From an uncultured Schlesneria sp. (GTDB lineage Bacteria; Planctomycetota; Planctomycetia; Planctomycetales; Planctomycetaceae), in NCBI GenBank assembly GCA_903871875.1, contig CAIQIR010000106.1, positions 62,001 to 126,000 on the forward strand: DNA of 64,000 nt. The letters run 5' to 3'. Numbering within the stretch: the stretch's first letter is position 1; every line of letters begins with the position of its first letter. The position numbers were made by a program, and so were the translations under genes. Below are positions 1 to 64,000 of this stretch, one piece after another. The notes below the pieces were generated by a model, which was not told the DNA's origin, did no database searches, and saw only the letters and a program-made list of their open reading frames with translations.

Positions 1-1062
1 GTGACGGATCATTCACGCTACAACACCGCGGTGCAACACACGCACGGCCTGTTTCTGCCATTGCTGGAATTGAATACGCAGGTCTTTATCTCGCTGTTGC
101 TTGTGATCGGCGGTTGGCGTGTGCTGCACGGAAGCAGTCAAACGAATGTCGGCGAACTGGTCGGTTTCTTTTTCATGGCGAACGTGTTTTTCTCGCCGCT
201 GACGATTCTTGGCAATCAATACAATCAGGCCATGACGGCCATGGCGGGCGCAGAACGACTGTTTGCGCTGCTGGATCTGGAACCGGAATGGAAGGATACC
301 GACGACGCCGTCGCGGTATCGGACATCGCGGGGCGGGTTGAGTTCGAGAGTGTGACGTTTGGTTATGACCCCGAACGGCCGGTCCTGCGAGAAATCAACT
401 TTGTTGCTGAACCAGGACAGACGGTCGCGCTCGTCGGTCACACTGGCAGTGGGAAAACGTCGATCATCAATTTGCTGGCCAAATTCTACCTGCCTCAAAG
501 CGGACGAATTCTGATCGACGGTCGCAACATCCAGCAGATCCAAAGCGAGTCCCTGCATCATCGTTTCGGGCTCGTGTTGCAGCAAAACTTTCTATTCCAG
601 GGGACCGTTGCTCAAAACATCCGCTTCTCGCAGCCATCGGCGACCGACGATGATTTGCGAGCGGTGTGTCGCCAACTCGATTGCCTCGACCTGATCGAAG
701 CATTGCCGCAGGGATTGGAAACCGAAGTCGGCGAACGCGGCAACCATCTGTCCCTGGGTCAGCGACAGATGATCTGTTTCGCGAGAGCCCTGTTAGCCGA
801 TCCGAAGCTGTTGATTCTCGACGAAGCGACCAGCAGTATCGACGTCAAGACCGAGCAGCGATTGCAGGCCGCTCTCTCGGTGCTTTTGAAAGGGCGGACC
901 AGCTTCGTCGTGGCGCACCGGCTCAGCACAATCCGCAATGCCGACCTGGTTCTGGTATTGGATCACGGTCGAATCATCGAACGGGGACGTCACGAGCAAC
1001 TTCTCGAGCAAAAAGGGGCCTATGCTCGCTTGTTCGAACGGTTTTCCCGGGCGGCTGGCTGA
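1..1062 (+). CDS. ABC transporter, permease-ATPase fusion (C-terminal part, cut by window edge)
   Basis: This is the end of an exporter-type ABC protein in which the membrane domain and the ATPase are one chain. The first ~85 visible residues are the last transmembrane helices of the permease, with hydrophobic runs at about 28-40 and 52-70. The nucleotide-binding domain follows: Walker A GHTGSGKTS at 146-154, signature LSLGQ at 250-254, Walker B LLILDEA at 270-276 and the H-loop histidine at 306. The signature deviates from the usual LSGGQ by one residue. The frame is open to base 1, so the true start and most of the membrane domain lie upstream. Such half-transporters work as dimers in the inner membrane and export lipids, peptides or drugs; the substrate cannot be read from this fragment. 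Confidence 0.93.
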   Translation: MTDHSRYNTAVQHTHGLFLPLLELNTQVFISLLLVIGGWRVLHGSSQTNVGELVGFFFMANVFFSPLTILGNQYNQAMTAMAGAERLFALLDLEPEWKDTDDAVAVSDIAGRVEFESVTFGYDPERPVLREINFVAEPGQTVALVGHTGSGKTSIINLLAKFYLPQSGRILIDGRNIQQIQSESLHHRFGLVLQQNFLFQGTVAQNIRFSQPSATDDDLRAVCRQLDCLDLIEALPQGLETEVGERGNHLSLGQRQMICFARALLADPKLLILDEATSSIDVKTEQRLQAALSVLLKGRTSFVVAHRLSTIRNADLVLVLDHGRIIERGRHEQLLEQKGAYARLFERFSRAAG

Positions 1063-1126
1063 GCCAAATCAGTTCGTGTGGCCTGCTGTCGAATCGCTTA
1101 CACCTTTGGGGAACAATGGACGACTT

Positions 1127-2068
1127 TCAGGCTGGGACACCGCTGTCCACTCGCTTGGTTCCGGTGACGTTGACGCCGCTGCCGATCAACAGATTGTGTT
1201 CGTAGACCCAGCGATAAAGTGGCCCCGTTTTTTCGGGAGGAAGTTCTTGCATGTCGACGAATCCCGCTGCTTGGAACCAGTCACGCAGTTCCGCCACGGT
1301 GTGATGGTATTGGTATTGAGGGGCGAACCAATCGAATGTGTCGCAGACACGGTTTTCACGATTCGGATGAGCGCTGAAATTGACGACTTTGTTGGCCGTT
1401 TTGTTGATCATTGGCAAGCCGCCTAACCAGGCACCCCACTCGCACCAGCGTTCCAGTTGTTCGGGCGCCATTTGGGTGGTGCGATTCCTCAGGGCGTCAT
1501 TGATCGATTCCTGCCACCATTGATTTCGGCGATAAAGCCACACGGAATAGCGACCGCCGGGTTTCACCATCTGGGCGACGGCATCGAAAACGGATTTGGT
1601 ATCGGCGTCGTGGTGCATCACTCCGATGGAAAACACGAAATCGAACGACGCCGGCTCAAGCGGTAATCGTTTCAGATCGGCTTGTACAAAACTGACCTCG
1701 GGCAAGTGCGAGCACAACTGCCTGGCTTTGGCAACCGCCGCACTGTGATCGGCTCCGGTCACAATGGCACCCGCTTCTCCGCAGACCTTGCTGTATCGGC
1801 CGCCGCCGCAGCCTGCGTCCAGTACCCGCAGTCCCTTCAGCGAGTCCAGGGGCATGCCGGTCTTGGCTTGAAACGTGGCTCGGTCCTCGTCGTCGTGAGC
1901 CACTTCGTATTTATTCCATTGCCGACCGAAGCTGGCCAGATGCTGATCACCGGTCAATCGGGGAATCTCGTCGACGATGGGATATGACGCGTGGCACGAC
2001 GGGCAGTCGATCTTGTCCGAGTTCAGTACGAATGGCGATCCGCACGTGGGACAGCGCAGCGAGGGCAA
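1127..2068 (-). CDS. Class I SAM-dependent methyltransferase with N-terminal zinc ribbon
   Basis: 313 residues. The N-terminus carries two CxxC pairs (C6/C9 and C22/C25), a Trm112-like zinc ribbon often found in front of methyltransferases. SAM-binding motif I is VLDAGCGGG at 82-90, and VMHHD follows in the position of the post-motif region, with a KPGG turn typical of the fold. The family moves a methyl group from S-adenosylmethionine to a small molecule or macromolecule; the substrate is not evident. The C-terminal third (tryptophan-rich, about 175-300) resembles the extension seen in UbiE/COQ5-like and sugar-pathway methyltransferases, but this is only an impression. It is convergent with the ABC gene and close to the next minus-strand gene, so co-transcription with that gene is possible. 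Confidence 0.85.
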   Translation of the reverse strand: MPSLRCPTCGSPFVLNSDKIDCPSCHASYPIVDEIPRLTGDQHLASFGRQWNKYEVAHDDEDRATFQAKTGMPLDSLKGLRVLDAGCGGGRYSKVCGEAGAIVTGADHSAAVAKARQLCSHLPEVSFVQADLKRLPLEPASFDFVFSIGVMHHDADTKSVFDAVAQMVKPGGRYSVWLYRRNQWWQESINDALRNRTTQMAPEQLERWCEWGAWLGGLPMINKTANKVVNFSAHPNRENRVCDTFDWFAPQYQYHHTVAELRDWFQAAGFVDMQELPPEKTGPLYRWVYEHNLLIGSGVNVTGTKRVDSGVPA

Positions 2069-2104
2069 CAGATTTTGCAGTGAGATGATCGAGTCCTTTG
2101 CTGG

Positions 2105-3283
2105 TCATTTCTGGGGAGCGGTCGCTTTTTGGGGCTTGAGTTTCACCGTCGTGCGATCGAATTGAAACTCTAACCCGGCGGGGCCAAGCAGATCCTGGAA
2201 AAACTCGCTGGCGGGTTTGTTTTTTGCGTCGAGTTCAATCGTCTGCTCCAGATCGATTCCGGCCGCCTTCAGTTCGTCTCTGTCATACTCGAATCGAATA
2301 TCGGATTCTTCCAGTTTCTTCATGACGGCGATGATGGGAACCCGCTGATTTGCACTGAACGTGAATCGTCGTTTTGCGACAGGTTGCAGCGGATCAATCC
2401 TGACGGGACGTTTGGATGCCACACCCGAGATCAAGCTTGAGACCGCTTCGTGGTCTTCCAGGAAACCTCTGACAATGATCTCTGAATTGGAAACCTTCGC
2501 ATCCAACTCGGGAAACCGCTGGTGGATCAGTGCGAGCGATTCGGTGAGGTTCTGCTTGGGATGATATCTTCGCTCGAGCGAGACCGACGTCGGAATCGGA
2601 ATCAACTCAATCGACATTCCCGATTCCCTCCAGCGGAATGTGAGATCGAATTGAATGAGAACGAGTGACAGCGCTTCGGGCAGCGTCACCTCGGGCAAGA
2701 TCGTCGTGACCCACAAATCGTGAGGGATGATCGTATCATTGGAAATTGGCAGCCGGGATTCGTTCGAGATCTTGTTCAGAATCTCGCGCGGGGTATCGAG
2801 ATCGTGCCATTCGATCGTCCGACGCCGTTGCAATTCGGCCCGACGCCGCTCGGGGATTTTCGTTTCTTCCGCTTGCAGCTCGAGACGGCGGAGTTCGATC
2901 AGCGTTCGCAACCGCCGCGCGGCCGATTTTGGCCCTAAATAGACAACGTTTTCGGGTAAGCTGAGATCCGCGTCCACTAACTGGGCGATTTTTGTCAGGC
3001 CCCCGTCGAGCGGGACGTTTGTCACGTTGACGGGGAATTCGGCAGACGAATCCAGCCGGCGATCGAGTACACAGGCAATTCGCCGATCAGTTGACACTTG
3101 GGTCAGCATCGTCCGCAGTTCTTCCCGCGACCAACTTGCGGAAAACGGCTTTTCAAGTTCACGGCGAAACGATTCACCCGTCAGCCAGCTGACAGGCCGC
3201 AGCTCTTCAGACCTGATTTCCCGCTGGAAAAACGGGCCAATCAGGATTGCCGTGACAACCGTGATGGTCCGCAGAATTCGCAT
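2105..3283 (-). CDS. Exported protein with STN/secretin-N-like repeats
   Basis: Unnamed planctomycete exported protein, 392 residues from the chosen ATG. The open frame extends 22 codons further upstream, but the internal ATG gives a hydrophobic signal segment (TITVVTAILIGPFF) and is preferred. The mature part contains repeated beta-alpha units such as 'DTPREILNKIS...LPIS' and 'NQRVPIIAVMKKLEESDIRF', which look like STN/secretin N-domain modules of outer-membrane secretin or TonB-receptor systems. No secretin pore domain follows. I infer a periplasmic protein of unknown role. A central stretch rich in Arg and Glu (about 125-150) may be helical. No clear Shine-Dalgarno sequence is visible. Residue-level domain limits are approximate. 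Confidence 0.7.
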   Translation of the reverse strand: MRILRTITVVTAILIGPFFQREIRSEELRPVSWLTGESFRRELEKPFSASWSREELRTMLTQVSTDRRIACVLDRRLDSSAEFPVNVTNVPLDGGLTKIAQLVDADLSLPENVVYLGPKSAARRLRTLIELRRLELQAEETKIPERRRAELQRRRTIEWHDLDTPREILNKISNESRLPISNDTIIPHDLWVTTILPEVTLPEALSLVLIQFDLTFRWRESGMSIELIPIPTSVSLERRYHPKQNLTESLALIHQRFPELDAKVSNSEIIVRGFLEDHEAVSSLISGVASKRPVRIDPLQPVAKRRFTFSANQRVPIIAVMKKLEESDIRFEYDRDELKAAGIDLEQTIELDAKNKPASEFFQDLLGPAGLEFQFDRTTVKLKPQKATAPQK

Positions 3284-3568
3284 ATCGCTGAGAATTGTCA
3301 CCGTCAATCTCCGGTTAACTCGACGCGAATTCGTCGTGGAAAACCCCAAATATCGTTGCTACTATTCTTAAGAGACGTCCCATCCCATGTCCACCAGCGA
3401 AAATCGTTGAGTTCCAGGAAGCTGCTCTTTGTTCGTCGAACGAGCAGACGACTGACTTTCTGTAACAATATCTCGTTGGGTGAATCGTTTGAATCGTCAT
3501 TCGTTCGAGTTTGTCGAGACCGGCGTTTTCCATCTCCGTGAACTTTCCCTTTAAGAGCCCGTGCCATC

Positions 3569-5560
3569 ATGCTTCCGACTCATGCCGTCGGCATCGACTT
3601 GGGAACGACGTATTCGTGTCTCGCCTATTTGAACGAGCATGGCGAACCGATTTCGATCCCGAACAAAGATGGCGAACTCTCGACCCCTTCCGTCGTCTTG
3701 TTCGACGGAAAAGAGATCATTGTCGGTACCGAGGCGATGCGGAACTCTATCCGACATCCGGATCGCGTCGTCGTCCACGCCAAGCGATACATGGGAAATC
3801 TGGCGCACCGCTGGAAGATTGGTGGGAAAAGCTATTCGCCGGTCGATATCAGCACGTTCATTCTCAAGTCGATGCTCGACAACGCCCGCGACAAAATTGG
3901 TTCCGTCGAACGAGCCGTCATCACGGTGCCCGCACAATTCAGCGATATTCAGCGACAGGCGACGGCCGAGGCGGGCAAACGTGCCGGGTTGAAACATGTC
4001 GACATCATCAACGAACCGGTCGCGGCCGCGTTGTGTTTCGTACTGGGGACGGAAGGGATCTGGTTTACGGAGCTGGCCACAGCGCAAACCGTGATGGTTG
4101 TTGACCTGGGAGGTGGTACGTTCGATCTGTCGCTGGTCAAATACCAGAAAAACGAAGTGAGCGTCATGGCCAGTGGGGGGGATCTTCATCTGGGAGGCCT
4201 GGACTGGAACAAGGCTCTCGAAACGGCCATCGGCAAGCAGTTCCAGAAAGAATTTGGTGTCGATCCGATGAAGGATCGGGAAAGTGCTCAGGCGCTCGCA
4301 CTGGAAGCCGAACAGACCAAACGCAGCCTTTCCGTGCGGCCCAAGGCGGCCCTAACGGTCGCTGCGGGCGGCCATCGAAAGACCTATCAGGTTGAATTGG
4401 AACAGTTTGAAAGATTGACCAAAGAATTGGTTGATCGCATGGAGCAGCTGACGCTGGGATTGCTTGAAGAACGAAAAATGGGTTGGGCCAAGATCGATGT
4501 CGTGCTGACGACGGGTGGTTCGTCACGCATGCCGATGGTCCGATCGATGTTGAAACGACTGAGCGGTCGTACGTTGAACACGTCTCTTTCGCCCGACCAG
4601 TCGATCGCGCACGGTGCGACTTACTACGCGGGAATGTTGCTGACGAACAGCAAATTTGCGAAGTCGATTCTCCAACCGGCCGCCGCCGCCAGATTGGCTC
4701 AGTTCAAACAGAAAAGCGTCAACGCCCGAGCCTTGGGAATTCTGATTCGCGATGCGGATCTGACGAAACGAATTCCTCATTATATTTTGCCGGCGCATAC
4801 GCAGCTGCCGGCGGCCGTTTCGCAAATCTATGGAACGGTTCAGCCCAATCAGCGACGGGTGCGGCTGCGAATCGTGGAAAGCGGAACCGCAGCGGATTCC
4901 AGTTACGTGGAACTGGGGATTTGCCAGATTGAACCGCTGCCAGAGAACCTGCCGGCGGAAACCGAGATTGAAGTCACCATCACCTATGATGAACAAGCCC
5001 GTGTCCATGTGGCGGCCAAAGTCCTGGCAACGGGCCAAGAAGCCCGTACAGAGATTATTCGTCCGGAAAATCTGGTGGTCAGTGCGTTGACGGAAGGAAC
5101 CGACGCGGACGATGTCCAAGTGAAATCGGCACCTTCGATGCTTGCCGTTCCGGCCGAAGGGTCGAGTTCCGACTCGTTGTCCACCTCGCTGCCTTCGCGG
5201 CCTGTCAAACCGAATCTTCCCGCCAAACCTGTGGCGAAAGTGAAGTCCCTGGAACCTGCCAAGCCCGCTGCGGCGAAGTCGTTGCAGCTGGAGGATTCCA
5301 TCAAGCCGATTCCACTCTGTAATTCCTGTGGTGAACCAGTCGATGTGCGCGGACAATGCCCTCATTGTGAAGCGAAACCTCGGACCACAAAATCGGGGGT
5401 AGCGGCAGGCAAGGCGAGTTCGCCGATCAAGCCTAAGCTCAAGACGCCGCCCGCTTCGTCGAATGCCACTCAGCCACCGCCCCTCAAAGGCAAAGCTCCT
5501 GAAGCGTCTGTCGCCCGTGAGGCGGATGACAGCGAGTTCTGGCGGACGTTAGGCCAATAG
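3569..5560 (+). CDS. Atypical Hsp70/DnaK-family protein with C-terminal zinc ribbon
   Basis: 663 residues. The actin-like ATPase domain is intact: phosphate-1 loop GIDLGTTYS (8-16), VPAQF (120-124), INEPVAAAL (147-155), phosphate-2 loop VVDLGGGTFDLSLV (177-190) and the adenosine motif TTGGSSRMP (314-322). After residue ~385 the chain leaves the DnaK pattern: a shortened beta-sandwich-like region (390-500), a Pro/Lys/Ala-rich linker, then a zinc ribbon with C584/C587 and C597/C600, and a disordered tail. The EEVD-like DnaK tail is missing. Planctomycetes carry several such DnaK paralogues; they are presumed ATP-driven chaperones or regulatory ATPases of the cytoplasm. No dnaJ or grpE is adjacent, so it is not the main heat-shock operon. 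Confidence 0.88.
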   Translation: MLPTHAVGIDLGTTYSCLAYLNEHGEPISIPNKDGELSTPSVVLFDGKEIIVGTEAMRNSIRHPDRVVVHAKRYMGNLAHRWKIGGKSYSPVDISTFILKSMLDNARDKIGSVERAVITVPAQFSDIQRQATAEAGKRAGLKHVDIINEPVAAALCFVLGTEGIWFTELATAQTVMVVDLGGGTFDLSLVKYQKNEVSVMASGGDLHLGGLDWNKALETAIGKQFQKEFGVDPMKDRESAQALALEAEQTKRSLSVRPKAALTVAAGGHRKTYQVELEQFERLTKELVDRMEQLTLGLLEERKMGWAKIDVVLTTGGSSRMPMVRSMLKRLSGRTLNTSLSPDQSIAHGATYYAGMLLTNSKFAKSILQPAAAARLAQFKQKSVNARALGILIRDADLTKRIPHYILPAHTQLPAAVSQIYGTVQPNQRRVRLRIVESGTAADSSYVELGICQIEPLPENLPAETEIEVTITYDEQARVHVAAKVLATGQEARTEIIRPENLVVSALTEGTDADDVQVKSAPSMLAVPAEGSSSDSLSTSLPSRPVKPNLPAKPVAKVKSLEPAKPAAAKSLQLEDSIKPIPLCNSCGEPVDVRGQCPHCEAKPRTTKSGVAAGKASSPIKPKLKTPPASSNATQPPPLKGKAPEASVAREADDSEFWRTLGQ

Positions 5561-5590
5561 ACGTTCATCCCGTCCGTCTCCATGAACGTC
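5560..5590 (+). terminator. Hairpin directly after the Hsp70-like gene
   Basis: Perfect 9-bp stem GACGTTCAT / ATGAACGTC with a 13-base loop, starting at the last base of the stop codon. There is no T-tract, so it may end transcription weakly or protect the 3' end of the mRNA. Confidence 0.4.
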
Positions 5591-5749
5591 GATGATCACG
5601 CCTGACAATCACGGAAGTTGAGCGGATGACTTCTGTATCGGATCCTGATCGGGTCCAATACGACGGACGGTGGCTCGCATTGGCGCGTCGGTGAGGTCGA
5701 AATCATGCGAGTGGCCAAGTTCGACGTCGCTCTTTCACGAGGTCAACCG

Positions 5750-7183
5750 ATGTGCAATTTCCGACAACGAGTTTGGTACGCGGTGTTGGTGGGGATGGCT
5801 TTGCACCCGCTCTCTGCAGCGGAGCCAGAAGATCCCGATCCCGCGTATTATCACACGGGAGAATTGGCCGGCTCGCTCCGCTCCCTCGATCCCCTACCAC
5901 TCTTCGACGCCGATCCCCAGCAGCTTTGGAATCGATTGTTTGCCGCAGTCGCGATTCGCCAAAGCAATCTGCCTTCCAAGCGTGGTGGAACTGCCATGCC
6001 TCGCGTCGAAGGCGGCGACACGATCGAATTCCTGGCCTGGCCGGGGACGACCTATTGGGACGAGCCTGCAACGGTCGCGCCTTTGGAAGGCTTGCTGGAT
6101 CAGTTTCTCGATCAACATGGCGAACAGCTTTCGACCGATCCGCTACGAAGGGTGATGTTACAACGCGATCTTTGGGCGGCGTTTGATTTCTTGATCGGCC
6201 AGAACATCGTGCGTCGCGGTGATTTGCAGGTCCGTCAGCGCCGGACGCAGTTATGTCGGCGGCTGGCCCTGGTGATGCAGGCATTGGCTCTGCCAGCTGA
6301 GACACTGGCAAAACTTCCCGATAACTATGCACTGGCTGTTCAGTCGGGACGATTTTCTCCGACGCATGAATTCGATCCTCGTCGCGACTATCTGCCACCT
6401 CGCATCCTTTCCGATGCCGAGGAATGGCAAGAGCTCGATTTCTATCAGCCCAAACTGAGCGAAGATATCGAACGCCGTTTCGTTTTCTTGCACACTTACG
6501 CTTTTCGCGGCCGGTCGTACTTCCGTGTGTTCTACCGCTTTCCAGAAGGACGACGACAACTGGAAGACTATTTGCAACAAGTCGACGCAGTGGGGATCGA
6601 CTGGCGTGCCAGTGGTCAGCATGGAAGCATGACACTGAAATCCGATGCCCCGCAGATTCCCGCAGGGACGGAAGTCGCTTTATTGCAGTTTCTGATCGCT
6701 CTCGATCCGAATCTCAAGCCGGTTCCGACATCGCTGGTCGAGTCGGTTCGTGTGATCGTGCATAAGGGAGTTGACGGGAAGCGAGATCCCACGACGAACA
6801 CGGGATTGGGCATGAATGTGGCGAAATACACACTCAAACGACGTCTGGCGTTTGACGGAATGAAATTTGGTGGACTACATCGTGAACCCGACGATCTGCC
6901 AGTTTATCGCCTCCTCTTTGAAAGTGAGAATGCTGGCGATTGGGGACCGCGGGGACGTTTCTTTGAACTCGCCGCCGAGTGTCGATCGTGTCACGCCGGT
7001 AATGGGCAATCAGGAGTCCATTCGATTCCATCGCTCGTGAATTCAGGAGGCATCCACTCAGGAGCTCAATTGGGCGTCGTCCACACCCTGGCCGCCGGGA
7101 CACCCAGTCCTCATCCCGCGCGGACGGTCAAATGGAAGACGGCCGACGAAACCTATCGTCGTCTGATTGAATTTCTGGAATAA
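5750..7183 (+). CDS. Exported protein with a single CxxCH heme-type motif
   Basis: About 477 residues from ATG 5750, which has GAGG seven bases upstream and gives a good signal peptide (VWYAVLVGMALHPLSAA). An in-frame ATG at 5705 also has GAGG in place, but would put 15 residues in front of the signal. The mature protein is mixed alpha/beta without a family I recognise. Near the C-terminus it has CRSCH (codons at 6980-6994), the pattern that binds c-type heme covalently, followed by a Gly/Ser/His-rich stretch. I infer a periplasmic protein, possibly a monoheme cytochrome-like redox protein. One CxxCH in ~480 residues is weak evidence for heme. It stands alone between the Hsp70-like gene and convergent genes. 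Confidence 0.72.
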   Translation: MCNFRQRVWYAVLVGMALHPLSAAEPEDPDPAYYHTGELAGSLRSLDPLPLFDADPQQLWNRLFAAVAIRQSNLPSKRGGTAMPRVEGGDTIEFLAWPGTTYWDEPATVAPLEGLLDQFLDQHGEQLSTDPLRRVMLQRDLWAAFDFLIGQNIVRRGDLQVRQRRTQLCRRLALVMQALALPAETLAKLPDNYALAVQSGRFSPTHEFDPRRDYLPPRILSDAEEWQELDFYQPKLSEDIERRFVFLHTYAFRGRSYFRVFYRFPEGRRQLEDYLQQVDAVGIDWRASGQHGSMTLKSDAPQIPAGTEVALLQFLIALDPNLKPVPTSLVESVRVIVHKGVDGKRDPTTNTGLGMNVAKYTLKRRLAFDGMKFGGLHREPDDLPVYRLLFESENAGDWGPRGRFFELAAECRSCHAGNGQSGVHSIPSLVNSGGIHSGAQLGVVHTLAAGTPSPHPARTVKWKTADETYRRLIEFLE

Positions 7184-7323
7184 GCAACCAATCCGGCGAA
7201 TCGGATGTTCCAACGGGCGGCCAACGTCCGCCGTGAGATTCCGCGACTGTCAGCGCGCGAGCCGATCTTGGCTGGGTTGGACGGCATCGGGGACTGGGCG
7301 GCATCGTTCGCGTCACTGCGAAA

Positions 7324-7359
7324 AAATCTGACTCCCGCGCGCAACGGGAATTCAGATTT
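7324..7359 (-). terminator. Rho-independent terminator of the nitroreductase gene
   Basis: Imperfect stem (AAATCTGA and TCCCG arms with a small internal loop, 7-base loop). Read on the minus strand it ends in six T's (bases 7321-7326), just beyond the stop at 7373. It may also help to stop plus-strand readthrough from the gene ending at 7183. Confidence 0.72.
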
Positions 7360-7372
7360 GCGAACGTAAGGG

Positions 7373-7981
7373 CTATTTCACGATATTCGACGTCGCTCCG
7401 AACTCACCACTGAAAACGAATTCCGTCAGCGATTTCCGTGTTCGTGGTGCCAGGTCACGATCGCGAAACGCATCTGGCAACGCCTTGGGATCCGCGGCAT
7501 ATCCGAACGCCAAGCCGGTTAAGGGCTGGACGCCTTCTGGAATGTGGTAGATCTCGCGGGCCTTCTCAGGCAGAATGCCAATCATCTGGTGGACGAAGAT
7601 CCCCCGGGAACTGGCTTCCACCGTCAACGTCGCACTAGCCAATCCCAGATCATGGAGCGCGGCCGAATTCGGCTTGCCATTGCGAGAGAACCGTAGGTTC
7701 GTACAACCGATTGCCAGTACCGGTGCCGCCTTGGCCCAGCCCTGGTTACCTTCCACAAGACACGAGAGTAGCAGTTCAAATTCTTGCGGTTGCGCCTTGG
7801 TGGCGACGATGTAGGCCCACGGCTGTTCGTTATATGACGAGGCGGCCCAGCGAGCGGCTTCGAAGATCGAACGCAAATCGCTATCGGACACGGGGCGGTC
7901 CTCAAAGGCGTAAGGGCTCCATCGTTTTGCCACCAGTTCATGGATCGGATGATCGGGAGTTGCCTGCTTCGGCACGTTCAT
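7373..7981 (-). CDS. Nitroreductase-family oxidoreductase
   Basis: 202 residues, typical for the FMN-dependent nitroreductase fold. Near the N-terminus it has RWSPYAFEDRPV, the usual 'R-S-R-F/Y' FMN phosphate-binding start, then the helix AARWAASSYNEQPW, which matches the conserved 'A.W.APS..N.QPW' stretch at the dimer interface. The C-terminal half has the expected LASATLTVEASSRGIFVHQM and the 'P.G..P...IAFGY' pattern. These dimeric cytoplasmic enzymes reduce nitro groups, quinones or enones with NAD(P)H. The physiological substrate is unknown. It is transcribed alone and followed by its own terminator. Confidence 0.88.
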   Translation of the reverse strand: MNVPKQATPDHPIHELVAKRWSPYAFEDRPVSDSDLRSIFEAARWAASSYNEQPWAYIVATKAQPQEFELLLSCLVEGNQGWAKAAPVLAIGCTNLRFSRNGKPNSAALHDLGLASATLTVEASSRGIFVHQMIGILPEKAREIYHIPEGVQPLTGLAFGYAADPKALPDAFRDRDLAPRTRKSLTEFVFSGEFGATSNIVK

Positions 7982-8233
7982 CTCTGCTTCCTTTTTGATT
8001 GATGACTGCGGCGAATCTTCATTCCTTGTAACTCGGGAGGGTCTCAGTATTGATATGAGGAGCCAAACAATTCAATCGGGATTTGGCTGGTTATCTCCAC
8101 AAAACCGAAAACTGATTGATCAACAGTGCGGTGCCGTTCTCTGGTGGACCAAATCTCCGCCGACCGACCCCGAACCGTGAGTGATGCGCCGGAGTCACCG
8201 CACACAGCAATCAAGGTCCGAGGCGAAACGATC

Positions 8234-8776
8234 TTATTGAAAATCCACTGGTGATTGCTCTGAATTCAGAAGAGAAAATAACACGCCATCGTGTCGTCGG
8301 TCGTTCAACTGAAATCGTTGTCGCAAAATCCCTTCTCGGGTTGCTCCCAGCTTTTCCGCAACCCGCAGGCTGGGCCGATTTTCGACGGAAATCACAAGCT
8401 CCAGTCGGTGAAGCTTTGCTTGTTTGAAGGCCCAGTCCGAGATCTGCAGCATCGCTGCTGTCGCAATCCCCTGATTCGTGGCGGATGACCGTACCCAATA
8501 GCCAGACTCTGCCACACTGTTGATCAAATCAAGGCGATGAATTCCGCAGCTGCCCAATATCTGGTCTCTGTCGTCCACAATGACGAAGGACCGTTCTTGC
8601 AAGCGGTCGGCAACCTCGCACTGACTCGCCACCCATTGTTGCGTCTCGCGCCGTGAATAACTCTCGTGGCACCAGGGCATCCAGCGTGAGAGTTCCGCAT
8701 GGGATTCGATGATGGCATCAAAGATGGCATCGACATCGTTTGTCCGATACGGTCGTAGTCGTATTGGCTTCGTCAT
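8234..8776 (-). CDS. GNAT-family N-acetyltransferase (RimJ/RimL-like)
   Basis: 180 residues from ATG 8776, which is preceded on its strand by an AAAGGA-type ribosome binding site. The frame continues 25 codons upstream with unlikely sequence. The protein starts TKPIRLRPYRTND, the usual beta-1 of RimJ/RimL-type acetyltransferases. It contains the acetyl-CoA pyrophosphate-binding turn (NQGIATAAM, in place of Q/RxxGxG/A) and the C-terminal ENRPSLRVAEKLG helix. It transfers acetyl from acetyl-CoA to an amine, for example a protein N-terminus or a small molecule; the acceptor is not evident. It lies next to the nitroreductase on the same strand but 250 bases away, so it is probably a separate unit. 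Confidence 0.86.
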   Translation of the reverse strand: MTKPIRLRPYRTNDVDAIFDAIIESHAELSRWMPWCHESYSRRETQQWVASQCEVADRLQERSFVIVDDRDQILGSCGIHRLDLINSVAESGYWVRSSATNQGIATAAMLQISDWAFKQAKLHRLELVISVENRPSLRVAEKLGATREGILRQRFQLNDRRHDGVLFSLLNSEQSPVDFQ

Positions 8777-9277
8777 TGCGTTCCTTTCCTCGAGCAGCGG
8801 CCAAACTCGCGGAGTCGGCGGCCTGGAGCGGCTGGCGGCCGCGACACACATTCCGCGGGGCCGACAAGGTCCTGGGGCGAAATGAGATCCGTCAGATTCG
8901 TTGATTCACGTAAGCAACAACGACGTTTCGGTCCCCTCTCCCTCGAATTCAGACGCCGGCCCCTCCTCTTTCGTTGTAGGGCTAATCCGTCGCAGACAGT
9001 GCCGCGAACAAAAAAGTTCGCCGCCAGTCGAAGGTCTTTTTTGCTTTTTGGTTTGCGTCATTCTCCGAACCACAATCGAGTGACGCCAGTACTCTTTGCG
9101 GGTCTGTTGACACAGAAAAAAAGGCTCTTCCGTCGGAATCGCCAGAGCGAGGCTTGTGTCAATATGACGATTTTTAAAATTAAGTATTGTAGTGTGACAA
9201 ATAGTATTGACGCTTTAGGTCGTTTTCGTATCATAATATCAAACAGGAGTTGTCAGGGCTCGAGGAGGAGAGGTCAG
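8777..9277. other. Intergenic region, 501 bases, with an AT-rich promoter segment
   Basis: No convincing gene. The last 120 bases are far more AT-rich than the surroundings and hold the promoter described separately. An inverted pair GTCAATA (9158-9164) / TATTGAC (9205-9211) flanks the AT-rich core. A plus-strand frame stays open through the region but shows no start or family features. Confidence 0.5.
9207..9234 (+). promoter_or_regulatory. Candidate sigma70-type promoter
   Basis: A -35 box TTGACG (9207-9212), 16-base spacer and -10 box TATCAT (9229-9234). CATAAT at 9232-9237 is an alternative -10 with a 19-base spacer. It lies in an AT-rich segment 45 bases upstream of the strong ribosome binding site at 9262-9273. 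Confidence 0.5.
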
Positions 9278-9931
9278 ATGAATCGTGAATGCAAAAATCA
9301 ATCGCGTGAGTGGGGCATGTGGCGTGCTGTCAGAGCCGCGTCTGTTGGCGGCCAGCCAGCGCTGGCCTGGTTTGGAATGAGGGCTGCTCGCGCTCGGTCT
9401 GCGGTGTGGCGGGAGGGTGCAGCTCAGTTGGCCTGGGCGGTGGGTGTCTGTCATGTTGGTCTGCCACGACAGCGCCGCCAGCAGGGTCTCGTTGGTCCGC
9501 CGTTTTTCTTAATCGCCTTCTGCGGAGTCTTGCTCAGCCGGCTGCGAGGGCTGGGTCTCTTCCTTCAGGGGCGGAGCCAGATCGTGGGAAATGCCCCGGC
9601 AGAGATCTCCAGCGGGAATCGAATCACGAACGTCAGCTGGGGTTGGTCAGGGGCCAGTGTGGCGGCACGCTCAGGGTCGTCGCTGCGCTGGGAGAAAAGT
9701 CGTGTTGGTGGATCGACGCGCGGTCAAATGCATCGAAACAGGGATGTTGGCCAACTTGGCCAAACGCAAATCTCGCTCAAACGCTACAAAATAGGGATGT
9801 TTGCCAACTTGGCCATGTTGGCCAACGATTTTGTTCCGATTTCGTTCGGGTCGGGTTCGATTCCCAGGTCGGCGTTGCCGCGAATTCCCGCGGATCTTGA
9901 CATTCCCCAGGTTCTGTATTTCAATGGTTGA
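9278..9931 (+). CDS. Unrecognised ORF, 217 codons, possibly not a real protein
   Basis: ATG 9278 follows an excellent Shine-Dalgarno (GAGGAGGAGAGG, 9262-9273) and a plausible promoter. For that reason it is listed, although the product matches no family I know. It is rich in Arg, Trp, Gly and Ser, has no signal peptide, and one hydrophobic stretch (GPPFFLIAFCGVLLSRLRGLGLFL). A second frame is also open over most of the same bases (9310-9900), which is a warning that the openness may be due to composition. Near its end it reads through a cluster of 9-bp TTGGCCAAC repeats. The frame closes 42 bases before the IclR gene. It could be a lineage-specific gene, a decayed gene, or a regulatory leader. 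Confidence 0.3.
   Translation: MNRECKNQSREWGMWRAVRAASVGGQPALAWFGMRAARARSAVWREGAAQLAWAVGVCHVGLPRQRRQQGLVGPPFFLIAFCGVLLSRLRGLGLFLQGRSQIVGNAPAEISSGNRITNVSWGWSGASVAARSGSSLRWEKSRVGGSTRGQMHRNRDVGQLGQTQISLKRYKIGMFANLAMLANDFVPISFGSGSIPRSALPRIPADLDIPQVLYFNG
9741..9826. repeat. Cluster of five 9-bp TTGGCCAAC-like repeats
   Basis: Palindromic TTGGCCAA units at 9747-9754, 9756-9763, 9800-9807 (TTTGCCAA), 9809-9815 (TTGGCCA) and 9818-9825, in register at 9-base steps inside two blocks. Both blocks begin with GGGATGTT/GGGATGTTT, 53 bases apart, so a larger unit was duplicated. They lie 150-230 bases before the IclR start. Confidence 0.7.
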
Positions 9932-9973
9932 ATTGATTTAGCCTGTGAAATTGACTGGGAGGGGGCTCGTGCG

Positions 9974-10759
9974 ATGAGTGGTGATGACATGAAATCGCGG
10001 GTTCGGTCGGAAGTGGCCAGCTTGCAACGGGGGCTCGAGATTCTGGAAATGCTGGCTGCGCGGCCCGACGGTGCGACTCTGCGCGAGATTACCGATCACC
10101 TGGGACTGCCGGGCGCATCCGTATTGCGCATCGTCCGGACCTTGGTGGAATTGAACTACCTGTCACGCGAGGAGCAGACGAAACGGTACTTCTCGACGAA
10201 TCGGCCGTTGCTGCTGGGCCAACCGCGAAATACAGCTCGCGGTTTTTCGGAAAGTGCCATCAGTGCGATGCGGCGGGTGCGACAAGCGACGGGCGAAACG
10301 ACGCAGCTTTGTTGTTTGATCGGAGTGGAAATGGTCATCATCGAGCAATTGCTCTCGGTGCATCCGTTCAAATACTCGGCCGATCTGGGGGCACGTTGCC
10401 CTTGTTACAGTTGTGCCCCGGGTAAGGCGATCATCGCTTTTCTTCCACCAGAAGAGCAGGAATCAACGATCGACCGGATTGAATTCAAGCGATTTACGGC
10501 CAGCACGATCACGTCGAAACGAGCATTCCGTCAGGAATTGACCCAGGTCCGTGAACAGGGCTTTGCCGTGGACCGAGCGGAGGGGTTGGACGGGATTCAT
10601 TGTGCCGCCGCGCCCATTCTGGATCGGCATGGATATGCCGTGGGGGCAATCACGATTGCGGGGCCGTCATCCAGAATTCCCGAAGACGAGTTTCAAGTCA
10701 TTGGGCAGATTGTCAGAGAAGGCGCTCGACAGGCGTCCGAAGAGTTTAACCGGCATTAG
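9974..10759 (+). CDS. IclR-family transcriptional regulator
   Basis: 261 residues, the normal family length. The N-terminal winged helix (about 15-80) has the helix-turn-helix [23 protein letters not shown], and the C-terminal ligand-binding GAF-like domain (about 95-255) ends with the typical [20 protein letters not shown] strand. The start has a GGAGGGGG site upstream; ATG 9989 is an alternative. An oddity is the segment CPCYSC at about 134-139, where most relatives have a Pro/His-containing loop before GKA. It could bind metal or sense redox. IclR proteins are dimeric and control catabolic operons. The downstream PSD1/DUF1501 pair on the same strand, 55 bases away, is a possible target. 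Confidence 0.9.
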
Positions 10760-10814
10760 CCCCTCAGATCTCGACTGCCATGTGTCGCGCGGTAGATGAT
10801 CCAGGAGTCTGGAA

Positions 10815-13800
10815 ATGTTGCGAACCTGTTTGATGACTTTGCTTTCTTTAGCTGGATTCATGGTGTGTGCCAGTCCAATGGCGACATTGGCCGCACCGCC
10901 GCCCGCCCCGGAAATGGAGTTCTTCGAAGCGAAGATTCGACCGGTTCTCGTCGAGCAATGCTACAAGTGCCATAATTCGCTGACTCGAACGGATGGTGAA
11001 CTCGCCGTTGATCATCGGTCAGCCCTGCTGAAGGGCGGCCAGAGCGGCCCCGTGATTGTTCCCGGCAAGCCGCTCGAAAGTCGTCTGCTGCCGATTCTCC
11101 GGCATGACGTTGTCGGTCTGAAAATGCCCGAGGACGGCGCCAAACTGGATGACCAGGTGATCGCCGATTTCGAAAAATGGATCGCGATGGGAGCGCCCGA
11201 CTCGCGCGATCATGCGCCGACATCGGAACAACTGGCCGCGGCCACCTCGTGGGATCAAGTGTTGAAAAAGCGGAAAGCCTGGTGGAGTTTTCAGCCCATT
11301 CGAGACGTTCCAATCCCGCAAATCAGCAACAATTCGTGGTCACAGCATCCCGTCGATCAGTTCATTCTCGCAACTCTGCGGGAGAAAGGTTTAGAACCGG
11401 GTGAAGCGGCTGATCCACGGGTGCTCGTGCGACGACTCTATTTTGCGCTCATCGGATTGCCGCCGACATCCGACGAGATTCAATCCTGGACGAAGCGGCT
11501 CGAACAACCCGATGGCTTTGAATCGCTGGTCAATCACTTAATCGAGAGTCCGCATTTTGGGGAACGTTGGGCGCGGCACTGGATGGATTGGATTCGCTAT
11601 GCCGAGACTCACGGATCCGAGGGTGATCCCGCGATCGAAAACGCCTGGCAGTATCGTGACTATCTGATTCGCGCTTTGAATGCGGATGTTGCTTATGACC
11701 AGTTGGTTCGGGAGCATGTCGCCGGAGATTTGTTGGAACAACCGCGTTTGAATCGGACGCTGGGAATTAACGAATCGGCGATCGGTCCAGCACACTGGCG
11801 CATGGTCTTTCATGGCTTCGCTCCAACCGATCCGCTGGACGAGAAAGTTCGATACACCGACGACGAAATTAACGTCTTTTCGAAGGCCTTTCTGGGCCTG
11901 ACTGTCGCGTGTGCCCGCTGTCACAATCACAAATTCGATCCGATCAGTCAGAGCGACTACTATGCCCTGTTTGGCATCTTGGGGGCCTGTCGGCCGGGCC
12001 GAACAGCCATCAATACACCCGAACAGCTGTCTCGGAATCGAGCTGCGCTTGTCCAACTCAAGCCGAAGATTCGCTCGGCGATGGCCCAGGATTGGCGGAG
12101 TCATGCGTCGGAACTTCAGCGGCGACTTCTGACGGAGCAAGGGTTGTGGCAACAGGCTGACCAGCCACGACAATTGCTTCATCATTGGTCGCAATTGCGC
12201 AAGGATTTGGCCGATGGCCTGCCTTTGGCGGAAGCCTGGAACCGGCGGCAGGCGGATTGGAACGCCGACCGTCAGCGTCGCACCGAATTCGCGGCTCAAC
12301 GTCCGTTTCAGCATTGGAAGTGGGGAGCATCCGACGATCAAGCGAAGTGGTATCGAGCGGGCATTGGTTTGCCAGAGCAGCCTGCTTTACCTGGTGAATT
12401 CGCCGTTGCCCCGACCGGAGAAAATGCGCTCGCGGGGATTTATCCGGCCGGTGTTTATACCCACCTGCTCAGCGGAAAACATGCAGGCTGCTTTTCGTCA
12501 GAAGATGTCCATCTTGATCAAGAATATGAATTGTGGGTTCGAGCGATCGGCGAAGGTGGGGCCAGCGTTCGCTATGTCGTGCAGGATTATCCGCGTGACG
12601 GAACCGTGTTTCCGATTCGTAAATTGTCGGCCGACTGGCAATGGCAGAAGTTCGATTTGACTTACTGGAACGGCGACGACATTCATGTTGAATTGGCAAC
12701 CGGACAGGATGCGCCTGTCATCGTCAATAACGAACCGCGATCGTGGTTTGGAATTTCCGAGGCCGTGATCGTTCGCAAAGGTGAATCAGGGCCGGCGACG
12801 GAATCGTCAGAATTTCTCGATCCGCTGTTTGAAGCCGTGATGCGGCAGCCGCCGCTGTCGCTGGAAGATCTGACGGACCGTTATGTCGAAGCGATCATGC
12901 TCGCCGTGAAAGCCTGGGAGGCCAACACGGCCTCGGATGCTCAAGCTCGCCTGTTGGATGCTTGTCTGAAGCAGGGACTGCTTTCGAATCGACTGGAATT
13001 GCTGGCCACGGCGCAGCCTTTGATTAATGTGTATCGGCAATTGGAAGAGGCGATTGTTGTGCCGACTCGTGTGCCGTCACTGCAGGAAACGGTGGGGCGA
13101 AAACAGCGATTGTTTGAACGGGGCAATCACAAACTGCCCGGTGACGAAGTTCCCCGTCGTTTCCTGGAAGCGATCGATCCGACGCCCTACCAGACGACAC
13201 AAAGTGGCCGTCGCCAATTGGCCGAGGATCTTTTCCGAGATGACAATCCGCTCACGCGCCGCGTGATCGTCAATCGCATCTGGCATCATCTCTTTGGTCG
13301 CGGCCTGGTGGGGACGCCAGATAATTTCGGCCGTTTGGGATTGGCACCGACGCACCCGGAATTGCTCGACCATCTGGCGACGCGATTTAAGAAGAGTGGC
13401 GGTTCGATGAAAGAGATGATCCGACTGATCGTGACATCGAAAACGTGGCAACTCACTTCACAGCCATCGGCCCAATCGCGTCTGAAGGATCCCGAAAACC
13501 AATATCTGACGCACGCAAATTTGAAGCGTCTGGAAGCGGAAGCCATTCGAGATTCGCTACTGTCTGCCACACAAAATCTGAATCAAACGGTCTTTGGTCC
13601 CCCCGTCGAGGGGAATTCTCCGCGACGCAGTCTGTATGTGCGGGTCGCTCGAAACTCTCCCGATCCCTTTTTGCGGGCCTACGACTTTCCCGAGCCGTTT
13701 AGTACGGTTGGCCGCCGCGACGTCACCAATGTGCCGGCGCAGTCATTGACCATGATGAATGATGAACGCGTCAGTGGGTTGGCGTCGGCCTGGTCAATCC

Positions 13801-14903
13801 AGATGCTTTCCACGTCGCCGACGTCTCGCGACGACGAACGGCTGCAGAACATGTTCCTGACGGCATTGGGGCGTCCGGCGCTGCCTGCCGAAATTCGGCA
13901 GCTCGAGGCCTATTTGATGACGGTCCGTTCTGAGCGAATCGAAACGCTGCGTCAGGTCACCGAGCTTCGCCGGTCAGTCGACGAGCGAAAGGCTGCGATT
14001 CAATCGTTGGTGGAACCGATTCGCCAGAAGAAAATGGCCGAATTGAATCCGCAATTGAGCTTGGCACGTCCCCAACAGCATGCTCCCCAGCCGATTGGCC
14101 GCTGGCAATTTGATGGAGATTTGCGGGACGTCGTGGGCGTGGCGCATGGTCAATTGTTTGGCGCCGCTCGCCTGGAGAAAGGTCATTTGGAATTGAAACA
14201 GCAGGGGTATGTGATGACGGCCCCGCTGACTCAAAATATTCAAGCCAAAACGTTGGAGGTTTGGGTCCAGCTGGATAACCTCGAACAACGCGGAGGAGGC
14301 GCCATGACGATTTGGAGTCGTGGTGGCGAGATTTTCGATTCGATTGTTTTTGGAGAGCAAAGTCCGCAGCAGTGGCTGGCGGGAAGTAATTTGTTCCAGC
14401 GGACGCAGTCGTTTCAAGGGCCGCCAGAGACCGAAGCGGTGACGCGTCCAGTCCATTTCGCGATCGTCTATCAAAGCGACGGATTGGTCCTCGGCTATCG
14501 CGATGGCAGACCTTATGGCAAGCCTTACCAGACGAACGGTCCGCAGTTGTTTAAGGCGGGCGAGGCGGTGGTGGGTTTGGGAATCCGACACCTTCCTGCG
14601 GGTGGGAATCGGATGCTGGAAGGGCGCCTCTTGCGGGCACAGCTTTACGATCGAGCTCTGAGCGCTGACGAAGTACGGGCTTCGTCGCAATCGTCGCAGC
14701 TGTTTGTTTCTGACATCCAGATTCAGCAGGCGATGTCAGAAGTGGAACGCCAGCAATGGAAATCGGAACTGGAACAGATCGCCCGGCTGGAGTCTCAAAT
14801 CAAGGCGTCAGGACCATTGATCGACGTGCCGGATGAACAGGCTGTCTGGGCCGACATGGCGCAAGCCCTGTTCACATTTCAAGAGTTCATTTTTGTGAAA
14901 TGA
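10815..14903 (+). CDS. PSCyt1-DUF1549-DUF1553 (PSD1) protein with LamG domain
   Basis: 1362 residues, exported (signal peptide in the first ~27 residues). The N-terminal planctomycete cytochrome-like domain carries CYKCH at 49-53, the c-type heme motif. DUF1549 follows (about 170-390, with '[16 protein letters not shown]' type sequence and a second [11 protein letters not shown] at about 362), then a large insert, DUF1553 (about 800-1080, starting near [20 protein letters not shown]), and a concanavalin/LamG-like domain (about 1100-1290). A coiled segment closes the protein. Such proteins are almost always followed by a DUF1501 gene, as here, and are presumed cell-surface or periplasmic factors for handling complex polysaccharides. 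The biochemical activity is unknown. Confidence 0.93.
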
Positions 14904-14968
14904 TTTTGGTCGATTTCCAGATTTGATCTGATCAATTTAACAGGCGCTTGCCAGATAAGGATTTCGTG

Positions 14969-16420
14969 ATGTCAGCGGCCATGAACCCCCTTTCGCGATT
15001 TTCTCGACGTCGTCTGTTACAGGCCGGCTCAACCGGGTTCGGAGCGGTCGCGCTGGCAGGATTAATGGGGGAAGCCAAGGCCACCGACGCCTCGTCACTG
15101 CCGGAAGGGGCGGCTCTGAAGCAGACGCATCACCTTCCCAAAGCCAAGCATGTGATTTTCTGTTTTATGTCGGGCGGTGTCTCGCACATTGATTCCTTCG
15201 ACCCCAAGCCCCGTCTGCAGCGGGAACATGGCAAACCGATGCCCGTGAAGATTGAACGAACGATGTTCAATAGTAACGGCAATATCATGGCCAGTCCGTT
15301 CGAGTTCACTCCGTCTGGACGAAGTGGAGTTCCGGTCAGCAGCCTGTTTCCGTACGTCGCGCGGCAGGCGGACGAGTTGACGGTGATTCGTTCGATGACG
15401 TCCGCGGTGAATGAACATGCCCAGGCGAATTTTTTCATGCATACCGGATTTCCGATCATGGGATATCCCAGTGCCGGTGCGTGGGCCGCGTATGGTTTGG
15501 GGACGGAAAATCGAGATCTGCCTGGTTTCGTCGTTCTCCAAAGCGGTTCGGCAGTTTCGCCTCACGGGGGGATCAGTCTTTTCAGTAACGGATTCCTGCC
15601 GGCCCAACATCAGGGTTCGATCTTGAAAGCCGATCAACCGGAAGCGATTCGGAATATTCGACCTCGCGATCCCCAATCGATTCAGCGACGCCGCCTCGAT
15701 TTTGCTCGACAATTCAACGAACCCTTTTTGGCCGAAACGGCCAACGATATTCAGGTCGAAGCGGCAATCCAAAATTATGAGACGGCCTTTCGGATGCAAA
15801 GTGCGGTGCCCGATTTGTGTGATATCTCCGGCGAATCGGAATCGACAATCAAATTGTACGGACTTGATTCGACGATACCGCAAAAGGCGGCCTATGCGCG
15901 TCAATGTTTGCTGGCCCGAAGACTGGTCGAGCGCGGCGTGCGGTTTATCGAATTGAGCTGCCTGACACATGAGATTGGTGCGGGAGGTGCCGCGAATCCT
16001 TGGGATCAGCACGGCGAATTGAAACGCGGGCACGCGGCAATGGCTTCGCAGGTCGACCAGCCGATTGCCGCGTTGATTCAGGATCTCAGAGCGCGAGGGT
16101 TACTCGATGAGACCCTGATCGTCTGGGCGGGCGAATTTGGTCGTACGCCCTTCTCGCAAGGCAGCGATGGGCGCGATCACAATCCGTACGGATTCAGCGT
16201 CTGGCTGGCGGGAGGTGGCGTCAAGGGAGGGACCATCTATGGAGCCACCGATGATCTGGGTTATTATGCGATCGACAAGAAATGCACGATCTATGATATG
16301 TGGGCGACGGTATTGCATCAGTTAGGAGTGAATCACGAAGGATTGACCTACCGATATGGTGGTCGAGACTTTCGTCTGACCGATGTGCATGGCAGCGTAC
16401 TACACGACATCCTGGCGTAA
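14969..16420 (+). CDS. DUF1501 (sulfatase-like fold) Tat-exported protein
   Basis: 483 residues from ATG 14969, which has AAGG nine bases upstream; the frame opens at a TTG 21 bases earlier. It starts with a twin-arginine signal, SRRRLLQAG, followed by a hydrophobic stretch [13 protein letters not shown]1501 markers are visible: [17 protein letters not shown], the NEHAQANF and HTG segments, and the C-terminal [20 protein letters not shown] block, which corresponds to alkaline-phosphatase/sulfatase metal-ligand positions. It is the partner of the PSD1 protein immediately upstream (65 bases away, same strand). This PSD1-DUF1501 pairing is a hallmark of planctomycete genomes; its role in sulfated or complex glycan metabolism is inferred from fold and context only. 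Confidence 0.93.
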
Positions 16421-16480
16421 GTCGCTGTGACGATTAAGATCTTTCAAAACACGATTAAAAACTTGCGTCTGGTTCACCGC

Positions 16481-16506
16481 CCGTTTGGTCAATTCGGTCC
16501 AAACGG
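16481..16506. terminator. Possible terminator hairpin between convergent genes
   Basis: Eight-bp perfect stem CCGTTTGG / CCAAACGG with a ten-base loop, between the DUF1501 gene and the convergent diguanylate cyclase. No T-tract on either strand. Confidence 0.3.
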
Positions 16507-16651
16507 TCTGCGGAAACACAGACGTTCAAAGAATCTCGAAGCGGGGGCTTGTCGGGCTGGTGACGTATTGAAATGACAGACTGATTCAACACAAACAGAA
16601 CCAACGACAACGATTGATTTCCATCGCAGCAGTGCCGACTCTCATGGAGAT

Positions 16652-16788
16652 TCAGGCGATGACTTTTTCCGACCGCTGGAAAGTGAGCCTTTTCGCCGGA
16701 CGTGATTCTAGCTCGGCCTGGATCGTGTCAATATCGGCGATCGTATCGTCCAGGGAGTCCGCCTCGGATTCCTGAGCGACCGCTGCCA
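16652..16788 (-). pseudogene. Out-of-frame C-terminal tail of the diguanylate cyclase
   Basis: This frame encodes an acidic tail (AAVAQESEADSLDDTIADI and onward) with a stop at 16652-16654. If one copy of the 13-bp repeat is removed, the GGDEF frame runs straight into it and gives a protein about 10 residues longer than the present one. Translation of the tail therefore seems to have been lost by the duplication, unless a fraction of cells or ribosomes restores it. Confidence 0.65.
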
Positions 16789-17726
16789 CGACAGGCACAT
16801 ACGACAGGCACATACGGGTGGCACATGACTCCATCGTGATAATAGCAGCGATTGCGTCCGCCGTTCTTGGCGGCATACAGGGCTCGGTCGGCTCGTTGAA
16901 GGAATTCCGAGTCGGTTTCGTTATCTTGGACTTCTTTCAAACCGATCGAAGCGGTGACCTGCAACTGCAGATCGCCGACATGATGAACGGTTGTGGCAAT
17001 GATACTGCGAATCCGTTCGGCGGCTCGGCAGGCTTCTTCGATCGTGGTATTCGGCAGAATGGCCACGAATTCTTCTCCGCCATAACGAGCCACGAAATCG
17101 GATTCCCGGAATGTGGTTGTCAGGCAGCGCGAAAAGCTTTTCAGCATCTGGTCACCGACCATATGGCCATACTGGTCGTTGATGCATTTGAAATGGTCGA
17201 TGTCCAGAATCAACAAACAGAACGTGGTTCCATTTCGTCGGCGGTCTGCGAAGACTCGAATCAATTCGTGATCGAGGGCGCGACGATTCGAAATCGACGT
17301 CAACGCATCGATCCGAGATTCGAGCATACAGCAGGTCATTTGATCGCGTTGTCGCTGAATCTCGTTTCTGGCATCTTCGAGATCGGCATGCAGTTTCTGG
17401 TTTGAGGAGACGAGCATCTTTCCCGCGACAAGAATCATCGTGGATCCGATGTCCCCCGGCGTCTCGAGCGTATTGGTGATTTCGCTGATGCGGACGCTAT
17501 GTTGACCGACTTGTGAATCGACATGTGAGGTCAGCTCATACAGAGAACTGATCAGTAAATCCACGTCTTTTTCATTCTTGGCAGGGGTTTCGGTCGACGA
17601 AACCCCGTCTTCCGTCTGGATGTTGTTTCGGCGGACCAAACGCTGGACAAGCAGCGCTGTCACAAACCCCACCACGGCGCTGATTGCACTACAAGCAAGC
17701 GTCGTATCAAGGGAATCGAACATCAT
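16728..17726 (-). CDS. Diguanylate cyclase (GGDEF), membrane anchored, with frameshifted tail
   Basis: 332 residues as encoded. Residues 10-30 form one membrane helix; a linker with a likely coiled coil (about 50-135) follows, then a full GGDEF domain. The active-site motif is GGEEF at 216-220, the metal-binding turn is LDIDHFK (174-180), and an intact inhibitory I-site RESD (207-210) stands exactly five residues before GGEEF. The enzyme should make cyclic di-GMP and be product-inhibited. Downstream of the domain, a 13-bp tandem duplication (16789-16814) shifts the frame. The present end is an Arg/Gly-rich stretch, CACRGSGRSG and onward to 332, while the neighbouring frame holds an acidic, ordinary-looking tail. 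No genes follow in the operon. Confidence 0.9.
   Translation of the reverse strand: MMFDSLDTTLACSAISAVVGFVTALLVQRLVRRNNIQTEDGVSSTETPAKNEKDVDLLISSLYELTSHVDSQVGQHSVRISEITNTLETPGDIGSTMILVAGKMLVSSNQKLHADLEDARNEIQRQRDQMTCCMLESRIDALTSISNRRALDHELIRVFADRRRNGTTFCLLILDIDHFKCINDQYGHMVGDQMLKSFSRCLTTTFRESDFVARYGGEEFVAILPNTTIEEACRAAERIRSIIATTVHHVGDLQLQVTASIGLKEVQDNETDSEFLQRADRALYAAKNGGRNRCYYHDGVMCHPYVPVVCACRGSGRSGIRGGLPGRYDRRY
16788..16816. repeat. 13-bp tandem duplication causing a frameshift
   Basis: Two exact copies of CGACAGGCACATA (16789-16801 and 16802-16814), flanked by ACG on both sides, so the repeat extends to about 2.2 copies. Thirteen is not a multiple of three, so a single slippage event switches the reading frame. 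Confidence 0.93.
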
Positions 17727-17947
17727 GACTGCACCTGCGGACCGTTACCAAGGGAGATTGGCGATTTGGGAATTCTTGCAACACACTTGATTTCTACTGA
17801 ACGGAGATCTCCCTCCAGTTGTTTTTTGGTTCTCGTTTTGGCTCCGAGAGTTTCTTTGTTCGAATGGATTGCATGTAAACTACTCTAGCTCACATTTTCC
17901 AATACGTCCGGAAATTCTTGTCAACATTTGCGAGGTGTTCGAACGGT

Positions 17948-19603
17948 CTAGCGAGGAGACGGATCGCCCAATGACGAAAGGCTTTTCACCATCACCTGGT
18001 TTGCTTCGAACAATCGTTGATTCAGGGCGACGGCCGCGTCTTGGCTTTCTTTAAGGCGTAATGCGGCGTTCACCCGGCTGCGCAGTTGGACGATGCTGAG
18101 TGGTTTCACCAGATAATCGTCAGCGCCGGCGGACATCATTCGAGCCATTTCGTTCGGGCTCGATCGTCCCGAAAAGACAAGAACTTTGAGATTTCCCAAG
18201 CCCAGGCGATTGCGAACGACTCGTAATAATTCCATGCCCGAAAGCACGGGCATTTCGATATCTGTCAGGATCAGGTCGTAAACATTTTCATTCAACAAGC
18301 AAAGTGCGGCGTCACCGTTCGCCGCTTCGTCACATTCGATCCCTTCCGAGATCAAGGACAGTTTGACGCATTTGCGAACCGTGGGTTCATCGTCCACGAT
18401 CAAAACTCGCTGTTTGCGTCGTGAATCGGTCACCGGCATTTCGGAAACGACCGAATCGCTGGATGCTTTCGTGGTTGGGACGGCCCGGCCTTCATTCCAT
18501 TTCGATTCGACGAACGGCATCAGGGCCGTCATCACGGCAGACGGGGTCTGGTAACGTTCACCGGGTTGGACGGCCATCATTCGTGCGACGGCTGCGGCGA
18601 GTTCCGGTGGGGCATCGGGGCGAGCGTCCAAAATGGATGGCGGCGGTTGATTCGACCGACGCAAAAAGTCCTCGACGATTCGCCCATTGGAGACAAAGGG
18701 CGTTTGTCCTGTGAGACACCAATACAGCGTCGCGCCCAGACTATAAATGTCGGCGCGGATATCGACCGAACTTGCGTCCTGGGCTTGTTCAGGTGCCAGG
18801 TAATCAATCGTTCCCAACCAGGAACCGGCCTTCGTCAGGCGGCTGTCGCACTGGCGGGATAAGCCGAAATCCAATAATTTCGCCGTCCCATCCGGCGTCA
18901 TGATGATGTTCGAGGGCTTGATGTCGCGATGGATCAGTCCCTGTTTGCTGGTTTCCTGCAGCGCGCTGGCTGCTTGAAAAACCAGGCTGCACGCAACGTG
19001 GACGGAAAGAGCCCCCTGCGTGCAGACGGCTTCTTCCAGGTTCATTCCTGGGATATATTCCATGACGAAATACAGCAGTCGCTCACCGTCACCAGCACGG
19101 TTGACGATTTCACCGGCGTCGATTGCTCCCACGATATTGCGATGCTGAAGCTGCGCGACGGTCCAGGCTTCATTCTCAAACCGCTGCAATAGGTCCGATC
19201 CCACGTCTTTGGAAATCGTTTGGACTTTGATGGCGGCCAATCGCGGCAGACGGATATGTTCGGCTTTGAAGACCTGGCCCATCGAGCCGTGGCCCAAGCG
19301 ACTGAGAATGCGGTAATGGCCTAAAATCAAGCCGAATCGCTGTCCGGATCGGATCCGCTCGACTTGATAGTTCGTCAACAAGTTATAAGAAACCAGATCC
19401 TTCAACAGGCGCTCGTCGTCAATGATGTCGACCAGTTGATTCTGGACGGCTTCTTCCAGATGTTCCCAGTCGTACCGACGGATCACCGACGATATCAGAA
19501 GTTCTCTTAAGAGACCTTCGGCACCTCTCCACAGAGATTCTGACGTTTCGTCCTGGGATGAGCTATCAACCGGACAAATCGTCGGGGATAACCAGTCTGT
19601 CAT
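17948..19603 (-). CDS. Serine/threonine protein kinase fused to a response-regulator receiver domain
   Basis: 551 residues from ATG 19603; the frame opens 11 codons earlier without a better site. A helical N-terminal region (about 20-90) resembles the planctomycete kinase leader 'LLTNYQVERIRSGQ'. The kinase domain follows with glycine loop LGHGSMGQV, AIKV lysine, catalytic HRDIKPSN (D227), DFG and APEQ. After a short linker comes a CheY-like receiver (about 395-525) with acidic pocket VDDE, phospho-acceptor D448 in LILTD, and conserved K500 in VKP. There is no transmembrane segment, so it acts in the cytoplasm. It joins a Ser/Thr signalling output to His-Asp phosphorelay input or output; which controls which is not visible. 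No histidine kinase is adjacent. Confidence 0.93.
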   Translation of the reverse strand: MTDWLSPTICPVDSSSQDETSESLWRGAEGLLRELLISSVIRRYDWEHLEEAVQNQLVDIIDDERLLKDLVSYNLLTNYQVERIRSGQRFGLILGHYRILSRLGHGSMGQVFKAEHIRLPRLAAIKVQTISKDVGSDLLQRFENEAWTVAQLQHRNIVGAIDAGEIVNRAGDGERLLYFVMEYIPGMNLEEAVCTQGALSVHVACSLVFQAASALQETSKQGLIHRDIKPSNIIMTPDGTAKLLDFGLSRQCDSRLTKAGSWLGTIDYLAPEQAQDASSVDIRADIYSLGATLYWCLTGQTPFVSNGRIVEDFLRRSNQPPPSILDARPDAPPELAAAVARMMAVQPGERYQTPSAVMTALMPFVESKWNEGRAVPTTKASSDSVVSEMPVTDSRRKQRVLIVDDEPTVRKCVKLSLISEGIECDEAANGDAALCLLNENVYDLILTDIEMPVLSGMELLRVVRNRLGLGNLKVLVFSGRSSPNEMARMMSAGADDYLVKPLSIVQLRSRVNAALRLKESQDAAVALNQRLFEANQVMVKSLSSLGDPSPR

Positions 19604-19928
19604 GAATAAGTTTTTCCGACAATTCCCGAGTGGCAAACGCAGACCACAGCAATGATCCGATGGGACCGCTTCCTTGTCTCTAATCGAAGGGGATCGAATC
19701 CACTGGACAAGAAAGTTACCTGGCGACTGAGAAAACCGAAAAAGAATGTTTTGCGTGTCGCCTGATCGCTAAGTTCCTTCTGCGAACGATCAGATCCTTG
19801 CTCATAAACGTTATTCTCGGCACATTTGGACGTCCCGATGTCAGTCGTCGAGACGTTCTGGTGACGACAAGACGGAAGCGAGATGCGTCAGGGTCGCAAC
19901 AGCGTTGCAGGTCGTTAAACTGTCTGGG
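19604..19928. other. Divergent intergenic region, 325 bases
   Basis: Separates the kinase-receiver gene from the YfhO-like gene and must hold both promoters. I see no clear boxes, repeats or RNA structure. Confidence 0.5.
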
Positions 19929-22226
19929 ATGTTCAGCCGTACTTGTCGCTCGCTGGTGCCCGTTGCCGTCGCCCTGGCGATGACGATTCTCTTTTGGTGG
20001 CCGTTGTATTGCGGTGCTGGGTTTATCGGCGGCGACCTGTACCCCTATTTCTTTCCGCAGAAGGCCTTTTACGCCGACTGTCTGAAGGCGGGACAATTTC
20101 CGCTTTGGAATGATTTGACTGGTTTTGGCTACCCTGTCCTGGGGGAAAGCCAGACCGGCGCGGCCTATCCATTCCACTTCTTGTTTTATCTCTGTTTCGA
20201 CCTGAATACGGCGTACAACATCGAGCATCTGCTGCACTACGTCATCTGTTTTCTCGGCACCTGGCTGTTCGCGAAGCGGGTGGGATTGACGACTTCGGGG
20301 GCGTATCTGTCGGCCCTTGTTTTCACTTATGGTTGGTTTCCACCCCGAGCCTGTCTCGAATGGGCCATCCTGACTGGCGCCTGGATGCCAGTGGTCCTGT
20401 GGTGTGCCGAGTCCTTTTTGCAATCCCGTTGGTGGCGATATGCGATCGGGCTGAGTGTTGCGATCGGTATGCAATTGCTGGCCGGCCACTACCATCTGGC
20501 CTTCATCACATTGCTGCTGCTGGTGACCTATGTCGCCTGCCGATTGTGGAGTGAAAAACGGGCTTCCCTTAGTGTTGCGGCAGGCGGGCAAGCCGGATCG
20601 TTTCAAGCATCCGCCCCAGTTGGATTGATGATCGCGATTCTGATGGGAGCGAGTCTGGCCAGCGTTCAACTCTGGCCGACCTGGGAACTGAAACAGCGAA
20701 GCTCGCGGGTCGTCGCAGGAGGAGACTACGACCCTGCCTATGGACACATGCCACCGCTGTATACGTCGCAATTGATCGTCCCCTGGACTTGGTACAATTT
20801 GCTGGAAGTTGATGAGGACAACCTTGTTCGTGATCTGGCGGAATTCGCGGCTCCCTGGCATTGGTTTGGTCCGCGTCGCGATTCCGAGAACGCCAACCAG
20901 CCTTATGACCTTGATCGGGCCATTCAGCGCAGTCGATTCGCGGCCGTACCAACAGGCACGAACAAAGTTGAAGCACATGTCTATTGTGGATTGATTCCTC
21001 TCTGGATGGCCTTTGGATCGGTCTTGATCTGGTTTCGACGGCGCTCTGCTGCTTTGGGGTCGTTGCCGAAACGCACCATTCTCGATCGGACCACAGTCTA
21101 TTGGTTGATCGCAGGACTGCTCGCCTTGGTATATGCGACGGGGTTATTGTTGCCGATTGGACGGCATCTACCCGGTTTCAGCTTCTTTCGCGGATCGGGT
21201 CGCTATGGCATCGTGACAACCTGGACCGTGGCCTTGCTGGCGGGGCAGCTCATGAGTCAGCTGACGTTGCGAGTCTCGACACGCTTCTTTCGTGCGTTGC
21301 TGATGGCATTGATTTTCGTTTCGACGTGTGGAGATTTATGGCTGGTCAGTCGCATGGTGAAATACACTGTGATGGTTTCGCCGCCGCGGATTTCCTTTCG
21401 TGAATCAAGTGAAGTGCGTAAGCGGTTGCTGGAGGAGCCTCAACTGCCACGCTTGCTCGCACCGGGTCCAAACGTCAGCAATCTGCTTGGCGTCTCGTGT
21501 GTTCCGTGGTACTTGGGAATCGCCCCGGCCGAATATGTCGCCCCCCAATTCGCCATGCCACCCCGCCCCAAGCCGTTGCCAAACAACAAGCCCACGCTGG
21601 CGACTGAGGAATTGATTGAGTGGTTAAGTCGATCGGGTGTCACGCACGTGCTGAACTTTGAACCACTCGATGAGGCCTCGTGGCATGTTGAACCGATTTG
21701 GAAGGGAAGAGATCCATTTCTGAATCGCGTTTGGGGACGGGAAGAACTGATCTATCTGTATCGATTTCGGCAGAGCGAGACCGCTGAAAAGCCGACCTCG
21801 TTTCCTGGACGAGCCTATGTGTCGGAAGGGAATTGTCGAGTCGCCTCGACAGATTGGAAGAACCGCCCTCCCAATCAACGTCGACTGGTCTGGGAATCGG
21901 AACAGAGCGATCATCTGACGTTGGTGACTACGGAATTGGCCTATCCGGGCTGGATCGCGCGGCAGGGAAATCGACAGCTTGAAACGAAGCAAGAAGGACT
22001 GTTTCGGGCGGTCGAACTCGCTGATCGTCAGGGTGAACTTGTGTGGAGCTATGAACCTCGTAGCGTCTACTACGGCGCCATCGTCAGCGGTGCGACATTG
22101 TTGCTATTGGCCGCGATCGCTCACCTGCGATTCTGGCATCCCGCCATTCTGGACCGAGTATTGTTGCTGTGGGGCCGAACGTGTGGACGGCGCCAGGCAT
22201 CGTCGGATGCCACTTCGTCGACTTGA
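19929..22226 (+). CDS. YfhO-like polytopic membrane protein
   Basis: 765 residues from ATG 19929 (the frame opens at a TTG 24 bases upstream). It starts with a membrane helix, followed by the GGDLYPYFFPQK and FPLWNDLTGFGYPVLG motifs, typical of the YfhO / GT-C-like glycosyltransferase fold with a first extracytoplasmic loop rich in aromatic and acidic residues. Around ten further helices run to about residue 480, then a soluble domain (about 490-720) and a final helix near 730. In Bacillus, YfhO family members take part in lipid-linked sugar transfer and modification of teichoic acids. Here a role in glycosylation of lipids or wall material is inferred from fold. It is monocistronic and divergent from the kinase gene. 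Confidence 0.83.
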   Translation: MFSRTCRSLVPVAVALAMTILFWWPLYCGAGFIGGDLYPYFFPQKAFYADCLKAGQFPLWNDLTGFGYPVLGESQTGAAYPFHFLFYLCFDLNTAYNIEHLLHYVICFLGTWLFAKRVGLTTSGAYLSALVFTYGWFPPRACLEWAILTGAWMPVVLWCAESFLQSRWWRYAIGLSVAIGMQLLAGHYHLAFITLLLLVTYVACRLWSEKRASLSVAAGGQAGSFQASAPVGLMIAILMGASLASVQLWPTWELKQRSSRVVAGGDYDPAYGHMPPLYTSQLIVPWTWYNLLEVDEDNLVRDLAEFAAPWHWFGPRRDSENANQPYDLDRAIQRSRFAAVPTGTNKVEAHVYCGLIPLWMAFGSVLIWFRRRSAALGSLPKRTILDRTTVYWLIAGLLALVYATGLLLPIGRHLPGFSFFRGSGRYGIVTTWTVALLAGQLMSQLTLRVSTRFFRALLMALIFVSTCGDLWLVSRMVKYTVMVSPPRISFRESSEVRKRLLEEPQLPRLLAPGPNVSNLLGVSCVPWYLGIAPAEYVAPQFAMPPRPKPLPNNKPTLATEELIEWLSRSGVTHVLNFEPLDEASWHVEPIWKGRDPFLNRVWGREELIYLYRFRQSETAEKPTSFPGRAYVSEGNCRVASTDWKNRPPNQRRLVWESEQSDHLTLVTTELAYPGWIARQGNRQLETKQEGLFRAVELADRQGELVWSYEPRSVYYGAIVSGATLLLLAAIAHLRFWHPAILDRVLLLWGRTCGRRQASSDATSST

Positions 22227-22336
22227 TCCCGCCAACACGGAAGATCTTATCCGGTTCAATCCATTCGGGTTGTCGTCGTGCGACGGATGAGTCTGAACCG
22301 TCGTCTCAGAGAATTCGTTTTTCTCGTCTCGCTTCT

Positions 22337-23287
22337 TCAGTAGTCGACTCGCATGAGATACAGGCCCTGCGGTGGAGCGGTTTCACCCGCGTGCGTGCGA
22401 TCCCCCGTCATGAGGATGCGCTGCATGTCGGCCGGAGTCCAACGGCCGCGTCCCACATGGATCAAGGTGCCGACGATTGCCCGGACCATGTTGTACAAAA
22501 AACCGTCGGCCTGAATGTCGAAGCACAGGAAATCGGAATCTGCTGGAAAGGGCCGATTCGCGGCTTCGGCATGCTGATTATTTGCAATTCCGCCTGGAAT
22601 GGCTGGCATCGTTGCCGTCCACGCGTCCCATCCCGTCGTTCGCATCACGCTGGCCTGAATGACGGTCCGTACACTGGACGAGCGGTTCGGCCATTGTGTT
22701 TCGAAACAACGAAAATCGTGCGTACCGACCAGGCACTGAACGGCGGCGTGCATCGCGTGTTCGTCGAGTCGAGTTCGTTGCCAGAGCACCGCATTCCGAA
22801 GAAATGGCAGCCGAACCGGATTGTTGTGAATGACGTAGCGATACCATTTGTTCTTGGCATCGAATCGTGCGTTGAAACCGGTTGGGGCTTCGTGAGCTTC
22901 GCGAACAACGATGTCTTCTGGAAGATACCGCGCCAAACCGTGCACAAAGCCATAACACGGTGCTGTCGACTGCGTCGTGAAGCTGATTACTTGGCCCACC
23001 GCATGCACGCCCGCGTCGGTCCGCCCTGAAGCCATGACCTTGACTGTTTCCCCGGTAAACTCGGTTAGTGCCTGTTCCACGATTTGTTGCAAGGCGATGC
23101 CATTGGGCTGAATCTGCCACCCGCAGTAATTCGTCCCTTCATAGGCAAGCGTCATGCGTAACGTTCGCGTCGTTTGGTATCCCGTGTCTATCGAGGATCG
23201 ATCATCGGGTAGTGCGTCCCCGTTCGACGGCTGATCGCGATTTTCCATGCTCGTTTCGTGCGGTTTCATGTTGGAGTAAGAACTCAC
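22337..23287 (-). CDS. truA: tRNA pseudouridine(38-40) synthase TruA
   Basis: 316 residues from GTG 23287, whose GTGA overlaps the TGA of the cysteine desulfurase gene, suggesting coupled translation. ATG 23269 and ATG 23248 are alternatives, and conserved sequence begins only at RMTLAYEGTNYCGWQ (44-58). The catalytic aspartate is D91 in GRTDAGVHA. The ARFDAKNKWYRYVI and FLYNMVRAIVGTL segments are characteristic. TruA isomerises uridines 38-40 in the anticodon stem-loop of many tRNAs. A Gly/Ala-rich insertion (about 235-255) is longer than in the E. coli enzyme. The first ~40 residues are extra and look disordered, which favours a later start. Confidence 0.94.
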   Translation of the reverse strand: MSSYSNMKPHETSMENRDQPSNGDALPDDRSSIDTGYQTTRTLRMTLAYEGTNYCGWQIQPNGIALQQIVEQALTEFTGETVKVMASGRTDAGVHAVGQVISFTTQSTAPCYGFVHGLARYLPEDIVVREAHEAPTGFNARFDAKNKWYRYVIHNNPVRLPFLRNAVLWQRTRLDEHAMHAAVQCLVGTHDFRCFETQWPNRSSSVRTVIQASVMRTTGWDAWTATMPAIPGGIANNQHAEAANRPFPADSDFLCFDIQADGFLYNMVRAIVGTLIHVGRGRWTPADMQRILMTGDRTHAGETAPPQGLYLMRVDY

Positions 23288-24420
23288 CGCAGATACTTGA
23301 CGACGCCGGCGATGCGGCGGGCGGCTTCGTCGATTTCATCTTGGCTGGTCAGGCGGCTGAGCGTCAAACGAAGTGCTGATCGATACAGGTCAGGGCTCAG
23401 TCCCATGGCGACCAGGATGGGTGTCGGTTCGATTGATCCACTTGCACAGGCACTACCCAGCGAACAACAAACCCCTTCGAGATCGAGAGCCACCAGCAGC
23501 GCTTCGCCGTCGACGCCGGGGAAAGAGACGTTCAGGGTATTTGGCAAGCGAGGTGCCGAGCCACCATTGACGACCGTCGGGCCGGCGAGTGCCTCAAGTT
23601 GCTGTTCCAAACGGTCGCGTAGTTGGATCATCCGCTCGCTTGTCCCGGTCCGCGATTGATGCCAAAGTTCGATGGCTTTCGCCATTCCAGCGGCCAGCGC
23701 GACCGGTTCTGTACCCGCACGACGGCCCGATTCTTGCAATCCGCCCACGGCGAAGTCGGTTGAAAGTCGAGCATCCTCGCGAATCAGTAGCCCGCCAATG
23801 CCTCGTGGTCCGTGAAATTTGTGGGCACCGAAACTTAACGTCGTCGCAGAGAGTTCACGAAAATTGATCGGTATTTTTCCGACGGCTTGAACACCGTCGA
23901 GGTGTACTGGAAATCCGAATTCGGCGGCACGACTCATGAATGGAGGAAGCGACTGAATCACTCCCGTTTCATTGTGCGCCAAGATGACCGCAGCCAGCCG
24001 TACATCGTTCCAATTCAATTCGTTCCATGACGGGGCCGTCGGATCAAATCGTCCCGAACCATCGACGGCCAGTGTCTCAAGCCGCCATCCCTGCTGCTGA
24101 CGGACTCGGCACGCTTCTCGATTCGAGGGATGTTCGCCTGGCGACATGGCGATCGTAGCTGGCGTTCCTGTGGTCAGTCCGAAGACGGCCAGATTGTTCG
24201 CTTCGGTACCGCCGCTGGTAAACAGGAGTTCCCCCGGAGTGGCACCGAGAATCTGGGCGATCTGTTCGCGGCTATTTTCCAAAACTTGCCGTGCCTTGCG
24301 ACCGAGGCTGTGTCGACTGCTGGGGTTGCCATACGACTCAAACGAATGACGTGCAACGGTCTCGATGACTTCGGGTAACGGCTGAGTTGTGGCGTTGTTG
24401 TCGAGATAGATTGCGGACAC
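23284..24420 (-). CDS. Cysteine desulfurase (NifS/IscS family)
   Basis: 378 residues from GTG 24420 (VSAIYLDNNATT). The frame could start at 24477, but that would overlap the upstream gene by 38 bases and add an atypical leader. The PLP lysine is K201 in SFGAHKFHGPRG, and the active cysteine is C325 in LGSACASGS. The enzyme takes sulfur from L-cysteine as a persulfide for iron-sulfur clusters and tRNA thiolation. The neighbouring truA suggests the sulfur may feed tRNA thiolation (MnmA route), while the upstream LarA-like gene raises a second possibility. The suf cluster 23 kb away lacks a sufS, so this desulfurase could also serve it; that is inference. Confidence 0.93.
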   Translation of the reverse strand: MSAIYLDNNATTQPLPEVIETVARHSFESYGNPSSRHSLGRKARQVLENSREQIAQILGATPGELLFTSGGTEANNLAVFGLTTGTPATIAMSPGEHPSNREACRVRQQQGWRLETLAVDGSGRFDPTAPSWNELNWNDVRLAAVILAHNETGVIQSLPPFMSRAAEFGFPVHLDGVQAVGKIPINFRELSATTLSFGAHKFHGPRGIGGLLIREDARLSTDFAVGGLQESGRRAGTEPVALAAGMAKAIELWHQSRTGTSERMIQLRDRLEQQLEALAGPTVVNGGSAPRLPNTLNVSFPGVDGEALLVALDLEGVCCSLGSACASGSIEPTPILVAMGLSPDLYRSALRLTLSRLTSQDEIDEAARRIAGVVKYLR

Positions 24421-24439
24421 AAAATGCTCGGTGAAAAAA

Positions 24440-25705
24440 CTAGTCCGATACGGCCCGAAGATTGCCTTCGGAATCAAACGCCATTTCGGCGGGATCGGTG
24501 ATCTTCTCCAAATCGCTGCGTTCTCGCAGCTCTGGCAAGTAGGCCTCGCTGACGAGGACTTCGCCCAGGTGCAGCGTGTCGCTGATCTGGATCACCTTGG
24601 ATTGAGCGGGTTCGACCAGACCGCAGGTATGCAAGGCGTTTGTGATGACCTCACGGTCGGTGTCATAAGCGATCGGAATCATGGCGGCCATCGGATGCAG
24701 GCCGGTGACACAATTGATTGCCGTGATTTTGCGATCGATTGAATCGACCGTCCGTTGATTGGTGAATTCGCTGATGCCAATCCCTGTCGCGTTACCGTGA
24801 GTTTCGTCGGTAAGACCACGAACAAAGATCCGCTTGCAGCGTACGGAATCGCGGTCTGTGGCAGCATGGTCGTTGAATTTGCGGCCGACAACGTTCGTGT
24901 CGAGCCCTGTGCCGCTGATGTTTTTGCCAATTTTGTCGATGATCAACAGATCTGCGAAAGGGAATGGCAGCCGAGGCAACCATTGGGCGGCCAGTTTCAG
25001 CAATTCCTTTTCGCGTTCCAGGAACTTTTCGGGTGCGACTGCTTCAATCAGTGCGGTCTCGTCATAGGCATTCTCGACAATGGCCAATCCACCCACCACG
25101 CGGCATTTGGAGATGACCGATGAGGCCACGGCCGTAATGATCTCCATGAAGCTGTAGTCGGCGATCGCCCGATGGTAAATTTTGGCTCCTTCGTGCTTGC
25201 CGAGTCCAATCAGCATCATCTTGTGAAGTCCCGATTCCACGTCACCCACGAAGCCAGTGTGAGGTTTGACGCGGCCGACAATCAGGACGTGATCGGCTTG
25301 TGAAGCATGTTTGTCGAAGTGGACCGGAATTCCTTGAGACGTCTTGTCGACAATGACCGTCTCCATCGACGCCCTGATCTCGCAGCCCATCTTCTCGGGC
25401 GTGATCCCGTAATGTTCCAATAATTGCGTCTGTCCCGCTGCCGTGCCGCCGCCGTGACTGCCCATGGCAGGAACGATAAAGGGCACGGCACCCAGGCTTT
25501 TCAAATGGTCCACGACGGCACGCGTGATTTCGCCAATGTGCGCAATCCCGCGGCTTCCGGCGGTAACGGCAATGGATTGACCTGGTCGGATCCGTTGGTT
25601 CAGCTTCAGCGATTCGAGTTGGCTGGTCGTTTGACTCGAAACGTCGGTCACTCGCCGAGCGTCGAATTTCTGTCGAAGACGGATCATGCGAGGGAATGAC
25701 GACAT
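24440..25705 (-). CDS. LarA-like (DUF2088) nickel-dependent racemase family protein
   Basis: 421 residues from ATG 25705; the open frame runs to 25864 but overlaps the next gene and adds no family sequence. It begins PRMIRLRQKFDARRV and contains AVTAGSRGIAHI, VPAMGSHGGGTAAGQ, VGRVKPHTGF and MMLIGLGKHEGAK. These are the His/Lys positions expected around the nickel-pincer cofactor of lactate racemase LarA. Planctomycetes have many such paralogues, most of unknown substrate. No larB, larC or larE for cofactor synthesis lies nearby. It is 19 bases upstream of the cysteine desulfurase gene and likely in one transcript with it and truA. A 2-hydroxy acid epimerase role is the best guess. Confidence 0.8.
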   Translation of the reverse strand: MSSFPRMIRLRQKFDARRVTDVSSQTTSQLESLKLNQRIRPGQSIAVTAGSRGIAHIGEITRAVVDHLKSLGAVPFIVPAMGSHGGGTAAGQTQLLEHYGITPEKMGCEIRASMETVIVDKTSQGIPVHFDKHASQADHVLIVGRVKPHTGFVGDVESGLHKMMLIGLGKHEGAKIYHRAIADYSFMEIITAVASSVISKCRVVGGLAIVENAYDETALIEAVAPEKFLEREKELLKLAAQWLPRLPFPFADLLIIDKIGKNISGTGLDTNVVGRKFNDHAATDRDSVRCKRIFVRGLTDETHGNATGIGISEFTNQRTVDSIDRKITAINCVTGLHPMAAMIPIAYDTDREVITNALHTCGLVEPAQSKVIQISDTLHLGEVLVSEAYLPELRERSDLEKITDPAEMAFDSEGNLRAVSD

Positions 25706-25850
25706 AGCAAACCTATCAATGACGCAATGCTCAAATGACTGTGCAAAGCAAGTAGGACATGGCTGCAAGCCACACGTCAAAAGCCGATCACCCGCCCAAA
25801 TGGCGAGTTCAAGATGGTACGGTAATTTATGATACCGTATTTCGACCAGG

Positions 25851-27032
25851 TTATTGAACAACAAGTTCCGGTAGCGCGAATCTCAATTCCATGACGGCAT
25901 TTGGAGTGATCGCCGTTCCTCCAAGAGATGCCTTTTTCAGGTTTTTTAATGTCTTGAGGATTTTGACCACTGGGTCACCGATCAAGCTACATCCTGAGAG
26001 GTGTATTTCTTCGATTTCCTTGTGACCAGATAAGGGTTGCAACCCAGAACCGTTGATGTTTGAGCATTTGACGAGATCGAGGTTTTTCAAGTTCTTCATC
26101 CCGGAAATGATCACCTTGAGATGGAAATCATCCAAGGCACGAATTTCACCGAGGATCAGCGTTTCCAACGATTTAAAGTTGCTGACAGCCTTGGCGCCTT
26201 GCGAAGAGAGCGGACACTTGTAGAGATTGAGATAATTCAAATTTTTGAGGCCGCCCTTGTGTTGTGCGGCCACCAGGCCTGCCCCTGTCACCGCTGTCTC
26301 GGCCAAGGTGAGATGTTCAAGAGAACTCAACTTACCGAGCGCCGCGAGTCCATAATCGTCGATGTGATCCTTGCTCAGTTCAAGACTAACCAACGTCTTG
26401 GCGTTGCAGACAAGATCTAACATTCGATTGTCCAAGTTAGTCTGATCGATATTGATTTCCTGGAGGGCGGGGAACTTACCAATCGCTGCGTAGCCATTCT
26501 CGGATAATTTGCAACGCGTCAGGTGCAGAACTTTTAAATTCTGCAAACCGGACAGCGCGGCGACTCCTACGTCGCTGACAGCGGTATCAACGAGAGTCAG
26601 TACTTCCAGCGACGGAACCTGGGCAATCCTAGTGCATGCATCGTCGCCGACGTGCGTTGCATTGAGTCGCAACTGTCGCAAGTTGGTCAACTTGTCGATC
26701 GACTGAAATGCATTCTGCGTGATCCCACTATGGTCGGCGTTGATTTCGGTGACTTCTTCAAGTCCCTCATTCAAGCTCGTCAATTCGAGGATCTTTGCAT
26801 CAGAGACGTCACCCGGACGCGACGCTTTGAACCTGGCGATGATTTCTTGGGGCGATGGTCCCTTCGCCATGACAGGTGGAGCCGGTGGAGGCGTCGGCGG
26901 TGCGGGCGGGGGTGTCGGTTCCGTAGGTTTTTGCTCGCCTGTAAGCTCGCCCCACGTCGGGATTTTCCCACAACCACTCAGCCCAAAAATCATCATGGAG
27001 GCAATTATCGGAACGACAATGGCGAATCGCAT
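25851..27032 (-). CDS. Leucine-rich-repeat lipoprotein
   Basis: 393 residues from ATG 27032, preceded by AAAGGAACC. The signal peptide ends in lipobox LSGC, so the protein is probably anchored in a membrane through a lipidated cysteine. A Pro-rich spacer (PTPPPAPPTPPPAPP) follows, then about eleven leucine-rich repeats of the F-box/RNI type, such as LTNLRQLRLNATHVGDDA and LKVLHLTRCKLSENGYAAIG, running to the C-terminus. Repeats of this kind bind proteins or polymers; no catalytic residues are visible. The spacer is encoded by a G/C-rich repeat on the plus strand (about 26875-26935) that could vary in length. The gene is divergent from the PQQ-like gene, with ~490 bases between them. Confidence 0.85.
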   Translation of the reverse strand: MRFAIVVPIIASMMIFGLSGCGKIPTWGELTGEQKPTEPTPPPAPPTPPPAPPVMAKGPSPQEIIARFKASRPGDVSDAKILELTSLNEGLEEVTEINADHSGITQNAFQSIDKLTNLRQLRLNATHVGDDACTRIAQVPSLEVLTLVDTAVSDVGVAALSGLQNLKVLHLTRCKLSENGYAAIGKFPALQEINIDQTNLDNRMLDLVCNAKTLVSLELSKDHIDDYGLAALGKLSSLEHLTLAETAVTGAGLVAAQHKGGLKNLNYLNLYKCPLSSQGAKAVSNFKSLETLILGEIRALDDFHLKVIISGMKNLKNLDLVKCSNINGSGLQPLSGHKEIEEIHLSGCSLIGDPVVKILKTLKNLKKASLGGTAITPNAVMELRFALPELVVQ

Positions 27033-27524
27033 CTCAAGGTTCCTTTCTTTTTTGAACGAAATGAATAACGACGGAACAACTGGCGAAAACGTAAGTAAAG
27101 TCAAACAATATTGACTGCAAAAGTAAACCATGGTTTCCCTAAACGCGAAATGCCTCATGGTTTGGGCATCGCCGGCATTGTTCGTGGATCGATTCCGTTT
27201 TGACTGAGGGATCTGTCCGGTGTCGGTTTACGACATATCTGGCAGGCCATGTTTCAACGTCGCTGGTTCGTCCGACTCCTTGCTCAGTCGTGGGCCATTG
27301 GGTATGTTTCACTGCGCTATCGAGACCTCCCACGGCTTTCGATCAGACACGCGTGAACCTCGATTTCAGGTGCGATTTGGGTCGCATGAAATTGAATCCA
27401 AAAGGACTGGTTGGAAGCAAGATACGGACTAGCATTCAATAATGTCCTCTGGGCCAATAGCGCGAATTGAAGAAATCCCGCCACGAAATTGCCCACCCGA
27501 ACGACTTCGATTCTGAATCACAGG
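27033..27524. other. Divergent intergenic region, 492 bases
   Basis: Lies between the LRR lipoprotein and the first PQQ-like gene. Two plus-strand frames are open here for 70-80 codons, but they show no ribosome site or family features. I see no other structure. Confidence 0.5.
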
Positions 27525-30104
27525 ATGCTCACCATGCCGATGCGACCTTCGTTTGTCTGTCTGTTCGGTTTGCTGGTTGCCTTTCCCGTCGGTCTGATCG
27601 CTCAAGAGAAAAAGGCCGTTGATCCCCTCGATTGGCCCTATTGGCGCGGCCCCGAGATGAATGGGATCTCGCGCGAGAAAGATCTACCCGATTCGTGGTC
27701 TCCAGAGGGGGAAAATCTCATTTGGAGTCGGCCGGAATTGGGAACGCGGTCAACTCCGATCGTCATGAACGGAAATCTCTATACACTGGTGCGACACAAT
27801 CCCGCCACGACGAAAGAGGCCGAGAAGGTCGTTTGTGTCGATGCGGCGACTGGTGAAACAAAGTGGGAAAATATCTTCAACGTGTTCCTGACCGATGTGC
27901 CCGACTCGCGTGTCGGCTGGTCAAGCGTTGTTGGCGATCCGGTGACGGGGAATGTCTTCGCGCTGGGCGTTTGTGGATATCTGCAGTGTATGGATGGAAA
28001 AAGCGGCAAGACGCTGTGGTCCCATTCGATGAGCGAAGAATACGGACTGCTGAGCACCTACGGCGGTCGAACGAACTTTCCCATCGTCTATGACAATCTG
28101 GTGATCATCAGCGGTGTTGTCATCGGCTGGGGCGAAATGGCCAAACCTGCTCATCGCATCATCGCCTTTGACAAGCGAAATGGTCAGGCTGTCTGGTTTC
28201 AGAGCACACGGCTCTTTCCTGAGGATACCACTTACAGCGCGCCAGCCATCGCGGTGATTAACGGGCAGGCCCAATATGTCATCGGTTGTGGTGATGGCAG
28301 CGTCTACGGATTGCAACCGCGAACCGGCAAGATCATTTGGAACTATGAGGTTTCGTTGCGCGGTATCAACTCGGCTCCGACAATTGTCGGCCAGACCGTT
28401 CTGTGCGGTCACAGTGAAGAGAATCTCGATGACACTGCGATGGGGGCTCTGTTCGCCATTGATGCGTCGAAAGCAGGAAACCTGACCAAATCGGGTGAGC
28501 TCTGGCGGACCAAAGAGGAATACATCGGCAAGACCGCCCCCCTGGTGGTTGGCGATCGTGTTTATTCCGTTGACGACGGCGGCATCTTTTTTGTCAACGA
28601 CCTTAAAACGGGAGCTCAAGTTGGCAAATCCAAAATTGGTACAATGGGCCGTGGAAGTCCCATCTATGCCGATGGCAAGATTTACGTCGCCGATTGCAAC
28701 GGACGTTGGTATATCTTCGCTCCAGATGCTTCTAAAGGTCTGAAGAAGATTCACAGCTTGCGTCTTGAGCAAGGTGAAATCAACGCTTCGCCGATTGTTT
28801 CGCACGGGCGAATTTATCTGGCCTGCGAAACGATGATGTATTGCATCGGCAAAAAGGATGCGAAACCCTCTGCTGATTCCGCTCCTGCCCTGCCCCTGGA
28901 AACGCCGGCTGATCAAGATAAGAAACCAGCCACCGCGTTGGTGGTGCCAGTGGAATCGCTCCTGAAGCCGAACAACAAACAACAATTCTCGGTGTTGTTG
29001 TACAACGCCAATGGTCAGTTCCTGAAGACCGCCGATCCAAAGGACGTCAAAATGACCCTTCAAGGACCGGGCAGTATCGACGCCACCGGTAAATATTCCT
29101 CGCCAGGTGGCTTGGTGAATGCCGGCGTGATTGTGAATGCGGAAGTGGGGGAACTGAAGAGTCAGGCCCGCATTCGCGTCATTCCGGAAAATACGACGGA
29201 AACACCGTTGTCGATGAACTTCGACGATGGCATTGTTCCGGTGACCGCGATTGGTATTCGCTATCGCCACATCGCGATCGACTATGATTTTTACAAATCG
29301 CTGAAAGCCAAAGATCGGCTTGCCGCGAAGCTTTACCTCTATTTGACCACACAATTTACGAATGTTCCCGCTCCGAAAGCGACGTTCGATGATTCCACTC
29401 CGGCTCAGGCCTTCACGGGGTTCAAGCGGTATCTGGGATTACTCGAAGCGATTACCAATCAGGATCAGGCAAAAGAGAATTTGGACGCCTCGCTGAAGAT
29501 TCTCCAAGACGCGGGCGTCATCGCCAGTTGGGAGTGGACCGGCACTGACAAGATTCCGATTCAGTTGGTAATTGCGAAGGGCGCGCGTAAACCAACGGGC
29601 AACGGGGTGATGTGCAAGATCACGACGATTCCGAAAGGAACGCGCAGCCAAGGGTGGCTGGGTCATTCCGACTCGAAGAATTACGTCATTCAAGCCGATG
29701 TCCTGGGAAATCAAGTTGACGCTGGTGCGGACGCGGACAAGAACACAAAAATTCCGGACATTGGGCTGACCAATCAACGGTATCGTTTCGAGATGATGGG
29801 GGCCGCGCAGAAATTGAAACTGTATTCGTGGATTCCCCACGATCGAAAGTTCCACGAAGTGGATTTTCATTGGGAGCCGGAAGTCTGGTACACCATGAAA
29901 TTCACGGTGACGAATGAAGAACGAAATGGCGAGAAAGTGTCGGTTTGTCGCGGCAAGGTCTGGAAACGCGACGAGGCGGAACCGTCGCAATGGTCAATCG
30001 AATGGGCCGACAGTCCCGCGAATGACAACGGTAGTCCTGGTCTGACTGGCAACGCCAAGGACGCCGAGATCTTTTTCGACAACGTAAAGATCACTCCGAG
30101 ATGA
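27525..30104 (+). CDS. PQQ-like beta-propeller repeat exported protein (large)
   Basis: About 859 residues from ATG 27525; ATG 27534 and 27540 lie just downstream and fit the same signal peptide (FVCLFGLLVAFPVGLIAQ). The N-terminal ~430 residues form an eight-bladed quinoprotein-like propeller, starting at DWPYWRGPEMNGIS and with repeated G-K-W or W-type blade ends. The Ca- and PQQ-contacting residues of true dehydrogenases are not evident, so it is probably a structural or BamB-like propeller. The rest (about 450-859) is a Lys/Asp-rich module ending in a jelly-roll-like domain (WSIEWADSPAND). Together with the next gene it forms a same-strand pair about 115 bases apart. The function is unknown; it is periplasmic. 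Confidence 0.85.
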   Translation: MLTMPMRPSFVCLFGLLVAFPVGLIAQEKKAVDPLDWPYWRGPEMNGISREKDLPDSWSPEGENLIWSRPELGTRSTPIVMNGNLYTLVRHNPATTKEAEKVVCVDAATGETKWENIFNVFLTDVPDSRVGWSSVVGDPVTGNVFALGVCGYLQCMDGKSGKTLWSHSMSEEYGLLSTYGGRTNFPIVYDNLVIISGVVIGWGEMAKPAHRIIAFDKRNGQAVWFQSTRLFPEDTTYSAPAIAVINGQAQYVIGCGDGSVYGLQPRTGKIIWNYEVSLRGINSAPTIVGQTVLCGHSEENLDDTAMGALFAIDASKAGNLTKSGELWRTKEEYIGKTAPLVVGDRVYSVDDGGIFFVNDLKTGAQVGKSKIGTMGRGSPIYADGKIYVADCNGRWYIFAPDASKGLKKIHSLRLEQGEINASPIVSHGRIYLACETMMYCIGKKDAKPSADSAPALPLETPADQDKKPATALVVPVESLLKPNNKQQFSVLLYNANGQFLKTADPKDVKMTLQGPGSIDATGKYSSPGGLVNAGVIVNAEVGELKSQARIRVIPENTTETPLSMNFDDGIVPVTAIGIRYRHIAIDYDFYKSLKAKDRLAAKLYLYLTTQFTNVPAPKATFDDSTPAQAFTGFKRYLGLLEAITNQDQAKENLDASLKILQDAGVIASWEWTGTDKIPIQLVIAKGARKPTGNGVMCKITTIPKGTRSQGWLGHSDSKNYVIQADVLGNQVDAGADADKNTKIPDIGLTNQRYRFEMMGAAQKLKLYSWIPHDRKFHEVDFHWEPEVWYTMKFTVTNEERNGEKVSVCRGKVWKRDEAEPSQWSIEWADSPANDNGSPGLTGNAKDAEIFFDNVKITPR

Positions 30105-30220
30105 GTTGACGTGTCTGGAGTGGCCTTGCCCCTGATCAAAAAATGACGGCGAAAACTGAACGGCGACGTCGCCAGAATATCTTCAATTTGAAGCGGACAT
30201 TCAACGATAAGGAATACAGC

Positions 30221-31939
30221 ATGAGATCTTTTTCCATCGCGATGGGAGCCGGACTGGCGTTTTGCCTCACGTCAATCGGGATTGTCTCGGCGGCCGACAA
30301 ATTCGATCCGACGGAAGAAACTTTGAACCTCATCACGAAGATGAAAGTCGGTAAGTACGATTGGCCTCAATGGGGTGGTTCCTCCCATCGCAACAACACG
30401 CCCAAAGGCGAAAATATTCCTCATGAGTGGGATTTAGAAACGGGAGAAAACGTGCTGTGGGCCTCGCCGCTAGGCTCTCAGACGTACGGCAACCCTGTGG
30501 TTGCTAATGGCAAGGTCTTCGTCGGGACGAATAACACTCACGGCTATTTGAGACGATATCCGTCGAAGATCGATTTGGGTGTCCTGATCGCCTTCGACGA
30601 GAAGACGGGCAAGTTTCTCTGGCAGTCTTCTTCACCAAAGCTCCCTTCCGGGCGAGTCAATGACTGGCCTCAGCAAGGGATTTGTTCGACGGTTTACTGC
30701 GATGACAAACGACTGTGGTACAACACCAGCCGTGGCGAGATCCTGTGCCTTGACGTCGAAGGATTCTACGACGGCGTGAACAACGGCCCCTTCAAAGCCG
30801 AGCCGAACGAGAACAAAGACGAAGCCGATATCATTTGGCGCTATGATATGATGGGCGACTTGGGCGTTTTTCAGCACAACATGTGTTCGTGCTCGATCAC
30901 TTGCTCTGGCGATCGTTGTTTTGTCATCACAGGCAACGGGGTCGACGAGGGGCATATCAACATTCCGGCTCCCAATGCACCCAGCTTCATCTGCCTCGAC
31001 AAAAATGCCGGCAAGCTGTTGTGGACGGATAAGTCGCCGGGTTTGAATATTCTTCACGGTCAATGGTCCAGTCCTTGCGTGTTCGAATTGAATGGGCAAG
31101 AACAAGTAGTGATGGGCGGTGGTGACGGTTGGATTTACAGTTTCGATCCGGCCGGTGACGGAAAAGGCGGCGCGAAGCTGCTTTGGAAGTTCGACGGCAA
31201 CCCGAAAGATTCGATCTACATGCTGGGTGGTCGAGCCACTCGTAATCACATTATTGGTACCCCCGTATTTTATGACGGCCATGTCTACATTGGTGTGGGC
31301 GAAGATCCTGAGCATGGGGAAGGCATCGGTCATTTATATTGCATCGATCCGACAAAGAAAGGCGATGTCAGTCTGGAACTGGCCGTCGATGCCAGTGGCA
31401 AGGAAATTCCTCCACGCCGAACGCAGGACGTCGACGTCAGCAAAGGCGAAAAGGCAATTCCTAATCCCAAAACCGCTGCTGTCTGGCATTATTCGGCCGT
31501 TGATCGCAACAAAAACGGCAAGTTGGATTTTGAAGAGACGATGCATCGCACCATCGGGAGTGTGGCGATCAAGAATGATCTGCTGTTCATTTCTGACTTC
31601 GCCGGTCTGGTGCATTGCCTGGACGCGAAGAAGGTGGAAAACGGCAAGCCGGTGGTCTATTGGACCCACGACATGTTTGCTGCCGCCTGGGGTTCGGTGC
31701 TGATCGTCGACGACAAGGTTTACGTAGGCGATGAAGACGGCGATATCACGATCTTCGAACTCTCGAATAAGCTGAACGTGATCGGGGAGGAAAATATGAT
31801 TAATTCGATTTACTCGACGCCGATTGTGGCCAGCAACACGCTGTTCATCTCGAACAAAAGCACACTGTTCGCGATCAAATCCGGCGCCAAGCTCAAAGGT
31901 GGCGTGAAGCAGGGTTCCACCGATGGCGGTACCGAATAA
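30221..31939 (+). CDS. PQQ-like beta-propeller exported protein with EF-hand loop
   Basis: 572 residues from ATG 30221, which follows AAGGAATACAGC; an earlier in-frame start at 30143 is not supported. A signal peptide ends near VSAA. The propeller opens with DWPQWGGSSHRNNTP. It has a conserved IAFDEKTGKFLW blade, then blades such as FICLDKNAGKLLW and WIYSFDPAGDGKGGAKLLW. In the last third a single EF-hand loop DRNKNGKLDFEE occurs between blades, which may bind calcium. Cysteines cluster at CSCSITCSGDRC. The upstream gene is a distant paralogue. It may be an extracellular scaffold or a catalyst using an unknown cofactor; I see no PQQ-synthesis gene. Confidence 0.87.
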   Translation: MRSFSIAMGAGLAFCLTSIGIVSAADKFDPTEETLNLITKMKVGKYDWPQWGGSSHRNNTPKGENIPHEWDLETGENVLWASPLGSQTYGNPVVANGKVFVGTNNTHGYLRRYPSKIDLGVLIAFDEKTGKFLWQSSSPKLPSGRVNDWPQQGICSTVYCDDKRLWYNTSRGEILCLDVEGFYDGVNNGPFKAEPNENKDEADIIWRYDMMGDLGVFQHNMCSCSITCSGDRCFVITGNGVDEGHINIPAPNAPSFICLDKNAGKLLWTDKSPGLNILHGQWSSPCVFELNGQEQVVMGGGDGWIYSFDPAGDGKGGAKLLWKFDGNPKDSIYMLGGRATRNHIIGTPVFYDGHVYIGVGEDPEHGEGIGHLYCIDPTKKGDVSLELAVDASGKEIPPRRTQDVDVSKGEKAIPNPKTAAVWHYSAVDRNKNGKLDFEETMHRTIGSVAIKNDLLFISDFAGLVHCLDAKKVENGKPVVYWTHDMFAAAWGSVLIVDDKVYVGDEDGDITIFELSNKLNVIGEENMINSIYSTPIVASNTLFISNKSTLFAIKSGAKLKGGVKQGSTDGGTE

Positions 31940-32516
31940 TTCAGTCGAGGCGGTATGACTCTTGATTTGCGAAGCAATGCGGCCGTGTTCTCCACGGCCG
32001 CATTGCTTCGTTTACCGGCGGGATGGCGTTCATAGTCCGTCCAATGGCGGCCGTGACCGGTAATTGCGGCTGGAGATATTGCCTGAGCCGATCCCAGACC
32101 GGTAAGATCTTTGTCCCAGCTCGTTTCTTTTCCGTTGTTTTACAAACAAAAATGCGGCAAAAAACGCCACGGTCAACCGTGACGCTGGTAGTCTTTCTTT
32201 GGGACATCGCGCGAACTGTGTGGAAATCCACGTGGAAAAACGAAAACAGATTGTGAACTCCCGAAGGTGCGATAGTGGATTGAAACGGAACGCGTGCATT
32301 CTGGGTAGGATTAGTTGGTAGAAACGCAATTCGAGCAAGAGGCTGAAAATCGAGTCGAACAAACTCGGCGGTGGCCTGCCGCAGTTCGTCCTGTGACGCC
32401 AATGCGATGCCTTTAACATTGTATTGGAAGCGGAGATTTTTGATTTGTGGAGTTCCGTCCAGCCGGTCAAAGGAGCGGATTTTTCCAGAATCTGCGAGCG
32501 AAAATAGGGAGTTGTC
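31940..32516. other. Intergenic region, 577 bases, with one strong hairpin
   Basis: Holds the terminator hairpin at 31971-32009. The remainder shows no convincing gene. A 194-codon frame on the minus strand has no start signal and no family features. Confidence 0.5.
31971..32009 (+). terminator. 17-bp perfect hairpin after the PQQ-like gene
   Basis: Arms from GAAGCAATGCGGCCGTG to its exact complement with a five-base loop, 32 bases beyond the stop. It is followed by CGTTT, so the T-tract is weak. It should stop or slow transcription leaving the PQQ-like gene. The arms are long and perfect enough to act in both directions. Confidence 0.68.
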
Positions 32517-34481
32517 ATGCGTCAATTTGGTCTGATCGCCGTACTTGTCGTGACGGTCGTAGCAAATCTGCCGGCGGCAGAATCTGTACGTCCGGCGATT
32601 AGCGGGACCGTGTCCGAGTTTTCGCTGAAGGATTTCCGCGGCAAGCCGTACGCTTTGAGCGACTTCAAATCCAGCAAATTGGTGGTGATTGCTGTGCTGG
32701 GGACGGAATGCCCCTTGGCGAAACAGTCTGCAGTCAAATTGCAGAGATTCGCTGACGAATATGCTGAACGAGGGGTTGCGGTGTTGGCGCTGGATGCCAA
32801 TCGCCAGGATTCGCTGGCCGAAATCGCTGCATTCGCCAAATCGAATTCGTTGACTTATCCGATTTTAAAAGACGTAAATCAGCAAGTTATCGAATCACTT
32901 CAAGCTACGCGGACACCAGAGGTTTTTGTACTCGATGCGGATCGGTTTGTCCGTTATCACGGTCGAGTGGATGATCAATTTGCGGTGGGGGGCAAGTTCC
33001 GAAAGTCGCCGACGCGTGACGATCTGAAATTGGCGGTGGAGGAGTTGCTTGAAGGGAGATCCGTCAGTGTTCCGGAAACACCGGCGATTGGCTGCTTGAT
33101 CGGCCGTGCTCGCGAACCGAAAAATGATTCGAAGGTGACTTATTCGAATCAGATCTCACGGATCCTTCAAAAGAACTGTGTGGAGTGCCATCGTCCAGGC
33201 GAGATCGCTCCGTTCAGTCTGACTGAGTATCAGGAAGTCGCTGGCTGGGCCGACATGATCGTGGAAGTGACTCGAACCAATCAGATGCCTCCTTGGCATG
33301 CTTCGCCGGAATATGGACATTTCGCCAATGATCGGCGGATGTCAGAAGAGGATCTAAGTCTACTGCAACAATGGGCCGAGGCCGGAATGCCGGAAGGCAA
33401 TCGGGCTGATCTGCCACCGGCGCGGACCTTCACGGAAGGCTGGCAACTGCCGCGTCAACCTGATCATGTGGTGTGGATGTCAGAAAAGCCGTTTAAGATT
33501 CCGACAGAGGGTACGGTCAAGTACCAATATTTCTCGGTCGATGCGGGATTGTTGGAAGACAAATGGCTGACTGCCGCCGAAATCATTCCGGGCAATCGGT
33601 CAGTCGTCCATCACGTGATTGTGTTTATGACCGGTGAGGGCAAACTGTTCAACGAAGAACAGCAGATGGTTGTGGCCTATGTGCCGGGGATGCGAATCGC
33701 TCCGTTCCCCAAAGGCATGGCGAAACGTCTGCCAAAGGGAACTCAGTTCGTTTTCCAAATGCACTACACGCCGAACGGTATTGCGGGCGAGGATCGTACG
33801 CGAATCGGGCTGGTCTTTGCTGATCCCACCGAGATTACACATGAAGTTAAAACTGCGGTCGCCATCAATCGTAAGTTCGAGATCGAACCGGAGAAAGATA
33901 ATCAGGCTTTCGATACCCGCCCATTCAACTTTCCCATCGGTTTCCAACTATTGTCGCTGTCTCCGCATATGCATTTACGAGGGAAATCCTTCCGCTATGA
34001 ATTGACGATGCCCAATGGGTCGAAGGAAACGCTGTTGGATGTTCCCCATTATGATTTCAATTGGCAAACCGCTTATTGTCTGAAAGAGCCGCGGCCGATT
34101 CCCCAAGGGTCAAAGCTGACGGCTTATGCGAGTTTCGATAATTCGTCCAATAATCTGGCCAACCCGGATCCGTCAAAAACGGTGACATGGGGTGAGCAGT
34201 CCTGGGATGAAATGTTGCTGGGTTATTTCGATGTTGCCGTCCCTCGTGGTCCAGATGAACCGACCAAGCCGAACCCGGCAGCAGATCCCGAATCCAAAGC
34301 CATGGTGAAACGGATCTTCGATGGCCTCGACAAGAACAAGGATGGAAAGATCAGTCGCAAAGAAGTGATCCCTTCTCAGAAGGAGATTTTTGACAAGCTG
34401 GACACGGACAAAAGCGACACTGTCTCGCGGGAAGAAGTCGAAGCCGGCCTATCGGAAATCTTGAAGATGTCTCGCCCGTAA
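32517..34481 (+). CDS. Redoxin / c-heme / PHM-type copper monooxygenase / EF-hand multidomain protein
   Basis: 654 residues, exported (signal peptide to about 21). A redoxin domain (25-180) has TECPLAKQ with a single cysteine (C65). A c-type heme motif CVECH is at 221-225. A peptidylglycine-hydroxylating-monooxygenase-like domain (about 340-575) carries every copper ligand expected from PHM: HH at 365-366 and H416 for one site, HMH (484 and 486) and M566 in DEM for the other. Two EF-hand loops, DKNKDGKISRKE (605-616) and DTDKSDTVSREE (629-640), end the protein. The arrangement suggests an electron path from heme or thiol to the coppers in the periplasm. It is preceded by a 577-base gap, so it has its own promoter. 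Confidence 0.9.
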   Translation: MRQFGLIAVLVVTVVANLPAAESVRPAISGTVSEFSLKDFRGKPYALSDFKSSKLVVIAVLGTECPLAKQSAVKLQRFADEYAERGVAVLALDANRQDSLAEIAAFAKSNSLTYPILKDVNQQVIESLQATRTPEVFVLDADRFVRYHGRVDDQFAVGGKFRKSPTRDDLKLAVEELLEGRSVSVPETPAIGCLIGRAREPKNDSKVTYSNQISRILQKNCVECHRPGEIAPFSLTEYQEVAGWADMIVEVTRTNQMPPWHASPEYGHFANDRRMSEEDLSLLQQWAEAGMPEGNRADLPPARTFTEGWQLPRQPDHVVWMSEKPFKIPTEGTVKYQYFSVDAGLLEDKWLTAAEIIPGNRSVVHHVIVFMTGEGKLFNEEQQMVVAYVPGMRIAPFPKGMAKRLPKGTQFVFQMHYTPNGIAGEDRTRIGLVFADPTEITHEVKTAVAINRKFEIEPEKDNQAFDTRPFNFPIGFQLLSLSPHMHLRGKSFRYELTMPNGSKETLLDVPHYDFNWQTAYCLKEPRPIPQGSKLTAYASFDNSSNNLANPDPSKTVTWGEQSWDEMLLGYFDVAVPRGPDEPTKPNPAADPESKAMVKRIFDGLDKNKDGKISRKEVIPSQKEIFDKLDTDKSDTVSREEVEAGLSEILKMSRP

Positions 34482-34642
34482 ACGGTTGGCTGTGATGCCC
34501 AAAGTGAGGCGTCTGGCTTGGAAAGCGATGCCTGCCAGACCCTTTGAACCTGGTTCAGTGGCCACTGATTCTGAGAAGTTACGTCAAATCACGGCAAAAC
34601 TTTCCCTCAGGTCAGTCGACGGTGGGTCCCCGCGCCTTCATA

Positions 34643-35527
34643 ATGCAAGACGCGGATTTCGCAACCCCGTCCCTTGCACCAAGAAGCAGAGTCATTGTGT
34701 CGTTACACCCGGAAAGCTCTGGTCAGTCGAACCCGGCATCACCATCAAATCTCGTACGCGGTAAGACCATCGCGGTGATGCCCGCCTATAATGCGGCACG
34801 GACGCTGGAACGAACCGTGGCCGACATTCCCCCCGGTGCTGTCGACGAAATCATTCTGGTAGACGATTGCAGCAGCGACAACACGGTTGAAGTTGCTGAG
34901 CGATTGGGACTGACCGTGATTCGTCACGAGAAGAATCTGGGCTATGGCGGCAACCAGAAAACCTGCTATCGACGAGCTCTCGACAATGGTGCGGATTATG
35001 TCGTGATGATTCATCCCGACTATCAGTATGACAGCCGCGTCATCCCTGCTGCTGTCGACATCATTCGGCTGGGGATCTGCGATTTCGTGATGGGTTCTCG
35101 AATTCGAACGCGACGTGAGGCATTGGCGGGTGGAATGCCGCCCTGGAAATATATCGCCAATCGCTGTCTGACACTGACGGAGAACGTGGTGCTTGGGCAA
35201 AACCTCGGTGATTTTCACAGCGGTTTTCGCGCCTATCGCCGCGACGTTCTCGAGACGATTCCGTACATGAAGAACTCAAATGACTTTGTCTTCGACAGCG
35301 AATTTCTAGCGCAAGCCGTTCATTTTGGCTTTCGTCTGGGTGATATTCCTGTCCCCGTTCGCTATTTCGACGAAGCTTCGAGCATTAACTTTCGTCGCAG
35401 TGTGACCTATGGGTTTGCCACCCTGCATGTGCTGTCGAAATTCTGGGGACAAAAGCTGGGTCTCTGGCATTCGCCTCTGTTTCAAGCCTCGCGGGAAAGC
35501 GGCGTTTTGGAGGCCGCGCCGAAATGA
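34643..35527 (+). CDS. Family 2 glycosyltransferase (dolichyl-phosphate-mannose-synthase-like)
   Basis: About 294 residues from ATG 34643; the frame opens at a TTG 33 codons earlier. After a short leader it has GT-A signatures: [41 protein letters not shown], and [11 protein letters not shown] in place of the DxD metal motif, then [16 protein letters not shown] and [11 protein letters not shown]. This pattern places it with polyprenol-phosphate glycosyl- or mannosyltransferases that use a nucleotide sugar. No membrane helices are visible at the C-terminus, so it is a soluble or peripheral enzyme. Its stop overlaps the start of the mannonate dehydratase gene by ATGA, which implies coupled translation. 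A link between a glycosyltransferase and hexuronate breakdown is not an obvious pathway. Confidence 0.88.
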
Positions 35528-36468
35528 AGCTGTCTACTGTCTTGACCCCCATGTCCGACGAGAACCTCACTCTGGCCGCCCAGTGCGGTGTGACCGATGT
35601 GGTGGGACGCTATCCGGGAACAAATCTTGATGACTTGTTGCGATTGCGCGATCGCATCGAGTCATTCGGAATGCGGTTGGCCGTGATCGAAGGGTATCTG
35701 CCCATCGAGCAAATCAAGATCGGTCGCGATGACGGCAGTGAAATCGCCGCCATGAAGTCGCTGATTCGAAACATGCAGCAGGCCGGTATTTCGTTGCTTT
35801 GTTACAACTTCATGGCGGGCACCGATTGGGTTCGTACGCGTGTCGACGAACCCGAACGCGCGGGTGCCAAAGTCACCGCCTTCCGACTGGCCGACGTCCA
35901 GCATGCGATGTCCCTTACGGCCAACTCTCAACAGGTGGGAACTGACACGATTACCGCTCCCGAGTTGTGGCAGAACTTGAGGGGGTTTCTGCGGGAACTG
36001 ATTCCCGTTGCTGAAGACGCAGGGGTGACGCTGTGCATGCACCCGGACGATCCCCCGTTGCCCGAACTGCTGGGCAAAGCCCGGATCATGAACTCGGTTG
36101 AAAACTTCGAACGATTGGTGGATCTCGTTCCCAGTCCGCGCAACGCCATCTGCTTCTGCCAGGGAACATTCGCCACGATGGGAGTGGATGTTCCGGCGAC
36201 GATTCGTCGATTGGGCCGACACATCCAGTATGTCCATTTTCGCGATATCCGCGGAACTCGCGAATCATTCGTCGAAACGTTTCACGACAATGGCCAAACC
36301 GACATGGCGGCTGCCATGCGAGCCTATCGAGACATCGGATTTACTGGTCCGATTCGTCCTGATCATGTGCCGCAACTGATTGGCGAAGACGACGGCGAAC
36401 CGGGATACACGATGCTCGGCCGATTGTTCGCTTATGGATATATTCGAGGCTTGATCCACGCCACATAG
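35524..36468 (+). CDS. Mannonate dehydratase (UxuA family)
   Basis: 314 residues, a TIM-barrel enzyme of the xylose-isomerase-like superfamily. It starts [26 protein letters not shown], has the family segment [15 protein letters not shown] (about 92-106), the metal-ligand regions CMHPDDPP (about 163) and FCQGT, and near the end [11 protein letters not shown], which corresponds to the typical RPDHGH block of UxuA. The enzyme removes water from D-mannonate to give 2-keto-3-deoxygluconate in hexuronate catabolism, using Mn or Fe. It is shorter than E. coli UxuA (394 residues). ATGA overlap with the upstream glycosyltransferase. No uxaC, kdgK or kdgA is adjacent, so the rest of the pathway must lie elsewhere. 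Confidence 0.86.
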
Positions 36469-36500
36469 TTGACTACGGCCGTGCCACGGATTGCTTGAGA

Positions 36501-38501
36501 TCATCCCCATTTCATCCGGCCGATGCGAGACAATCGGGCGCTATGGATAGGGTGAGGTGCCGTTCGAAGGGATGACGGCAACCAGGATGGTCGAGGAACC
36601 CGTTCGTCAGTGGGTTCCTTCAGAATGGGCAGTCGGATCCCTTTTTGGATCGCTTTATAGCGGTCAATTTCCGTGGGATGGATGTACAGTCGCTTGGAAG
36701 AAATCAACTCGCAGAGGAATTCGCACAGTGATTGGCTGAGTCCTGACCAGATCACCACATTCGAATTGGATCTGACCGCGAGTCCGTGCTCGCCAGAGAC
36801 TTCCAGGTAGGGTTCCAGAGCCTCGGCGAGTTGCGGGAACAAGACGTCGCCATGGGTGCGGATGAATTCAACAATCCCCGCTTTGAGTTGTCCGGCCGAA
36901 GCCAATTGTGCCCAGGGAGGGACGGTCGGGGAATCGATGTCATCGAGAGGAATGCGAACGTCATCCGTTCGATTTTCGGCATCCAACATCGCGGTCACGC
37001 GACTATCCGAAGTGGCGCGTCGACATCGATCTTGGGCCCAGTTTCGCAGGGCGAAGATCTTGTCTTCCATCGTCACGGAAAGTGGAACTGTTGTCCGCCA
37101 GGCACGTTCGAGGTCTTGTTGAGATAAGACCTGTTGATTGCCGAAGGCATCGATCAGGGCGGTCACCACGATTTGTTCTAGTTCCGCGCCACTGAATCCT
37201 TCACTGCGATGCGCCAGGTCATCCAGGTCGAACTGTTCCGTCTTCCATCCGCGTTTTTTAAGATGGATTGCCAGAATATTCTTTCGTTCGTCGAAGTTCG
37301 GAAGATCGACAAAAAACAATTCGTCGAATCGACCACGACGAAGCATTTCTGGTGGAAGATGCTCAACGGAATTGGCTGTGGCCACGACGAAGACTGGTTT
37401 CTGGATTTCCGCCATCCAGGTCAGAAATGTCCCGACCAACCGCAACATGGTCGCATCGGCGTTGGACGACCCGTCCCCTTCAACTCCCGCGAACCCCTTT
37501 TCAATTTCGTCCAACCACAAAACCGCGGGCGCAATGGATTCCACCAAATTCAGCACGTTCCGCATATTCTTTTCCGACTCACCACGCTGGGCTCCCAGCA
37601 GTGCGGCAATGTCGAGTCGAATCAACGGAAAGCTCAGTAAACGTGCTGTGGCCCGGGCCGTCAGGCTTTTTCCGCAACCTTGCACTCCTAACAACAACAT
37701 TCCTTTGGGCAGAGGCACACCCTGTTCCCGGGCACGAGGTGAATATGCATCAGCACGCTTCGCCATCCAATCTTTCAGCTGATCGAGTCCCCCGATATCG
37801 TCGACGTTCTCTTCCAGATCGTAGAATTCGAGAAAATCGGAACCGGAAGCGAGTGTTCGTTTCTCGGCGATGAGTGTTGTAAAGACATCGTCGTTCAGTG
37901 CAGTTCGGCCATGCAGGGCTCGTTGCCAGGCTTTTCGGGCTTCATTGGCCGTCAATCCCATAACCGCCTTAATCAATCGGTCTTCGTCGTTATCCGTGAG
38001 TTCCAGCGGACTGGTTTGTCGCTGGTGGATGCCGGTCAGCACCTGATCGAATTCCTCGCGCAGGTCTTCGTAGTCGGGAAGCGGAAGTTCGATCTTGACC
38101 GAGTCTTTAGCCAGTTCCAGCGGGACATTGGCCACAGGTCCAAAAATCAACAAGGTTTTTCGCTGAGCGATCAATTCGGGCAGCAGATCGCGAACCTGAC
38201 GGAGGATCAATGGGTCAGTCAGATAGGGATGGAAGTCTTTAACAAGAAACAAATGATCTTCGGGATAGCCGTCCAGTTGTCCCAGTAGTCTCGTGGCGGA
38301 CGGAGGTTCGATGTCGTCGTCCGAGAATGGCGGCTGCAATCCCCGTGTAATGGTCCAACTGACGAGTCCTCGCTCCATTTCGAGAGCAAGTTCTGCCAAT
38401 TCTCGTTCCCAGCGATCTTCTTCCGCGGTTTTGAGAAACAACAGCGGATATCCCGATTCAATCCGGGCCCGAATGTCATCCAGAACGACTTCTGATTTCA
38501 T
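36501..38501 (-). CDS. AAA+ ATPase of the Ycf46 type
   Basis: 666 residues from ATG 38501 (MKSEVVLDDIRARI); 31 codons of open frame upstream are ignored. An N-terminal region (about 1-225) resembles a degenerate AAA module with YPLLFLKTAEEDRWERELAELA. The AAA domain follows with GLDQLKDW, Walker A GVQGCGKS (272-279), Walker B LWLDEIEKGFAG (E332), second-region-of-homology arginine in 'EMLRRGRFDE', and the C-terminal lid. Ycf46 proteins of cyanobacteria and plastids have unknown substrates and have been linked to the regulation of photosynthesis and carbon uptake. The C-terminal ~120 residues (from 'GIVEFIRTHGDVLF') are extra. It is alone on the minus strand, 331 bases from eutBC. Confidence 0.87.
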   Translation of the reverse strand: MKSEVVLDDIRARIESGYPLLFLKTAEEDRWERELAELALEMERGLVSWTITRGLQPPFSDDDIEPPSATRLLGQLDGYPEDHLFLVKDFHPYLTDPLILRQVRDLLPELIAQRKTLLIFGPVANVPLELAKDSVKIELPLPDYEDLREEFDQVLTGIHQRQTSPLELTDNDEDRLIKAVMGLTANEARKAWQRALHGRTALNDDVFTTLIAEKRTLASGSDFLEFYDLEENVDDIGGLDQLKDWMAKRADAYSPRAREQGVPLPKGMLLLGVQGCGKSLTARATARLLSFPLIRLDIAALLGAQRGESEKNMRNVLNLVESIAPAVLWLDEIEKGFAGVEGDGSSNADATMLRLVGTFLTWMAEIQKPVFVVATANSVEHLPPEMLRRGRFDELFFVDLPNFDERKNILAIHLKKRGWKTEQFDLDDLAHRSEGFSGAELEQIVVTALIDAFGNQQVLSQQDLERAWRTTVPLSVTMEDKIFALRNWAQDRCRRATSDSRVTAMLDAENRTDDVRIPLDDIDSPTVPPWAQLASAGQLKAGIVEFIRTHGDVLFPQLAEALEPYLEVSGEHGLAVRSNSNVVIWSGLSQSLCEFLCELISSKRLYIHPTEIDRYKAIQKGIRLPILKEPTDERVPRPSWLPSSLRTAPHPIHSARLSRIGRMKWG

Positions 38502-38832
38502 CGCAACGATCTTCTTAGTGGCTGTGACATCCTGACGGCATTTGCAAGGTTTTGTTTCTCCCCGCGTCCACATTTCATGGGCAAGTTCAGTCAAGGGGAA
38601 GTCTAACGACTCTTGGGTCTTACCCGCTATTCGAAGTCATGTGTTGGCCGTTTAACGACCTTCACTATCGCTTCGGTCCCGACTTTGTAGGCGTTTCAGG
38701 CAACGCCAAGCCCAATGATCGAAGACTTCGATATTCAGATCACGGAAGAGACTGATTGAATGTACGGTGATTCGCGAGTCAAGCAGTCACCATTCCTGAT
38801 CGCATTGATGGTAACGAAGTCAAATTGCCGTT
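38502..38832. other. Intergenic region, 331 bases
   Basis: Between eutBC and the Ycf46-like gene, both on the minus strand. I see no gene, hairpin or clear promoter. Confidence 0.5.
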
Positions 38833-41115
38833 CTACCGCGCGAGGGCGGCCATGATATCGCGGGCCGCCTTTTGAGGGGCCAGCGCGGTTGCTCCGATAC
38901 CCGAGACGACTTTGGTGATGTTGTGATCGACTTGATCGGGTTGTTTCCAGACAGCGCCGTCGGCCGTTGTCAGGTAAGCCGACAAAGTGTGATGGCCAGA
39001 TCCGGGACGTTCGCCGATCAAGTGAATGATGGTTCGCAAACCAGTCAGTCCTCCGAGCAGTCGTTCGCCGATTCGATACCCGGCTCGCACGCGGCCGCTG
39101 TTGACAACGAATTGCCCGGGAGCCACGCGAAGTCCCGATTTGATCAGCAGCGGATGCAGATACTCTAGCAGCGGCAATAAATTTCCTTCGTCCATCAAGG
39201 CCAAGGCATTCAGCCCCTCCGAGATGACGATCACCGTGTCCCACTGGCCGTTGTCTGCCGTTCGCAGTTGCTCGATCTGGCGTAGTGATTCGTCCGATAG
39301 TTGCTCGCCTGAAGTGGGATGCAAAATATAGTCGCTACGGTCGAACGAACGAGTGGAAAGCGTAATGGCATTGGGAATCCGCCGCACGAACTCGGGATTC
39401 CACTCTTTCCAGATGCATTGTTTGGCGTCTTCGTAGACGGTTTGAATTTCGGCACGAATCTTCGGGGCCAGTTCATAAGGTTGCCGGCCGTATCCTTCCG
39501 CGATAAATACCCCGCGCTGGCGGATTTCGGCGATTGTGCGCTGCGATTCGGCGAGAATCTCTGTGTCGGTTCGGGGGTCGTTCTTTTGACGGCGATACTG
39601 CAAGTAGACCCAGTTTGGATCGCCGAAATGTTCCGTAGGCTTTCCATGGACATCGATTACACCGATCCGCTGGAAGAAGGTCCACATCCGATCGTCGACT
39701 CGATAGCCAAACTTTTCCCGAAGTCGTACGTGATCCTGAAAGCCGGTGGTCAGATACCCCAGCATCGGATCGATCTTGGTGGGCAAAGCCATCAGGTAGG
39801 CCGGATTGGCGGGGGCGATTTGTTCCAGACACCAGTCTAAATCGTCGAGAGAGACATCCATATGCAAGGTCGAACAAACATCCAGACCAATCGTCAGTCC
39901 GTGCAGTTTGCCCATGGCGATGTCTTCCAGACAACAGCGAACCAATTGTTCGCGGGTGCGGAAAACCTCGGGACCGATAAATCCGGCCACGTCATTGATG
40001 TGCAACCAGGCTTGATTGCCGACGATTCCCTTTGAGGCGGCAATTGTTTGCTGCAGACCCCGGGCGAAGCCATATTTACGGGATTCGTGGAAGACCATAT
40101 CGCAGTCATGGCTGTGGCCATTCGTGAAATCAGCACCTTGCCCCGATTCGAGATAAAGCCCGAACCGACCGGTGCGGCCTCGAGCGTACTGCACCATTTT
40201 CTCAAGGTTGATATCGAAGGTTGCATTTGCATCGTCGTTACCAGCGATGCTCTGAAACCAGAACTCGGTCGAACCTGGATGAACTCGTTCGACTTCGGCC
40301 TGGACATCGATATGGGCCAACACACAATGCGGCAGAATGTGATCGATACCAAATGTTTTCAAAACGTCCTGCAGCACAAGCTCGACGGCGGCAACGGAAC
40401 TCGGGTCACTCGACACCGGATTGGTACCGAGCAAGACGTCACCCACTGCATAGGCAAAGGCATTGAATACTTGAAACTGAATATCGGTCGGATTGTCCGT
40501 TGGGGAATTCGGCTGAACTCGAGCTCCCAGATAACCCTTGGCTCCAATATTCGATCCGTGCAGGGGATGAAAGATCGTCTTTCCAATCGCAATCAATTCC
40601 TCATTCGTCATCAAACGGACAAGGCAGGCGATCAGATCGCTAGTCAGGCCGGGCAGGATCGAGTGAATTTCGGCGGAACTGCCCAAAAGCAACTGGCGTT
40701 TCAAATCGCCAAGCGTTCGCTCGTTCCAAGCAGCCCGTCGCTCGTTCAGAGCGAAGCGATCGTTCCATCGGGAGAGATTGTCCTCCCAGGGGGGATGTGC
40801 AACGAGATCGGCGACGTGTGTATTCGCTAACAGTTGGCGCGCCCGCGAGCGTGTCTGATCGTCAACTGCGGCGACACCGATGATCGCGTCACCTTCTTTG
40901 AATTCGTTGGCCGCTCCGAGAATTTGTCGGAACAGGTGGACATCGAAGCGACCCGCCTGCCGCTGGATGAACGAGAACAGATCCTCGTCATTTCGCATAG
41001 GGCCAATTGTGACCCGCGTTGTTGTCTGATCCGCCCAAACTGAAGATGAAGCGAGCCCGCAACCGAGTACAACGGGTGTTGAGATCGTGGCAATAAAATC
41101 GCGTCGATTGAGCAT
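38833..41115 (-). CDS. Ethanolamine ammonia-lyase, fused EutB-EutC with Tat-type signal
   Basis: 760 residues from ATG 41115. The N-terminus reads MLNRRDFIATIS, a twin-arginine motif (RRDF) followed by a hydrophobic stretch and SVWAD, a plausible Tat signal with cleavage site. The large-subunit (EutB) part, about 35-505, keeps the residues that in the E. coli enzyme contact substrate and cofactor: R199 and Q201 in GARVQPN, N232 in GTNPV, F287 in FQSIAG, E323 in YLESGQG and D412 in GLDVC. After a short linker the EutC part (about 560-760) contains FVVNSGRVRAGYRIGE and HLIGERPGSGHH. The enzyme splits ethanolamine to acetaldehyde and ammonia with adenosylcobalamin. There is no eut microcompartment gene in the window. 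Whether it is really exported is open. Confidence 0.92.
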   Translation of the reverse strand: MLNRRDFIATISTPVVLGCGLASSSVWADQTTTRVTIGPMRNDEDLFSFIQRQAGRFDVHLFRQILGAANEFKEGDAIIGVAAVDDQTRSRARQLLANTHVADLVAHPPWEDNLSRWNDRFALNERRAAWNERTLGDLKRQLLLGSSAEIHSILPGLTSDLIACLVRLMTNEELIAIGKTIFHPLHGSNIGAKGYLGARVQPNSPTDNPTDIQFQVFNAFAYAVGDVLLGTNPVSSDPSSVAAVELVLQDVLKTFGIDHILPHCVLAHIDVQAEVERVHPGSTEFWFQSIAGNDDANATFDINLEKMVQYARGRTGRFGLYLESGQGADFTNGHSHDCDMVFHESRKYGFARGLQQTIAASKGIVGNQAWLHINDVAGFIGPEVFRTREQLVRCCLEDIAMGKLHGLTIGLDVCSTLHMDVSLDDLDWCLEQIAPANPAYLMALPTKIDPMLGYLTTGFQDHVRLREKFGYRVDDRMWTFFQRIGVIDVHGKPTEHFGDPNWVYLQYRRQKNDPRTDTEILAESQRTIAEIRQRGVFIAEGYGRQPYELAPKIRAEIQTVYEDAKQCIWKEWNPEFVRRIPNAITLSTRSFDRSDYILHPTSGEQLSDESLRQIEQLRTADNGQWDTVIVISEGLNALALMDEGNLLPLLEYLHPLLIKSGLRVAPGQFVVNSGRVRAGYRIGERLLGGLTGLRTIIHLIGERPGSGHHTLSAYLTTADGAVWKQPDQVDHNITKVVSGIGATALAPQKAARDIMAALAR

Positions 41116-41687
41116 GATTCGATCCGATTCTCTCGATGACAGCTTCACCAGCATACCCGATTCCGGCAATGACTCACCAGCGCTGATTGAGAGGGTTTTG
41201 TTTCCATCGTCACCAATGAATCCCGCCCGAGAGCAGTATGCGCCAATGACTAACGGAAATCCGAAGTCATGGATCTTGATCACTGATTGGATCTCGGTCG
41301 GAAGATCCGTTGTTCCGAGTGTTCACGACGGTTCAAACTTTGACCAAGATTGTTACATCGGTTTGTGATCAAGGATGCCGTTTCCTGGCAGCAGAGCCCG
41401 AAACGCGATACTTGAGCCCGCCGTCGCCCTTCACGGCCCCCCCCCTGGGTATCTGCTCGAGTTCAGCGGGATTGCATAACACAAGTCAACAAAAGGACAT
41501 GCGTTGTTGTCGCCGTCGCTCCGGGAGGAATGGATGCCTGGGATAGCGTCGGATTTTTATGGGAAAGGGGGGTTGGGTCACGAGCAGGCTGAATTGATCT
41601 CCCCACAATCGGCAGATTCCGCTATTTGTCTCATCGCTCATTGGTCTTCAAGGGATCCGTTTTGATCGCCTTATTTGCGAGAGAATT
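41116..41687. other. Divergent intergenic region, 572 bases
   Basis: Between eutBC and the Mla operon. I looked for an adenosylcobalamin riboswitch (conserved GCCACTG box) on the minus strand and saw none. A short stem-loop GGATCT...AGATCC lies at 41289-41308. Nothing else is supported. Confidence 0.5.
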
Positions 41688-42539
41688 GTGTCGGCATCAG
41701 CTTCTCCCATTGACGCTCATCCCTCTGCCTCGACCCCAATCCACGGGTTGGGACGGATGGTGGTTGATAGCATCGTCGTGCTGGGGGATTTATTCACATT
41801 CGGTTGGACTCTTTGCGGATGGTTGCTGATCCGCCTTCCGCGCGCTCGAGTCTTGTGGCCCATTTTGTATGAAGTGGGTGTACGCAGTGTTCCAGTGGTC
41901 TGTGTGACGGGGCTTTTCATCGGGATGGTATTGGCCGTCCAAACTTATGACACCCTGAAGCAAATGCATTTTGAGAGTCAAATTGGTTCGGTGATCAATG
42001 GAACTCTGGTGAAGGAGTTGGGACCCGTGCTCGCAGCGGTGATGCTGGCTGGGCGGGTTGGCAGTGCCATCGCCGCTCAGATCGGTACTATGAAAGTCAG
42101 CGAACAGATCGACGCGTTGAGTGCATTGGGAGCCGACCCCGTCGCCTTTCTTGTCGTGCCTCGATTTCTGGCCTGTTTTCTGATGATTCCGGCGCTGACG
42201 ATGGTGGCCGAGGGGGTCGGTATCTTCGGCGGCTGGTTCGTCTCGACGCAGATTTACGGTGTCAGCAGCCATTTATTCTGGACTTACTCAGACCGATTCG
42301 TGACGGCCTTCGACGTCATCACGGGCGTGTTTAAAAGCATGAGTTTCGGTGCCGCGATCGCCATCATTGCTTGCCATCGTGGATTCCGCTGTGGATCTGG
42401 GGCCGAGGGCGTGGGGCGCGCCGCGACGGAGGCGTTCGTGGCTTCCTTCGTGGCGATCTTGGCGCTCGATTTTGTTTTAGCGCTGTTATCCATTCATCTG
42501 TTGAAACTTCTGTGGGCGCTGGGCATTCCAGTGACATAA
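41688..42539 (+). CDS. mlaE: MlaE-family ABC lipid transport permease
   Basis: 283 residues from GTG 41688 (an ATG at codon 24 is possible). Five or six membrane helices. The family signature around residues 105-160 is clear: [21 protein letters not shown], then [20 protein letters not shown] and [12 protein letters not shown]. MlaE is the permease of the Mla/Mce complexes that move phospholipids between inner and outer membrane. Its stop overlaps the start of the next gene (TAATG), so the three genes to 44609 form an operon: permease, ATPase and MCE protein. The C-terminal part has a small insert [17 protein letters not shown], a common MlaE feature. Confidence 0.93.
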
Positions 42540-43378
42540 TGACGACGACACTCAATCGCAAAACGGAATCCGTCCCACGCAGTTTTCCCGCCGCTGTTCC
42601 TGCGGTCACGGCTGAACTGTCAAACGTCTCGCATTCCTTTGGCCATCAGCCGGTTCTGCGAAACATTTCCCTGCAGGTTTGTCGGGGCGAAACACTGGTT
42701 CTGATCGGCGAAAGTGGCTGCGGTAAAAGCGTCACGACGAAGTTGCTGGCCGGGCTACTCCAACCGACTTCGGGTGACGTCTTGTGGGAGGGGCGACCAG
42801 TCCGTAGTCGAAATTCGACCGAGATGCGTCGCGATCGGTTGCGACTGGGTTATTTGTTCCAGGGAGCGGCCTTGTTCGACAGTATGAATGTCTTTGAAAA
42901 TATTGCCTTTGGACTGCGAGAAAATACGAAAATGCCCGAGTCGCAAATTCGGGAAATTGTGTTCGATCGTCTTCGCGAAGTGGGGTTGGTGGACAGTGTG
43001 GGTGATAAGCGGCCTTCCGACCTGTCCGGGGGGATGAAAAAGCGAGTGGGGCTGGCCCGAGCGTTGGCGATGTCGCCCGACATCATGTTTTATGACGAAC
43101 CCACGACAGGACTCGATCCCATCATGAGCGGTGTCATCAACGAACTGATTCTGCAAACACAGATGCGCCGACAGGTGACCAGCATTGTGGTCACTCACGA
43201 TATGACGACGGTTCGTCGAGTGGCGGACCGCGTAGTCATGCTCTATCCACTCGGAAAGTTAGCGTCCGAAGAGCCGCAGATTGTCTTTGAAGGTTCGTGC
43301 CACGAGGCGTTCGCTACTGAGGACGTTCGTGTCGCTCGATTTGTTCGAGGAAGCACAAGTACACAGTTGACGGAATGA
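42539..43378 (+). CDS. mlaF: MlaF-family ABC transporter ATPase
   Basis: 279 residues from the ATG that shares its first base with the mlaE stop codon (TAATG). The frame runs another 56 codons upstream in the wrong context. Walker A is GESGCGKS (57-64), Q-loop FQGAAL, signature LSGGMKKR (162-169), Walker B IMFYDEP (183-189) and switch VTHDM. The MKKR after the signature is typical of Mla/Mce ATPases. It energises the MlaE permease in the inner membrane. The first 20 residues are an extension without a motif. Confidence 0.94.
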
Positions 43379-43424
43379 GACGGGAACGGTGAAGACTCGA
43401 TCGAGTCTGGCGGGAAGGACTGTC

Positions 43425-44609
43425 ATGGCCACGGAACGGCAATTGCAATTTCGAGTCGGTGTATTAGTGATTGTCGCCGCATCAGTCTGCGCTGGATTGG
43501 TGGTCCGATTTGGCGATACGCAGCACCTGTGGAAGAAGGGGTACCCGCTGACTGTCCATCTCGAAAATGGAGCGGGGCTTTACCCCAATGCCCCCGTAAC
43601 ATTAAGTGGTTTGGCCATTGGGGCAGTGCGTCAAATTGAATTGAATCAGACCCGGGGCGGGGTCAATATCCAGATCGAAATTCAAGAAGGAATTCGACTT
43701 CCGATCGACAGTCGTGTCGTCGTGACGCGATCACTGATGGGAGAATCGGCGGTTGAATTTGTACGGGGCGTTGAATCGGACATGTTGAAGCCCGGTGGTC
43801 GCGTCGCGGGTGTAGCTGCGGCCGATCCACTCGTGATGATCCAGCGACTGGAAGCACGCACTCATGAAACGCTGAGTGCCTTTGCCGAAACGGGCCAGGA
43901 ATGGCGGCAAGTCGCCAAAAACATTAATCAGTTGATGGATACGGAACGCGGAAATCTGGATCAAGTTGTCGAACAAGCGGCCGAGGCTCTACACGAATTT
44001 ACCATCGCGATGAAAAACGCGAATCAGATGATTGAAGCCGCCAACGACATTGTCGGCGACCCCGCCTCACAACGGGCGATGAAAGAGGCGTTGACCGCCT
44101 TGCCGAAACTAGTCGGCGCTACGAAAGCAACTCTCGATGAGACTCGCCAGGCTGTCGGGGCAACGCGACAGGTGATGGATTCCATGAATCGCAATCTGGT
44201 CAACCTGTCGCAAGTCACCGAACCGGTGGGAAAACGGGGCGAACAGATGGTGGCGAAGCTCGACAGCAGTCTGACGAACATCGACCAGCTACTGACGGAA
44301 TTGAACCGTTTTGCCCGAGTCATCAATCAGAAAGATGGTTCATTACAGAAGTTCGTCCGCGATCCGTCGCTCTACAACAATCTCGATAGCTCATCGCAAT
44401 CGATGGTCGTGCTGATGAAGAATCTCGAACCGATTTTGAGAGATCTGCGTGAGTTCAGCGACAAAGTGGCTCGAAACCCCGAGCTGCTGGGTGTCGGTGG
44501 CGCGGTCCGCCCCAGCAAGGGGTTGAAGGACGAGGAAATACTCAATCCGGTGTCCAAACGCCCCTCGCCGCCACAGGCATCGACGATTCGCGGCAAGAGC
44601 CCGAATTGA
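43425..44609 (+). CDS. mlaD: MCE/MlaD-family substrate-binding protein
   Basis: 394 residues from ATG 43425, preceded by GGAAGGACTG. The frame opens at GTG 43389. The protein has one membrane helix (VGVLVIVAASVCAGLVVRF) and then an MCE domain (about 35-135) with YPLTVHLENGAGLYPNAPVTLSG and the typical RSLMGESAVEF. The C-terminal ~230 residues are alpha-helical and probably coiled-coil, rich in Asn, Gln and Glu (e.g. NINQLMDTERGNLDQVVEQ), comparable to the long needle or tunnel-forming tails of larger MCE proteins. MCE proteins bind lipid in the periplasm and hand it to the MlaE/F channel. No MlaB or MlaC homologue follows, so the system may be a minimal one. Confidence 0.91.
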   Translation: MATERQLQFRVGVLVIVAASVCAGLVVRFGDTQHLWKKGYPLTVHLENGAGLYPNAPVTLSGLAIGAVRQIELNQTRGGVNIQIEIQEGIRLPIDSRVVVTRSLMGESAVEFVRGVESDMLKPGGRVAGVAAADPLVMIQRLEARTHETLSAFAETGQEWRQVAKNINQLMDTERGNLDQVVEQAAEALHEFTIAMKNANQMIEAANDIVGDPASQRAMKEALTALPKLVGATKATLDETRQAVGATRQVMDSMNRNLVNLSQVTEPVGKRGEQMVAKLDSSLTNIDQLLTELNRFARVINQKDGSLQKFVRDPSLYNNLDSSSQSMVVLMKNLEPILRDLREFSDKVARNPELLGVGGAVRPSKGLKDEEILNPVSKRPSPPQASTIRGKSPN

Positions 44610-44723
44610 GTTGACGGTTAGACCGAATCTGGACAGACGAGGTGGATTCAGCGTGTCGAGTTCATTCGTCCATTGGCGTGACGGAACTTTTCACGAGGAA
44701 ATTGAGACTGAGCGAAAATAAAA

Positions 44724-44761
44724 AAGGTGTCGGTCCGAGAAATGAACTCGAACGACACCTT
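44724..44761. terminator. Bidirectional terminator between the Mla and Sbt operons
   Basis: Stem AAGGTGTCG / CGACACCTT with an inner stem CGAG/CTCG. On the plus strand it is followed by CTTGTTTTT, on the minus strand by TTTTATTTT. It can therefore end both the Mla operon (stop at 44609) and the SbtB-like gene (stop at 44837). Confidence 0.82.
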
Positions 44762-44836
44762 CTTGTTTTTCTCAGGGCAATATTCAATGCCTACCGTTTC
44801 AGAAATCAAAGGTTTGATTTCCAAACCGGCAAGACT

Positions 44837-45142
44837 TTACGACGCAACATAGCGGCTACCACGAACCACTTGGACATCCATCAACCAGGCGATGCAGGCA
44901 TGATTCTCGAAGTAGTTATGGGCAACGAAGGTCAAAATTGCGTTGGCAACGGGTTCCGCACAAACGACTTCAATTTCGACGTTGTTGGCAAAGGGATCAC
45001 TTCGAGCACCACGTGAACCGAAACCTTGCACTTCATGACACGTATAGCCGGTCGCTCCCAGCTCACAGATCTTCTTTACGAGCGATTGTCGGAGGTTGTC
45101 TTCGATGACAATCGTCACCTTTTTCAAAGTATGCAGCTGCAT
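44837..45142 (-). CDS. SbtB-like PII-family protein
   Basis: 101 residues. The fold is that of PII signal proteins: beta-strand KKVTIVIEDNL, helix QSLVKKICELGATGYT, then the T-loop region CHEVQGFGSRGARSDP and strand NNVEIEVVCA. The end is IAWLMDVQVVRGSRYVAS. In cyanobacteria SbtB sits next to SbtA, binds adenine nucleotides including cAMP, and regulates the bicarbonate transporter. Here the gene directly follows sbtA on the same strand (131 bases away), which supports the same role. The C-terminal Cys-containing R-loop (CGPxGC-like) of cyanobacterial SbtB is not present. It is therefore a PII-like regulator with uncertain ligand. Confidence 0.83.
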   Translation of the reverse strand: MQLHTLKKVTIVIEDNLRQSLVKKICELGATGYTCHEVQGFGSRGARSDPFANNVEIEVVCAEPVANAILTFVAHNYFENHACIAWLMDVQVVRGSRYVAS

Positions 45143-45273
45143 GGGAAGGCCTCTCTGGTATTTGTAACAAATTGCGACCGCCTACCGATTTCAAACGAAT
45201 CTCTCAGCCAAACAGCCGTATTTCAGTATTGTAAACTTAGCAATGACCCAGAAGGTTCAAAAAAATCGGAGGG

Positions 45274-46341
45274 CTATTGTGCGCCCAACGATTTCGCCAT
45301 CCAGAAGTAAATTGGAATCCCGATTGCGATATTGAACGGGAAGGTGATCCCGAGCGCAGCGGTCATCGACAGCGTCGGATTCGCTTGTGGCAGCGTCAAC
45401 CTGACAGCAGGCGGAGCCGCAATGTAAGAGGCGCTGGAAACGATCGCGGCAAGAATGGTGCAGCCACCCAGATTCATTCCGGCCAGATGCCCCAAAAACG
45501 CTCCGAGGAATCCGTGTACTAGCGGTACCAGGATGCCGAAGGCGACCAGGAAGGGACCGACTTTTAACAAATCTTTCAATCGTTCACCGGTCACCAGACC
45601 CATTTCCAATAGGAAGATACACAGCGCGCCGCGGAAGATTTGGTTCTTGCTATAGAAGAATTCCTTGAAGACTTCGAACTTCTTTTCGGGCATGACGAGC
45701 GTGGAAATGAATCCGATGACAAGCAGACCCACCATCAGCATCAGTGATTGTCCCGTGATCACTTCGTGCAGCGCTTCCCAAATACTACCGCCCGATTCTT
45801 CGTCGGCAGCCATCGTCCCGCCGCTCTCACTTGCTTTGGCCTGCTTTTCCATTCCCAAACCGATGGCACCAATCACCAAGGCGATCGCAATCCCCGGACA
45901 TTCCAAAATCGTCACCAGGGTTGGTACGTAAGCATCGGGCTTATAGCCCATGTTGTTGACGTAGTCATTCGCAACGATGTAGGTCACAGCAGATGTCGAA
46001 CCATAGTGTGCTGCAATCCCGGCCGAGTCGGCGATCGAAAGTCGTCCGACGTAACGCAAAACCGAATAGGCAACGATAGGCGTGATACATCCCAGAACCA
46101 ATGTCGCGAGTGCCGGTTTCCAAATCGTCGAAACACCATGATCATGATATTCGTGGGCCAGTTCATGACCCCCGATGATGCCGATGGACATCAGCAGGTA
46201 AATGGAAATGGCATAGTAGAACTCCTTCGGGATTTTGATCCCGCCGTGAATTAACTTGCAGAAGATTCCCAATGCGAAGCACATCGGGATCGGTGTCAAC
46301 AAGTTGTCCCTGAGCGATGTCAGGATAAGGCTAGTATCCAT
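45274..46341 (-). CDS. sbtA: SbtA-family sodium-dependent bicarbonate transporter
   Basis: 355 residues from ATG 46341, preceded by GAGGAACT on its strand; the frame runs 27 codons upstream in an unlikely context. About ten membrane helices in two inverted halves (TPIPMCFALGIFCKLI ... and ILVPLVHGFLGAFLGH). Conserved SbtA features include FYYAISIYLLMSIGIIGG in the first half and AHYGSTSAVTYIVA, which lies at the bicarbonate and sodium site. A hydrophilic loop (about 170-190, KQAKASESGGTMAADEESGG) separates the halves. SbtA imports HCO3- with Na+ in cyanobacteria. Planctomycetes are heterotrophs, so bicarbonate may feed anaplerotic carboxylation here. Paired with the SbtB-like gene downstream. 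Confidence 0.9.
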   Translation of the reverse strand: MDTSLILTSLRDNLLTPIPMCFALGIFCKLIHGGIKIPKEFYYAISIYLLMSIGIIGGHELAHEYHDHGVSTIWKPALATLVLGCITPIVAYSVLRYVGRLSIADSAGIAAHYGSTSAVTYIVANDYVNNMGYKPDAYVPTLVTILECPGIAIALVIGAIGLGMEKQAKASESGGTMAADEESGGSIWEALHEVITGQSLMLMVGLLVIGFISTLVMPEKKFEVFKEFFYSKNQIFRGALCIFLLEMGLVTGERLKDLLKVGPFLVAFGILVPLVHGFLGAFLGHLAGMNLGGCTILAAIVSSASYIAAPPAVRLTLPQANPTLSMTAALGITFPFNIAIGIPIYFWMAKSLGAQ

Positions 46342-46864
46342 CGAAAAAGTTCCTCGTCGGACGAAAGGATTATTGGAGCGCTTTCCCGGGTCCGCCCAAA
46401 TGTGGATTTGCGCGAGTCGCATCCAGTCCCAAGCCCACCAACCGAATTCATCTGCCGAAGTGCTTCAGCGACGAGTGGATGCGATACACGCAATTCATTA
46501 TTCAAGCGCGGGGGACGATAACCTTTCTTTGAATGTCAAACTATAGAGCCCTTCGAAACCTAAAGGGCTTGTAAGCTAAGACCGTACGACGGATCTGTTT
46601 GGGCTCAGATTCTTCGGAAAAGAGAAGTCCGTTTGTGGATCTTGCTGATCACGAAAGAGCGTGGGGACTGACGACGTCTGTGACGGCCGATGACGTCAGA
46701 GAAGTGGACAATGAATACGTCAGTACGATGTCAGCGGAACCTGGCCGCAATCATTTCCGACCGACGTACGACGAGATTACTTACTCGTAAGAACGGGCTG
46801 TTTGTGTCTGACTTGAACGGTTGTTCCGCAGCGAGTGAGCATGCGAAGTGACGAAATCGTCACT
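46342..46864. other. Intergenic region, 523 bases
   Basis: Upstream of sbtA and downstream of sufT. A 7-bp stem AGCCCTT / AAGGGCT is at 46547-46569. A 63-codon plus-strand frame (46599-46790) begins at TTG with no ribosome site and is not counted as a gene. Confidence 0.5.
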
Positions 46865-46866
46865 TC
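46845..46866 (-). terminator. Hairpin overlapping the sufT stop codon
   Basis: Perfect 9-bp stem GAAGTGACG / CGTCACTTC with a four-base loop, sharing two bases with the stop codon. The T-tract lies on the wrong side for the suf transcript, so it may protect the mRNA end rather than terminate. It could also stop plus-strand transcription entering from the other side. Confidence 0.35.
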
Positions 46867-47425
46867 AAAAAATGCCTAGTTGGTCTCGCGCGTCGTCTGT
46901 CATCCGATCGGGGGTCCACGGCGGCGACATGGTCAATTTGATCTCGGCAGTTTCCACCCCCGGGAGCTTTTCGAGAGACATTTTGGCCTGCGAGATAATC
47001 TGGGGGCCGGCAGGACAGGCGGGGCTGGTCAGGGTCATCTCGACCAGCACTTTGCGATCCGTGTGATTGATCGAATAGACGAGACCCAGGTCGACGATAT
47101 TGATCATCAATTCAGGGTCGATCACCTGGCGCAGTGCGTCGATCAGCGCTGCATCATCGGGTGCGACACTATCATCTGCGGTTGTCGTTTCCGCAGCGGG
47201 GATGTCGGCGGCAGCGGAAATCGAATGCGAACAACTCTCACCGTGCGACGGTGTCGTGGCCGACTCACTGACGGAAACCGGCTGTGGGATCGCCGATGTC
47301 TCGGAACAACAGGACTCGGCGGGGCCATGACCCGAAACGACTGGCAGGCCGCCAGCTGCTGTCGAACTGTCCGAGCAACAATCGGATGCAGGGGCAATCG
47401 GAATCGAAACAGCTTCTGTTGTCAT
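46865..47425 (-). CDS. sufT: SufT-like (DUF59/MIP18) protein with Cys-rich N-terminal extension
   Basis: 186 residues. The last ~100 residues are a DUF59 domain: DALRQVIDPELMINIVDLGLVY, the TLTSPACPAGPQI loop with the conserved cysteine, and LTMSPPWTPDRM. This family helps deliver iron-sulfur clusters to target proteins. The first ~85 residues are extra, rich in Ser, Thr and Ala, with cysteine pairs DCCSDSS, ESCCSETS and GESC. They may bind metal or a cluster or be a disordered tail. The gene overlaps the Rieske gene by ATGA, so it is the last gene of the suf operon. Confidence 0.88.
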   Translation of the reverse strand: MTTEAVSIPIAPASDCCSDSSTAAGGLPVVSGHGPAESCCSETSAIPQPVSVSESATTPSHGESCSHSISAAADIPAAETTTADDSVAPDDAALIDALRQVIDPELMINIVDLGLVYSINHTDRKVLVEMTLTSPACPAGPQIISQAKMSLEKLPGVETAEIKLTMSPPWTPDRMTDDARDQLGIF

Positions 47426-47736
47426 GATTTGGGTCTCACGAAGATTTCGCCATCGCGAACTTGAACTTCAAATGTGGTGATCGGTTCGATTGCTGGCATA
47501 CAAAGCGGTTTGCCTGTACGTAAATCAAATCTCGCACCATGACGCGGACAGGTAATCGAACAGTTTTCGACCGGACCATTTGTCAACGGCTGGCCGTCGT
47601 GCGAGCAAATATCTTCGATCGCGAAGAAATCATCCCCGATCCGAATCAGCAATGATGGTAGATCATCGACCAGTATCGACAGGCGTCCACCGGGGGGGAC
47701 TTCACTGACAGAGGCCACTCGTTCAAAATCTGACAT
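47422..47736 (-). CDS. Rieske-type [2Fe-2S] ferredoxin
   Basis: 104 residues, a stand-alone Rieske domain. Ligands are C44 and H46 in CSHDGQPL and C63 and H66 in CPRHGARF. It resembles the small ferredoxin components of dioxygenase systems, such as the NirD-like or biphenyl-dioxygenase ferredoxin type, and is often found in suf clusters of planctomycetes and actinobacteria. It probably carries electrons for cluster assembly or repair. It overlaps the downstream sufT by ATGA and lies 60 bases after sufD. Confidence 0.92.
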   Translation of the reverse strand: MSDFERVASVSEVPPGGRLSILVDDLPSLLIRIGDDFFAIEDICSHDGQPLTNGPVENCSITCPRHGARFDLRTGKPLCMPAIEPITTFEVQVRDGEIFVRPKS

Positions 47737-47796
47737 GAGGACGGTTTCTCGTTGATCGCATCAATATCGTAAACAGATTCTCGTGATCGCGGTGCA

Positions 47797-49119
47797 CTAT
47801 TCGCCGCCGATGCCGAGTTTTCTTTCAACTGCCTGACCCAACGTCTCGCGTACGATTTCCACGGGAATCCGGTCGTAGACTCGTTGAAAGAATCCTTCGA
47901 CAATCATGTGCATCGCTTCGGACCGCTTGAGACCACGGCACATGCAATAGAACAATTGTTCTTCGTCCACACGACCGCAGGTTGCCCCGTGCGTGCAGCG
48001 GACGTCATCGGCTTCGATTTCCAATCCTGGGATCGCGTCAGCACGACATTCTTCGCTCATCAGCAGGCTGTCGTTTCGCTGATAGCCGTCGGTCTTTTGT
48101 GCGTCTTTGGCCACTTTGATCATGCCGCGCCAAATGCAGCGTGCCCGGTCACGCACAACATCTTTGTAAAGCAGATCGCTACGTGTGTTCGGAGCGTTAT
48201 GCGTTTGCTGAGTGTAGTACGAGATGACTTGTCTCTCGGTCGCGAACGTCACCCCGTTCACCTCGGCTGCGGCACCCTTGCCATCCAGGAAGACGTCTTG
48301 GTGAATGTGGGCCAGCTTGGCACCCAAACCTGCCACGGTCCACTGCAGCGAAGCGTCCCGATCGACTCGGCCTGCTTGGTGAGCGAAGTGCCACACCTTG
48401 TCATTCCAATTCTGCAACTGTACATACCGCAGGTTCGAACGAGGGGCGAGCAGCAATTCGACTGCACCGACATGCAGTCCGGTCGACTTTGGCGAAGCCG
48501 ACGACGTCTCTTCGAGCAGTGTTGCCGAGGCTCCTTCTTCAAGAATGATCAGGGTATGGCTGAAGTCTGCCGCACCTTCGGCCGCCAATCCAATCAGGCT
48601 GTAAAGCGGTTCGGTGACTTGAACGTTGCGTGGGACATACAACACCGTACCGCCGGTCCAGAAGGCAGCATGCCAAGCAGAGAATCGATCGGTCTCGGGT
48701 TTGACTGCCGATGTCAGCAGGTGGGGTCTCAGGACGTCCCCATGAAGTTGCACCATCTCACTGAGGTTACCGAAGAGCACACCTTGCTTCGTCCATTTCT
48801 CGGCGAGAGTGGCTCGAGAACAGTTTCCATCAACATGAGAAACGACCCCGGCAAATTCAGCTCGGTCGGCCAGCAATGTTCCGAATGCCGCCGCCGATTG
48901 GGAAGCCACCGGGATGGCAAACTTCTCGGGGCGAAATGCACGGATGTCGACCCGCTTCCACTCTTCAGGATCAAGCTCGGTGGCGACCAGTTCGCGGTAG
49001 GTTTCGTAGGCACCCCGACGAAGATCGGTGACCCAGGCGGGTTCGGTGCGTGTCGCCAGAAATTGCTCAAACGCGGCGGCATCGAATGACGTGGAAGGAA
49101 TGGAGTCGGCGGTCAACAT
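47797..49119 (-). CDS. sufD: Fe-S cluster assembly protein SufD
   Basis: 440 residues. The C-terminal half is the typical SufBD beta-helix: SFSHTLIILEEGASATLLEE, then SNLRYVQLQNWND, DGKGAAAEVNGV and SDLLYKDVVRDRARCIWRGMIKV. The end is DEEQLFYCMCRGLKRSEAMHMIVEGFF, which carries the conserved helical tail. SufD is the structural partner of SufB in the SufBCD scaffold; its cluster-building cysteines are not required. It follows sufB after a 113-base gap that contains a strong stem-loop. The order sufC-sufB-sufD differs from the E. coli order sufB-sufC-sufD. Confidence 0.93.
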   Translation of the reverse strand: MLTADSIPSTSFDAAAFEQFLATRTEPAWVTDLRRGAYETYRELVATELDPEEWKRVDIRAFRPEKFAIPVASQSAAAFGTLLADRAEFAGVVSHVDGNCSRATLAEKWTKQGVLFGNLSEMVQLHGDVLRPHLLTSAVKPETDRFSAWHAAFWTGGTVLYVPRNVQVTEPLYSLIGLAAEGAADFSHTLIILEEGASATLLEETSSASPKSTGLHVGAVELLLAPRSNLRYVQLQNWNDKVWHFAHQAGRVDRDASLQWTVAGLGAKLAHIHQDVFLDGKGAAAEVNGVTFATERQVISYYTQQTHNAPNTRSDLLYKDVVRDRARCIWRGMIKVAKDAQKTDGYQRNDSLLMSEECRADAIPGLEIEADDVRCTHGATCGRVDEEQLFYCMCRGLKRSEAMHMIVEGFFQRVYDRIPVEIVRETLGQAVERKLGIGGE

Positions 49120-49170
49120 GGCTTCGGAAATTTCAAATGGGAAGGATCAAAGCAGACGCAAACTGACCGG

Positions 49171-49198
49171 CCCTTGTCCCGCTAAAAGCGGGGAAGGG
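49171..49198 (-). other. Long stem-loop between sufB and sufD
   Basis: Outer stem CCCTT/AAGGG, a single bulged G, then CCCGCT/AGCGGG with a three-base loop. There is no T-tract, so I read it as an mRNA processing or stability element, or a partial attenuator lowering sufD relative to sufB. Confidence 0.6.
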
Positions 49199-49232
49199 AA
49201 ACAGGAGGAGACACGGGAATCGAGTCAGGTCG

Positions 49233-50651
49233 TTACCCGACGCTGCCTTCCATCTGCAATTCGATCAGGCGATTCATTTCGACCGCGTATTCCATCGGAA
49301 GCTCTTTCACAAGCGGCTCGATGAATCCGGTCACAATCATGGCCGAGGCTTCGGTTTCGCTCATGCCGCGGCTCATCAGATAGAGCAGTTGTTCTTCAGC
49401 AATTTTCGAAACGGATGCTTCGTGCTCGATCGTCAGATTATCCTGGTTGACTTCGATGTAAGGATAGGTGTCGCTGCGACTGTGCGAATCGAGGATCAGC
49501 GCGTCGCAAACCACGTTGCTCTTGCAGTGATGCGCTTCGTGTGTGGCCTTCACCAATCCGCGATAGCTGGCTCGGCCCCCGTCCTTGGAAATGCTTTTCG
49601 AGATTACCCGGCTTGAGGTATGCGGAGCACAGTGAACCATCTTGGCTCCCGCGTCCTGATGCTGACCTTTGCCGGCGAACGCGATCGAAAGCGTTTCACC
49701 TCGCGCGCCCGGTTCCATCAGATAGATCGCCGGATACTTCATCGTCAGTTTGGAACCCAGGTTGCCGTCGACCCATTCCATCAACGAATCGCCGTAGGCT
49801 TTCGCCCGCTTAGTCACCAGATTGTAGACGTTGTTCGACCAGTTCTGGATCGTGGTGTAACGGCAACGGCCGCCACGTTTCACCAGGATCTCGACCACGG
49901 CTGAGTGCAGGCTGTCGCTGCTGTAGGTCGGAGCCGTACAGCCTTCGACATAATGAACCGAAGCGCCTTCGTCGACGATGATCAATGTTCGCTCGAACTG
50001 GCCCATGTTCTGCGTGTTAATGCGGAAATAAGCCTGGAGTGGGAACTCGATCTTCACACCTTTGGGAACGTAAATGAACGAACCACCCGACCAGACGGCC
50101 GAATTCAATGCGGCGAATTTATTGTCAGCAGATGGGATCACTGTCCCAAAGTACTCGCGAACGAGATCGGGATAATCTTTCAACGCTGAATCGGTGTCGG
50201 TGAAGATCACGCCTTGTTTGGCAAGATCTTCCTGCAAGCTGCCGTAGACCACTTCGGATTCGTATTGAGCCTTGACCCCGGCCAGATACTTCTTTTCCGC
50301 CTCGGGGATCCCCAGCCGGTCGTAGGTCTTGCGAATGTCGTCGGGCACATCGTCCCACGACTTTTCTTGGCCCTGCGACGCCTTGACGTAGTAGAACATG
50401 TTCTGGAAATCGAGGTCGCGCATATCGCCGCCCCAGGTCGGCATCGGCTTCTGGAAGAAGGTGTCGAGTGCATCCAGACGGAACTTCCGCATCCAGGCGG
50501 GTTCGTTCTTCATCTCGGAAATCTGCTCGACAATCTGTCGATCCAGACCACGTCGGCTTTGGAAGACATACTTATCCGTCGGATCGTGAAATCCGTACTG
50601 GTAGTCACCCACACCGATATCATCTTCAAGAACTGGTACATCCATCGTCAT
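49233..50651 (-). CDS. sufB: Fe-S cluster assembly scaffold SufB
   Basis: 472 residues, the normal SufB length. Characteristic segments are [15 protein letters not shown] near the start, [14 protein letters not shown], the core [22 protein letters not shown] with the conserved cysteine, [30 protein letters not shown] and [16 protein letters not shown], then [21 protein letters not shown]. SufB is the scaffold on which clusters form together with SufC ATPase and SufD. It is one of the most conserved proteins in the window. It sits 52 bases downstream of sufC. Confidence 0.96.
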
Positions 50652-50703
50652 AATCGTTCAATCTTCCCGTTGGGGAGGTTTATTAAGCCTGTGATCGAGA
50701 AAC

Positions 50704-51531
50704 TCAACGTACTGCGGTCGCCGCGGGAGCGGTTTTTTCACGTTCTTGTTCTTCGGCCGCTTCTGTCGGGTGTCGTTGCCGAACCGTGGCATAACCGTGG
50801 TTATGAAGTTCATGAGCCAGCGAAGCATCGCCCGTTTCGACAATCTTGCCCGCCAGCATCACGTGTGTGAACTGGGGAACGTTGTATTCCAGCAATCGTT
50901 CGTGATGTGTGATGATCAACACGCCCATTTGCGGGCCCGCCAGCTTCTGCAAACCTTCACTAACGACTCGAACCGCGTCACTATCAAGACCGCTATCCGT
51001 TTCGTCCAGGATCGCGAACTTGGGCTGCAGCATCGCTAATTGCAGGATCTCCATCCGCTTCTTTTCACCGCCGGAGAAACCTTCGTTGAGGTAACGTCGA
51101 GCGAATTCGACATCCATCCCCAAGCCTTCCATTCGCTCTTTGAGTTCCTTCCGGAAGTCGCGCATCGGAATCAGGCCTTCGCCCTCTTTGCGGGCAGGGT
51201 TGCGGATGTTTGTGACCGCATGACGCAGAAAGTCGGCCACTTTCACGCCGGGAATGGTCACTGGATATTGGAACGCTAAGAACAGCCCCAAGCGAGCTCG
51301 CTCGCAAGGATCGAGGTCGTTCAATGGAGCGCCATCCACTTCGATCGTACCCGAGGTAATCTCGTACTTCGGGTGTCCAACCAGAGTGTAGGCCAGAGTG
51401 CTTTTTCCCGAGCCGTTGGGGCCCATCAAAGCATGGATTTCACCCTGTCGGATTTCGAGGCTGACTCCCTTCAGAATCGGCTTCTCGTCGACGGAAACAT
51501 GTAAATCGGTGATCTTCAACAAACTGGACAT
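50704..51531 (-). CDS. sufC: Fe-S assembly ATPase SufC
   Basis: 275 residues from ATG 51531 (MSSLLKITDLHV); the longer frame would overlap nuoB. Walker A is GPNGSGKST, the Q-loop is LAFQYPVTIPGVK, the signature FSGGEKKRMEI and Walker B FAILDETDSGLD are exactly of the SufC type. SufC is an ABC-type ATPase without membrane partner that drives the SufBCD complex. The last ~25 residues are an Ala/Glu-rich extension. It is 32 bases downstream of nuoB on the same strand. Confidence 0.96.
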   Translation of the reverse strand: MSSLLKITDLHVSVDEKPILKGVSLEIRQGEIHALMGPNGSGKSTLAYTLVGHPKYEITSGTIEVDGAPLNDLDPCERARLGLFLAFQYPVTIPGVKVADFLRHAVTNIRNPARKEGEGLIPMRDFRKELKERMEGLGMDVEFARRYLNEGFSGGEKKRMEILQLAMLQPKFAILDETDSGLDSDAVRVVSEGLQKLAGPQMGVLIITHHERLLEYNVPQFTHVMLAGKIVETGDASLAHELHNHGYATVRQRHPTEAAEEQEREKTAPAATAVR

Positions 51532-51563
51532 TGCGATGGAAAACTCGTTGGTGAGAGGAAAAA

Positions 51564-52127
51564 TCAAACCACTTCGGTCAAATTCTGAGTAATTGGCAAC
51601 GACACTCGGCCGGTGTGATGCGGGATCGGCAACACTTCCAGCGATCGCGTAATCTTCTTCGCCTTAATCTTGTCCTGGATGCGCATCAAGCCTTCCAGCA
51701 ACGCTTCGGGTCGCGGAGGACATCCCGGCACGTAAACATCAACCGGCACAACCAGGTCGACCCCCTTCACCACGTGGTAGCCGTATTTGAAGTACGGACC
51801 ACCGCCGACGGTGCAGGCGCCCATGGCGATCACATATTTGGGATCAGGCATTTGCTCGTACAGACGTCGCACACGGCTGGCCATTTTGTAAGTCACGGTA
51901 CCGGCGACGATCATCAAATCGGCCTGTCGCGGAGTCGCACGGAAGGCACCCGCCCCGAAACGATCCATATCGAATCGACTTGCTCCGGCGGCCATCATTT
52001 CGATCGCGCAACAGGCCAGCCCGAAGGTCATCGGCCAGATACTCGATTGCCGAGCCCAGTTCATCGCCTGCTCGAGCGAGGTGGTGATGACATTCTCTTC
52101 AAACCGGCCTTCGATCCACGTCGTCAT
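51564..52127 (-). CDS. nuoB: NADH-quinone oxidoreductase subunit B (NuoB) inside the suf operon
   Basis: 187 residues with the complete cluster N2 ligand set: adjacent C39-C40 ([10 protein letters not shown]), C105 in [10 protein letters not shown] and C136 in VPGCPPRPE. The substrate-channel sequence [21 protein letters not shown] is that of true Complex I subunits, not of the related hydrogenase small subunits. The family builds the terminal Fe-S cluster of respiratory Complex I at the quinone site. It stands between the sufR-like regulator and sufC in the same direction. No other nuo gene is in the window. A second nuoB-like copy in a nuo operon elsewhere is likely, but cannot be seen here. 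Confidence 0.92.
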
Positions 52128-52250
52128 GATTGCTCCGTCCGTTTCTTCAATTGAGTTGGGTTCTGGCGAATCATCGAAGCGTCAACTCTACCAGTATGCG
52201 TCCCGTCTTTCATCCGAACCCAGCCCCTCTGCCGTAACTGATGCGATGGT

Positions 52251-52868
52251 TCAAGCGGGATGGAATTCACAACAATGATCGCCGTTTCGACAGCACGACG
52301 CCAAAGTCAACGGAATCCCCAACACTTGCTCAAACACCTGTTGTTCCAACTCGCAAATCCCTGAATCGTGCACAGCCAAATCGTGATAAGGACAATGATT
52401 TTCTCGCAGAATCGGCAATGTTTCACTCGCGTCAATCTCGACCGAGAAGCCCCTCGCGGCCAGCGCTGTTCCTAACTGGGCAAATCGCGTCGACAAAACG
52501 TCTCCGTGGACGTTTGTTCCGTATTGCTTGACCATTGCATCACGAATTCGTCCGGTTACTCGAGTTCGCACATCCAATTCATCAATGGAATGCAATTCAC
52601 TCCAGAGCAGACGTGCCAACTCAGTATAGTTGTCACCCAATTGCCGTCGACCGTCTTCCGTGACTTGGTAAGTGTGGTGAGGTCTTCCTCGCCCGGCCCG
52701 AATTGACTGGCGATCAATCAGGCCCAGCGATTGCAAACGACCCAAGCGTTGACGGACAGCAGTCGCCGTAACACCCGTCGCATCACACAGATCGTGAACC
52801 GTTCCTCCACCCAACCGTTCCAGGTTCAGCAAGAATTGTTCGTCATCGTGTTCCAGCGAACGTTTCAT
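52251..52868 (-). CDS. sufR: SufR-like transcriptional regulator with Fe-S-binding cysteines
   Basis: 205 residues from ATG 52868 (MKRSLEHDDEQ); the frame runs 21 codons further upstream. The N-terminal winged helix contains GGTVHDLCDATGVTATAVRQ. The C-terminal domain ends with CPYHDLA, then CELEQ and CCRNGDHCC, cysteines that in SufR proteins bind a [4Fe-4S] cluster. In cyanobacteria and mycobacteria SufR represses the suf operon when clusters are plentiful. It is the first gene of the operon and probably represses itself; an operator-like tandem palindrome lies just upstream (52902-52945). The gap to nuoB is ~120 bases, so an extra promoter there is possible. Confidence 0.9.
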   Translation of the reverse strand: MKRSLEHDDEQFLLNLERLGGGTVHDLCDATGVTATAVRQRLGRLQSLGLIDRQSIRAGRGRPHHTYQVTEDGRRQLGDNYTELARLLWSELHSIDELDVRTRVTGRIRDAMVKQYGTNVHGDVLSTRFAQLGTALAARGFSVEIDASETLPILRENHCPYHDLAVHDSGICELEQQVFEQVLGIPLTLASCCRNGDHCCEFHPA

Positions 52869-53216
52869 TGAGCTTCGTCCCGCCACAAAAGTGACATCCA
52901 CCACTATCAGCGATTGTAGTCGCACTATCAATTAAAACAATAGTTGCAGCGAAAAGTGCCTTTAATTCCCGGGAATGGGTTTTCTCAGCATCGGATCACC
53001 CCATTTTTGCTTCAGCTGACGTTGCGTAAGTGTCCTGAAACAAGCGGGTTCCGGAGGGTAGACTCACTCTCTTGTGAGCTCTTCACTTGTGCAAAAAGTT
53101 TTCCGAAATCACCCAATCGATTCCGTCAGAAATGTCGATTGGACGTGGTCGGAGGGATATTTCCAAAGTAAACTGGGAAGGCGACGGGATCTTGTAATCT
53201 TTCAGGACAAGCCAAG
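52869..53216. other. Divergent intergenic region, 348 bases
   Basis: The left part holds the suf operator. The right part, upstream of the DUF1501 gene, shows no clear element apart from a weak AGGACAAGCC site just before the ATG at 53217. Confidence 0.5.
52902..52945 (-). promoter_or_regulatory. Candidate suf promoter with tandem operator palindromes
   Basis: On the minus strand a -35-like TTGTTT (52935-52940) and -10 TACAAT (52913-52918) are 16 bases apart. Two direct copies of ACTATCA (plus strand, 52902-52908 and 52924-52930), each followed by an inverted TTGTAGT/CAATAGT arm, cover the promoter. Binding there would block polymerase, fitting autorepression by SufR. Confidence 0.55.
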
Positions 53217-54548
53217 ATGCGATTGATGGCTGGAGCGGGTCGCGCCTTTTGTGATCAAGTGACGCGGCGATCCTTTTTGCAAATCGGTTCGCTGGCGGTC
53301 GGCGGTCTGACGCTGCCTCAATTGTTGCAAGCCGATCAGCAGCGCGTAGGGCGCTCGTCCCATAAAGCTGTGATTATGGTTTATCTGTCGGGCGGGATGT
53401 CCCATCAGGACACGTTCGACTTAAAGACTAACGCTCCGGCGGAAATTCGCGGCGAATTCTCGCCCATTGCCTCGGCCATTCCGGGCATTGACGTCTGTGA
53501 GTTGTTGCCGAAGTTGGCGAGCGTCATGGACCGCTGCGCCGTGATCCGATCCGTGGTCGGTCAACGCGACGAGCATTCGAGCTTTCAGAGCCTGACCGGT
53601 TACACCATGCGGGAGACGGAACGAAATCAGTACCCGAATTTCGGGTCGGTCGTCTCGAAAGTCAAAGGTCCGACCGATCCACTAATGCCACCATTCGTGG
53701 ATCTGTTTCCCACCATGCAGCACCGACCCTACAACAGTGCCGGGGCGGGATATCTGGGCAGTCAGTACAATCAGGTGCGGGCTGATGGAGAAGACCTTGC
53801 CAGCATGAAGCTGCGGTATATCGAGTCCGTGAAATTTACAGATCGACAGAAACTGCTCGCGGGACTGGACAGTTTCCGGCACTTGGCCGACCGCGGGGGG
53901 ATGAATGATCTTGATGAAAGCTATCGTCGCGCATTCGAGGTTTTGACGTCGAGCAAGCTGATGGAAGCGATGGATGTTGAGAAGGAAGATCCTCGCAGCC
54001 GCGCCCGCTATGCCCAAGGTTCCTCCAAACATCAGGGGGATGGTGGTCCGCTCTGGAACGATCAATTGCTCGTCGCGCGACGTTTAATCGAAGCGGGCGT
54101 TCGCGTTGTCACCGTCGCGTATGGTTTCTGGGACACCCACGGCAACAACTTTGGACATTTGAAATCGAATCTGCCAGTTGTCGATGCCGGGCTTTCCGCA
54201 CTGGTAGAAGACATTCACGAACGGGGCCTGGCCGATGACGTGACACTGGTCGTCTGGGGGGAATTCGGGCGAACGCCAAAGATCAACAAAGATGCCGGTC
54301 GCGACCATTGGGCGCCTGTGCAAGCTGCGTTGCTGTCGGGAGGCGGCATGAAGATGGGACAAGTCATCGGTTCCACGGACAAGACCGGTGCCTACGCGGA
54401 AAATCGCCCGGTCCACTATCGCGATGTGCTGGCGACGATCTATCACAACCTGGGGATCGATTCCCACCAGTTCGTTCGCAGTTTCGGTGATCGTCCGGTC
54501 GCGATTCTGGATGAAGACGCCCGTCCCATCCGCGAATTGATCGGCTAG
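53217..54548 (+). CDS. DUF1501 Tat-exported protein
   Basis: 443 residues. The twin-arginine signal is TRRSFLQIGSLAVGGL (16-31). The DUF1501 core has VIMVYLSGGMSHQDTFDLK, the DEHSSFQSLTG block and VWGEFGRTPKINKDAGRDHW near the C-terminus, corresponding to metal-ligand positions of the sulfatase/phosphatase fold. It is a shorter paralogue of the protein at 14969 and has no PSD1 partner next to it, which is less common. It is convergent with the TrhO-RluA gene. Activity has not been established for this family; a hydrolase role on sulfated or phosphorylated substrates is guessed from fold. Confidence 0.92.
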   Translation: MRLMAGAGRAFCDQVTRRSFLQIGSLAVGGLTLPQLLQADQQRVGRSSHKAVIMVYLSGGMSHQDTFDLKTNAPAEIRGEFSPIASAIPGIDVCELLPKLASVMDRCAVIRSVVGQRDEHSSFQSLTGYTMRETERNQYPNFGSVVSKVKGPTDPLMPPFVDLFPTMQHRPYNSAGAGYLGSQYNQVRADGEDLASMKLRYIESVKFTDRQKLLAGLDSFRHLADRGGMNDLDESYRRAFEVLTSSKLMEAMDVEKEDPRSRARYAQGSSKHQGDGGPLWNDQLLVARRLIEAGVRVVTVAYGFWDTHGNNFGHLKSNLPVVDAGLSALVEDIHERGLADDVTLVVWGEFGRTPKINKDAGRDHWAPVQAALLSGGGMKMGQVIGSTDKTGAYAENRPVHYRDVLATIYHNLGIDSHQFVRSFGDRPVAILDEDARPIRELIG

Positions 54549-54569
54549 GTTGTCCGTTCGATTCGTTCC

Positions 54570-56420
54570 CTAAGATGGTTGCCAGAATGCGTGTCGCCAC
54601 TCGGGTGACTCCGCCTCGAACACAACTTTGTTCCTGGTCAGCGGATGAATGACCGCGATGCGTTGAGCCAGCAGGCATAATGGAGGCGCTCCCACCGCCA
54701 TCGTTTGTGTTTCGCCGTGTTTCCCGTCGGGCAAATAGGTCGGGTCGCCGCAGATCGGGTGATCAAGGCTCCAAAGATGGACCCGAATCTGATTTGTGCG
54801 GCCGGTCTTCGGGACGACCTCCAAGAGGGATGTTCCGTCAGCAAAGCGATTCAGGACTCGGAAATCCGTCTGAGCGGGAAGTCCGTTCTCCAAGTCCACA
54901 TCCCGCGAGCCGACCTGACCTGCTTCGTCACGGATCGGCAGCGTGCATGAAAAGGCGTCTTCGACCGGATGGCCATGAACTCGGGCGAGATATCGTTTTT
55001 CCACGCCGCCGAATCCGTTGCCATCGAATTGCCGCTGCAGCAATTTCGCAAAGTGCCTCGTGCGTGCAAATAACACCAGTCCCGTCGTGTTGGCATCCAG
55101 TCGGTGTGCCGGCCGAGGACTTTGCGGGTGATAAAGTTCTGTCAGGATATGCTGCAGCGTATTGCGGTTGAACCGCCCGCAAGGATGCATCGGCAAGGGT
55201 GCGGGTTTGTGGATCACGATGATCGCTTCATCTTCGTAGAGAATCCGAATGTTAACGTTCACGTCGGGTTCTTGAGCGACTGGTTGCAGGTGGAAGTACC
55301 GTTCACCCCCGCGGACGATCTCGGTGGCGGAAACGGAAACGGTGGCTTCCGGCCCGCCCGGTTGACGCGGCGCGGCCGTGGGACGCTTTCGCAGCCGACC
55401 CTGCTCGCAGGCCTCTCTCCACTCCTTGAGCGGAATATGTCCGAAAATGCCACCCAGGAATTCGAGGATCGTTCGTCCGTCATATTCGGCTGGAACATTC
55501 AATGGGCGTTGATTCTCGTAGGGGGTGCTGCCGGGTAGCGGAGTGGTGATCCGGCGCAACGCTACGTGCCGCTTGGCCAGAGTGCGAGTCCGTTGCTCTT
55601 CTGTCGTCAGGAAGCAGTACGGGCAGGATCGGCCTTCGATGAACCGCTCGTCGAGCTGATCATCGGGGCCGAGTGGAGTCTGACAGACGTAACACTGGGC
55701 TGTTTCTGATTCATGCAAGCTCGGGTCGACGCCGACTCGCTGGTCAAACACGAAACACTCGCCGTCATAGTGGGCTCCGCCGCACTCCTCAAAATATTTG
55801 AGAATTCCGCCGTCGAGTTGAAAGATTTGTTCAAACCCCTCGCGCTGCATGAAGGGACCGGCCTTTTCGCAGCGGATTCCGCCGGTACAGAACATCACGA
55901 TCGGCTGTTGTTTCAGTGTTGCGGGCAACTGGCGAACTGCGTCGGGAAATTTGCGAAAATGATCGATGTCGAGCAACATTGCGTCGCGAAACGTACCGAG
56001 TTTGACTTCGTAGTCATTTCGGGTGTCGAGCAGCGTGACCGGCCGCCCTTCGTCGAGCCACTGTTTCAATTTGGTTGGCGCGAGCTTAGGGGCGGGACGA
56101 TGAACGGGATCAATCCCCTCGACGCCGAACGCGATGATCTCGCGTTTGATTTTGACCAGCATGCGATGAAACGGCTGATCGTCACTTTCACTGAACTTTG
56201 GCTCGAGTTGTTCGAGTCCCGATACGGATCGCAAGTCGAGCAACAACTGGTCAATCTCGGCTCGCCCACCGGCAACGAACAGATTGATGCCTTCGGTACT
56301 CAGTAGAATCGTCCCTTTGAGTTGCCAGGCTTTGCAGCACGCGATCAGGCGTTCTCGAAGTGGTTTGAGTTCCCGCAGGGCTGCGAACTTGTAGGCTGCG
56401 ATATTAGTGATGGTCGGCAT
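54570..56420 (-). CDS. Fusion of tRNA U34 hydroxylase TrhO (rhodanese) and RluA-type pseudouridine synthase
   Basis: 616 residues. The N-terminal 290 residues are TrhO/YceA-like: the MPTITNIAAYKF start, acylphosphatase-like domain, and rhodanese domain with catalytic C178 in VMFCTGGIRCEKA. A zinc-type cysteine set (C243/C246, C266/C269) follows. An S4-like segment (about 315-380, EFLGGIFGHIPLKEWREACEQGRLR) leads into an RluA domain with catalytic D442 in AHRLDANTTGLVLFAR and the PKTGRTNQIRVHL block. TrhO makes 5-hydroxyuridine at tRNA position 34 with O2; RluA enzymes make pseudouridine in rRNA or tRNA. Both modules look complete. The fused chain suggests a shared RNA substrate or coordinated control. 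Confidence 0.92.
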   Translation of the reverse strand: MPTITNIAAYKFAALRELKPLRERLIACCKAWQLKGTILLSTEGINLFVAGGRAEIDQLLLDLRSVSGLEQLEPKFSESDDQPFHRMLVKIKREIIAFGVEGIDPVHRPAPKLAPTKLKQWLDEGRPVTLLDTRNDYEVKLGTFRDAMLLDIDHFRKFPDAVRQLPATLKQQPIVMFCTGGIRCEKAGPFMQREGFEQIFQLDGGILKYFEECGGAHYDGECFVFDQRVGVDPSLHESETAQCYVCQTPLGPDDQLDERFIEGRSCPYCFLTTEEQRTRTLAKRHVALRRITTPLPGSTPYENQRPLNVPAEYDGRTILEFLGGIFGHIPLKEWREACEQGRLRKRPTAAPRQPGGPEATVSVSATEIVRGGERYFHLQPVAQEPDVNVNIRILYEDEAIIVIHKPAPLPMHPCGRFNRNTLQHILTELYHPQSPRPAHRLDANTTGLVLFARTRHFAKLLQRQFDGNGFGGVEKRYLARVHGHPVEDAFSCTLPIRDEAGQVGSRDVDLENGLPAQTDFRVLNRFADGTSLLEVVPKTGRTNQIRVHLWSLDHPICGDPTYLPDGKHGETQTMAVGAPPLCLLAQRIAVIHPLTRNKVVFEAESPEWRHAFWQPS

Positions 56421-56855
56421 GAGCTTAACTGAAACGAGGATCCTTTAATTGCCGAAAGGAAGCGGCCGTCGCGCGGCGTCGGAGATCTTAACGTACCTTG
56501 ACCACCCGGCCGCGCGAAGCGCCGATGATTGAATCTGTTGGAAATAAGGTTCAAGAAATGGACCGTATTTCGGCGCAAATCGTCAAATTCCGATGTCAAT
56601 TTACGACGATTACGTGATCTCGTCTGCTGGCGCGGTAGCGGGTGGCGGGGGTCGAAGGGAAGTGCCGAAAAACCACCACGCCTGCTGTCATACATTGGAT
56701 GGTGTCAGCAGGTTAGCAGCCATTGATGCCGGTTAACGTGCATGAGTGGATCCGGTGACGCCACCACGGCGTAAGCAGTGGACGTTTGGGACAGCATCGC
56801 CTCGCTGCCTGCCTATGATCACGCTCGCCCGATTGCAGATGAACAACAAAAGACG
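56421..56855. other. Divergent intergenic region, 435 bases
   Basis: Between the TrhO-RluA fusion and the unnamed exported protein. Some open frames are present without start signals; nothing else is visible. Confidence 0.5.
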
Positions 56856-58673
56856 ATGCGTCTGAATTGGCCAGGAGTCATTGTGCGAAACTTCGACTAC
56901 AGGGATGCGGTTAAACTGGCGTTTATCGCCGCTGCCCTTTTCACCCTATTGGAACCCGGGGTTACTTTCGCCCAGGCCAAACGGATCGCGCTGTCGCCGC
57001 AACAACGAACGGCTTCCACGGCGATTCCTCGCACAAATCCACCTGCGGTTCAGCCTGCTCCCGTCGCGCCGCCCAACGATCAACTGCAAGAATTGCTGGA
57101 TCGGGCGATTGAAATCACGAGCAAACGATATCTCACGGCCAATTCTCATTCTCCCTGGCAGATTTTCCACTGCATTCTGGCGATGCGTCAGGATTGCGTG
57201 GTGCGATTGGGGCAAGAAAAGGTCAACGCGATTCAATGGATCTCCACCGCCGAGCCTCAGTTTGATAAACAGCCCTGGCTGTTGCTGACACCTCATGGTG
57301 CCAAGTTCCACCCGTATACCCAGAAATACTATTTCGAAGGCCATCCAGGGCAATTCCTGGCGCTGTTGTCACAATCCAACTTGCCCATGGATCATGAATT
57401 TCACGTTCAGGGCAAGGTGGTGAAGCTCAGTAATCTGATCAACAACACGATGAAAGAGGTCAATACCAACGAAGAAGTGACCTGGGTGTTGTGGGCCTTG
57501 CAGCACTACCTCAAACCTGACGCAGTCTGGGTCAATCAAGCGAATGAGACTTGGAGTATCGAACGACTGGTCCAAATGGAAACGTCGTTTCCCGTGGTAG
57601 GTGCCCCCTGTGGCGGAAATCATCGGTTGTTCGCGCTGACTCGAGCCCGGGACAAATATCTGCAAAGCGGTGGCCGGCTTCGCGGCGTTTGGCTGCAGGC
57701 CGATCAAAAGATCAAAGAACACATCAAGATCGCTCAGTCGTTGCAAAACAGCGACGGATCCTTTTCGAGCGAATCCTACAAAGGACAAGGGCATACCAGT
57801 GACGTGAATGCCCGGTTCAACACGACTGGCCATACGATGGAGTTCCTGGCGATTAGTTTGCCCCAGGAACGGCTCAGCGAACCTTGGGTGCGCAGCGCGG
57901 TGTGGATGTTGTCTCGCGAGTTGATTATCCACCAGAACACGCAGATTGATTGTGGACCGCTGTTCCATACGCTCGACGCTCTGATTCTGTACCGCGACCG
58001 GATCCGTCCGAAACTGGCGCCGCTGCCGATCGAATCACCGGCTGCAGATCCCCAGGTTGCCGAATCGAAACTCGATGTTCCCTTGAGCGCGTTGCTGAAA
58101 TCCACACCCGAACCGATGAAGGCTGCGGAATCGTCTGCCGCGATTCCACAATCCAAAACTGCGGACACGGCACCCCCGGAAACCTCGTCACCCGAGTCGG
58201 TCAATCAACCCACACCCATTCCGATTCCCGATCCGGTGACGGCACCGGAAACGAAGTCCGTTGATTCACTGGAACAGTCCGCGCCAGCTGAGCCTCAAAC
58301 TCGGTTGTTGGAACGCGGAAGTTCGAGATCACGCGTCGTGGCCTCCAAGCCGCTGGCCCCGAAGGTCGATCCCACCCAATTGGGAGATGTTGGCAATCCG
58401 GCCCCGGCTCCTCGATTTGTTGAACGCCATCCGTCGCCGCCGCGAATGGCGCACCGAGATCGCATTCCGTCGTTGGCTCCTCAACTGCTGCCGGATTCCG
58501 AATTGCCGATCCGTGGCCTTGATCCCAGCCCTCGTGCGGTTGATTCCGCGGCTGATAAGCCAGCGTGGGTTCGTCGTGTGTTGGAAGGAACCGTCAACCA
58601 GGTCACCTCCGATCTTGATGTGTCGGTGGAAGAGGATCTGCCGGTATCAGCTCTGGAACCGTCCAATTCTTGA
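56856..58673 (+). CDS. Unrecognised exported protein, possibly toroid fold plus proline-rich tail
   Basis: About 605 residues from ATG 56856 (the frame opens at GTG 56778). A membrane-targeting segment AVKLAFIAAALFTLLEPGVTFAQ is followed by a Pro/Ala linker. The central ~300 residues are helical with HSPWQIFHCILAMRQDCVVRLG and QNSDGSFSSESYKGQG; the latter resembles the Q-x-x-DG-W/S-F motif repeated in prenyltransferase/squalene-cyclase alpha-alpha toroids. Only one clear copy is present, so this is suggestive. The C-terminal ~200 residues are disordered, rich in Pro, Ser and Glu. No catalytic site is visible. A planctomycete-specific periplasmic protein is the safest call. Confidence 0.72.
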   Translation: MRLNWPGVIVRNFDYRDAVKLAFIAAALFTLLEPGVTFAQAKRIALSPQQRTASTAIPRTNPPAVQPAPVAPPNDQLQELLDRAIEITSKRYLTANSHSPWQIFHCILAMRQDCVVRLGQEKVNAIQWISTAEPQFDKQPWLLLTPHGAKFHPYTQKYYFEGHPGQFLALLSQSNLPMDHEFHVQGKVVKLSNLINNTMKEVNTNEEVTWVLWALQHYLKPDAVWVNQANETWSIERLVQMETSFPVVGAPCGGNHRLFALTRARDKYLQSGGRLRGVWLQADQKIKEHIKIAQSLQNSDGSFSSESYKGQGHTSDVNARFNTTGHTMEFLAISLPQERLSEPWVRSAVWMLSRELIIHQNTQIDCGPLFHTLDALILYRDRIRPKLAPLPIESPAADPQVAESKLDVPLSALLKSTPEPMKAAESSAAIPQSKTADTAPPETSSPESVNQPTPIPIPDPVTAPETKSVDSLEQSAPAEPQTRLLERGSSRSRVVASKPLAPKVDPTQLGDVGNPAPAPRFVERHPSPPRMAHRDRIPSLAPQLLPDSELPIRGLDPSPRAVDSAADKPAWVRRVLEGTVNQVTSDLDVSVEEDLPVSALEPSNS

Positions 58674-58752
58674 TCGATCGGGTTCGGTTTCCGGCCCGCT
58701 GTGTGAATTCGGCTTCTCGACTCGGCCGGGTCGTTTCAACCCATTATGGAGT

Positions 58753-59682
58753 TCAGTTGGTCGATTCGGCGGGAAAGACAATGCGCGGCTGGATTCGCTG
58801 CGAAACAGCGTCGATCTCGCCGATTCCCAGCAATTGCCCGAGAGGGTCAACAAGGGCCGTTCGAGTGTCCGAGCGTCGCCACGATTCGGTAAGTAAGTCA
58901 CTCGACGGAAGATCATTACCCTCGCCAATCGCGATGGTTTTTCCACACCGTACTGCCACGACTTCGTCGTCCGTCAGTGAACGTGACCGCAAGTGCGAAA
59001 CCACGCGTAGTGGTGACTGCAAGTAGTTGCCAAGCGTTTCGACCGTCAGAACTTCCGGCAAGACCGCTGTGGCCACATCAAATGCTCCGACGGACAATCG
59101 TCTCAGTTGTGTCATGACGACCCCACAGCCCAATTTCAAACCCAAGTCTCGTCCGATCGATCGAATGTAAGTGCCACTGCCGCATTCAATCTCCAGTTCA
59201 AATTCCGGTGGCCGAAACTCGCTCAGTCGCAACGAGTAGACGTCGACGGGGCGAGCGGTCAATTCGACCGACTCGCCACGCCGGGCCAGGTCGTAGGCCC
59301 GCTGCCCTTGAACATGGACGGCCGAAAACTGGGGGGGAACCTGTGAGATTTGGCCCACGAAATCCGGCAAGATTGCTGTCAGGTGATCCTTGGTCAGATT
59401 TGACCAATCGCTTCCTGCCGTGACGTTACCGGTGATGTCATCAGTGTCACTGTGTTGACCCAGCACAAATCGTCCGAGGTACCGTTTTCGGCCTTCTTGA
59501 ATCAAGTTGATCAGGCGTGTGGCATGCCCCACACAGACCACCAGCACGCCCGTTGCCAGCGGATCGAGCGTCCCCGCATGGCCCACCTTCGCCGGACGAA
59601 CCAGCCGGACGACGCGATCGACCACATCGCGCGATGTCATGCCGGGTGGCTTGTCGAGATTCAGAATGCCGCAGTGGGTCAT
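58753..59682 (-). CDS. truB: tRNA pseudouridine(55) synthase TruB
   Basis: 309 residues, the usual length. Starts GILNLDKPPGMTSRDVV; the catalytic aspartate is D40 in GHAGTLDPLATGVL. RYLGRFVLGQHSDTDDITG and QVPPQFSAVHVQGQRAYDLAR are characteristic, as is GSGTYIRSIGRDLG. The C-terminal PUA-like domain (about 230-305) is present. TruB makes the pseudouridine of the T-loop in all elongator tRNAs. In many bacteria it sits in the infB-rbfA operon; here it stands alone and converges with the preceding gene. It is the third pseudouridine synthase module in the window, after truA and the RluA part of the fusion. Confidence 0.95.
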   Translation of the reverse strand: MTHCGILNLDKPPGMTSRDVVDRVVRLVRPAKVGHAGTLDPLATGVLVVCVGHATRLINLIQEGRKRYLGRFVLGQHSDTDDITGNVTAGSDWSNLTKDHLTAILPDFVGQISQVPPQFSAVHVQGQRAYDLARRGESVELTARPVDVYSLRLSEFRPPEFELEIECGSGTYIRSIGRDLGLKLGCGVVMTQLRRLSVGAFDVATAVLPEVLTVETLGNYLQSPLRVVSHLRSRSLTDDEVVAVRCGKTIAIGEGNDLPSSDLLTESWRRSDTRTALVDPLGQLLGIGEIDAVSQRIQPRIVFPAESTN

Positions 59683-59976
59683 CAGAGCAAGGCCTTAATA
59701 GTTGCTGTGTAAGGGGGGCAGAGAGATTTCCGGTCATGGCAGCATAGGGAGATCACCGCCCGTTGAGGAGCCTTTGCTTTCAAGCAGTGAAAGGATACGG
59801 CAACAGGATCAGTACCCTCTTGCATCCTGTGTTCGCCAAACCCCGTATTGTGAAACGCCAGGGTTGGGGAAGGCCGAGATCGGCAAAAGACGCCTATTCA
59901 GGGATTCCGACTTTTGATATTCACCGGCCGAATCCGCCGTTCCACGGAAGGAATGGTTCACGTGAAGGATGCATTC

Positions 59977-61446
59977 ATGACACGGACGTCGACTGTTTTG
60001 CTGCTAACAATGTCACTTTCCTTGGGTTGCACTAGCGATCCGATGGGGCTTCGTTCGCCGTATCGCGGGAATGTCGCACCTTCGGCCAATACCCAGCCCT
60101 ACTACAATGCACCGATCGCTACGCAACCGGGAACCCAACTGGGGCAGCCGGCCGGCGTGAGTCAATCGGTCATTCTTCCGCAGGCTGCGGTCTCGAATAT
60201 GGCGGCTGCTCAGACGTCTCGAAACGGGTGGAACAGTCCTTACCCGATGTTCGCTAGTGCTGGGGGCCAAATCGATGGTCGTGCGTACCCCTTGCTGAAT
60301 CGTGAAGTGCGGATGCCCGGACCGGGGGGGGCGAAGGCCAAACGGACCGCCGTCCGCAGGACAGCGCTTGCTGGTAATACTGCGTTAGCCACGGGCTTGG
60401 CCGGTTCGCCGCAGGAAGATCTGCGCTTTCGTGGTGGGCATACGATTAAAGACTTGATCTACGCCAATGTTTACGTGGGTGGCAAAGCGGCCTGGGATCC
60501 CAATGACTGGAAAAGTATTGATAAGGCTCTGGCCGCCTCCATGTCCGATCAGAAGCTGAACAACGTGATCATGCAATATTTCGGCAACAATAAGGTGAGT
60601 TGCCAATTCGTGGGATCGTTTTTCATGGATGGTTGGACACCCAAGACCGTTCAGAAAAACGACCTCGAAGCCCAGGTTCAGAATCTCTACAGTCAGCACG
60701 CCTTTGACGGCCGCGACTTCCCGAACACCGTCTTCAACTTCATGCTGCCCCGGGGAACGATTCTGGGTGACCCCAGCGGTGGTGCACAACAGAAAGTGGC
60801 CAACAAGGCCATCCCGCTGGAAGACGCAGAAGACTCGACAGGAGGACTCGGGGGGTATCACGGCTCCGTACATGTTGATGGTAAGACGATCTACTACGCT
60901 GTCGGTGCCTATTCCGAGCGACTGCCGAACGGTGGTACGAACGGGATTCCTGTCTTCGATCAGAACTGGAAGAACGTCGTCGCTACGTTCTATCATGAAC
61001 TGCAGGAAGCGCGGACAGATACGGATGTCGATGATGCTGCCACGAGTCCCAACGGGATGGCTGTCCTCGGCTGGACCTCGGACAGCGGGAACGAAATTGG
61101 CGACTATCCCATCGCGGAAGCCAAGCAGTTGCTGCAAGTCTTCCAGGAAATTTCGCTGGCGGATGGCAGTGGTACGGTTCCCGTCCAGTTCATCTATTCG
61201 AATGCCGCGCATGGTCCCGAGGGCCCGATTGATTATCCGCACGGAATGGAACCTGCGCCGGGTAGTGTGCCGATCAACAATTCACCGTCAAACAATCCGC
61301 CGCCGAATAATTCTGTGCCGAATAACCCTTCGACGCCGGTGACCGGACCGCCGTCAAATGTGCCGCCCGAAGTGAGCCGCATGATCACCAATTGGGACCA
61401 ACTGGATGACTACCTCAAGAAAGCCATTTTGAAGCTACTGTCGTGA
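59977..61446 (+). CDS. Lipoprotein with HELxEAxTD...GNEIGD metallopeptidase-like motif
   Basis: 489 residues from ATG 59977, with AAGGA eight bases upstream; ATG 59953 is also in frame. The signal peptide ends in lipobox LSLGC (C18), so the protein is probably membrane-anchored. The first ~130 residues are low-complexity Gly/Ala/Gln. A folded domain (about 150-420) includes IKDLIYANVYVGGKAAWDP, VFNFMLPRGTIL and GYHGSVHVDGKTIYYAVG. Then comes FYHELQEARTDTDVDDA and, ~25 residues on, GNEIGDYPIAEA. This pattern (HELxEAxTDP ... EIGD) is shared with EXORDIUM-like and related putative zinc peptidases. A Pro/Asn-rich spacer and a short helix end the protein. Function is inferred from the motif only. 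Confidence 0.75.
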   Translation: MTRTSTVLLLTMSLSLGCTSDPMGLRSPYRGNVAPSANTQPYYNAPIATQPGTQLGQPAGVSQSVILPQAAVSNMAAAQTSRNGWNSPYPMFASAGGQIDGRAYPLLNREVRMPGPGGAKAKRTAVRRTALAGNTALATGLAGSPQEDLRFRGGHTIKDLIYANVYVGGKAAWDPNDWKSIDKALAASMSDQKLNNVIMQYFGNNKVSCQFVGSFFMDGWTPKTVQKNDLEAQVQNLYSQHAFDGRDFPNTVFNFMLPRGTILGDPSGGAQQKVANKAIPLEDAEDSTGGLGGYHGSVHVDGKTIYYAVGAYSERLPNGGTNGIPVFDQNWKNVVATFYHELQEARTDTDVDDAATSPNGMAVLGWTSDSGNEIGDYPIAEAKQLLQVFQEISLADGSGTVPVQFIYSNAAHGPEGPIDYPHGMEPAPGSVPINNSPSNNPPPNNSVPNNPSTPVTGPPSNVPPEVSRMITNWDQLDDYLKKAILKLLS

Positions 61447-61549
61447 TTCGGTGACGGCGGGCTGGGTCAGGCCCTGTCTCCGCGGAGGCTGACTTTGAGG
61501 AATGCCTCATTTAACGTCGCGAGCGTCAAAAAATATTGAGGGGGATCTC

Positions 61550-62401
61550 GTGAAAGTCATTCGTGGTCGGAAGGCGCTGGTCACGGGGGCCGCATCCGGT
61601 ATTGGTCGTGGGATCGCCCTCGCCCTGGCCCGCGAAGGTGCCGATGTTTTCCTATGGGATGTGAACGAAGTCGGTCTTGCCTCGGTCGTTGATGAGATCC
61701 GTGCGATCGGTGTGCAAGCGGATTCGGCGCTGGTGGATTTGACACGGCCGAACGAAATTTCCGCGGCAGTTCTTGGTCTGTTGGAACATTTTGGACCGAT
61801 TGACATTCTGGTTAACAATGCTGGCGTGGCCTATTATGGTCCCACTCATTCGATGACCGCGGCTCAGTGGGATTGGCTGATGGGGATTAATCTTCTCGCC
61901 CCGATTCAGATCACGCGGGAGCTACTGCCGACTTTGCTCGAACGGCCCGAAGCTCATGTCGTCAATGTGTGCAGTATTTCTGGACTGGTTGCCGGAGGAC
62001 GCTTCGCCGCGTACCACACGAGCAAGTTTGGGCTAATCGGTTTTACGGAAGCCTTACGAGCAGAATATGGTCGTCGCGGACTGGGAGTGACGGCTCTGTG
62101 TCCGGGTCCGGTGCTCACGAATCTTTACCGGCAGTGCGCCACGGGGAAAGAGGGAAAATTGGTCCCACATCCACCCGGCTGGCTCTGCACCACGGTCGAT
62201 GCGATCTCGTCGCGTACGATCAGGGCCATTCATCGGAACCAACGGCTGCCGATCATTGGGTTGCTGGCGCACCTGCTCTGGAACGCCAAGTGGCTGGCAC
62301 CCGCTGTGCTCGATTTGATGAACCACTTTCGACGGAAGAAACGCCGGCCCTCGTCGGTCGACACGACCACAGAAGTCGCTTCGTCGCGTCGTGCAGCGTA
62401 A
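61550..62401 (+). CDS. Short-chain dehydrogenase/reductase (SDR)
   Basis: 283 residues from GTG 61550, which has a clear GAGGGGG site; ATG 61502 in frame would add 16 residues and has GAGGA too close. The Rossmann motif is TGAASGIG (12-19), NNAG at about 89-92, and the catalytic triad Ser-Tyr-Lys with Y155 and K159 in YHTSK. The C-terminal 45 residues are basic and may interact with membranes (FRRKKRRPSS). The enzyme uses NAD(P)(H) to oxidise or reduce a hydroxyl/keto group; the substrate is not evident. It lies 103 bases after the lipoprotein gene, same strand, and could be co-transcribed. Confidence 0.9.
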   Translation: MKVIRGRKALVTGAASGIGRGIALALAREGADVFLWDVNEVGLASVVDEIRAIGVQADSALVDLTRPNEISAAVLGLLEHFGPIDILVNNAGVAYYGPTHSMTAAQWDWLMGINLLAPIQITRELLPTLLERPEAHVVNVCSISGLVAGGRFAAYHTSKFGLIGFTEALRAEYGRRGLGVTALCPGPVLTNLYRQCATGKEGKLVPHPPGWLCTTVDAISSRTIRAIHRNQRLPIIGLLAHLLWNAKWLAPAVLDLMNHFRRKKRRPSSVDTTTEVASSRRAA

Positions 62402-62408
62402 CACAGGC

Positions 62409-62431
62409 CATCTGACGCTCGGCGTCAGATG
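62409..62431 (+). terminator. Hairpin after the SDR gene
   Basis: Perfect 10-bp stem CATCTGACGC / GCGTCAGATG with loop TCG, eight bases after the stop codon. No T-tract follows, so termination would need Rho or be partial. Confidence 0.5.
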
Positions 62432-62662
62432 CGGAAAAGCCCTGTGACAGTTGATTTGATCGAGAGAATTCCGTGCGGCGATCGATCGCGTCTGCTCTGC
62501 GGTCGATTCATCGATCGGCTCCACGGTCCGTTTGGATGTGGTTGAAATGTGGCGGCTTTTGCGTGCGGAGATTCTTGACGCCGTCATCTGAAGACTCAAT
62601 TTGCCCGGGCCAGGCTGGCTGGACTTTCTGGGATGAAAAACCTTCGAGGCTCGTCAATTTAG

Positions 62663-62693
62663 GAATATAAAAAACGGTTTACGAATATAAAAA
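62663..62693. repeat. Twin GAATATAAAAA boxes spaced 20 bases
   Basis: Two exact copies of an 11-base A/T box, start to start 20 bases, in a GC-richer background, ~270 bases before the zinc-ribbon gene. The spacing of about two helical turns would place bound proteins on one face of DNA. Promoter use is unproven. Confidence 0.5.
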
Positions 62694-62956
62694 GCTGTAC
62701 AGTGTCGATGAGTCGGGTAAAGTGATGAAAGTGAGTGTCAGAACCGATCTACGGTTGATCGGCTTCAGGAAATGTTGTGAAGCCTCACGGAGAACCGTGT
62801 TTTTCCATGCCCGCCGTGGCCAACGGGCGTTTGGACTGCGTTTGTTTCTCGATTTCCGTTGCCGCGAACCTTGAGGAGCGGAGCGGGAATCGTGCGAACG
62901 AATTGGTTCTTTCCTATTCAATTCACGAATCCCGTTTGTTGCTGAGGAAAAAAGAC

Positions 62957-63388
62957 ATGCCCGCTTGGCCAGGCGGTCCCTGCCCGCAATGTGGCGACGA
63001 GATGCCGCCCAACATGATTCATTGTCGCGCTTGTCGAATGTTGCTGAATCAGGAATTGGAAAAAGATAGCGTCGAGATTCCGCGGTTCGTCCCCCTTCAG
63101 GAGGTCGAAAGTTTGGTCGAAATTACCCCCGTCGGGCTGTTCGTAGATTGCGCGAGCTGCCATCAAGAATTGAAGATCAATCGAAAATACCTCGGTCAAC
63201 GGGTGCAGTGTAAGTTCTGTTCGGCCGATTTTCGTCTCGATCCCAACAGCCCCGCAGCGCTCGAGGCGGACTCATATGCCCAGTGCCCACATTGCGAAGA
63301 AACACTGCGATTCGCCAAAAAATATCTTGGTTTCAAAGTGGCCTGCCGATTTTGCCAAGGAAAAGTTCATATCCTGAAACCGGGATGA
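62957..63388 (+). CDS. Small protein with three zinc ribbons
   Basis: 143 residues from ATG 62957, which has GAGGA eight bases upstream. Three ribbons are visible: CPQC/CRAC (about 9-30), CASC/CKFC (about 66-90) and CPHC/CRFC (about 112-136). The second and third repeat the same unit, with L-x-x-KYLG between the pairs (NRKYLGQRVQCKFC and AKKYLGFKVACRFC), so they arose by duplication. Small multi-ribbon proteins like this are usually adaptors of transcription, translation or protein complexes. It is cytoplasmic, with no signal. It is not near a relevant pathway gene. Confidence 0.83.
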   Translation: MPAWPGGPCPQCGDEMPPNMIHCRACRMLLNQELEKDSVEIPRFVPLQEVESLVEITPVGLFVDCASCHQELKINRKYLGQRVQCKFCSADFRLDPNSPAALEADSYAQCPHCEETLRFAKKYLGFKVACRFCQGKVHILKPG

Positions 63389-63408
63389 TTATCAGATGGT
63401 ACACTCGA

Positions 63409-63452
63409 AAGACGTCCATCAACAGCAGGTGTCTGTCCCTGCTGGACGTCTT
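63409..63452 (+). terminator. Bulged hairpin after the zinc-ribbon gene
   Basis: Stem AAGACGTC / GACGTCTT continuing into CAGCAGG / CCTGCTG, with CATCAA bulged on the left side and an 8-base loop. It starts 20 bases after the stop codon. There is no T-tract; it may be an mRNA end structure or a factor-dependent terminator. Confidence 0.5.
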
Positions 63453-63810
63453 GGTTGCACTGTCACTGCTGGTGTAACGAATAAACAAAACATCACCGAT
63501 TTTCGTTCGATTTCGAACATTGCTTAGAGAGTTGCTTCCCGCAGTTCTGTGGGTGTGGTTGTTCTCTTTAAGTCATTTTATGGGCATGGTTTGTTGTGAG
63601 TCGCTGGGCGAATTTCTTTCTGAATTTCACGGGCATTTTCTCGTTTTCTACTTGGCGCAGATCTTTTCGGTTGGCAACATAGGTAGTGAACATCCAGTTC
63701 GCGATAGTCGCTCCCTTCTTTTTTCCAATGGATCTTCGCACGTTTCTAGTGCATCTACGTTTCACGGGCTTTTGACTTTTGTTTTTTGGTTTTGAGGTTC
63801 CTTTATTTCT

Positions 63811-63817
63811 GGAGGAG
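63811..63817 (+). promoter_or_regulatory. Strong ribosome binding site of the DUF1559 gene
   Basis: GGAGGAG, five bases before ATG 63823. It fixes this start. Confidence 0.85.
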
Positions 63818-63822
63818 TTACG

Positions 63823-64000
63823 ATGACGAAACAGGCTGGTTTGGCGCGAAAACGAGGTTTTACGCTGATCGAATTGCTGGTGGTGATTGCGATCATCGCC
63901 GTGCTGATTGCTCTGTTGTTGCCCGCTGTTCAGCAAGCACGCGAAGCGGCTCGACGCACACAATGCAAAAACAATCTGAAGCAAATTGGTTTGGCTCTGT
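63823..64000 (+). CDS. DUF1559 prepilin-like protein (N-terminal part, cut by window edge)
   Basis: Fifty-nine codons are visible. A basic leader ([11 protein letters not shown]) is followed by the type IV prepilin cleavage and methylation site [20 protein letters not shown] (G/F cut, E at +5), a hydrophobic helix, and [15 protein letters not shown] and [11 protein letters not shown], the hallmark start of DUF1559 proteins. Planctomycetes have dozens of these pseudopilin-like proteins, thought to be assembled or exported through a type II/IV-pilus-like system. The DUF1559 body lies beyond the right edge. Confidence 0.95.

Follow-up and report, generated by a model that had tools for sequence, protein, structure and literature searches.

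A single-chain EutB-EutC protein with a twin-arginine signal in a planctomycete, and its family of putatively exported ethanolamine ammonia-lyases

To our knowledge, ethanolamine ammonia-lyase is known only from inside cells, and we know of no precedent for an adenosylcobalamin (AdoCbl)-dependent radical enzyme outside the cytoplasm. Enzymes that depend on AdoCbl are regarded as residents of the cytosol or of organelles, since the synthesis, delivery and repair of the coenzyme all take place within the cell, and the shell-free ethanolamine lyase of Pseudomonas is cytosolic. Reductive dehalogenases (RdhA) use cobalamin and [4Fe-4S] clusters, not AdoCbl radical chemistry. Reductive dehalogenases are cobamide enzymes with a Tat signal (PMC11921367). 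The N-terminal region of EutC holds a microcompartment-targeting (encapsulation) peptide, and the eut operon of Pseudomonas is short and shell-free, with four genes (PMC5821096). No description of an exported or Tat-dependent ethanolamine ammonia-lyase was found in the literature searched, mostly outside subscription journals; the only co-occurrence of the enzyme and Tat there was in a Desulfitobacterium genome paper, and a paper on Tat in alpha-proteobacteria did not mention ethanolamine. The catalytic family is known, and its one-chain exported form and phylum-wide spread appear to be undescribed.

The window, that is, the whole stretch of 64,000 nucleotides analysed, contained an intact EutBC reading frame spanning exactly 38833-41115 (-), which stood alone between an AAA ATPase gene and an Mla-type operon (Table 1). 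Its product was the single EutB of the source genome (7.6 Mb, 99.99% complete) in a whole-genome search, and EutA and EutH were both absent from that genome by the same kind of search. The genome encoded a cobalamin adenosyltransferase, methylmalonyl-CoA mutase and TatC (2.0e-61), so that a component of the Tat translocase was present. The initial annotation had reported no eut shell, eutA or B12-related genes near the gene, and a scan of ten neighbouring proteins likewise revealed none; no cobalamin riboswitch occurred in the window, the single example in the genome being on another contig. At 44837-46422 (-) of the window, a gene for a P-II-like protein lay beside one for a Na+-dependent bicarbonate transporter (Sbt_1); the two resemble an SbtA/SbtB pair, and the planctomycete is presumably heterotrophic.

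Table 1. Features of the fused EutBC gene, its product and its flanks, in window coordinates.
Feature	Coordinates	Strand	Basis or remark
Fused EutBC gene, 760 aa	38833..41115	(-)	ATG at 41115, stop TAG 38833-38835; translation
Twin-arginine signal peptide, residues 1-28, MLNRRDFIATISTPVVLGCGLASSSVWA	41032..41115	(-)	Sequence; conserved in the genus and across phyla
Twin-arginine motif NRRDFI, residues 3-8	41092..41109	(-)	Sequence
VLGC, lipobox-like, residues 16-19	41059..41070	(-)	Genus comparison (L003, L032-L035)
EutB domain, residues 62-495, TIM-barrel catalytic part	39631..40932	(-)	Pfam, site mapping, structure match
Family-specific insertion, residues 355-371	40003..40053	(-)	phmmer alignments to E. 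coli and Listeria EutB
EutB-EutC linker, residues 496-554	39454..39630	(-)	E. coli EutC alignment
EutC domain, residues 555-758, cobalamin-binding part	38842..39453	(-)	Pfam, relatives, structure match
AAA ATPase gene	36501-38594		One flank of the EutBC gene
Mla-type transport operon	41688-44609	Opposite to the EutBC gene	Other flank

Pfam located EutB (PF06751; E 1.7e-125, 419.7 bits against a cut-off of 25) and EutC (PF05985; E 4.1e-30, 105.3 bits against a cut-off of 25.8) in the same chain, which bore out the proposed fusion. The score for the NCBIfam EutB subfamily NF011649 was narrowly below its cut-off (551.3 against 554) and that for the NCBIfam EutC equivalog was below it too (78.2 against 230), so the window protein is a divergent relative; the EutC score is as expected of a divergent fused form. 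In its AlphaFold (AF2) model (pLDDT 88, pTM 0.88), the predicted fold resembled E. coli EutB (3abo_A; Z 44.8, 2.2 A, 439 residues, about 30% identity in the structural alignment) and E. coli EutC (5ysr_D; Z 22.6, 225 residues), with diol and glycerol dehydratases as the next structural matches (Z about 22-23). E. coli EutC was alignable only from its residue 57, its first 56 or so residues having no counterpart, and the microcompartment-targeting region is therefore missing. With neither an encapsulation region nor eut genes among the scanned neighbours, the marks of a Eut microcompartment enzyme were lacking.

Eleven residues of E. coli EutB that we take to contact the substrate or the coenzyme (R160, Q162, N193, S247, F258, E287, V326, F329, D362, M392 and L402) were all identical at the equivalent positions of the window protein (R199, Q201, N232, S289, F300, E323, V376, F379, D412, M442 and L452). 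These positions matched in 107 of 107 correctly framed relatives save for one F258Y; three more rows of the active-site table looked like sequences in the wrong frame and were left out. EutC residues G168, L169, R206, V207, GERPG 227-231 and Y241 were kept in 168 of 168 relatives, the core of the window protein including R675, V676, GERPG 701-705 and Y714, and the adjoining L232 was conservatively changed. The earlier claim that every substrate- and cobalamin-facing residue checked was conserved thus held for the listed EutB sites but not for EutB E257, which was T in the window protein, nor for EutC R136, R141, R256 and N261, which were replaced by H, E, T and G. As 13 canonical EutC proteins showed no or almost no variation at these four EutC positions, the cobamide type or function could differ. 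The family-specific insertion preceded the active-site strand NDVAGFIGPE.

Such differences would suit an exported cobamide-dependent lyase of the EutBC fold that acts on another substrate (a small vicinal amino alcohol) or with another cobamide. The low identity to E. coli EutB, the insertion next to the active-site strand, the E257T and EutC changes, and scores just under the NCBI EutB subfamily cut-off and far under that of the EutC equivalog all point in that direction. However, every listed substrate-contacting EutB residue was identical, and E257 was mostly missing in planctomycete EutB controls too (S in 14 of 16), which leaves a different substrate or cobamide unlikely. Catalytic competence would be the best explanation of the sequence pattern.

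The N-terminus (MLNRRDFIATISTPVVLGCGLASSSVWA, followed by DQ) combined a twin-arginine motif with a hydrophobic stretch free of charges and a cleavage site of the A-x-A type, in agreement with the Tat-like signal originally described, and cleavage was predicted after A28, before D29. Among genus-level relatives the A-x-A site was VWA, AWA or ARA, and the Cys of VLGC was replaced by R or G. Cleavage by SPI between VWA and D is therefore more likely, and a Tat lipoprotein was disfavoured for the window protein. Residues 1-31 had an AF2 pLDDT below 50 and the E. coli EutB structure was alignable only from window residue 36, which makes the signal a pure addition to the known enzyme. Comparison with homologues had been proposed as a check on the RR signal, and the ATG at 41115 directly before F/LNRR was kept in all five relatives at genus level that were compared, whereas the preceding 60 bases differed by 43-77% in all genus pairs but one. 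A start codon downstream of the signal, at about 41040, had been named as a possible refutation and was rejected, as a Met in the needed stretch occurred in only 24 of 174 relatives.

The window protein belonged to a clade of fused EutBC proteins that share 48-78% identity with it, with about 170 relatives in at least seven bacterial phyla and members in Planctomycetota, Bacteroidota, Myxococcota, Desulfobacterota, Acidobacteriota, Riflebacteria and Alphaproteobacteria (including Sinorhizobium meliloti). The family occupied one strongly supported branch, separate from E. coli EutBC and from other fused forms, in a tree whose outgroup branches were long. In the class survey, 39 of 199 genomes had the full-length fused type (56-78% identity) and 64 had other EutB types (about 30-37% identity). 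Split EutB was found in none of the 39 holders, against 12.5 expected if independent (Fisher p ~5e-8, uncorrected for relatedness); one of them, G165, had in addition another fused EutBC of a different kind (L115). Scanning species genomes yielded 80 loci, from Planctomycetota, Bacteroidota, Myxococcota, Acidobacteriota, Riflebacteria, Desulfobacterota and a Haliea MAG. Of 345 Desulfobacterota-group genomes, 16 had the fused type, as did 56 of the 195 genomes from the Myxococcota group. By tblastn it also turned up on 25 plasmids from the genera Sinorhizobium, Pararhizobium and Ensifer, where any existing annotation called it 'EutB'. A fused, signal-less protein 38% identical (L160, genome G290) occurred in a Desulfobacterota-group genome that also had the Sec-signal type, and may be a branch intermediate between canonical EutBC and the exported family.

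A strict Tat rule (R[RK]x[FLIMVWYN] plus at least 11 uncharged residues) was satisfied by 128 of 174 family members, a few of these loci being the same gene fetched twice, as compared with 41 of 431 neighbouring proteins (9.5%). The twin-arginine motif in the family is more than chance. The two R/K codons of the 128 members formed 39 different codon pairs, so it is the residues rather than the bases that are kept. Signals were called by rule (regex) and by eye, and totals were made by regex and by hand, since a first automatic classifier was too strict for about 20 members whose signal was clear by eye. RR/RK-x-F with a hydrophobic stretch was found in most of the approximately 170 relatives, and an export signal was absent from all 17 EutB controls outside the clade, 16 of which came from the class survey.

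The kind of signal varied among phyla. Bacteroidota members had SRKxF or RRxF with a lipobox Cys, and many Myxococcota members a Tat lipoprotein signal. Desulfobacterota members had an ordinary Sec signal in 12 of 16 cases (e.g. MKRILFVIGVVFLGILFASTYCSA) and Tat in 4 of 16; the Riflebacteria member L074 had a Sec signal, and the S. meliloti protein began with MSKRLFSRQRDGLTRRDLLLMAGATATLASYSHAA, a Tat signal. Well-supported branches of the tree forced at least three changes of the Sec label. In all 13 two-copy myxobacterial genomes, one copy was a Tat lipoprotein and the other was signal-less, and the signal-less paralogues included in the tree formed one well-supported clade within the exported family. 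Export therefore looks ancestral and its loss derived, subject to rooting. Homologues without RR had been named as evidence against export; those found carried Sec or lipoprotein signals instead, which speaks for export, apart from that one signal-less clade and two isolated myxobacterial cases (L095 and L205).

The initial annotation had also considered that the signal might be vestigial or serve as an anchor; as a mere anchor on the cytoplasmic face it would leave the enzyme cytosolic. One myxobacterial clade did lose the signal and is presumably cytosolic, and enzymes of this class normally draw on AdoCbl supplied in the cytosol, but the signal was kept across phyla despite varied codons, Sec or lipoprotein signals took its place elsewhere, and a signal-less paralogue stood beside a signal-bearing copy in the same genomes. 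A vestigial signal would decay, not be swapped for another export signal. Even an uncleaved signal would put the enzyme outside, because charges precede the hydrophobic stretch (positive-inside rule). A vestigial or anchoring role is accordingly improbable. The export that had been called conceivable is supported by the conservation of the signal across phyla, the Tat-to-Sec swaps, the lipoprotein variants and the pairs of exported and non-exported paralogues. Since the export tag is kept, or replaced by one of another kind, across phyla, EutBC probably works outside the cytoplasm.

EutA was not found in 21 of the 22 fused-type holders examined, the one true EutA being that of a Nannocystis MAG; other matches were short and partial, covering 46-131 profile positions within reading frames of 420-704 aa, and were rejected as apparently FtsA/actin-like. 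Given that absence, an inactivated enzyme may simply be replaced. No conserved neighbour that would reveal a pathway was found across holders; an SDR gene adjoined EutBC in some planctomycetes, and neighbour clusters spanning many loci were discarded as antisense or other frames of the EutBC gene itself. A non-catalytic exported cobamide-binding protein that keeps the EutBC fold, such as a B12 scavenger, would go together with the lack of EutA and of conserved catabolic neighbours. All listed catalytic residues were nevertheless kept across this many-phyla family, and a scavenger would not need them, which makes a purely binding role very improbable.

Individual neighbourhoods showed local associations. 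In S. meliloti (L212 2275-14310, L214 290-12313), EutBC was downstream of adhP and of genes for phosphoketolase, a histidine phosphatase, a very large glycosyl transferase and a glucoamylase-family protein; in Pararhizobium (L213), an acetate-kinase-like gene was about 6 kb from EutBC. Rhizobial EutBC may be linked to acetaldehyde/acetate metabolism. In three MAGs labelled Bacteroidetes (L067, L069 and L071), a gene for a substrate-binding-protein-like lipoprotein lay 17 bases upstream of EutBC; the two genes are possibly co-transcribed, and the lipoprotein possibly informative on the substrate.

The preferred reading, with a probability of roughly 0.7 and drawn from sequence comparison, is that the window protein would be an exported, single-chain, AdoCbl-dependent ethanolamine ammonia-lyase acting on the periplasmic side. 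The single chain would fold and bind AdoCbl in the cytoplasm, cross the membrane folded by Tat, be cut after A28 and work on the periplasmic side. Ethanolamine released from phosphatidylethanolamine outside the cytoplasm would be converted there to ammonia and acetaldehyde, and as these products would diffuse into the cell, an ethanolamine permease would be unneeded. The EutB-EutC fusion would let one signal carry both halves and would take the place of the EutC N-terminus that targets microcompartments.

Elsewhere, in other phyla, this enzyme would leave the cytoplasm through Sec, or as a lipoprotein of the Tat or RK type. The initial annotation had held that an exported enzyme needs AdoCbl loaded beforehand; this does not extend to the whole family, because Sec-exported members cross the membrane unfolded. 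In these members the cofactor would be loaded once the chain has crossed the membrane, so that the periplasm would have to contain usable AdoCbl. Whether AdoCbl radical chemistry proceeds outside the cytoplasm in many Gram-negative phyla, with periplasmic insertion of an imported cobamide in Sec members and no reactivase, is judged an even call. If true, a radical coenzyme would be used in the periplasm, and acquired there by the Sec-exported members; there would be a second, shell-free way of keeping the production of toxic acetaldehyde out of the cytoplasm; and the use of ethanolamine by bacteria without eut operons would be explained. The S. meliloti copy, which strains Rm41 and BL225C have, makes exported EutBC testable in a tractable organism.

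Among known systems, RdhA has a fold unrelated to that of the window EutBC. The Planctomycetota proteins L115, L116 and L129 also have EutB and EutC in one chain, but they have no export signal and lie on separate branches of the tree; D362 was replaced by A in L115 and L116, whose function is probably altered. The group of L115 (1-4500) and L116 (1-4701) was 29% identical to the window protein and 37% identical to E. coli EutB. The Pseudomonas operon likewise has an ethanolamine lyase without a microcompartment and, as described, is also without EutA (PMC5821096), but it has split EutB and EutC together with the transporter Eat and an aldehyde dehydrogenase, whereas the window gene encodes a single fused chain. 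EutB and EutC of E. coli (3abo) and Listeria (2qez) share with the window protein both domains, the fold as modelled, the substrate-site residues and the cobalamin-binding core of EutC. The window protein differs from them in the lack of the encapsulation region, the eut operon, EutA and EutH, in systematic EutC differences, and in being one chain instead of two, with an export signal at its N-terminus.
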